Part shown: piece after piece, positions 1 to 32,180 of the stretch | How the letters are laid out: the number at the start of each line of letters is the position of its first letter | Numbering within the stretch: the stretch's first letter is position 1 | Source: Eubacteriales bacterium | Lineage (GTDB): Bacteria > Bacillota > Clostridia > Saccharofermentanales > UBA5734 | Length of the DNA: 32,180 bases | Reading direction: 5' to 3' | Assembly (NCBI GenBank): GCA_028695145.1 | Contig: JAQVJP010000019.1 | Coordinates: forward strand, 1-32,180 | Notes under the pieces: generated by a model | Told to the model about the DNA's origin: nothing | Databases searched by the model: none | What the model saw: only the letters and a program-made list of their open reading frames with translations | Made by a program: the position numbers and the translations under genes

Positions 1-465
1 ATCAGATTCATTTTCATTATCTGGTTTGAGACGTAAATCATCGACGCTCTCAATTCCGAGAATTTTTTTGAACTCTGACATATCTTTAAATGGATTCAAA
101 GCAGTAAATAAAACTACAAGTATTAAAACTGCTATTATTACGAATAAAAATTTACGTAAGAATCTCTGTTGACGTTCGGCATGTCTCTTTCTGTTAACTT
201 TAGCTACAGTCGTATAACCTTTTAACCTATAGACTCTCTCTCGTCCAGTTCTACGAATCTTCATGTCAGATTTTTCTTTATGATCAGCCAGATAACTCTT
301 AGCTTTGTAAACTCCAGATCTTGTAAGTCTGCTAATAGCATTTAGAGTTGTACGTCCATAATGCGAGATTTTTTCCATAAACGAATTTGACGAACTTAAG
401 TTCGTTTTCGCTCTGTTGGAAGATGAATTAGGTCTTCTGATAGATCTCTTTGGATTATTGATCAT
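1..465 (-). CDS. Single-pass membrane protein, divergent from lexA (partial, C-terminus outside window)
   Basis: I do not recognise the family. The frame is open from an ATG at 465 to the left edge (155 codons) and is preceded by a GAAAGGA ribosome site. The first ~105 residues are very basic and Ser/Arg/Lys-rich, presumably cytoplasmic. One hydrophobic helix follows at about residues 107-122 (FLFVIIAVLILVVLF), and the visible part after it is acidic and presumably outside the cell. The position, divergent from lexA with SOS-type boxes between and inside the pair, recalls Bacillus yneA, an SOS-induced division inhibitor with a LysM domain. Here, however, the helix is far from the N-terminus and any extracellular domain lies outside the window. 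Being SOS-controlled is an inference; a LysM or division role is only an analogy. Confidence 0.75.
   Translation of the reverse strand, partial: MINNPKRSIRRPNSSSNRAKTNLSSSNSFMEKISHYGRTTLNAISRLTRSGVYKAKSYLADHKEKSDMKIRRTGRERVYRLKGYTTVAKVNRKRHAERQQRFLRKFLFVIIAVLILVVLFTALNPFKDMSEFKKILGIESVDDLRLKPDNENESD
390..405. promoter_or_regulatory. Second LexA/SOS-like box, 16-bp perfect palindrome inside the divergent gene
   Basis: The sequence ACGAACTTAAGTTCGT is a perfect 16-bp palindrome with the CGAAC-N4-GTTCG form of the Firmicutes LexA operator. It falls in codons 21-26 of the divergent membrane-protein gene, about 60 nt after its ATG. No better start codon with a ribosome site is visible downstream, so the box appears to lie inside the coding sequence. 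It could act as a roadblock operator, or as an auxiliary site cooperating with the box at 564-577. Its function is inferred from sequence alone. Confidence 0.6.
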
Positions 466-497
466 ATAAATCCTTTCAAGTTAAAATGTCTAACGAG

Positions 498-536
498 ATT
501 ATAGCTTATTTTACTGATAATTTCATCAAACACCAA
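498..536 (-). promoter_or_regulatory. Candidate promoter of the divergent membrane-protein gene
   Basis: On the minus strand, TTGGTG (531-536) stands 17 nt from TAAAAT (508-513). A perfect TATAAT lies slightly downstream at 498-503, but without a well-spaced -35 element. Either would start transcription 25-40 nt before the ATG at 465. The exact element used is uncertain. Confidence 0.4.
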
Positions 537-563
537 TATAATTGCATAGAAATCATATGAATC

Positions 564-577
564 CGAACAAAAGTTTG
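564..577 (+). promoter_or_regulatory. LexA operator (SOS box) on the lexA promoter
   Basis: CGAACAAAAGTTTG matches the Bacillus-type LexA box CGAACRNRYGTTYG at all positions but one. It overlaps the first three bases of the lexA -35 hexamer, where bound LexA would block RNA polymerase. This indicates negative autoregulation of lexA. It lies 28-51 bp upstream of the candidate promoter elements of the divergent gene, so it may influence that gene as well. Confidence 0.85.
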
Positions 578-603
578 ACACAGAAGTATGCTTTTGCTAT
601 GAT
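575..603 (+). promoter_or_regulatory. lexA promoter
   Basis: A perfect -35 TTGACA (575-580) is followed after 17 nt by TATGAT (598-603), one mismatch from the sigma-A -10 consensus. It is overlapped by the SOS box. The predicted leader of about 55 nt contains a 7-bp inverted repeat, ATAGCTG (613-619) and CAGCTAT (633-639), before the GGAGG at 655-659. Confidence 0.85.
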
Positions 604-666
604 TGTTTCATAATAGCTGTTAACATATTCATCAGCTATATGTATTGAAAATATGGAGGAGCAGAA

Positions 667-1296
667 ATGTCTACCTATCATTTTACAAGAGCTAACGTAG
701 ATGAAACTGTAGAAAAAGTTTATAGATACATAGTTGATTATATCTCTGATAACGGCTTCCCGCCAGCTATCAGAGATATTTGTTCAGGTGTTGGTATAAA
801 ATCAACTTCAACAATACATAGTCATTTAAAACGGTTACAGCAAGCTGGCAGAATTGAATATTCATCTGGCAAAAGACGTGCAATTACTATACCTGAAACT
901 GAACAGGCAAGGTCAAGACAAATGCCGCTTGTTGGTCAAGTAACCGCAGGTCTTCCTATTCTTGCACACGAGAATATTGAAAGAACATTGCCATTTCCTG
1001 CTGATTATTTTTCTGACAGCGATGATGTTTTTGCCTTAAAAGTTCGTGGAGATAGTATGATTGAGGCTGCTATCCTTGATGGTGATATTGTTATTGTCCG
1101 CAAACAAAATACCGCAGCAAACGGAGATATCGTTGTTGCTCTTGTTGAAGATGAGGCAACTGTTAAAACTCTGATGAATAGAGACGGCAAAATATTCCTT
1201 ATGCCGCAAAATCCAGCATATAATCCAATTCCTTTTGATAGAGCTGACTGTAGTATTTTAGGAAAAGTCTGTGGCGTATTCAGAGTATCCATCTGA
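667..1296 (+). CDS. lexA: LexA SOS repressor
   Basis: Transcriptional repressor and self-cleaving sensor of the SOS DNA-damage response. At 209 residues it has the normal family length. Residues ~10-70 form the winged helix-turn-helix (FPPAIRDICSGVGIKSTSTIHSHLKRL). The cleavage site is Ala94-Gly95 in QVTAGLP, and the S24-type catalytic dyad is Ser130 (RGDSM) and Lys167 (TVKTL). RecA-stimulated cleavage would release SOS genes. The start is fixed by GGAGG seven bases upstream. An SOS box on its own promoter supports autoregulation. The last 39 bases overlap the end of hfq on the other strand and no terminator hairpin follows, so its mRNA probably runs antisense into hfq. Confidence 0.97.
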   Translation: MSTYHFTRANVDETVEKVYRYIVDYISDNGFPPAIRDICSGVGIKSTSTIHSHLKRLQQAGRIEYSSGKRRAITIPETEQARSRQMPLVGQVTAGLPILAHENIERTLPFPADYFSDSDDVFALKVRGDSMIEAAILDGDIVIVRKQNTAANGDIVVALVEDEATVKTLMNRDGKIFLMPQNPAYNPIPFDRADCSILGKVCGVFRVSI

Positions 1297-1599
1297 TTCT
1301 ATATTCAGTTCAGGAGTATCAGCTATCACAAAATTCCTATTATGATCATTAAATATGTGGTTTACCTCCGTCTGAGGATTTACCGCAACGGCAGCACTCT
1401 TATATATAAGATGCTGTCTTTTATTTTCTTCAAGAATAATTGCATGATTATCAAACCCTATAATAATTCCATATTTCATTTTATTATCGAGAGTTTGAAC
1501 TTCAACCCTGATTCTTTCACGCCGGCAGTAGTTAAGAAAAACATCCTGTAATCTAATTTCACGATTATGCCTGTTGAAACTGTTTCCTGATTTGTACAT
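1258..1599 (-). CDS. hfq: RNA chaperone Hfq, with C-terminal extension
   Basis: An Sm-like hexameric RNA-binding protein of 113 residues. The Sm1 part is clear (REIRLQDVFLNYCRRERIRVEVQTLDNKMKYGIIIGFDNHAIIL, about residues 13-56), including the conserved Gln18-Asp19. The Sm2 part is LIYKSAAVAV, so the usual Tyr-Lys-His proximal-face motif is Tyr66-Lys67-Ser68. A ~40-residue acidic tail follows the Sm fold. I chose the ATG at 1599 because GGAGG lies eight bases upstream; a TTG at 1614 would overlap that site. It follows miaA, the common miaA-hfq order, after a 101-nt AT-rich gap holding an ATACTG/CAGTAT inverted repeat (1666-1671, 1690-1695). Its 3' end overlaps lexA by 39 nt, tail to tail. Confidence 0.9.
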   Translation of the reverse strand: MYKSGNSFNRHNREIRLQDVFLNYCRRERIRVEVQTLDNKMKYGIIIGFDNHAIILEENKRQHLIYKSAAVAVNPQTEVNHIFNDHNRNFVIADTPELNIESDGYSEYATDFS

Positions 1600-1700
1600 A
1601 AGAATTACCTCCAAAAAAAATGATAGTTCAAGTTTAATGCAGATAAATCACTGAAGAAACAGCATATACTGTAAGAAAACTGCTTTTTCCAGTATTATTT

Positions 1701-2663
1701 TTAACAAACGCTAATTATATTAATAATCTCTTGAAGATTATTATTGTTATCATTATTATTCAGCCAATAAACATCTTTCATTTTTCTAAACCAAGTTAAC
1801 TGTCGTTTGGCATATCTGCGTGTTGCCTGCTGAATATCGTTTACCAAATGATCATAATCAACATTACCATGTAGATAATGTTTGATCTGTTTATAGCCAA
1901 TTGCCTGCATCGAAGTAGCCTGCTCCGATATCCCTGCTTCAATAATCTTACTGGTTTCTTCTATCCATCCATCCTCTAACATCATAACTGTACGCTTATT
2001 AATTCGCTCGTAGAGCAAATTACGATCTGGCGACAGACAAAACGTCAAAAACTGAAAATCCGGGCCTTTTTGGCGAGATAGAAGGTTTATTTCAGTTGGA
2101 GTTTTACCAGTTGATCTGATTATTTCATGAGCTCTTATTATGCGTTTTCTATCAGATATCGATAATTTGGCAGCTGCTGCGGGATCCATATCTTTCAGTT
2201 CTTCAAACATATTTGATAAACCTTCTATATCCGCACGTCTGTTGAGAGAGTCTCTTAAATCTATATCTACAGGAGTATCAACATATTCGATGCCTTCTAT
2301 CAACGCACTAAGATATTGACCGGTACCACCACACACAATAGCTGTTTTGCCGCGGCTATGAATATCCTTTATGGCTTCAGTTGCATCATTCTTGAATTGA
2401 GCTGCACTATAATACTCTTCTGGCTGACAAATATTAATTAAATGATGTCTTATTTCTTTTAGTTCAGTTTGAGATATTTTTGCAGTACCGATATTAAGTT
2501 CTTTATAAATCTGCATTGAATCAGCCGATACTATCTCAGCCCCCTTGGTATCAATTTGTATATCATCCGATCTATTATTCATCAGACGTGCCAAACTGAT
2601 AGCTGTTGACGATTTACCACTTGCTGTAGGTCCACAAATCACTATCACAGTTTTAAAATCCAT
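1701..2663 (-). CDS. miaA: tRNA dimethylallyltransferase MiaA
   Basis: Transfers a dimethylallyl group from DMAPP to A37 of tRNAs that read UNN codons; MiaB, encoded upstream in the same operon, then methylthiolates this base. The protein has 320 residues, normal for the family. It begins with the P-loop GPTASGKSS (residues 11-19), followed by the substrate motif SADSMQIYKELNIGTAK and GGTGQYLSALIEG. The C-terminus is low in complexity, with an NNNDNNNN stretch encoded by AAT-type repeats, probably a tolerated expansion. It starts 15 nt after the mutL stop with an AGAGAG ribosome site, consistent with translational coupling. Confidence 0.96.
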   Translation of the reverse strand: MDFKTVIVICGPTASGKSSTAISLARLMNNRSDDIQIDTKGAEIVSADSMQIYKELNIGTAKISQTELKEIRHHLINICQPEEYYSAAQFKNDATEAIKDIHSRGKTAIVCGGTGQYLSALIEGIEYVDTPVDIDLRDSLNRRADIEGLSNMFEELKDMDPAAAAKLSISDRKRIIRAHEIIRSTGKTPTEINLLSRQKGPDFQFLTFCLSPDRNLLYERINKRTVMMLEDGWIEETSKIIEAGISEQATSMQAIGYKQIKHYLHGNVDYDHLVNDIQQATRRYAKRQLTWFRKMKDVYWLNNNDNNNNLQEIINIISVC

Positions 2664-2678
2664 TTGAAGTCTCTCTTC

Positions 2679-4634
2679 TTATACTATTCTCTTAAACTTT
2701 TTTTCAAGTTCATACTTACTCATTCTAACTATTATTGGTCGACCATGCGGGCAATGATATGGATTTTCCAGTTGTTGTAAATCTTGAAGCAGCTTAATCA
2801 TTTCGCTCTCATGCAGCAAATCATGAGCTTTTACCGCCGCCTTGCAGGCAATATTTTCATAAACGTGTTTAACTGCTTCAGGACCGCTGATATTACCTTC
2901 GATTAGTGTATCTGCAGCTGTCCGGAAGGCCGCACCAGCATTTATAAGGTTGCCGGCTTCTCCAGGAACGCTACGTAGAAGTAAGGTTTCAGGGCCAAAA
3001 TCATCAAATTCAAATCCCAGCTGTAGAAGATCTCCTTCTACGTCAAGAATTTTTTGTTTCTCTGATCGGCTTACCTGAACAGGCTCCGGAACCAAAAGAG
3101 GCTGCCTGTTTATATCATCAGTTCTCATGGAATTTCTGTTTACTAAACGCTCATATATTATTCTCTCATGCGCTGCATGTTGATCTACCATATAGAGTTC
3201 TTGATTGCATTCAAGGATTAAATATGTTTGAAACGCCTGCCCAATAATTCTTGCATGCATCAATTCATTAATTTTACTGTTATTTCCTTCTATTTCAGTT
3301 TTATTATGACTAACTTCATAATTGTCATTTGACTTTTCATTTGACATATTGCCATTTGCTTCATTAACAAACATAGGATCACTATCAGGCATAGGATCAC
3401 TTTGTGATTCAGTTAAAGAAAGGTTGTCATCAGAAAACTCAATATTCTCATTTGTTTGAACATTGTCTGATGACTGATAAATAAGTTCTTTCGCTTGTTC
3501 AGCTTCCTGAAAATGCTGATTATCAACAGCTACGGTAAAAGGCAGTTCCGTTTGCGTAAGCTGTGGAGCTATTTTGTCGACTGAAGTATTTTCAATCATT
3601 TCATTTTCGGATGATTCAGAATCATCATCATTCCCAGGTATACCACTATAATCGATCAGTGCTTGCCTCACCGCGTGATAAATACAATGAAATATTTTAC
3701 GTTCATCCCAGAATCTTACTTCCATCTTCTGCGGATGAACATTTACATCAACAAGAGCTGCAGGCAAATTAATATTAATCACAAGTGTCGGATATTTATT
3801 TTTCATAAACCATGTATTACATGCTTCATCAAGAGCTGCTGTAATCATTTTTGATTTAATAAGACGTCCATTAACAAAAGTATTCTGTCTATTGCGATTA
3901 TGACGTGTTATTTCAGGCGAAGCGATGTATCCGTCTATCGCTACAGGCTCCTCTGCAAAAAATATCGGTAAACTTGCTCGTGCGGTGTTTTTACCATAGA
4001 CAGCAAATATGCTACTTAACAAATCATTGTTACCTGGTGTATGGAGAATTTCCTGACCCTGGTTGAATAGTCTAAACGAAACATCTGGTCTTGCCAATGC
4101 CATTCTCTCAATAAGATCAGTAATATATGATGCTTCAGTTTGATCTCTTTTAAGAAATTTATATCTTGCAGGTGTATTAAAAAACAGGTTTTCTACAGAA
4201 ATGGTAGTACCTACAGAACAGCCACTGACGCTTTCAAATACTATATCTCCTGCCTCAACTCTAAGTTCAATGCCCTCGTCAGCTTCTGGCTGACGCGTAA
4301 ATAACGATACTTGTGATACAGCGGCAATACTTGCCAACGCTTCACCGCGAAATCCCATTGTCACGAGTTGTTCAAGATCATCAATTATATTCAGTTTGCT
4401 GGTAGCATGCCTTAAAAACGCAAGTCGAGCATCATCAGAGTCAAGTCCTGTGCCATTATCTGAAACTCGAATCAGCTTGATACCTCCCTGTAATATTTCA
4501 ACTGAAATAACAGAGGCTCCGGCATCAAGCGAGTTTTCAACCAGCTCTTTTACAACCGAACTTGGTCTCTCTACCACCTCACCTGCAGCTATGCTATTAG
4601 CCGTTAAACTATCCAAAACATGAATTTTTGTCAT
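2679..4634 (-). CDS. mutL: DNA mismatch repair protein MutL (endonuclease type)
   Basis: Couples mismatch recognition by MutS to strand incision. The N-terminal GHKL ATPase is clear: motif I with Glu33, Asn34 and Asp37 (LVENSLDAGA), and GFRGEALASI near residue 95. The C-terminal half carries the metal-dependent nicking motif DQHAAHERIIYE (DQHA-X2-E-X4-E, residues 484-495), ACKAAVKA, and CPHGRP (Cys628). This is therefore the endonuclease form found in bacteria without MutH. A Ser/Asn/Asp/Glu-rich linker of ~110 residues joins the halves and is probably disordered. At 651 residues the length is normal. Its ATG overlaps the mutS stop as ATGA. Confidence 0.97.
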   Translation of the reverse strand: MTKIHVLDSLTANSIAAGEVVERPSSVVKELVENSLDAGASVISVEILQGGIKLIRVSDNGTGLDSDDARLAFLRHATSKLNIIDDLEQLVTMGFRGEALASIAAVSQVSLFTRQPEADEGIELRVEAGDIVFESVSGCSVGTTISVENLFFNTPARYKFLKRDQTEASYITDLIERMALARPDVSFRLFNQGQEILHTPGNNDLLSSIFAVYGKNTARASLPIFFAEEPVAIDGYIASPEITRHNRNRQNTFVNGRLIKSKMITAALDEACNTWFMKNKYPTLVININLPAALVDVNVHPQKMEVRFWDERKIFHCIYHAVRQALIDYSGIPGNDDDSESSENEMIENTSVDKIAPQLTQTELPFTVAVDNQHFQEAEQAKELIYQSSDNVQTNENIEFSDDNLSLTESQSDPMPDSDPMFVNEANGNMSNEKSNDNYEVSHNKTEIEGNNSKINELMHARIIGQAFQTYLILECNQELYMVDQHAAHERIIYERLVNRNSMRTDDINRQPLLVPEPVQVSRSEKQKILDVEGDLLQLGFEFDDFGPETLLLRSVPGEAGNLINAGAAFRTAADTLIEGNISGPEAVKHVYENIACKAAVKAHDLLHESEMIKLLQDLQQLENPYHCPHGRPIIVRMSKYELEKKFKRIV

Positions 4635-7288
4635 TTTTCTTTCCTCAAGCTCTTTTTTGCTTCTTGCTGAAGATCATATAATAAATTCAGTGCGTCAAGT
4701 GGAGTTAATTGTTGAACATCTACACTGCTCAACCTATCAAGCAGTTCATCCACTTGCCTGATGGCCATAGTGGAAGCAAACAAATCGAGTTGTCCGTCCA
4801 TAGGTTTGACCATTTTCTTGATACGAATCCGTTGTTGACCACCATGTTCCGCTTCAAGTTGATGTAAAATTTCCCATGAACGCTGAACTACTTGTTCTGG
4901 CACACCGGCTAACCTGGCTACCTCAATACCATAGCTCTGATCAGACCCACCTTCTCTGATTTGATGAAGAAAAACAATTTCACCGTTTTGTTCATCAACA
5001 GCAACATGACTATTAAAAACGCCTGGAAGAATTCCTTCAAGATCAGTTAATTCATGGTAATGTGTGGCGAACAGCGTGCGACAGCCAAGTAGCTGCTTAT
5101 CTGAAACCTGTTCGATGACCGCCCAGGCAATTGATAATCCGTCATACGTACTTGTACCTCGACCAATTTCGTCGAGGATCAGAAGACTTCGACCGGTAGC
5201 ATGATCGAGAATCTGAGCTACCTCATTCATTTCAACCATAAATGTTGACTGACCTCCTGCGAGATCATCAGATGCGCCTACACGGGTAAATATCCTGTCT
5301 GTCAGACCAATTTTCGCAGATTGAGCAGGAACATAGCTGCCAATCTGCGCAAGCAGTACAATCAGCGCAACCTGTCTCATATAAGTTGATTTACCTGCCA
5401 TGTTTGGACCGGTTAGTATCATCACCCTGCGGTCATGCAAATCAAGCAGGGTGTCATTTGGTACGAAACTACCATTATCTATCACTTTTTCCACTACCGG
5501 GTGACGTCCCTGAATTATTTCAAGTTCGTCGCTTAGTGATATTTCCGGCTGGCAATATTGACCGCGATCTGCCTGTTCAGCAAGCGCAGACAAAACATCA
5601 AGCTGAGCCAGAACCTTAGCGTTTTGCTGCAAACTGAATATTTTGTCAGCAACTTGCTGTCTGATGCGACAAAAAACCTCATACTCAAGTGAAATCGACT
5701 TCTGCTCAGCTCCCAATATTGTGTCTTCCATCGATTTTAGTTCTTCAGTAATATATCTCTCCGCGTTTGTTAATGTTTGTCTTCTTATATAGTGTTCAGG
5801 TGCCTGATCAATATTAGATTTTGTGATTTCTATATAAAAACCAAAGACCTTGTTATAGCGAACCTTCAAGTTTTTAATTCCAGTACTCTCTCGTTCTCGA
5901 GTCTCAAGCTGAATAATCCAGTCTTTTCCATCAACGGCTGCATTACGCAATCGGTCAATTTCCTTGTCATATCCAGGCTTGATAAGATGACCTTCTTTTA
6001 ACGATATTGGAGCCTCTGGATCGATAGCTTCATCAAGAAGTTGTTTTAAATCTTCCAAGGGGTCGAGCTCATCACTCAGTCGTATCAAATATTCATCCTG
6101 CCACCCCTTCATTAAATCAAGAATAGCTGGTATTTTACACAATGTATTTTTTAGTGATAACAAATCGCGCGCATTGACATTTGCCAAGGCGATTTTGCCG
6201 GCAAGACGCTCAAGATCATATAATCCCTGCAACATGTCTCTTAATTCTGAACGTTGCATAAATTCATCTTTTAGAAGTCTGACAGCATTTTGACGCCAAA
6301 TGATATCATGCCGACTAATCAGCGGTTGTTCTAACCAGCGTCTAAGCAGTCTGCTGCCCATACTGGTTCTTGTTCGATCAATTGACCAGAGCAAACTTCC
6401 TTTTCGCTGTTTATCCCGCAGTGTCTCAGTGATTTCAAGATTACGGCGCGCCATTGAGTCAAGCTGCATATAATCCTGAATAATATATGGTTGTATGGCT
6501 CCTATATGATTTATACTACTGCGCTGTGTCTCCTGCAAATACATTAGAAGTCCAGCGGCTGCCTGTGCCCAAATAGCATCGGAGCTTGAACAATCAGTCT
6601 GCGCGCTGGTCAAAACTGGTTGTTCACGTACAGCAGCCAAAGAAAAATAATGGTCAGGTCTGACTGTCAAAGCGGCATTGTTCTGATATAACATCTTTTT
6701 ACAGAGATCACTGTCTGCGAAATGCTGCTGACAAACAATTTCAGCTGGTTTATATCTGGATATTTCGTCAGCTAATTTACCATCTGTTCGTCCGATAATT
6801 ATCTGAGTAGCATCAAATGTACCGGTTGTGAGATCACAAGCAGCAAATCCAAAATATTTGTTCAGTTGGTATATAGAAACAATATAATTATTACGCTTCT
6901 CGTCCAGAGAAGCAATATCGGTTATGGTGCCTGGCGTAACGACCCTAATCACTTCACGTTTTACTATGCCTTTTGCAGTAGCAGGATCTTCAACCTGCTC
7001 ACAGATTGCCACTTTATATCCACGACTAATCAGGCGATTAATATAGTTATCTGCAGCATGATAAGGCACACCACACATAGGCGCACGTTCAGACAATCCG
7101 CAATCTCTACCTGTCAGAGCAAGTTCAAGTTCCCTTGCTGCTGTTATCGCGTCATCAAAAAACATTTCATAAAAATCACCCAGACGGAAAAACAACAGGC
7201 AATCCGGCCACTGCTTTTTCTGACCAAGATATTGCTGCATCATTGGAGTTATTTTATCTTTATCAATTGTGTCATAGGTCAAACTCAT
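4631..7288 (-). CDS. mutS: DNA mismatch repair protein MutS
   Basis: Binds mismatches and small loops and recruits MutL. At 885 residues it has typical MutS1 length. The mismatch-reading Phe-X-Glu motif is present as Phe39-Tyr40-Glu41 (GDFYEMF). The C-terminal ABC-type ATPase has Walker A GPNMAGKST (627-635), Walker B LLILDEIGRGTS, and the following FATHYHEL. The operon order miaB-mutS-mutL-miaA-hfq is compact: the mutS ATG overlaps the miaB stop and its own stop overlaps the mutL ATG, each as ATGA, so translational coupling is likely. Confidence 0.98.
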   Translation of the reverse strand: MSLTYDTIDKDKITPMMQQYLGQKKQWPDCLLFFRLGDFYEMFFDDAITAARELELALTGRDCGLSERAPMCGVPYHAADNYINRLISRGYKVAICEQVEDPATAKGIVKREVIRVVTPGTITDIASLDEKRNNYIVSIYQLNKYFGFAACDLTTGTFDATQIIIGRTDGKLADEISRYKPAEIVCQQHFADSDLCKKMLYQNNAALTVRPDHYFSLAAVREQPVLTSAQTDCSSSDAIWAQAAAGLLMYLQETQRSSINHIGAIQPYIIQDYMQLDSMARRNLEITETLRDKQRKGSLLWSIDRTRTSMGSRLLRRWLEQPLISRHDIIWRQNAVRLLKDEFMQRSELRDMLQGLYDLERLAGKIALANVNARDLLSLKNTLCKIPAILDLMKGWQDEYLIRLSDELDPLEDLKQLLDEAIDPEAPISLKEGHLIKPGYDKEIDRLRNAAVDGKDWIIQLETRERESTGIKNLKVRYNKVFGFYIEITKSNIDQAPEHYIRRQTLTNAERYITEELKSMEDTILGAEQKSISLEYEVFCRIRQQVADKIFSLQQNAKVLAQLDVLSALAEQADRGQYCQPEISLSDELEIIQGRHPVVEKVIDNGSFVPNDTLLDLHDRRVMILTGPNMAGKSTYMRQVALIVLLAQIGSYVPAQSAKIGLTDRIFTRVGASDDLAGGQSTFMVEMNEVAQILDHATGRSLLILDEIGRGTSTYDGLSIAWAVIEQVSDKQLLGCRTLFATHYHELTDLEGILPGVFNSHVAVDEQNGEIVFLHQIREGGSDQSYGIEVARLAGVPEQVVQRSWEILHQLEAEHGGQQRIRIKKMVKPMDGQLDLFASTMAIRQVDELLDRLSSVDVQQLTPLDALNLLYDLQQEAKKSLRKEK

Positions 7289-8778
7289 AATTGAATCTGC
7301 TCCAATTCTCCTTCAAGCGAAAATGTTTTGGCACGAGTAATCTTAACAAGAGCGAACATACCTTCGAGAAGATCTCCATCAAACATCCCATCATTCCCCA
7401 ATAAATTGGCGGGAATTTTATTCAAATCCTTAGTGGTAAAATTGACTAACCTGCTGTCAGCTGTTCTGCCACTAAGAACAGTTGGGGCTGACTCACTTCT
7501 GCCCTCAATCATAACCTCAACTAATTTGCCCTCCAAGAGCAGATTTGAGCTCATGCTATGTTCGTTTTGCAATTCAAGCAAGCGGGAAAAACGATCCTTA
7601 ATTACATCTGGATCAACCTGTTCAGACATTTCCGCAGCTGGTGTTCCGGTCCTTTTACTATAAATAAAAGTAAAAGCACTATTAAAACGAACTTGCTTCA
7701 TGACATCAAGAGTATCAAGAAAATCCTCTTCAGTTTCACCAGGGAATCCAACTATAATGTCTGTACTAAAAGAAATTCCAGGTCTAAGTTTTTTAGCTTT
7801 ATCAACTATTTCTAAATACTGCTCTTTTGTATAGTGCCTATTCATCTTTTGCAATATTTTATTACTGCCAGATTGCAAAGGCAAATGCAAATGAGGTTCG
7901 ATGTTTTCGTATCTGCCAATTACCTGTATTAATTTATCTGAAATATCTTTAGGATGAGAGGTCATAAACCTGATACGCTTGAGTCCATCAATGCGTGCGG
8001 CGGCTTCCATCAAATCGGCAAAATCCGGACAGTTTGGATCCGTTTTCTTAAGATCGTTCCCATAAGAATTAACATTTTGTCCCAGTAATATAACTTCATG
8101 ATAACCTTCTTGTGCTAACTGATTAAGCTCAAGCATAATCTGGTCGAAGGATCTACTTCTTTCACGACCTCTTGTATATGGTACGATGCAATATGTACAG
8201 AAATTATTACAGCCAAACATGATGGAGACAAGAGCTCGATGTTTACGAGCTCTCTGGATTGGAATATCCTCTGCCAAAGTATCATCGTTGCCAATTTCAT
8301 ATACTCTTCTGCTGTCAGTTAATCGATGCCACAAAATTTCCGGTAATCTGTAAATATCCTGAGGTCCAAACAACATATCAACAAATGGATAACTCTTACG
8401 AATTTTCTCAACATGTATATCTTGATTAATCATACAACCGCATATACCAATAAGCAGATTTGGCTTATCCCGTCGAAGATTTTTCAAAATGCCAAGATGT
8501 CCGAACAACCTGTCATCAGCATTTTCACGAACGCTACAAGTATTGATAAAAATTAAATCAGCATCTTCATATGAATTAACCTTGGAATAACCCATTTCGT
8601 TCAACAGTCCAGACATTCTTTCGCTGTCATTTTCGTTTTGCTGACATCCGAAGGTCATAATAAAATAGGTTGATCCTCTTGCATTCAATAAGCCTTGTGA
8701 TGAATCCAGTTCTTTTATTCTCTTAGCGAACTCTCTCTGTCTTGTAGTTTCTGATTCTGTAACTATATGTAATGACAA
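7285..8778 (-). CDS. miaB: tRNA-2-methylthio-N6-dimethylallyladenosine synthase MiaB
   Basis: Radical-SAM methylthiotransferase that acts on i6A37 of tRNA, the product of MiaA. The N-terminal UPF0004 domain carries three Cys for the second Fe-S cluster (TFGCQQN, NTCSVRE, ICGCM). The radical-SAM cluster motif is CNNFCTYC (Cys190, Cys194, Cys197), and a C-terminal TRAM-like region follows. I prefer the TTG start at 8778 (497 aa) because AGAGG lies seven bases before it. An in-frame ATG at 8802 would add eight residues but has no ribosome site. It is the first gene of the miaB-mutS-mutL-miaA-hfq run, 79 nt after the transglutaminase gene; I see no convincing terminator or promoter in that gap. 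Confidence 0.95.
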   Translation of the reverse strand: MSLHIVTESETTRQREFAKRIKELDSSQGLLNARGSTYFIMTFGCQQNENDSERMSGLLNEMGYSKVNSYEDADLIFINTCSVRENADDRLFGHLGILKNLRRDKPNLLIGICGCMINQDIHVEKIRKSYPFVDMLFGPQDIYRLPEILWHRLTDSRRVYEIGNDDTLAEDIPIQRARKHRALVSIMFGCNNFCTYCIVPYTRGRERSRSFDQIMLELNQLAQEGYHEVILLGQNVNSYGNDLKKTDPNCPDFADLMEAAARIDGLKRIRFMTSHPKDISDKLIQVIGRYENIEPHLHLPLQSGSNKILQKMNRHYTKEQYLEIVDKAKKLRPGISFSTDIIVGFPGETEEDFLDTLDVMKQVRFNSAFTFIYSKRTGTPAAEMSEQVDPDVIKDRFSRLLELQNEHSMSSNLLLEGKLVEVMIEGRSESAPTVLSGRTADSRLVNFTTKDLNKIPANLLGNDGMFDGDLLEGMFALVKITRAKTFSLEGELEQIQL

Positions 8779-8857
8779 TTTATTTACCTCTATTCTTTTC
8801 ATTTAGTATTAATAACAACTTGATCCCAATTGATGATAGCAAATTTTCTAACTCTTG

Positions 8858-11566
8858 TCAGTTAGTGATTTCATGCTTGCGGATTATAACAAGAAGTGGC
8901 GTAAGATATAAATATAGTCTCAGTTTAGCAATCTTACTAGTACTTACAGTTTTTAAGCCATTAAGCAAATTACTAAATACATGCCAAACAACTCCCCACT
9001 GTTTCTGTAACATTTCACCATTGCCGTAGAGTGCTTCGTTCATAACATCAGCCGCTTGCTTCCACTCATGCGCATCAACCGTACCATGTGTCAAAGAAAA
9101 AATATCATATCGACAGTCTTCAGCGAATTTACTCCAAACCAGGCCGTTTTTAAATGCGTGACTTCCAGAGGGCATTAATTTACTTAGTACTTTTTGAACT
9201 AATTTAATCCGTGATCTAATATCTGGATATTCTGACAACCACCAATCTTCAACAAATATTTTTCTGATTTTTCTGACAAGAAGCTTAATAAAAATGTATG
9301 CCACAATAATTACGGACATTAGTACTATAATCAGAATAGAAATAAAGCGTAGAGCTTTTGCCAGAATTGAAGCAGAATCAGCCCTGATTAAATCATCATT
9401 ATTATTATTTCCAGGTGTTGGTTGAGGAATAATAGTTGGCTGAGGTGTCATAGTTATTTCTGGCAGAGGTTCATCGCGTTGAGGATGCTCCCCGGCAATT
9501 TCTAGTACAGCCGCTTCACCACCTGCAGGGGTTGCATCCATGGCTACCCAGCCAATTGGGTCAATGTAAACTTCAGTCCAGGCATGAGCCTGCTGGCCTG
9601 TTATGGTTCTTGTGAAGCCCTGATCGTTATAATCACCTTCAACAAATGAATTATTTTCGTTCGGGTCATCATCAATACTGATAATTCGCGAGTCAGAACC
9701 TGGAACATAATAACCCTCTACATAACGCGCGGGAATACCAGCAAGACGACACAGCATCGTCAGAGCAGTCGCAAAATATACACAGTATCCTTCTCTTTGC
9801 TCAAGAAACCAGCTGACAAATTCACGATCCGCCGGCGGAACCGTTACATCAAGCTTATATTTATTGTTTGTTTGTAAAAACACCCGAAGCGCTTCTGCCC
9901 TCTCGTATTGCGTATCGAGACCATCTGTAACATCAATCACTAATTGCCACAAAGAGCTCTTACTGCCATACTCCGGCAAGTCTGGTAATTGCAGATAATA
10001 TGTATCACCTAATTGCAGCAAAATGTTTTCGGGATCAAATTCGGAATCACTAATATCTATACTCATAAATTGTTTATACATGATTGGAAAAGCTATCGGG
10101 TCAGCTTCCAATTCATAACTTGAAATAGCATAACCATATCCCGGCAAGAATGGCTGAGCTGTATAAATTGCACCACCTCGATTAAAATATAACTTTTCAT
10201 CAAACGGCCAGATATCAGTTAGATCAAATGGCAGCTGATTTTCAATTTGATTAGTCTGTATTGTTATGCCCGCCGGTATGCCTGAATAGAAAACTGATCT
10301 GATTCCCTGACTCAATAACCTGATCTCATAATCCATATTTTTGATTTTCATAGGTCTTATTAAGCCATTATCATCAAGCTTCTCCTGAACACTTGCTCTC
10401 TCCTGCTCAGTTAATATGCTGTAATCAGGTTCAAAATCATAGAAGTATTCGTTATCTTTTAACTCATCAGCTATTTGTCCCTCAAAAACCTTGCTCATTT
10501 CTTGAGTCATATTTGAAAAATCAAATATCGTCATGTCCTGAGCCATTGGTAGTCGTTGCCAGCTGTTGCCAGAATAATCCACACTTACGGAACCTTTTAC
10601 CAGCATATCCTCTGGAGATCCGGCTATAGAGAATACCGGTTGAGAACTTAACGTAACCGGTCCACCAAGATTATTCTCAATAGGGTAATAGCCAGCTGTT
10701 TCAATTGAGAAATCATTAGCTGAGGTATTACCCGTATTACCAGGGTAGGAAAAATATGACACAAGATCCTCAATCGCTTGTGGTCTTTTCGCTCCTGTGA
10801 TAAAAACTGGCGATATAACGCTTGTTAATATTGTTGTAATAAGAACAACCGAAACAACTGGTAAAAGCACCTGCAGGGTCAATGTGTTCTGTATTGTTAT
10901 CAAAGGAGGGCGGACATAACTCTTCCATCCAGGTTGTTTAAGAGCAAACGCAATAAATGTTAGAGCCAAACCAATCATTGATGCGACAGCCATATCATCT
11001 AACTTTATTGCTCTTCTCGCTATAGTTAAGCCTATGACTGAAACAAGCATGAGCCAGGGATGAATGGTTCTGGCAACAAGAAGGTAGCAAAAAACCGCAA
11101 TAATGCCGCCAATCAACAATCCAAGTATCGAAATTGTTTCCAAAGGGAAATAATTTGGCTGAGCTATTAACCAATAGAACGCTTCAATCAGCCAAAAACG
11201 AGCATATTCAATTTGATTCTTGTATAAAACAAATGGACTGTTTCCGATCAAATAGGACAATATATAAAAAAGAGCGCCACTTCCAATCATTATCAGTGTT
11301 ACTTGCCAGCGCCATGCTGTGAGCGCGAGAATAATAATTACAAGTCCGGTTATAAGTGCCTGGTCTGAGATGACAAAATCAATTGCAGACAATGTCAGTG
11401 TCAGAGATATAGTCACAAGGCTGAAGCAATAAGCCAGAAGCAACCTGATAATTATTGCCGGTAGTTTTCTGGAGAAGGCAGGCTTATCAGAACTGGCAGA
11501 TTTTTTCTCATTTACCAGACTTGCTCCGCCTGCGATAATTTTGAAAACACCTTTTATTGTCGGCAT
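8858..11566 (-). CDS. TgpA-type membrane transglutaminase-like protein
   Basis: A 902-residue membrane protein. The first ~260 residues contain several hydrophobic helices. A long extracytoplasmic region leads to a transglutaminase-core domain with a complete triad: Cys595 (EGYCVYFATALTMLCRLAGIPARY), His661 (QQAHAWTEVY) and Asp677 (AMDATP). A Pro/Thr/Asn-rich linker (TPQPTIIPQPTPG) precedes one more helix at about 735-765, and a cytoplasmic DUF4129-like tail ends the protein. Proteins of this build usually sit with DUF58 and MoxR genes, as here; the start lies two bases after the DUF58 stop. The substrate is unknown; a role in envelope protein processing or crosslinking is family-level inference. 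Confidence 0.9.
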   Translation of the reverse strand: MPTIKGVFKIIAGGASLVNEKKSASSDKPAFSRKLPAIIIRLLLAYCFSLVTISLTLTLSAIDFVISDQALITGLVIIILALTAWRWQVTLIMIGSGALFYILSYLIGNSPFVLYKNQIEYARFWLIEAFYWLIAQPNYFPLETISILGLLIGGIIAVFCYLLVARTIHPWLMLVSVIGLTIARRAIKLDDMAVASMIGLALTFIAFALKQPGWKSYVRPPLITIQNTLTLQVLLPVVSVVLITTILTSVISPVFITGAKRPQAIEDLVSYFSYPGNTGNTSANDFSIETAGYYPIENNLGGPVTLSSQPVFSIAGSPEDMLVKGSVSVDYSGNSWQRLPMAQDMTIFDFSNMTQEMSKVFEGQIADELKDNEYFYDFEPDYSILTEQERASVQEKLDDNGLIRPMKIKNMDYEIRLLSQGIRSVFYSGIPAGITIQTNQIENQLPFDLTDIWPFDEKLYFNRGGAIYTAQPFLPGYGYAISSYELEADPIAFPIMYKQFMSIDISDSEFDPENILLQLGDTYYLQLPDLPEYGSKSSLWQLVIDVTDGLDTQYERAEALRVFLQTNNKYKLDVTVPPADREFVSWFLEQREGYCVYFATALTMLCRLAGIPARYVEGYYVPGSDSRIISIDDDPNENNSFVEGDYNDQGFTRTITGQQAHAWTEVYIDPIGWVAMDATPAGGEAAVLEIAGEHPQRDEPLPEITMTPQPTIIPQPTPGNNNNDDLIRADSASILAKALRFISILIIVLMSVIIVAYIFIKLLVRKIRKIFVEDWWLSEYPDIRSRIKLVQKVLSKLMPSGSHAFKNGLVWSKFAEDCRYDIFSLTHGTVDAHEWKQAADVMNEALYGNGEMLQKQWGVVWHVFSNLLNGLKTVSTSKIAKLRLYLYLTPLLVIIRKHEITN

Positions 11567-11568
11567 AA

Positions 11569-12771
11569 TTACCTATCTTTCCTCTCAAATAACGCTTCAG
11601 CTCTTATCTCATATGCCTGTACCCCGGCATCAATAATTTGCTGCCAGTATTCATTTTTTTTGCTTATATTAGGTGCTTGATCCGATACAATCAACAGGAG
11701 TAGTGCACGACCACCTTCAGATTGGTAGAACTCAAGCCAGCGAGATATTTTATCATCGAGCTGCCATGCTACAAGCACAAGATATTCAGCCGGATTATTT
11801 TCCAGTCTCATAACTAAATGTTCAGGCCACGAATAATCCTGCCAGCCAAAATTAGCCATCGATTGTCTCACAAGCTCAAATTGTTCACTGTTATTAGCAT
11901 CAGTAAATTGCCAGGCGGATGAAGCGTCAAGCCATCTGATCTGACGATGCCTTTCAATGAATGAGTACATTGATGACACCGCTGCTTCAAGTTGCCAATC
12001 TAAAAGATTAACAGCAAGTACCGAATCTACCGGAGCAGATGGCTGTACTGAAAAACAGACATACTTCCTACGCGGATCTTCGAATTCTTTTACCATGATT
12101 TCATCAAGTCTTGCTGATAATTTCCAATGAACCCGCTTAAGTGCGTCACCTGTTCGATATGAACGAACATTAGCTACTGTATCAAGCTCACTGCTAAGGG
12201 AATCACTTAACTGGCGTCCTGTCGGCAACCAGTTTTGAGGTTGCGCCCAGGGCTCTGTTGTTCGTCTTAACGCTGGAACTATAGTTACTATCCTGCGATT
12301 TTCCCGCCAGTATCGATGTGAATACTTAGGCCAATAATAAAAACCAAACACATCACGCAGAGCCGCTCTGTAAGCACCTATTTTATACAAACCACAATGA
12401 TTGGCCTGAAATTTGAAGCTGAGAGTAAACGAAGAGCGCGGCCGCAAAATAAATGATTGACGCTTAATTATTTTTTCACCATTTTCATCCTGCCAGAGGC
12501 AAAACACAGACACATAAGGGAAAAAACAAATAGAATTATTATGGCATTTAACTTCAAGAATAACTTGATCATTGCGTTCAACCACTTGCATATGCAGTCT
12601 CTGTTCGAAACTTATTATGGCCCAGCCGAAAATGTAATAAATAAGTGCTACCAATGGAAGCAGTAGACAGGCAACAAGCAGATAAAATAATTGATAAAAT
12701 CCTGTATATAATAGAACCCAGTAAAAAACCAGGCAAAAAAGCAACCACGTAGTCAGTCGCTTCGTCATCAT
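11569..12771 (-). CDS. DUF58 domain membrane protein
   Basis: A 400-residue protein with two N-terminal hydrophobic helices (about residues 8-28 and 29-50), a beta-rich middle, and the DUF58 signature VRSYRTGDALKRVHWKLSAR at 202-221, followed by LDEIMVKEFED. DUF58 proteins have a von Willebrand A-like fold and occur next to MoxR AAA+ ATPases; the pair is thought to act as a chaperone-like or assembly module. The start overlaps the moxR stop (ATGATG context; either Met is possible) and the stop is two bases before the transglutaminase gene, so the three are surely co-translated. Precise function unknown. Confidence 0.9.
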   Translation of the reverse strand: MMTKRLTTWLLFCLVFYWVLLYTGFYQLFYLLVACLLLPLVALIYYIFGWAIISFEQRLHMQVVERNDQVILEVKCHNNSICFFPYVSVFCLWQDENGEKIIKRQSFILRPRSSFTLSFKFQANHCGLYKIGAYRAALRDVFGFYYWPKYSHRYWRENRRIVTIVPALRRTTEPWAQPQNWLPTGRQLSDSLSSELDTVANVRSYRTGDALKRVHWKLSARLDEIMVKEFEDPRRKYVCFSVQPSAPVDSVLAVNLLDWQLEAAVSSMYSFIERHRQIRWLDASSAWQFTDANNSEQFELVRQSMANFGWQDYSWPEHLVMRLENNPAEYLVLVAWQLDDKISRWLEFYQSEGGRALLLLIVSDQAPNISKKNEYWQQIIDAGVQAYEIRAEALFERKDR

Positions 12772-13709
12772 GATTGTGGGATATTTACACTACGCACCAG
12801 CTCAGTCATAATCTGTTCAACGGTGCGCTGGCGCAGTCTGCTCTCCGGCCTTAAAATCAACCTGTGAGCTAAAACCGAGCCAAACATACTCTGAACATCC
12901 TCTGGAAGAACATAATCACGCCCTTGTAAAAAAGCATGTCCACGTGCAGCAAGAATCAGCATTAGCGATCCTCTTGGGCTAAGTCCTAACTGAAGATCAT
13001 GGTGATTCCTGCTCGACTGAGCCAACAGCGCCACATATCTCTTAACTGCTTCACTACAGAAAACTAATTGTACTTGTTTTTGCAGCCAGATAATTTCTTC
13101 ACTGCTAACAACTGTCTCCAAACGATCAAGCGGTGAATCTGCCGTGAATCTGCTATATATTTCCATCTCTTCTTCGAGTGTTGGATAGCCAAGAGAAATC
13201 CTTAACATAAAACGATCGAGCTGTGCTTCCGGCAAAGGATAGGTACCGTGCTGCTCAATTGGGTTTTGCGTAGCCAGCACCATAAACGGCTCCGGCAGAT
13301 CATATGTTCTGCCATCAACAGAAACCTGATTTTCCTGCATTGCCTCAAGAAGGCTTGACTGCGTTTTTGGAGAAGCTCGATTAATCTCATCAGCCAAAAC
13401 AAGCTGATTCATAATCAAACCCGGTCTGTACTCAAACTCTCCAGATTTCTGATTATACATATCAAACCCGGTAATGTCAGAAGGCATAACATCAGGAGTA
13501 AACTGAATACGCTGAAATGACAAACCAAGTGATCTGGCGATTGCCGAAACCAAGGTTGTTTTACCAATACCGGGAATATCTTCAAGCAGAACATGTCCTC
13601 TTGAAAAAATGGCAATCAAAATCAAATCAAGTGCCTGCCTTTTGCCTACCATTACATGACCGATATTGTGTCTGATTTTATCTACAAGTCCTATGGCCTG
13701 CTGATTCAT
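12768..13709 (-). CDS. MoxR-family AAA+ ATPase
   Basis: An ATPase of 313 residues, normal for the MoxR family. Walker A is GIGKTT (47-52), Walker B is LVLADEIN with Asp107 and Glu108, and sensor and arginine-finger regions follow (VLATQNPIEQHGTYPLPEAQLDRFML). No signal peptide or membrane helix is seen, so it is cytoplasmic. It is expected to work on or with the adjacent DUF58 protein, as in moxR-DUF58-tgpA loci generally. The start has GGAAGG upstream and lies 13 nt after the DAHP synthase stop. Confidence 0.94.
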   Translation of the reverse strand: MNQQAIGLVDKIRHNIGHVMVGKRQALDLILIAIFSRGHVLLEDIPGIGKTTLVSAIARSLGLSFQRIQFTPDVMPSDITGFDMYNQKSGEFEYRPGLIMNQLVLADEINRASPKTQSSLLEAMQENQVSVDGRTYDLPEPFMVLATQNPIEQHGTYPLPEAQLDRFMLRISLGYPTLEEEMEIYSRFTADSPLDRLETVVSSEEIIWLQKQVQLVFCSEAVKRYVALLAQSSRNHHDLQLGLSPRGSLMLILAARGHAFLQGRDYVLPEDVQSMFGSVLAHRLILRPESRLRQRTVEQIMTELVRSVNIPQS

Positions 13710-13722
13710 ATGTCAATCCTTC

Positions 13723-14751
13723 CTACACGTTATCGGCAATATTCATTATCAAGCGATATGTATCATCCCATCCAAGGCAAGGGTCAGTAATTGATTTACC
13801 ATAGATATGCTCTCCAGGTTTTTGCGATCCCTCTTCAATATAACTCTCAATCATCAAGCCTTTTACCAGATTTCTAATATCTGGTGAAAGCCTGCGGCTG
13901 TGCAATACTTCACTGGCAATTCGCGGCTGCTCGGAGAACATTTTGTTTGAATTTGCATGATTTGTGTCAATTATACAGGCAGGATTATCAAGCATTCTCT
14001 CAGAATACAATGCTGCCAGCGTACTTAAATCCTCGTAATGATAATTGGGTATACTCTTACCTTGACTGTCTACAGAACCACGCAAAATGGTATGAGCAAG
14101 TTGATTGCCGCTAGTTTTTACCTGCCAGCCCTGATATTTAAAGACATGGCCATGCTGGGCGGCATAGACACCATTTAACATAACATTTAGATCTCCACTG
14201 GTTGGATTTTTCATACCGGCAGGAATATCAATTCCGCTAACAGTCAACCGGTGCTGTTGATTTTCAACGGAGCGAGCGCCTATGGCAACATAACTTAGTA
14301 AATCCGCCAGATAAGTATGATTTTCAGGATAAAGCATTTCATCGGCTGAAGTAAGACCTGATTCCGCTATTGCTTTTAGATGAAGTTGACGCAACGCTAT
14401 TAAGCCAGCGACCATATCAGGATCTTTTTCCGGATCCGGTTGATGCATCATTCCCTTATAGCCTTCACCAGTAGTTCTAGGTTTATTAGTATATATACGC
14501 GGTATTATCAGAAGTTTATCCGCTACTTTCTGCTGAACGGCCGCAAGTCTGCCTACATAATCAAGAACGGGATCTGGATGATCAGCAGAGCAAGGACCTA
14601 TTATCAACAGAAATTTGTCAGAAGTCCCTGTAAGGATCTCGCTAATCTCGCGATCACGTTGTGCTTTTACTTCTTTCATATCCTCACTTGAAGGATACTG
14701 TTCAATTATTTCCTCAGTTGTAGGTATTTTCTTGACGAATTCAAATCCCAT
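13723..14751 (-). CDS. 3-deoxy-7-phosphoheptulonate (DAHP) synthase, class I
   Basis: Condenses phosphoenolpyruvate with erythrose 4-phosphate, the first step of aromatic amino acid synthesis. The 342-residue protein is of the AroF/G/H type: metal-binding Cys54 in IGPCSADHP, KPRTTGEGYKG (90-100), and conserved LSYVAIGARSVENQQHR and IIDTNHANSNK stretches. The length fits the E. coli-type enzyme with an N-terminal extension rather than a chorismate-mutase fusion. Its ATG shares one base with the stop of the upstream membrane-protein gene (TAATG), with AGGAG in front. It is followed by the MoxR module, and no other shikimate gene is nearby, so the context is unusual. The specific paralogue name cannot be decided. 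Confidence 0.94.
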   Translation of the reverse strand: MGFEFVKKIPTTEEIIEQYPSSEDMKEVKAQRDREISEILTGTSDKFLLIIGPCSADHPDPVLDYVGRLAAVQQKVADKLLIIPRIYTNKPRTTGEGYKGMMHQPDPEKDPDMVAGLIALRQLHLKAIAESGLTSADEMLYPENHTYLADLLSYVAIGARSVENQQHRLTVSGIDIPAGMKNPTSGDLNVMLNGVYAAQHGHVFKYQGWQVKTSGNQLAHTILRGSVDSQGKSIPNYHYEDLSTLAALYSERMLDNPACIIDTNHANSNKMFSEQPRIASEVLHSRRLSPDIRNLVKGLMIESYIEEGSQKPGEHIYGKSITDPCLGWDDTYRLIMNIADNV

Positions 14752-15431
14752 TATCTATCTCCTGCTCTTTTCTTATTTTTAAAACTCAAATTTGCAGGTC
14801 TATAACTTCTTATAACCTGTTTTAACCTGCCATTTTCTAATAATTGTCTTGTTTGAGCCGGCTTCTGCTCAAGAGCCAGGATTACAAGACTCATTGTCTG
14901 TCCAGACTGCCAACCTTCGTGATAATGAAGCAGTAAAATTGTGCTTTGTTTAAGTCCCCCGGCACTGCGGCGAACTTGCTCCCTGGCAGCAGCCAATGAT
15001 TGACAACGCCCAGAACCCATAATCGCGCATATGCTGGCATCAGGAAGATTACGAAGCTGCTCAGCCGAAAGAGCAAGTATGGAAATCAGACTGTCAAGAT
15101 TAAAACTCTGTGTCAGGTGATCACTCTCAAATAGCAGTTCCTTATCAGTTAACAGCAAAATTCCTTGAGTTTCTATCGGCAGAGGTAATCCGCCAAGATG
15201 CTGTATATTACTTCCCCAGACAGCCTGACACTGTCTTACCCTGACATTCAACAATCTTCTTCTTTGCAGATTGCGAACTACTATCAGCGCCAATGCCAGC
15301 AGACATGAAACGACAAGCAAAATTGCCGGCACAGCCGATATTACGTAACCTGCCGCCAGCAAAATAGTAGTTATAATAGTAATAATCAATATTGAAACCA
15401 TGTCTACCCCGGTCAGCGAATTATCTGACAC
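14751..15431 (-). CDS. Unknown membrane protein with possible GRAM/PH-like region
   Basis: I do not recognise the family. The N-terminus holds two close hydrophobic helices (about residues 12-32 and 33-53), followed by the basic RNLQRRR, suggesting a membrane hairpin with a cytoplasmic C-terminal ~170 residues. The stretch GILLLTDKELLFESDHLTQSFNLDSLISI resembles the strand pattern of bacterial PH/GRAM-like domains (G-x-L-x-L-T-x-x-R-L-x-F followed by an I-x-x-I strand), but this is a visual match only. The start is uncertain: GTG at 15431 (226 aa) has no clear ribosome site; ATG at 15401 (216 aa) has GGGGT before it. It is coupled by a one-base overlap to DAHP synthase and, through it, to the MoxR module. 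Confidence 0.75.
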   Translation of the reverse strand: MSDNSLTGVDMVSILIITIITTILLAAGYVISAVPAILLVVSCLLALALIVVRNLQRRRLLNVRVRQCQAVWGSNIQHLGGLPLPIETQGILLLTDKELLFESDHLTQSFNLDSLISILALSAEQLRNLPDASICAIMGSGRCQSLAAAREQVRRSAGGLKQSTILLLHYHEGWQSGQTMSLVILALEQKPAQTRQLLENGRLKQVIRSYRPANLSFKNKKRAGDR

Positions 15432-15470
15432 TGCTTGTTCAGCTACTATCAGACAGCTGAATACTATTTT

Positions 15471-15488
15471 AACATATTTTTATATGTT
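15471..15488. other. AT-rich inverted repeat at the end of the pseudouridine synthase gene
   Basis: AACATAT and ATATGTT form a perfect 7-bp stem with a TTTT loop (AAAA on the minus strand), overlapping the stop codon of the upstream minus-strand gene. No U-run follows on the minus strand, so it is at best a weak terminator or an RNA-end stabiliser between the pyr transcription unit and the next operon. Confidence 0.35.
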
Positions 15489-16254
15489 ATTTGCCTGTTT
15501 GAAACGATTCTTGATCAGATTTAAACAGGTTAAAAGGATACCTGTTCGGCAGAGGCAATTCAATTTTGATTTGTGTACCCGTGATTGGATGTTTGAAACT
15601 CAATGACTGAGAAAACAGGGCAATATCAGCCTGCTGTTCAGGAAGGAATTTTGAACCATATTTACGATCGCCCCAGATGGGCCAGCCGGCGTCAGATAAC
15701 TGAACTCTTATTTGATGATGTCTGCCTGTACCAAGTTCGATAGATAATAGCGATAATTTCTGATCCTTATTCACCACGAGTCTGCGCCAGTCAAGTTTAG
15801 CCAACTTACTGCCAGCTTCTTTTTGCTTAGTTATCTTCGATATATTATTGCGCCCATCTCGTAGCAGGTAGTTTTCAAAATGACCAGATTCTACACATGG
15901 TAAACCTTCAATTACCGCCAGGTAAATCTTGCAAATTAATCCTTTTTGCTGCATACCGGCAAAAGCAGCATGAACCACACTGGAACGAGCCAATATTATT
16001 AACCCGCTAACCGGCTGGTCTAGTCTATTAACAAGAAATAACTGTTTTTTATCAAGACCAAGCGCATTTGCCGCCATCTGGACTATATCTAATAAATTAG
16101 GATTTCTACTTTGACTTGGGACACCGGCAGGTTTATTTACAAGACAAAAAAACCTGTCCTTATATATAACCAAGTCTGATTCAGATGAGTAATGCTCTTT
16201 ATTTTGTCGCTTCCGGAAGGATGAGCTCCCCGCCGCTCTATTTTCATTCATCAT
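15487..16254 (-). CDS. RluA-family pseudouridine synthase
   Basis: A pseudouridine synthase acting on rRNA or tRNA; the target cannot be told from sequence. The 255-residue protein has the catalytic motif LVNRLDQPVSGLIIL with Asp79. The residue before Arg-Leu-Asp is Asn rather than the usual His, and PVSG replaces TSG-type endings. It then shows KIYLAVIEG, RHHQIRVQLSDAGWPIWGDRKYG and LPLPNRYP, all typical of RluA proteins. There is no S4 domain, which larger RluD-type enzymes carry. It begins 33 nt after the metallopeptidase gene with GGGG as a weak ribosome site; Met1 or Met2 may be used. Probably the last gene of the pyr transcript. Confidence 0.9.
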   Translation of the reverse strand: MMNENRAAGSSSFRKRQNKEHYSSESDLVIYKDRFFCLVNKPAGVPSQSRNPNLLDIVQMAANALGLDKKQLFLVNRLDQPVSGLIILARSSVVHAAFAGMQQKGLICKIYLAVIEGLPCVESGHFENYLLRDGRNNISKITKQKEAGSKLAKLDWRRLVVNKDQKLSLLSIELGTGRHHQIRVQLSDAGWPIWGDRKYGSKFLPEQQADIALFSQSLSFKHPITGTQIKIELPLPNRYPFNLFKSDQESFQTGK

Positions 16255-16287
16255 TTACCCCAAATATAATTAATTGTAAATCTTATT

Positions 16288-16830
16288 TTAAGATAATTTA
16301 TATAGTTTAAGCTTCCTCTGCAGAGATTTTGCCTCAGGCAGCCTCCTTGTGAGATAATTCCAAAACTCCGCACTATGATTCATGTGCTGCAGATGAGCCA
16401 GCTCATGCTCAAGAAGATAAATGAAAAGTTCATCCGGGAGGTACAAAGCCTTGAGGTTTATGTTAATATTTCGCTTACTGCTACAACTTCCCCATCTTGT
16501 CTTTTGCCTTTTGATAAAAAATCTCGCAGGTATCGGTCCATTATAATCCATCATGTAATTATCAATACGAAGCATTAATTGTTCTGACAATTTTTTATAT
16601 TCATACTTACTAATTTTATCTACGTCCGGCAACGATATGCGTGAAGACAGGCAAGACTGTTTCTGATAGATCCAGTCAAGTCTGTCTTCGATGATTTTGT
16701 CAATATGTGGCTTGGTAAAACTATAAGGACATCTTACTTCAAGACTACCATCATCGTTTATAGCAATCACAACACTACGTCTTCGCCCCCGTATTATTTT
16801 GTATTCGGGAAGCTTTTTATTTACAACCAT
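16288..16830 (-). CDS. YgjP-type (DUF45/M48-like) zinc metallopeptidase
   Basis: A soluble 180-residue protein of the YgjP/WLM-like group. It shows the family start EYKIIRGRRRSVVIAINDDG, then RQKTRWGSCSS, and a zinc site HELAH (His142, Glu143, His146 counted from the ATG at 16830), with a probable third ligand in MNHSAEFW (His152). I chose the ATG at 16830, which overlaps the previous gene by 14 nt. A GTG at 16875 would add 15 residues and overlap by 59 nt; neither has a strong ribosome site, so translation is probably coupled. Biological substrate unknown. Its place in the pyr run is likely operon hitch-hiking. Confidence 0.85.
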   Translation of the reverse strand: MVVNKKLPEYKIIRGRRRSVVIAINDDGSLEVRCPYSFTKPHIDKIIEDRLDWIYQKQSCLSSRISLPDVDKISKYEYKKLSEQLMLRIDNYMMDYNGPIPARFFIKRQKTRWGSCSSKRNININLKALYLPDELFIYLLEHELAHLQHMNHSAEFWNYLTRRLPEAKSLQRKLKLYKLS

Positions 16831-17689
16831 AACCTTGCTCAATACATAATCTTGCTCGCTCGGCTGATTTACCACCTGCCGCTATCTGCTGAGAAAGAAA
16901 ATCCGGATGACTTTTGAAAAAATTATCCATATAAGCATGAGGATCGTCAGCAAATTCCAATACCATCTCCTGCTGTTTTAAACTCATCAAACCAGCATTC
17001 ACAGCTTGATCAAACAACTCTGCGTTAATTGAAGTCAGAGTGACTAAATCAATACCTTGTTCAGCTAAAATCGCGCTTCCGCCTTGACAACGATCTACAA
17101 CCGCCAAGGTTTTGTCAATTTTCATGTTTAGCGAACGAATCGCAGGTATCCAGGCTCTGATGTAGCTTGAAGCCTCGGTTACCAGATCAGCAATATGAAT
17201 TGATCTAAGACCAGATAAATCAGTATCTTTTGCCCAGACTGTTTGTTGGAAATTGTCTGAACTAAATAATGTGCGCATATCTTTGAGAATTGTCAAATGA
17301 GGTTTGTTCATTAAAACAGCTGCCGGTATAGAAAAGAAAAAATCACGTCTTTCTCCACCAGAAATAAGATCAAATTTTTCTTCTTCCAGTTTTTCAATAA
17401 TAAGATCCATAAGTCTATGGAATATATCATTAGAATTATACTGTTTCATTATCTCTTCTACTAAAATTCCAGGCATGTTTAGAGGATCAGCAGCAGCTGC
17501 TTCAATCAATTTCAATAATGATTCCGCACTGTCTTGATCACCATAAAGGAAATGAGTATTGATATAATACGGGCCAAGTGTGCCAGAAGTATACCAGAAG
17601 GGCGACTCCGGATCTGCAACTTTAATTGCGTTCGTCTCGAACAGCCATTTCATGATCATTTTGTTTTCCGAATTGTAATCAAAGCTCAT
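16817..17689 (-). CDS. Divergent orotate phosphoribosyltransferase-like protein
   Basis: Probably supplies the orotate-to-OMP step, since it closes the pyr run directly after pyrD and no other OPRT gene is in the cluster. The N-terminus matches OPRT: MKWLFETNAIKVADPESPFWYTSGTLGPYYINTHFLYG (13-50). GGERRDFFFSIPAAVLMNKPHLTILKD aligns with the OPRT core. At 290 residues it is longer than usual PyrE (~200-230). The PRPP-binding motif reads VVDRCQGGS (197-205) instead of VVDDVITTGGS, so the second acidic residue is Arg and the loop is two residues shorter. I also cannot find the KDHG catalytic loop. It may be a diverged active enzyme or a regulatory relative. Start supported by GAGGG nine bases upstream. 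Confidence 0.75.
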   Translation of the reverse strand: MSFDYNSENKMIMKWLFETNAIKVADPESPFWYTSGTLGPYYINTHFLYGDQDSAESLLKLIEAAAADPLNMPGILVEEIMKQYNSNDIFHRLMDLIIEKLEEEKFDLISGGERRDFFFSIPAAVLMNKPHLTILKDMRTLFSSDNFQQTVWAKDTDLSGLRSIHIADLVTEASSYIRAWIPAIRSLNMKIDKTLAVVDRCQGGSAILAEQGIDLVTLTSINAELFDQAVNAGLMSLKQQEMVLEFADDPHAYMDNFFKSHPDFLSQQIAAGGKSAERARLCIEQGYGCK

Positions 17690-17734
17690 TATATAGTACC
17701 CTCATTCCTAAATTTTATTCAGTCTATCGCTTAG

Positions 17735-18646
17735 TCACCAGCGCCTAAGACAACCGGTAAGGCTCGATATTTCTTCTACTTCATGGTTTTGTGCCCATTC
17801 TTCCATGCTGATCACTATGTCATTACATGCTGTCGGTATTACAAGATTAGCCGTACCAACTTGGACGGCACAAGCTCCGGCAATCATAAACTCAAGCGCA
17901 TCTGCCGCATTCATGATTCCTCCCATGCCAATAACTGGAATATCTACACTGTTGAAGACTTCATTGACCATTCTTACAGCAACAGGTTTAACACCTGGTC
18001 CGGAATATCCACCTGCGTTGTTTTTTAATACTGGCCGTCTGGTTTCAATATCTATGACCATGCCCAGCAGAGTATTAATCAAGCTGACAGCGTCAGCACC
18101 TCCGTCTTGAGCGGCCAGAGCCATTTCGGAAACACTCGTTACATTAGGCGTTAGTTTGACCCATACGGGCTTATTAGTAACTGTTTTTACAGACTCGGTA
18201 ACTGCTCTGATCATTGATGCATCACTGCCAAAAGCCATACAGCCACTCGAAACATTGGGGCAGGACAGATTAAGTTCAATAGCATCAACATCGGTTTTAT
18301 CAAGTAGTTTTGCCATATCTGCGTATTCTTCGAATTGATGTCCGGCAATGTTAGCAATAACAACACAGCCATAACTAAGCATATGTGGTAATTCATGCTC
18401 AATAAAATATTCAATACCAGGATTTTGCAGGCCGACACTGTTAAGCATACCTGCATCACATTCAGCAACTCGAGGAACATCGTTGCCAAGTCGAGGTTTT
18501 ATTGTTAAACCTTTGGAACTAATACCCCCAATATTAGACAAGTCATAGTATTTTTCCATTTCCCTGCCGAAGCCAAAGGTTCCAGAAGCAGCAATCACAG
18601 GATTTTTTAGTTTAAGCTCACCTATTGAAACTCCAAGATTTACCAT
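17735..18646 (-). CDS. pyrD: Dihydroorotate dehydrogenase, class 1B catalytic subunit
   Basis: Oxidises dihydroorotate to orotate with FMN, passing electrons to PyrK and on to NAD. The 303 residues show SIGELKLKNPVIAASGTFGFG, AGMLNSVGLQNPG, and catalytic Cys129 in ELNLSCPNVSSG. A Cys base, not Ser, marks class 1. FMN phosphate loops (VIGMGGIMNAADALEFMIAGACAVQVGTA) end the domain. The heterotetrameric 1B form is confirmed by the adjoining pyrK, whose end overlaps this ATG by 7 nt, with GGAGG seven bases before it. The NAD-linked form fits an anaerobe. Confidence 0.97.
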   Translation of the reverse strand: MVNLGVSIGELKLKNPVIAASGTFGFGREMEKYYDLSNIGGISSKGLTIKPRLGNDVPRVAECDAGMLNSVGLQNPGIEYFIEHELPHMLSYGCVVIANIAGHQFEEYADMAKLLDKTDVDAIELNLSCPNVSSGCMAFGSDASMIRAVTESVKTVTNKPVWVKLTPNVTSVSEMALAAQDGGADAVSLINTLLGMVIDIETRRPVLKNNAGGYSGPGVKPVAVRMVNEVFNSVDIPVIGMGGIMNAADALEFMIAGACAVQVGTANLVIPTACNDIVISMEEWAQNHEVEEISSLTGCLRRW

Positions 18647-19440
18647 ACTACCGCCTCCGCATCAAACACCGGTCCGTCAGCACAACAGCGGCTATTTTCA
18701 ATTTCACCGTCACTACCTTTTGTTTTGCATACACAAACAAGACAGACACCTACTCCACAAGCCATTCTCTCCTCCAAGGAAACTTGACAGCTTATACCAG
18801 CTGCGGCAGCTTGTTCAGCAGCAGTTCGCATCATAATTTTCGGACCACAAGCGGCTATCAGTGTGCGGCTCAAATCAGCTTTTTTCTCTATCAGATCAGC
18901 AATTACACCAGCCAGCGCATGTCCAGCATGTCCAGCTATAGTCATATCACCTGCATCAGACGCAAAACTCACGGCACAAGCTGTTTTAGTAAATTCTTCA
19001 GTTAAAATACTCTCTGCCGCTGACCTGTAACCGCAAACAGCGATACCCTCGATTCCATGTTCTTGACAATACTGTTGCACAAAAAACAAAGGAAAAACAC
19101 CTGTTCCACCACCAACAGTTATAACCCTATCATAGTTATCAAGCTTGAAGCCGTGGCCAAGAGGCCCAAGTAAACTTACATAATGACCAGGTTGAAGGAC
19201 TGACAAATTTAATGTTCCTTCGCCTTGTATTCTTATACCAACAGAAAACAATCCTTGTTCACGATCTACTGACATAATGCCAATCGGACGTCTAAGAAAC
19301 TTATCTGCTGAAATATTCACAAATTGACCTGGCATAGCAAGAGACGCTATTTCCGGTGAAGCGAAAGTCAGTATGACAAAAGATGCGTTCGGTTGCTGCC
19401 TCTTTACAATCTGGCAGCGAAATTCAATTTGTTGCGGCAA
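18640..19440 (-). CDS. pyrK: Dihydroorotate dehydrogenase electron transfer subunit PyrK
   Basis: Electron-transfer partner of PyrD, carrying FAD and a 2Fe-2S cluster. It shows a ferredoxin-reductase FAD domain (RRPIGIMSV, GIRIQGEGTLNLSVLQPGHYVSLLGPLGHGF), an NAD-binding part (VITVGGGTGVFPLFF), and a C-terminal cluster motif with Cys228, Cys233, Cys236 and Cys252/253 (CGVGVCLVC...CCADGPVF). It has 266 residues, normal length. The start is TTG at 19440, since GGAG lies seven bases upstream and no ATG fits. It is 36 nt from the carB stop and overlaps pyrD. Confidence 0.96.
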   Translation of the reverse strand: MPQQIEFRCQIVKRQQPNASFVILTFASPEIASLAMPGQFVNISADKFLRRPIGIMSVDREQGLFSVGIRIQGEGTLNLSVLQPGHYVSLLGPLGHGFKLDNYDRVITVGGGTGVFPLFFVQQYCQEHGIEGIAVCGYRSAAESILTEEFTKTACAVSFASDAGDMTIAGHAGHALAGVIADLIEKKADLSRTLIAACGPKIMMRTAAEQAAAAGISCQVSLEERMACGVGVCLVCVCKTKGSDGEIENSRCCADGPVFDAEAVVW

Positions 19441-19476
19441 ATTTATGCTCCTTTTTTAATAGTGAATAAACTGCGA

Positions 19477-22400
19477 TTACTTTTTTAACATTACATTATC
19501 AAGTGGCAATTCATTCAATGGCAGGCAATTGTGTCTTGTTTGTTTGACAATTTCTGCAAATTTACTAATTTCCCATGTCTTCAAATCCTGTGGATTCAGT
19601 TTACGCTGCAAACATTCAGTTACAGCAACCAGTGTATCGAGTGAAGTTATAGTCGCAACTCCATGCTCGATTGCCCTGCGGCGTAGCTTAAAACCGTTTA
19701 GACCGCCAAGCTGACCATGAGGGCTCTCAGTATTTATCAATAATTTTACCCTGCCCTGGTCAATCAAATCAACAACATTAGGTGAATTTTCTTCCATTTT
19801 TCTTACAGAACTGCATGGTATACCATGTTTGTTAAGATAATTAGCCGTTCCACCTGTACCGTATAGTTCATAACCCATTGCAGACAATTTTTCCGCAAGT
19901 GGCACAAGATCAGATTTATCATTATCGGCGACAGTCATTAAAACACCTGCTCCAGCCGCCGGAAATCTAAATCCAGATGCCAGAATCGCTTTATACATTG
20001 CCTCGCTGTATGTTGTTGAGAGCCCAAGAACTTCACCGGTACTCTTCATTTCCGGTCCGAGATTAGTATCAACATCATGCAGTTTTTCAAAAGAAAAAAC
20101 TGGTGCTTTTATCGCGTAAACGGCTGGATATCTCGCAAATAATCCAGTTCCATATGAAAAATCAACGAGTTTGGCGCCAAGCATTATTCTTGTTGCCAGA
20201 TTAACAATAGGAATGCCGGTTACTTTGCTTATGTAAGGTACTGTACGTGATGATCTTGGATTAACTTCAATAATATAAATTTTGTCATTAAATAGAATAA
20301 ACTGAATATTAATCAATCCAATGATATTCATCTCTTTGGCAATTCTACTAGTATATTCAACAATTGTATCTCTAACTCTATCCGGAATATAGGCAGGGAA
20401 AATTGAGATTGAGTCACCGGAGTGAACCCCAGCTCTTTCAAGATGTTCCATAATACCTGGTATAAGTATGTTTTCACCATCTGATACGGCATCAACCTCA
20501 AGTTCAACACCCATTAGGTATTTATCAACCAGAATTGGATGCTCCTGTTCAACCATATTTATGATTCTCATGTATTCAATCATATCCTCGTCATTATGAA
20601 CTATGGCCATTCCCTGACCACCGAGAACATATGAAGGACGAACAAGTACCGGATATCCAAGATCTGAAGCCGCCGCAAGTGCTTCCTCTGTTGAGGTAAC
20701 AGTGGTGCCGGCCGGCCTGTCGATACCACATACTTCAAGAATCTCATCAAAACGTTTTCTGTCTTCTGCAGCATCTACCATATCCGCAGAAGTTCCGAGA
20801 ATCGGCACACCCAAATCAGAGATTTTTTTTATCAATTTAATTGCGGTTTGCCCACCAAACTGACAAATACAGCCGTCAGGTTTTTCATTGGCAATAATCG
20901 CTTCTACATCATCCGCTGTCAAAGGTTCGAAATAGAGTCTATCAGATGTATCGAAGTCAGTAGATACTGTTTCAGGATTATTGTTAGCAATTATTGCTTC
21001 ATAGCCAAGCTCGCGTAGAGCCCAAACGGAATGAACACTGCAATAATCAAACTCAATGCCCTGTCCTATCCTGATTGGACCGGAACCAATTACCAAAACC
21101 TTTTTGCGTTCAGTTCGTTTCGCTTCATTATTGATATCTGTAGTGGAATAAAAATACGGGGTTATCGCATCATATTCACCAGCACATGTATCAACCATTT
21201 TATAAGTTTGTGTTTGATTGTTTGCCGCCCTCAATCTGACAATTTCTTCTCTATCTAAACCTGATAACTGGGCGATCCAACTATTGTTAAATCCCATTTT
21301 CATAGCGTTATTAATAAGCTCAAAGTCACAATTGCCTTTTGACAGAAGCAGCTTCTGCTCAGTATTAACAATATTGTCAATTTTACATAGAAAAAACTTA
21401 TCAATCATGGTTCTGTCATATATTTCATCTATGGAGAAGCCTCTTCTCAGACCTTCAGCCAGGCTGAAAAGTCTCGTATCATCTGCTGTACAAATCTTCA
21501 ACCAGAGCATTTCGTCATTAAGCTGAGCAAGAGCAGGTAAATGAAGGCCCTGCAGTCCAAGCTCAAGAGATCTAATAGCTTTTAACAGAGCTGCTTCAAC
21601 AGTACTGCCGATAGCCATTATTTCACCGGTAGCTTTCATCTGTGTGCCCAAAGTTCTTCTTGCTTTGACAAATTTATCAAATGGCCATTTGGGTATTTTC
21701 ATGACTATATAATCTATTGCAGGTTCGAAACAAGCCGAAGTGGTACCGGTAACAGCATTAGGGATTTCATCGAGCGTATATCCGGCAGCTATTTTTGAAG
21801 CTACCTTGGCAATTGGATAACCGGTTGCTTTTGAAGCAAGGGCAGAACTCCTTGACAATCGCGGATTGACTTCAATTACAGCATATTCAGCTGTTGTCGG
21901 GTGCTGAGCAAATTGAACATTGCAGCCGCCGACTATACCCAGTTCATTGACAATTTTTAATGCTGAACTTCTCAGCTTCTGATATTCAAGATCATGCAGA
22001 GTCTGAGCCGGAGCAATAACAATTGAGTCACCTGTATGAACGCCAACCGGATCAAGGTTTTCCATACTGCAAATCGTGATCGCGTTACCGGCTGCATCAC
22101 GCACAGCTTCAAACTCAATTTCTTTCCATCCAGCTATGCTTCGTTCTATCAGCACCTGATGAACACGACTGGCAGCTAGTCCAGATGCCGCGAACTCACG
22201 CAGGCTTTTTTCATCAGCAGCAATACCACCACCAGTTCCACCAAGAGTAAAAGCTGGTCTCACTATGACCGGATAGCCAATCTTATCAGCCATTTGCAAA
22301 CATTCTTCCACAGACCCGGCGGTACCTGAAGGTATGCACGGTTCATTGATTTTCATCATCGCGGCACGAAAAGCTTCGCGGTCTTCTCCGCGGAATATCC

Positions 22401-22764
22401 CCTCGGCAGTAGTCCCCAGAAGTTTAATATTATGCTTCTCAAGGAATCCATTCTCCGATAATTCCATAGCGAAATTCAGACCGGTCTGTCCGCCAAGTGT
22501 TGCAAGTAGAGCATCAACTCTTTCTTCTATCATTATATTCTGTATTACATCAATCTGTAGAGGTTCAATATAAACACGATCTGCCATATTGCTGTCTGTC
22601 ATGATAGTCGCCGGATTGCTATTAACAAGAATTACTTTATATCCTTCTGACTTCAAAGCCTGACATGCTTGTGTACCGGCATAATCAAATTCCGCGGCTT
22701 GTCCGATAATAATCGGACCTGAGCCTATAACCATTACTCTCTCGATATCTGTTCTCGCAGGCAT
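19477..22764 (-). CDS. carB: Carbamoyl phosphate synthase large subunit
   Basis: Makes carbamoyl phosphate from ammonia (channelled from glutamine by CarA), bicarbonate and two ATP. The 1095 residues are two tandem homologous halves, each beginning VMVIGSGPIIIGQAAEFDYAG or VLVIGSGPIRIGQGIEFDY and each with an ATP-grasp domain. A C-terminal MGS-like allosteric domain (about residues 950-1065) is where UMP or ornithine bind in relatives. The protein appears complete. No carA gene lies on either side, although the two are usually adjacent; the glutaminase subunit must be elsewhere or absent. It is preceded by AGGAGA and a 98-nt gap with repeats, so it may have its own regulation. Confidence 0.98.
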   Translation of the reverse strand: MPARTDIERVMVIGSGPIIIGQAAEFDYAGTQACQALKSEGYKVILVNSNPATIMTDSNMADRVYIEPLQIDVIQNIMIEERVDALLATLGGQTGLNFAMELSENGFLEKHNIKLLGTTAEGIFRGEDREAFRAAMMKINEPCIPSGTAGSVEECLQMADKIGYPVIVRPAFTLGGTGGGIAADEKSLREFAASGLAASRVHQVLIERSIAGWKEIEFEAVRDAAGNAITICSMENLDPVGVHTGDSIVIAPAQTLHDLEYQKLRSSALKIVNELGIVGGCNVQFAQHPTTAEYAVIEVNPRLSRSSALASKATGYPIAKVASKIAAGYTLDEIPNAVTGTTSACFEPAIDYIVMKIPKWPFDKFVKARRTLGTQMKATGEIMAIGSTVEAALLKAIRSLELGLQGLHLPALAQLNDEMLWLKICTADDTRLFSLAEGLRRGFSIDEIYDRTMIDKFFLCKIDNIVNTEQKLLLSKGNCDFELINNAMKMGFNNSWIAQLSGLDREEIVRLRAANNQTQTYKMVDTCAGEYDAITPYFYSTTDINNEAKRTERKKVLVIGSGPIRIGQGIEFDYCSVHSVWALRELGYEAIIANNNPETVSTDFDTSDRLYFEPLTADDVEAIIANEKPDGCICQFGGQTAIKLIKKISDLGVPILGTSADMVDAAEDRKRFDEILEVCGIDRPAGTTVTSTEEALAAASDLGYPVLVRPSYVLGGQGMAIVHNDEDMIEYMRIINMVEQEHPILVDKYLMGVELEVDAVSDGENILIPGIMEHLERAGVHSGDSISIFPAYIPDRVRDTIVEYTSRIAKEMNIIGLINIQFILFNDKIYIIEVNPRSSRTVPYISKVTGIPIVNLATRIMLGAKLVDFSYGTGLFARYPAVYAIKAPVFSFEKLHDVDTNLGPEMKSTGEVLGLSTTYSEAMYKAILASGFRFPAAGAGVLMTVADNDKSDLVPLAEKLSAMGYELYGTGGTANYLNKHGIPCSSVRKMEENSPNVVDLIDQGRVKLLINTESPHGQLGGLNGFKLRRRAIEHGVATITSLDTLVAVTECLQRKLNPQDLKTWEISKFAEIVKQTRHNCLPLNELPLDNVMLKK

Positions 22765-22786
22765 TTAATATCTCCTTGCACATTGA

Positions 22787-22840
22787 AATGAATACTCATT
22801 ACACATTGTATATTTATGCATATATTTAACTATTTATGCA
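22787..22840. promoter_or_regulatory. Repeats upstream of carB: possible operator region
   Basis: In the 98-nt gap before carB, the 10-mer TATTTATGCA occurs twice, at 22811-22820 and 22831-22840, exactly 20 bp apart, about two helical turns. Next to it is the inverted repeat AATGA-ATAC-TCATT (22787-22800). Minus-strand promoter-like elements are present but weak (TTGAAG at 22838-22843 with AT-rich -10 options). This could be an operator-promoter for separate control of carB, for example by arginine, but no factor can be assigned from sequence. Confidence 0.4.
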
Positions 22841-22862
22841 CTTCAAGCTATTATATAATGGA

Positions 22863-23846
22863 TCAGCCTCTTGCGGCAAGTGCCTTGCGTAGATTTTCTC
22901 TCATTTGCACAGCTTCCTGGCGGCAAGCGATATCAAAAGCTTCGTGCGGAAGGTCTTGTTTTTTATATGCACACATGAGGCTCCGAGATGCATTTACTAT
23001 TCCACCTTTACCATCTTCGCCAAAACCTGCGACAGCATCATCAGCTCCAGCACCTTGAGCACCATATCCAGGGACAAGAATAAATGTTTTGGGCATTCTT
23101 CTTCTAAGTTCCGCAGCCTGCTCCGGCCAAGTAGCACCAACAACAGCACCTGCAGAGCTATACCCACATTTACCGACCAAATCAAGACCCCATTCAGACA
23201 CCTTATCAGCCATCGCTTCATATACTTTTCGACCATCTTCAAGTCTGAGATCCTGAATATCCGTTGCGGATGGATTTGATGTTCTCACAAGTATAAATAT
23301 ACCTTTTCCATTTTCTCTGCAAATTTTTAAGAACGGCTCGATACCGTCAATCCCCAACCAGGCGTTGGCGGTGATACAATCAGCACCGAGCATGGCCTTA
23401 ACACTTCCATCAGGAAGAGTCGTCCGACCCAAAATAGCATCGGCATAAGCTCCGGCCGTCGAGCCGATATCATTTCTTTTACCATCGGCAATGACAAGCA
23501 TTCCTTTTCTCTTAGCGTATTCAATCGTTTGTCTTAGAGCTTCCCAGCCATGCACTCCGTATTTCTCATAATATGCCAGCTGAGGTTTAACCGCTGGTAC
23601 TATTTCACAGGTGGCATCAATAAGCCGGCGATTGAACTCATAAATTGCAAGGCCTGCCGCCATAGCAGGATCATCACAATTTTCGTTGATATATGAAGTA
23701 ATCGGCTCCGGTATATATTCGATAAGCGGATCCAATCCCATCACTGTTGGATTGCCAAGCTTATCAATACGAGCTTGCAGCTTATCCGCGAAGTTTTCAT
23801 AAACACTTCCAGACGCTGAATTGATATTTCTATCTTCATGCTTCAT
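22863..23846 (-). CDS. pyrF: Orotidine 5'-phosphate decarboxylase, type 2
   Basis: Decarboxylates OMP to UMP, the last de novo step. The 327-residue protein belongs to the longer type-2 subfamily. It has VMGLDPLIEYIP near the start, VKPQLAYYEKYG (Lys87), the catalytic tetrad segment VIADGKRNDIGSTAGAYA (Asp121, Lys123, Asp126), and FILVPGYGAQGAGADDAVAGF for phosphate binding. The start overlaps the pyrC end by 11 nt with GGGAGG upstream. A 98-nt gap separates it from carB, the largest break in the cluster. Confidence 0.96.
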   Translation of the reverse strand: MKHEDRNINSASGSVYENFADKLQARIDKLGNPTVMGLDPLIEYIPEPITSYINENCDDPAMAAGLAIYEFNRRLIDATCEIVPAVKPQLAYYEKYGVHGWEALRQTIEYAKRKGMLVIADGKRNDIGSTAGAYADAILGRTTLPDGSVKAMLGADCITANAWLGIDGIEPFLKICRENGKGIFILVRTSNPSATDIQDLRLEDGRKVYEAMADKVSEWGLDLVGKCGYSSAGAVVGATWPEQAAELRRRMPKTFILVPGYGAQGAGADDAVAGFGEDGKGGIVNASRSLMCAYKKQDLPHEAFDIACRQEAVQMRENLRKALAARG

Positions 23847-25098
23847 ATCTAATTTTTCCTCCCTGAACAGTCATTACTATTTTCCCATACAGTTCAAAAC
23901 CATCATAAGGCGTATTTTTTGCTTTGCCAACAATTTGCTTCTTGTCAAAAACAAAAGAGTTTTCCAGATCCGCAATAATCAAATCTGCAGGACTACCTGA
24001 ATCAATTGTACCAAGCTTCTGTCCAAGAATTTTTGCCGGGTCAGTAGTAAATTTGGCAAGCATTTTTTCCAATGACATGCGTCCACTTCTGACCAGCCAG
24101 GTGTATGCAAGTGCAAAAGCTGTCTCGAAGCCGACAATCCCGTTATTTGCCAAGGCGAACTCGATTTCTTTTTCGTCTGCGTGGTGTGGTGCGTGATCAG
24201 TCGCGATTATATCAATAGTACCGTCAACAAGACCTGCGATAATAGCTTCCCGGTCTGATTCAGGTCGGAGAGGCGGGTTCATTTTTGCCATGGTATTGAA
24301 GCCCCTTACAGCTTCCTCATTCAATGTAAAGTAATGCGGACAAGTCTCACAAGTAACCGGGACACCTCTATCTTTTGCCATTCTGACAAGATCAATACTG
24401 CGAGCTGTACTAAGATGCGCAAGGTGTATAGGTATATTTAAATACTCAGACAATATGATATCACGTGCTACCATGATTTCTTCAGCTGCTGCCGGAATTC
24501 CTTTGAGGCCAAGTTCTGTACTAACTATACCTTCATTCATATGACCGTCAGCCAAGCTCATGTCTTCACAATGAGAAATAACTCTAAGACCAAACTGATT
24601 GGCATAAATCATTGCTTTGCGCATCATATCTGACTGTTCAACAGGTCTGCCATCATCGGAAACAGCAACTATACCTGCCTCAGCCATCAGACCAATCTCA
24701 GCAAGCTCACTACCCTTCTGGCCTTTTGTAACCGCACCAATAGGCAACACCCTGCACGATCCCTGTTCCTCTGCTTTATGAATGATATATTCAACTATTG
24801 CAGCATTATCACAAACCGGGCTTGTGTTAGGCATACAGGCAATAGTTGTAAATCCTCCACGTGCGGCGCTTCTTGTACCACTTACGATATCTTCGCGGTA
24901 TTCGAAGCCAGGCTCTCGCAAATGACAGTGTGCGTCTATTAGGCCAGGCATTACCGCTTTACCTTCAGCATCAATTTCGCGATCTGTAACAAACCCATTA
25001 CCACTCACAAAAATTCCATTTTCTATATAGATGTTTCTAATTTCTCGAGACTGTTTAACCGGGTCTATGACAAGACCATTTTTAATCAGTATACGCAT
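23836..25098 (-). CDS. pyrC: Dihydroorotase
   Basis: Cyclises carbamoyl aspartate to dihydroorotate. A 420-residue amidohydrolase of the Bacillus-type (class I) group. Zinc ligands are in DAHCHLREPG (His57, His59), with HLAHLSTARS and ATDHAPHHADEKE further on. I chose the ATG at 25098, which shares one base with the pyrB stop (TGATG) and has GGAGG eight bases upstream. A GTG one codon earlier is possible. It forms the usual pyrB-pyrC pair, co-translated. Confidence 0.97.
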   Translation of the reverse strand: MRILIKNGLVIDPVKQSREIRNIYIENGIFVSGNGFVTDREIDAEGKAVMPGLIDAHCHLREPGFEYREDIVSGTRSAARGGFTTIACMPNTSPVCDNAAIVEYIIHKAEEQGSCRVLPIGAVTKGQKGSELAEIGLMAEAGIVAVSDDGRPVEQSDMMRKAMIYANQFGLRVISHCEDMSLADGHMNEGIVSTELGLKGIPAAAEEIMVARDIILSEYLNIPIHLAHLSTARSIDLVRMAKDRGVPVTCETCPHYFTLNEEAVRGFNTMAKMNPPLRPESDREAIIAGLVDGTIDIIATDHAPHHADEKEIEFALANNGIVGFETAFALAYTWLVRSGRMSLEKMLAKFTTDPAKILGQKLGTIDSGSPADLIIADLENSFVFDKKQIVGKAKNTPYDGFELYGKIVMTVQGGKIRYEA

Positions 25099-26024
25099 CA
25101 CTGATTCCTCCTTGAAGTAAGTAGATAGAGTACTGCCATTCTTACAGCTACCCCATTTGAGACTTGTTCATTAATTACCGATTGTGGAGAATCATATACA
25201 GCTGTAGGCATTTCAACACCATGATTGCATGGCCCTGGATGCATTAGTATCGCATCTGATTTGGCCATTTTTAAAACATCCTCACTTATTGAGAAGAAGC
25301 GCGCATATTCACTTACAGACGGGAACAAACCACTCTGCTGACGTTCGAGCTGTACTCGCAATCCCATTACCACATCAGCATCTTTTACTGCATCTTCGAC
25401 CTTCGAGCACAGAATCGCTGGGGTTCTTTCTATTCCTGGTGGAACCATAGTCGCAGGTCCGGCAAGATAAACCTGTGCGCCCATTTTGCTTAATCCCCAG
25501 AGATTACTTCTGGCAACTCTACTGTGAAGCAGATCTCCGACAATGGCTACCTTGAGACCTTCAAGTGTACCCTTATGTTTCCTGATCGTCATCATGTCAA
25601 GCAAGGCCTGTGTCGGATGCTCGTTCATGCCATCGCCGGCATTTATAACTGAGGCATTTATTTTTGAAGCAATGAGATGAGGCGCTCCGCTCTGCTGGTG
25701 CCGCATGATTACAATGTCAGTTGCCATACTATCAATCGTTCTGGCTGTATCAATCAATGATTCACCTTTTTTCACGCTGCTGCCTGATGCAGAAATATTC
25801 GCTGAAGAAGCGCCCATGAATTTTGAAGCCATCTCAAATGATAATCTTGTTCTTGTACTGTTTTCATAAAAAAGCGTTACAACTGATTTACCCTGCAGAT
25901 GCGAAGTCTTCTTACTGTTGGCAGACAGTACAAGTCTCATGGTATCAGCTGTATCAAGAATCAGCGATATCTCCTCTTTGCTTAACTCTTTCAAACCAAG
26001 CAGATCTTTACTTATCAGCTGCAT
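25098..26024 (-). CDS. pyrB: Aspartate carbamoyltransferase catalytic subunit
   Basis: Joins carbamoyl phosphate to aspartate, the first committed pyrimidine step. The 308 residues carry the carbamoyl-phosphate motif FYENSTRTRLSFE (Ser56-Thr57-Arg58-Thr59-Arg60), GDGMNEHPTQALLDMMTI, and HPGPCNHGVEM. No pyrI regulatory gene is present, as is usual in Gram-positives. The ATG at 26024 is preferred over a TTG two codons earlier because GGAAGG lies nine bases before it; this leaves two bases between it and the pyrR stop. Confidence 0.97.
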   Translation of the reverse strand: MQLISKDLLGLKELSKEEISLILDTADTMRLVLSANSKKTSHLQGKSVVTLFYENSTRTRLSFEMASKFMGASSANISASGSSVKKGESLIDTARTIDSMATDIVIMRHQQSGAPHLIASKINASVINAGDGMNEHPTQALLDMMTIRKHKGTLEGLKVAIVGDLLHSRVARSNLWGLSKMGAQVYLAGPATMVPPGIERTPAILCSKVEDAVKDADVVMGLRVQLERQQSGLFPSVSEYARFFSISEDVLKMAKSDAILMHPGPCNHGVEMPTAVYDSPQSVINEQVSNGVAVRMAVLYLLTSRRNQ

Positions 26025-26026
26025 AA

Positions 26027-26596
<570 letters not shown>

Positions 26597-26624
26597 TTAT
26601 AAATACTGGCAAAAGTCTCAACAA

Positions 26625-26655
26625 CAAAAAAGCCCTCTGTCCTGAGACAGAAGAC
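26625..26655 (-). terminator. Attenuator terminator of the pyr leader
   Basis: On the minus strand, GTCTTCTGTC and GACAGAGGGC form a 10-bp stem (with GU pairs) around a TCAG loop, followed directly by a run of six T and a G. This is a standard intrinsic terminator, 47 nt before the pyrR start codon, and it must be read through for the operon to be expressed. Its 5' arm (TCTTCTG) can alternatively pair with CAGAAGG in the upstream PyrR-binding-like sequence, giving an antiterminator. Confidence 0.8.
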
Positions 26656-26767
26656 CTGGCATCTGAAGTTCGCGCCACCCACAGACAAAATTTGTTATAT
26701 TTATGTCAGCCTGAAGAACAAACTGATACAATAAACTGTCCGCATATAAGCTAAAACATCGTATGAC

Positions 26768-26781
26768 AACCCTTCTGGACT
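26768..26781 (-). promoter_or_regulatory. PyrR-binding-loop-like sequence in the pyr leader RNA
   Basis: Minus-strand RNA reads AGUCCAGAAGGGUU, agreeing with the Bacillus PyrR consensus ARUCCNGNGAGGYU at 12 of 14 positions; the two mismatches are a swapped GA/AG pair. It can fold as AGUCC/GGGUU around an AGAA loop. PyrR-UMP bound here would keep it from pairing with the terminator 5' arm, allowing termination. The placement upstream of pyrR and a terminator supports the call; the consensus is recalled from memory. Confidence 0.65.
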
Positions 26782-26820
26782 CACAGGACCAGTTAAAAGG
26801 TATTACTTTTCTTGAAACTA

Positions 26821-26849
26821 AGCATAAACTAATAATTGACAGATTGCAA
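26821..26849 (-). promoter_or_regulatory. pyr operon promoter
   Basis: Minus-strand TTGCAA (26844-26849), a 17-nt spacer and TATGCT (26821-26826). It would start RNA near 26814, just upstream of the PyrR-binding-like hairpin, as an attenuation leader requires. It interleaves with the oppositely directed tRNA-Leu promoter: its -35 lies inside that promoter's spacer. Confidence 0.6.
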
Positions 26850-26864
26850 GATAATTGTTATTAT
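26836..26864 (+). promoter_or_regulatory. tRNA-Leu promoter
   Basis: TTGACA (26836-26841), a 17-nt spacer and TATTAT (26859-26864), near-perfect for the housekeeping sigma factor. RNA would start near 26871, about 17 nt before the mature tRNA. Confidence 0.8.
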
Positions 26865-26887
26865 TCGTTGGTAGATTTCACACACGA

Positions 26888-26974
26888 GCCGGTGTGCTGG
26901 AACTGGCAGACGGGGCGGACTCAAAATCCGTTGTCAGCGATGACGTGTGGGTTCAAGTCCCACCACCGGCACCA
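26888..26974 (+). tRNA. tRNA-Leu (anticodon CAA)
   Basis: Acceptor arms GCCGGTG (26888-26894) and CACCGGC (26964-26970) pair fully, with discriminator A and an encoded CCA (26972-26974). The anticodon loop is CTCAAAA, giving CAA, which reads UUG. The extended variable arm (TTGTCAGCGATGACG region) is the class II form expected of Leu, and the T-arm has GTTCAAGTC. Own promoter and terminator flank it. Because it reads a UNN codon it is a likely substrate of the MiaA and MiaB encoded here. Confidence 0.95.
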
Positions 26975-26980
26975 AATGAG

Positions 26981-27028
26981 AATAATCGCTTCAGTTTATG
27001 ATAAATAATCTGAGGCGATTATTTTTTT
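26981..27028 (+). terminator. Intrinsic terminator after tRNA-Leu
   Basis: AATAATCGCTTCAG (26981-26994) pairs with CTGAGGCGATTATT (27010-27023), 14 bp with one GU, around a 15-nt loop, and runs into seven T. It ends the tRNA transcript seven bases after CCA. Confidence 0.92.
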
Positions 27029-27054
27029 GTTTGTGACAAATACTGTTGTATAAT
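27027..27054 (+). promoter_or_regulatory. Promoter of the putative metal exporter gene
   Basis: Perfect -10 TATAAT at 27049-27054, with a weak -35 TTGTTT (27027-27032) at 16-nt spacing, directly after the tRNA-Leu terminator. It predicts a leader of about 35 nt before the ATG at 27097. Confidence 0.6.
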
Positions 27055-27096
27055 TAAATGATCGTAAACAGTAGACAGATTGATCGGAGAAATAAA

Positions 27097-28281
27097 ATGC
27101 TCGACACCATATTTTCAACAGCCTTCGCGGCTGCTTATAGTGCTATATTTGAAGTTGGGGCTATAATGGCAGTTCTGATGCTGATTTTTGGCATTCTCGA
27201 TTATCAAAAAGGCGACAAATTGCGAGATATTGTTATTAAACGCAAACTTGATCGTCCTTTTCTAATGACTATCCTGGCACTTATACCAGTCGACGGAACA
27301 CTTTTATTTCAATACAGCACATACAAAAAGAAAGGTATTCGTCCTGGTTCCTTGTTGGCGGGAATGATCGGAATTGGTGAAGAATCAACATATTTAATTT
27401 TATCTTATAATCCACTTTCCTGGATTTTAATCGCGGTTATCAAGTTGATAACAGGAGCATTAGCAGGCACCGCATTAAATCTGGCCGATAAAAAAATGAA
27501 CATAGCTGATAGATGGCATAAGAACGACCGAAATATTGCCGAAGACTCAAAAGCCATCGAAGCAGACGAAAATTTCCATGAGCTTCCGGATAAATTCAGA
27601 CACAAACTTCACCATATGCGCTATCATATGCTTGGAAAATGGTTCTGGATAATGTTTCTTGTCGCATTTGGAGTACAAATCGGACTTAAACTGCTGTCTC
27701 TTATTTTTGACAGATCTGTTGAATCATGGCAAGCGATGAATATCCCACTGATTTCCTGGCTGGCAATGTCGGGAATTGTTGTAGTTTTACTCTATAGAAT
27801 TATGACAAGTTTGATGACTCAGGAGTTCGGGAAAATATTCGAACATGAATTTGAAGACACAGGTGATGCCATAGGAGATCTGGCTGAAATCTGTTCAGGT
27901 GTTATACTGACAATTTTCGCTCTGTCATTTTTTATTAATCTGCTTATCGGCTTAGTCGGTAACGATCAGCTTGCTAATCTTCTGGCTGGTCAGGAAATAC
28001 TGGCAGTACTTGCGGCAGCGTTTATAGGCCTAATACCAGGAACAGGGGCTTCACTTGCCTTTACCACACTATACTTCTCGCTTGCCGGCAGTAGTGGCGC
28101 ATTACCTTTTGCATCTTTGCTTACGTGCTCTATCGCACTTATCGGCGATTCACAAATCGTAGGCAAAAAGCAAATCGGGCATAGTCAGAAATATTTACAT
28201 CTAATAACCGCCGCAATCGCTTTGCTGGTAGGTTTTATTGCTCTTGCCATAGAAACAAGGCTGCATCTTAACTTAATGTAA
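27097..28281 (+). CDS. Putative 10-TM heavy-metal exporter (ArsP_2 / putative manganese transporter type)
   Basis: An integral membrane protein of 394 residues with about ten hydrophobic segments. Two halves carry a similar repeat: LALIPVDGTLLFQYSTYKKKGIRPGSLLAGMIGIGEESTYLIL (60-102) and FIGLIPGTGASLAFTTLYFSLAGSSGALPFASLLTCSIALIGDS (309-352), the LIPxxG...LY...G pattern of the ArsP_2 group. The halves are split by a cytoplasmic loop rich in His and acidic residues (about 130-180, HKNDRN...HKLHHMRYH), a plausible metal-binding segment. Manganese or arsenic as cargo is unproven. The ATG at 27097 has CGGAGA upstream; an ATG at 27058 lies next to the -10 and is rejected. The gene is alone on its strand. 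Confidence 0.7.
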   Translation: MLDTIFSTAFAAAYSAIFEVGAIMAVLMLIFGILDYQKGDKLRDIVIKRKLDRPFLMTILALIPVDGTLLFQYSTYKKKGIRPGSLLAGMIGIGEESTYLILSYNPLSWILIAVIKLITGALAGTALNLADKKMNIADRWHKNDRNIAEDSKAIEADENFHELPDKFRHKLHHMRYHMLGKWFWIMFLVAFGVQIGLKLLSLIFDRSVESWQAMNIPLISWLAMSGIVVVLLYRIMTSLMTQEFGKIFEHEFEDTGDAIGDLAEICSGVILTIFALSFFINLLIGLVGNDQLANLLAGQEILAVLAAAFIGLIPGTGASLAFTTLYFSLAGSSGALPFASLLTCSIALIGDSQIVGKKQIGHSQKYLHLITAAIALLVGFIALAIETRLHLNLM

Positions 28282-28290
28282 GACGCAGCC
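28259..28290. terminator. Hairpin shared by two convergent genes
   Basis: GGCTGCATCTTA (28259-28270) and TAAGACGCAGCC (28279-28290) form a 12-bp stem with one mismatch and an 8-nt loop, spanning the exporter stop codon and ending 8 bases before the glf stop. On the minus strand it is followed by TTGTTTCTAT, so it suits glf best. On the plus strand the T content is low. Confidence 0.6.
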
Positions 28291-28298
28291 CCGTATTT

Positions 28299-29408
28299 CT
28301 ATTTGAGTTTCTTCATCACAGAAGCGATAACCTGATCCATATTATAGTAGCGATATTCAGCAAGACGACCGACAAACAATGTACCTCCCTGCTCTTCAAG
28401 ATCATGAACATGGTCGAAGTAAGCTTGTCTTTTGCCAATATTTTCTTGATTAAGAACAACATAAGATGGGACACCGTCTGCAGATGGATACTCAATACAG
28501 AGCGCGGTCTTATCAGATTGCTCATTAGTCATGTGTTTAAATTCTGTAATTCTGGTAAAAGCATAGTCATTCGGATAATTTACTACCGCTGCAGGTTGAA
28601 ACTGTTTCTGATCAAGATATCTGAAATCAAATTTTACAGAGCGATAGTCAAGCCTGCCATAGGCTTCATCAAAATAACTGTCCAGCTTACCGGTGTAAAC
28701 CTTCAGATCATATTTTCCAGGCTTATCATACTCTGATCTTGCCAGGAAATAATCAGCGTTAAGTTCCAGCGTAATCGAAGGATGATCAAGCATATTCTTA
28801 ATCATATGCGTATACCCGCCAATCGGCAGCCCCTGGTATAAATCAGTAAAATAACGGTTATCTCTGTTATATCTTATCGGTATTCTGCCGGCAATTTCAG
28901 CTGACAAAGATTCCGGTTCAGCCGCCCATTGTTTACGTGTGTAATTATGAAAAAATTTCTCATATAAATAAGTACCAACTTGAGATATGACGGCATCCCG
29001 AAAATTTTCCGGCGGATTTTTATATGTTGATCTGGCAACCTCATCAGCAAGAAATCCTTCGATTTCGCGAATACCGATATCTATGCCAAATAATTGACAT
29101 ATCGTATCTCTGTTAATAGGAAAAGGGAGCAGCTGCCCATCAACATAGGACATAACTCTATGCTGATAGAAATTAAAATCCGCAAAACGCTGGCAAAAGT
29201 CCCAGACTTCAGTCATGTTAGTATGAAATATATGTGGACCGTACTTATGTATTATCACACCTGCCTGCGACATACCATCGTAACAATTACCACCAACATG
29301 TGGTTGCTTCTCTATTACGTGAACAGTATCGCCCTTTTCGGCCAGCAGCCTGGCAGCAGTAGCGCCAGCCAAACCGGCACCAATAATCAAACATTTTCTC
29401 ATTGCCAT
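28299..29408 (-). CDS. glf: UDP-galactopyranose mutase
   Basis: Converts UDP-galactopyranose to UDP-galactofuranose, the donor for galactofuranose in surface polysaccharides. The 369 residues equal the usual length. The N-terminal FAD fold is CLIIGAGLAGATAARLLAEKG, with VIEKQPHVGGNCYDG and YGPHIFHT next. NYTRKQWAAEPESLSAEIAGRIPIRYNRDNRYF and the C-terminal YRYYNMDQVI are characteristic. The ATG at 29408 is set by AGGAGG eight bases upstream; a longer frame from 29477 overlaps bioY and is not used. It follows bioY by 65 nt and is likely cotranscribed, although the functions are unrelated. Confidence 0.96.
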   Translation of the reverse strand: MAMRKCLIIGAGLAGATAARLLAEKGDTVHVIEKQPHVGGNCYDGMSQAGVIIHKYGPHIFHTNMTEVWDFCQRFADFNFYQHRVMSYVDGQLLPFPINRDTICQLFGIDIGIREIEGFLADEVARSTYKNPPENFRDAVISQVGTYLYEKFFHNYTRKQWAAEPESLSAEIAGRIPIRYNRDNRYFTDLYQGLPIGGYTHMIKNMLDHPSITLELNADYFLARSEYDKPGKYDLKVYTGKLDSYFDEAYGRLDYRSVKFDFRYLDQKQFQPAAVVNYPNDYAFTRITEFKHMTNEQSDKTALCIEYPSADGVPSYVVLNQENIGKRQAYFDHVHDLEEQGGTLFVGRLAEYRYYNMDQVIASVMKKLK

Positions 29409-29473
29409 AGTATTCACCTCCTGCACTAATCTTAACCGTCCAGACAGGGTCAGGCAAGCTTTCTCATTACTTG

Positions 29474-30046
29474 TCAAATATTTCTTACCTGCGGCAGTGC
29501 TCTGTGAACAGCAGCAGCTGTAAAAACCGCGGCTGCTGCCTTCAGCATATCAAGAAGCACAAAAGGATACACACAAGCCGCAAGAGCTGCTTGGAGAGAA
29601 GTTTCCATTACAGCCATAAATTGAATTGTACCAAGCGCATAGCATACAAATAACCCTAATATACAGGCAATATAATCAAAAACAAATTTAATTTTACCGT
29701 TAACATTAATTCTGCTGATCATGGCTATTATTAAAACCATGAATATGTACGAACTTATAAAACCACCTGTAGGGCCAACAATCACTGAGAATCCACCACG
29801 AAATCCGGAAAAAACAGGTAATCCGGCAACTCCCATCAATATATAAACAGCAGTTGAAACAGCAGCCAATTTCCAGCTAAGTACCAGACCGGTCAACATG
29901 ATAGCAAAAACACTCATCGATATAGGTACTGGTCCTATAGGCAGAGTAATAACTGAGAACACAGCAATAATCGCCGCGAACATAGCACATAAAACCAAAT
30001 AAAACACTTTTTTTCTTTTTAGTGTTGATTCCCCAGTGTATTTCAT
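29474..30046 (-). CDS. bioY: BioY biotin ECF transporter S component
   Basis: Membrane-embedded biotin-binding component of an energy-coupling-factor transporter. The 190-residue protein has about six helices and the BioY signature GLPVFSGFRGGF (75-86) with GPTGGF (91-96), plus LPIGPVPISMSVFAIMLTG earlier. No ATPase or EcfT gene is nearby, so it probably shares the cell's common ECF module. I chose the ATG at 30046; a TTG two codons upstream, closer to the AGGAAAGG ribosome site, is an alternative. No biotin synthesis genes lie in the window. Confidence 0.95.
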   Translation of the reverse strand: MKYTGESTLKRKKVFYLVLCAMFAAIIAVFSVITLPIGPVPISMSVFAIMLTGLVLSWKLAAVSTAVYILMGVAGLPVFSGFRGGFSVIVGPTGGFISSYIFMVLIIAMISRINVNGKIKFVFDYIACILGLFVCYALGTIQFMAVMETSLQAALAACVYPFVLLDMLKAAAAVFTAAAVHRALPQVRNI

Positions 30047-30111
30047 AAACAATACGCTTCCTTTCCTTGTACTTGATAACTATTAACTTATAGCAATTAA
30101 GCAGCGGAATC

Positions 30112-30140
30112 AGAATATATGAGAACATGACCTTTGTCAA
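30112..30140 (-). promoter_or_regulatory. bioY promoter
   Basis: Minus-strand TTGACA (30135-30140), a 17-nt spacer and TATTCT (30112-30117). It gives a leader of about 55-60 nt. I could not identify a BirA operator (GTTAAC-type inverted repeat) over it, so biotin control is unproven. Confidence 0.7.
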
Positions 30141-30206
30141 CCCATACATCATCATTTAGTTTACTATGTTAAGAAAAGTAGTATACACTTATTTTTTCAG
30201 AGCAAG

Positions 30207-30236
30207 AAAAAACCTCAGCCGTTAAGCTGAGGTTTT
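30207..30236 (-). terminator. Terminator of the two-tRNA unit
   Basis: AAAACCTCAGC and GCTGAGGTTTT pair over 11 bp around a 6-nt loop, and the minus strand continues as a run of six T. It starts at the CCA of tRNA-Tyr, so the tRNA transcript ends almost immediately after the mature sequence. Confidence 0.9.
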
Positions 30237-30320
30237 GGTGGGGGAAGGTGGATTCGAACCACCGAAGTCGTCGACAACAGATTTACAGTCTGCCCCCTTT
30301 GGCCGCTCGGGAATTCCCCC
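30236..30320 (-). tRNA. tRNA-Tyr (anticodon GTA)
   Basis: Acceptor GGGGGAA pairs with TTCCCCC, followed by A and encoded CCA (30236-30238). The anticodon loop CTGTAAA gives GTA. A long variable arm (class II) and a T-arm with GGTTCGAATCC are present. Tyr codons are UAU/UAC, so A37 is a MiaA/MiaB target. Second gene of a two-tRNA unit. Confidence 0.95.
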
Positions 30321-30337
30321 ATATGGTATTGTGAAAA

Positions 30338-30414
30338 TGGTGGGCCTTCAGGGACTTGAACCCCGGACCGACCGGTTATGAGCCGGTTGCTCTAACCAAC
30401 TGAGCTAAAGGCCC
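30338..30414 (-). tRNA. tRNA with CAT anticodon: probably tRNA-Ile2 (lysidine), or elongator tRNA-Met
   Basis: Acceptor GGGCCTT pairs with AAGGCCC, followed by A and encoded CCA (30338-30340). The anticodon loop CTCATAA gives CAT. The body GCCTTTAGCTCAGTTGGTTAGAGCA resembles, as far as I recall, the Bacillus Ile2 tRNA whose C34 becomes lysidine to read AUA. Elongator Met cannot be excluded, while initiator Met is unlikely because there is no run of three GC pairs in the anticodon stem next to an unpaired 5' base. First gene of the two-tRNA unit. Confidence 0.88.
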
Positions 30415-30465
30415 ACATGAGTTGATCTGTGTACTTGCGGCACCCAGACCGAAGCGACAAGGGAG

Positions 30466-30494
30466 ATTATATATAACCTTGAGCCAAGTGTCAA
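30466..30494 (-). promoter_or_regulatory. Promoter of the two-tRNA unit, perfect consensus
   Basis: Minus-strand TTGACA (30489-30494), exactly 17 nt, then TATAAT (30466-30471): both hexamers perfect. It lies 52 nt before the first tRNA, as expected for a highly expressed stable-RNA unit. Confidence 0.92.
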
Positions 30495-30566
30495 CCCATT
30501 TTTTAACCATTTTCAAAATAAATTCTCTCGGCGCTACTCAAATAATTTTTTTGGCATTTTCGCCGT

Positions 30567-32006
30567 TTAGTCAACAGTCTGCGAGACAAGATCTTTTACC
30601 AGTTTTTTGAATAATCTACCTCGCTCTTCAAAATGACGGAACGCGTCGAAACTGGTACCGGCCGGAGTTAAAACAACAACTTCTCCAGATTTTGCCAGAT
30701 TCTGAGCTTGAGAAACAGCTTCTTCATATGTATCACAATTTATAATAGTCATTTCAGCCAGATCATGCCCGGCTTCCTCTGCTTCTTGTTTTAAATTCTC
30801 AAGTATCAAATCACTGTTAGAACCGCAAAGAATCAAGCGGTCACATACCTGCAATATTTTGCGGCCCAAACCTGTATAATCACATTTTTTATCTTGACCA
30901 CCCATAATCAATACCGCATGCTCAGAGCGATCAGCAAGAGCTCTCAGAGCGGCCTTACTGCGGCTTGGACTGGTATCAATCGAGCTGTTATAATAACGTA
31001 TACCGTCAAGCTCACGTACGAGTTCCATACGATGTTCTACTCCACCGAAGGTTGTAGCGACATCAATAATAGCCGCCGGATTAACATAAGACCATACAGC
31101 GGTTATCGCCGCAAGGTAATTCTCGACATTATGCCTTCCGGGAATTACGATATCATCTTGATGCATGATTGTTTCAATCAAACCATTTTCCCGCCAGCAT
31201 AACCAGCCGTTATGGAGTACAGCACCAGGTTCGGCTGAAGAATTTTTTCTGCTGAACCAATGTACAAAACCTCTGGCTTCACTGGACAGAACGGAAGTTT
31301 CATAATTATCAGCATTTAGAATTAGATCACCGTCAAAAGGCTGGTAAAGATAAATATTTTTTTTGGCATCAATATATTCCTGATAATCAGTATGAACATC
31401 AAGATGATTAGGAGATATATTGGTAACAACAGCTATATCAGGGCTCTTACGCATACTCATCAACTGAAAACTTGATAATTCCAGAACTACTGCGTCATCA
31501 GGCCTAACTGAATCAATACGGTCGAGCAGCGGAGTACCTATATTGCCCCCAAGATGCACTCTCCAGCCAGCTTTTTCCAGCATCATACTTATCAGAGTTG
31601 TAGTCGTTGTTTTCCCATCGCTGCCTGTTACTGCCCATATTCTCGCTGGACACAACTCCATAAAAACTTCCATCTCAGAAGTTATCACCGCACCTCTGGA
31701 TCGTTCAGCGAGAAGTTGAGGAACATCAAATCTCATTTTAGGTGTGCGAAATACAATATCAAAACCTCTGAGATTTTCCAGATAATCCGGTCCTACACTC
31801 CAGTTAAGATATATACCATCTTGTTCAAATTCCTGCCTGGTTCTGGATAACACCGGGTCATTAGCCTCAAGCATATCAAAAGCAGTAATTTTCGCGCCCA
31901 GTTCATATATATATCTGATCAAAGGACGATTGCTGATACCCACTCCCATAACAGCAACTCTTTTCCCGTTAATCATCTTTTTAAATTCATTTAACTTTCT
32001 ATTCAT
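30567..32006 (-). CDS. murD: UDP-N-acetylmuramoylalanine--D-glutamate ligase
   Basis: Adds D-Glu to UDP-MurNAc-L-Ala in peptidoglycan synthesis, in the cytoplasm. The 479 residues show an N-terminal Rossmann-like domain (KRVAVMGVGISNRPLIRYI), the ATP loop AVTGSDGKTTTTT (residues 125-137; GSDGKT rather than GTNGKT), NISPNHLDVHTDYQEYIDAKKNI, and the C-terminal YYNSSIDTSPSRSKAAL and VLIMGGQDK. This is a variant of the DSKATNP loop; it matches, from memory, clostridial MurD. The start has GAGGG seven bases before it. It has its own promoter and no division or cell-wall neighbour in view. Confidence 0.95.
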   Translation of the reverse strand: MNRKLNEFKKMINGKRVAVMGVGISNRPLIRYIYELGAKITAFDMLEANDPVLSRTRQEFEQDGIYLNWSVGPDYLENLRGFDIVFRTPKMRFDVPQLLAERSRGAVITSEMEVFMELCPARIWAVTGSDGKTTTTTLISMMLEKAGWRVHLGGNIGTPLLDRIDSVRPDDAVVLELSSFQLMSMRKSPDIAVVTNISPNHLDVHTDYQEYIDAKKNIYLYQPFDGDLILNADNYETSVLSSEARGFVHWFSRKNSSAEPGAVLHNGWLCWRENGLIETIMHQDDIVIPGRHNVENYLAAITAVWSYVNPAAIIDVATTFGGVEHRMELVRELDGIRYYNSSIDTSPSRSKAALRALADRSEHAVLIMGGQDKKCDYTGLGRKILQVCDRLILCGSNSDLILENLKQEAEEAGHDLAEMTIINCDTYEEAVSQAQNLAKSGEVVVLTPAGTSFDAFRHFEERGRLFKKLVKDLVSQTVD

Positions 32007-32047
32007 CTGTCTTCCCTCACAATTATTAATTATCTATACAATAGCAT

Positions 32048-32076
32048 ATTATATCCTGCATTCTTTGACTGTACAA
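32048..32076 (-). promoter_or_regulatory. murD promoter
   Basis: Minus-strand TTGTAC (32071-32076), a 17-nt spacer and a perfect TATAAT (32048-32053), about 42 nt before the murD start codon. It suggests murD can be expressed independently of whatever lies to the right of the window. Confidence 0.75.
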
Positions 32077-32180
32077 TTACAGCTGTTTTTCAATAATATA
32101 ATTTTTGTTTTTTCAGAAAACAGGTATTGCTTTTTTCTCATCTGTGAGTTATGATAGTCAACGTCCCGCGGGAATGGCGG

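Follow-up and report, generated by a model that had tools for sequence, protein, structure and literature searches.

The final gene of a pyr operon in a clostridial metagenome-assembled genome (MAG) very probably codes for a functional orotate phosphoribosyltransferase (OPRT), the enzyme of step five in pyrimidine synthesis, which would form OMP and PPi from orotate and PRPP: its product belongs to a divergent subfamily that seems to have replaced PyrE in its own lineage and in many other Clostridia. This reading draws on the gap that the operon otherwise leaves in the pathway, the lack of any other PyrE in the genome, the mutual exclusion of the two forms across genomes, the predicted fold, and residues that are invariant in the subfamily. 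The subfamily is sizeable and, as a PyrE substitute, apparently uncharacterised; its active site departs from the standard one. The original prediction had allowed that it might prove to be large and biochemically known: large it is, with 417 stretches in one genome collection, and a search of the open-licence literature found neither papers on the subfamily nor any biochemistry of it. The available text of one paper names a Faecalibacterium pyrE, by name only (PMC8200495), and public databases may already carry many of the OPRT-like relatives under the name OPRT.

The pyr operon and the other phosphoribosyltransferases of the genome

The window (the whole stretch of 32,180 nucleotides analysed here) carries on its minus strand a series of pyrimidine genes in the order pyrR-pyrB-pyrC-pyrF-carB-pyrK-pyrD, followed by the OPRT-like gene as the last pyr gene of the operon. 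The latter is a real ORF at 16817..17689 (minus strand, ATG start, 290 aa), at the coordinates originally predicted. Two of the upstream genes are recognized by models above their cut-offs: pyrD, a type 1B dihydroorotate dehydrogenase (17735..18646; NF005574, 418 bits), and pyrF of subfamily 2 (22863..23846; TIGR02127, 277 bits). The gene pyrR (26027..26578) matches PF00156 at 3.9e-21 and is named from sequence and position; pyrB (25098..26030), pyrC (23836..25101) and carB (19477..22764) were assigned by eye from their ORF translations, and pyrK (18640..19440) from its translation and position. Genes from pyrR to the OPRT-like ORF are spaced by -11 to +98 nt, and 45 nt separate pyrD from the OPRT-like ORF, whose start is preceded by a purine-rich stretch, AGGAATGAGGG. 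Other than a weak 6-pair match within carB, there are no terminator-like sites on the operon strand between pyrR and the OPRT-like ORF; the total count of such sites equals the chance expectation. Directly upstream of pyrR lies a PyrR-type attenuation leader (26623..26804, minus strand), which matches Rfam RF00515 with an E-value of 1.6e-4 but, at 41.3 bits, does not reach the gathering score of 54; this region also contains a 12-pair terminator-like hairpin (26657-26630). As carA is found on a separate contig (C125), the operon and carA together cover every other step of de novo UMP synthesis, leaving OPRT as the sole step otherwise missing.

Downstream, the gene end is overlapped by 59 nt by an ORF for a YgjP-like metallopeptidase (16288-16875, minus strand), and a YgjP-like gene is also present at 16 of 80 loci of the OPRT-like family. 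Elsewhere in the window, at 8858-13709 on the minus strand, we noted three clustered ORFs whose products by eye resemble a transglutaminase-like membrane protein, a DUF58-like protein and a MoxR-type ATPase.

The product of 16817..17689 had been proposed as the sole PyrE candidate of the cluster; this is borne out, and it is also the sole credible one in the whole genome. The assembly (98.68% complete, 223 contigs) yields 11 PF00156 matches, none of them an ordinary PyrE: by sequence they include HPRT-, UPRT-, ComF-, PurF-, APT- and XPT-like proteins, two PRPP synthase-like proteins, one phosphoribosyltransferase (PRTase) of unclear kind and the pyrR of the window. A canonical pyrE elsewhere was envisaged in the original prediction; the genome-wide search found none above the model cut-offs, with the best TIGR00336 match (46.8 bits against a cut-off of 106.8) being an APT-like ORF, and the best TIGR01367 match reaching 37.4 bits (cut-off 150.25). 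The OPRT-like protein was itself not among the TIGR01367 matches at E <= 1.

These searches bear on a rival reading, namely that the OPRT-like protein is a PRTase homologue without catalytic activity that regulates the pyr operon or serves as a subunit, OMP being made by another protein of the genome. The change in its PRPP loop and the lack of the catalytic loop would fit such a role, as would the presence in the same genome of another odd PRTase relative: a 214-aa protein (PGHFATRNSHVNYYLNMT...), coded at 33293-33934 on the minus strand of contig C200 (L015:1369-2010), which shows weak matches to both TIGR01367 and TIGR00336. However, the PRPP-loop region of the C200 protein, LLLAASTTTGTT, is devoid of acidic residues, and the distribution of its family does not depend on PyrE type: of the 36 carriers among 291 Clostridia genomes, 25 have ordinary PyrE, eight the OPRT-like family and three neither. 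Hence, the C200 protein is not an alternative PyrE, and we ruled it out as the true one. Moreover, regulation is already accounted for by PyrR and its leader, and the strict exclusion with PyrE described below fits a shared enzymatic role. We therefore regard a dead homologue as improbable; the related proposal of a regulatory protein with the true PyrE elsewhere is likewise unsupported, since the genome has no ordinary PyrE and the two forms do not co-occur in the 291 Clostridia genomes.

Predicted fold, conserved motifs and a possible active site

No curated model recognizes the OPRT-like protein. It has no Pfam match at E <= 1, and just 9 of 76 family sequences match PF00156 at E <= 0.1. 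It falls below the cut-offs of all NCBIfam OPRT models (NF001729, 39.1 bits of 245; TIGR00336, 23.8 of 106.8), which we count against its being an OPRT. NF001729 is nevertheless matched at E <= 0.1 by all 76 family sequences, at best with an E-value of 4e-17, and its cut-off is also missed by an ordinary clostridial PyrE (L124, 158.7 bits).

An AlphaFold2 model based on the 76-sequence alignment (pLDDT 94.3, pTM 0.89) predicts a type I PRTase fold with an OPRT hood. The best nine entries in a VIA-align search with this model are all OPRTs or UMP synthases (Z 21.6 to 17.5), with human UMPS at 18.5, E. coli OPRT at about 16 to 17 and adenine PRTases (APRTs) from 17.2; Foldseek places first the same Burkholderia cenocepacia OPRT entry as VIA-align. 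Relative to ordinary OPRTs, a comparison of element lists and alignments indicates extra helices at about 69-86 and 250-284. At the usual position of the mobile catalytic loop the model has a short, confidently predicted hairpin (140-144 and 149-152; pLDDT about 97).

We compared the motifs in 76 aligned relatives from the OPRT-like family that are 39-60% identical to the protein of the window and in eight ordinary PyrEs chosen from 12 loci examined. Of 80 loci of the family, 65 were taken into an alignment (L045 was omitted as there are stops within its match, L064 as it starts at a contig edge, and 13 more for length). Near the N-terminus, the hood or orotate-site signature SPFWYTSGTLGPYYINTHFLYG (about residues 29-50; 17540..17605, minus strand) aligns with the hood of ordinary OPRTs, and S35, G39 and N44 are each present in all 76 relatives; the OPRT-like N-terminus claimed in the original prediction (FWYTSGTLGPYYINTH) thus holds up. 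The equivalent of the pyrophosphate loop, GGERRD (about residues 110-116; 17342..17362, minus strand), follows a GG.RRD pattern found in 76 of 76 relatives as against none of the eight ordinary PyrEs.

The PRPP loop needs a reassignment. The original prediction had identified it as VVDRCQGGS, shortened by two residues. This stretch (about residues 197-206; 17072..17098, minus strand) instead conforms to a VxDRxQGG motif downstream of the PRPP loop: it aligns with LLDREQGG of human UMPS (2wns) and pairs with the downstream motif of clostridial PyrEs in hhalign, alignments that rule it out as the PRPP motif. R200, Q202 and G204 within it are each conserved in 76 of 76 relatives. The PRPP motif itself aligns, about 30 residues earlier and with no shortening, with HIADLVTEASSY (residues 165-176; 17162..17197, minus strand): hhalign against the eight ordinary PyrEs pairs HIADLVTEASS with VIEDLISTGGS of the ordinary clostridial forms, and the alignment to human UMPS, obtained by hmmsearch of the 76-sequence profile against PDB sequences, covers the whole region from kvlHiaDliteAss to avvdRkqgGrevL. 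That the PRPP site is altered was correctly predicted, if at the wrong motif: the protein has AD in place of the usual DD or ED, and the adjacent acidic pair is present in 8 of 8 ordinary PyrEs as against 0 of 76 relatives. The first acidic position is never an acid in the relatives (A in 73, V in two and S in one); the second, D168, is retained by all 76, as are H165 and S175, with T171 in 74 and S174 in 75. A single-acid loop is also seen in the UPRT-like ORF of the same genome, which reads VVLDPMLATGGS, so such loops occur in other PRTases. The predicted lack of the usual catalytic loop is equally confirmed, with the K-x-H-G string being found in one of 76 relatives as against 8 of 8 ordinary PyrEs.

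H165, R114, R115, D116, K136, R178, W180 and R200 are invariant in the family. This invariance of active-site residues across 76 relatives at 39-60% identity to the protein of the window argues for an enzyme under constraint; a gene in decay would not be expected to show such full retention, among relatives, of candidate active-site residues specific to the family.

The same comparisons address the proposal that the protein is a PRTase for another base, such as a purine or uracil, which travels with the operon while OMP is made by an unknown route or the organism is a pyrimidine auxotroph. The central part is indeed APRT-like, with matches to the adenine PRTase models TIGR01090 (25.4 bits of a cut-off of 185.85) and NF002632 (27.9 of 243), both below cut-off, and APRT structures at Z about 17. 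Yet in the alignments the hood at the N-terminus and the DRxQGG motif pair with OPRTs rather than APRTs, OPRT structures rank first, and the genome already has APT-, XPT-, HPRT- and UPRT-like ORFs, as named by sequence; with all the other pathway genes present, auxotrophy is unlikely too. We consider this proposal poorly credible, marginally more so than that of a dead homologue.

Taking the protein to be an OPRT, a possible active site can be outlined. In known OPRTs the DRxQGG motif contacts orotate through its Arg, an interaction for which we found no support in open-licence papers. Orotate could sit with the hood (FWYTSGxxGPYYxNTH) on one side and the VVDRxQGG strand on the other, the invariant Arg200 taking part. 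T171, S174 and S175 of HIADLVTEASSY would bind the 5'-phosphate of PRPP; the single invariant Asp168, perhaps aided by the invariant His165, would bind the ribose hydroxyls; and the GGERRD loop, via Arg114 and Arg115, together with Lys136 might bind pyrophosphate, taking over from the mobile K-x-H-G loop of ordinary OPRTs. In M. tuberculosis OPRT, as described in the available text of its structural study, backbone and Thr/Ser groups of the PRPP motif bind the 5'-phosphate, Glu120 contacts both O2' and O3' and Asp121 O2' only, and pyrophosphate is held by Lys95, Arg94 and other basic residues (PMC5430920). By analogy, the family would have kept the second Asp and the half of the motif that binds the phosphate, and lost the residue contacting both hydroxyls, with H165, R114, R115 and K136 being candidate substitutes. 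The loss in all relatives of the first acid, equivalent to Glu120, counts against the OPRT reading. So does the missing K-x-H-G loop, given that K103 of this loop is essential for kcat in E. coli OPRT, a residue which the available text also reports as not conserved in C. botulinum (PMC10087573).

A bolder version of the OPRT reading is that the catalytic site of the enzyme is organized differently: a single Asp, and an invariant His two residues before the lost acid, would hold the PRPP ribose, and the Arg-Arg-Asp loop with a pre-ordered hairpin (about 140-152) would replace the mobile loop that reaches the neighbouring subunit, so that catalysis would proceed without a dimer-crossing loop, PyrE having been replaced repeatedly in Clostridia. 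We offer this version tentatively, as one that is rather more apt to be wrong than right.

Distribution across Clostridia

The OPRT-like family is present in 18 of 23 genomes of the family-level group and in 140 of 188 genomes of an order-level sample at a threshold of E < 1e-40, with four weak matches being set aside (G013, G015, G062 and G114; E 4e-7 to 9e-5, G114 5e-8). In that sample, PyrF (TIGR02127) is found in 146 of 188 genomes: 136 have it together with the OPRT-like family and ten have PyrF only, while four have only the OPRT-like family and 38 neither. Among the ten PyrF-only genomes, G061 has a short-type PyrE (L128), and in G009, G012, G079 and G114 pyrF lies near a contig end. 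TIGR00336 is above cut-off in just four of the 188 (G054, G056, G072 and G162), of which G162 alone also has the OPRT-like family; its match (L126:1474-2283) is a fusion of a helix-turn-helix (HTH) domain to a PRTase. A further carrier, G106, has a TIGR00336 match below cut-off that by eye is a similar fusion (L127:1468-2262). The matches in these two carriers count against the OPRT reading, though both are HTH-PRTase fusions. The OPRT-like domains of these fusions lack K-x-H-G, and the proteins are possibly transcription regulators that sense a PRTase ligand.

Across the class, we drew an even sample of 291 Clostridia genomes, with the OPRT-like family called at E <= 1e-30 and ordinary PyrE by TIGR00336 at E <= 1e-18, a threshold set to admit the short type and bar APTs. 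The family is found in 47 genomes and ordinary PyrE in 202, both in none and neither in 42: this is a strict mutual exclusion (Fisher p 9e-30, with relatedness ignored). Restricting the count to the 252 genomes with a type 1 PyrD gives 46 with the OPRT-like family, 196 with ordinary PyrE, none with both and ten with neither; the last ten, at the thresholds used, count against the OPRT reading. Type 1 PyrD is thus present in 46 of the 47 carriers, and in the 47th (G303) pyrD, pyrK and pyrF adjoin the gene at lower similarity (L143). The carriers fall in 14 family-level groups, and two of these, f27 and f42, also hold genomes with ordinary PyrE; the occurrence of both forms within each of these groups suggests that the replacement recurred.

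This distribution also disposes of a more trivial explanation, namely that an ordinary pyrE lies in a stretch missing from an incomplete MAG. The genome is at 98.7% completeness and in 223 contigs, which leaves some room for this; however, ordinary PyrE is found in 0 of the 47 carriers of the class sample, inclusive of the single-contig genomes G211, G319, G375, G382, G402 and G456. As closed carrier genomes without ordinary PyrE already contradict it, we give this explanation practically no weight.

Gene neighbourhoods of the family were compared at 80 loci from named records: pyrD is in the fetched flank at 55, a same-strand pyr gene is present at 52, and pyrD is directly upstream at 37. At 25 of the 80 pyrD is not in reach, with some of these ending at a contig edge, and we count this against the OPRT reading. 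The carriers include uncultured Clostridiaceae, Saccharofermentans, Mageeibacillus, Ruminiclostridium, Hungateiclostridiaceae and the Ruminococcaceae strains KHP2 and YRB3002, and the closest named record, at 60% identity, comes from a Clostridiaceae MAG (L036). We find support for the original proposal that the protein completes the pyr operon as an OPRT with a non-standard PRPP/Mg site.

A few further observations concern individual members of the family. A tblastn search of 72,556 plasmid records gave no match, and we rejected a plasmid origin of the gene. Long open frames in G001 and G002 (664 and 629 aa) were not accepted as fusions, the upstream translation being a low-complexity frame; the member at G053:C13:18893-19726 lies within a 780-aa open frame and is a possible fusion. 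Two genomes, G024 (C86 and C38) and G111 (C189 and C48), have two OPRT-like copies each.

Comparison with known phosphoribosyltransferases

If the OPRT reading is right, an essential pyrimidine step is seemingly carried by this subfamily in roughly every sixth Clostridia genome sampled. Since the Pfam and NCBIfam models, judged by the protein of the window, miss it at their cut-offs, model-based reconstructions would call the carriers pyrE-less and pyrimidine auxotrophs. An active enzyme would further mean that OPRT chemistry can do without the PRPP acidic pair and also without the mobile catalytic loop.

The nearest solved fold is that of the Burkholderia cenocepacia OPRT (PDB 4ohc, 9e5g; Z 21.6 over 206 residues, rmsd 2.1, 22% identity). 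Like the protein of the window, it has a pyrophosphate loop with GGE and an unusual PRPP loop (VEDLTTDSRSK); unlike it, the Burkholderia enzyme still has an acidic pair (ED), carries a K-x-F-G loop (RKKPKGFGR), is without GGERRD and is shorter, at about 220-236 aa versus 290. Ordinary PyrE (TIGR00336; the types of E. coli and B. subtilis) shares the hood and the order of the core, and has its PRPP loop and its DR motif at the corresponding positions (hhalign probability 97.8); it differs in being without the helical insert (about 66-105) and the tail (about 250-290).

Adenine phosphoribosyltransferase shares the central region with its G-x-E-x-R-x-F-x-F pyrophosphate loop; it is without the OPRT hood and the DRxQGG motif, and ranks lower in the structural comparison. 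The C. difficile PyrE is presumably of the short clostridial type defined by TIGR01367. The available text of a genetic study establishes PyrE function in that organism through uracil auxotrophy and FOA resistance (PMC3566075). The short PyrE of G061 (L128; 224.7 bits, 197 aa) resembles the protein of the window in having no K-x-H-G loop, and thus the missing loop alone does not rule out an OPRT; in contrast to the window protein, it keeps the acidic pair (VEDVVTTGKS), and its sequence is otherwise different.
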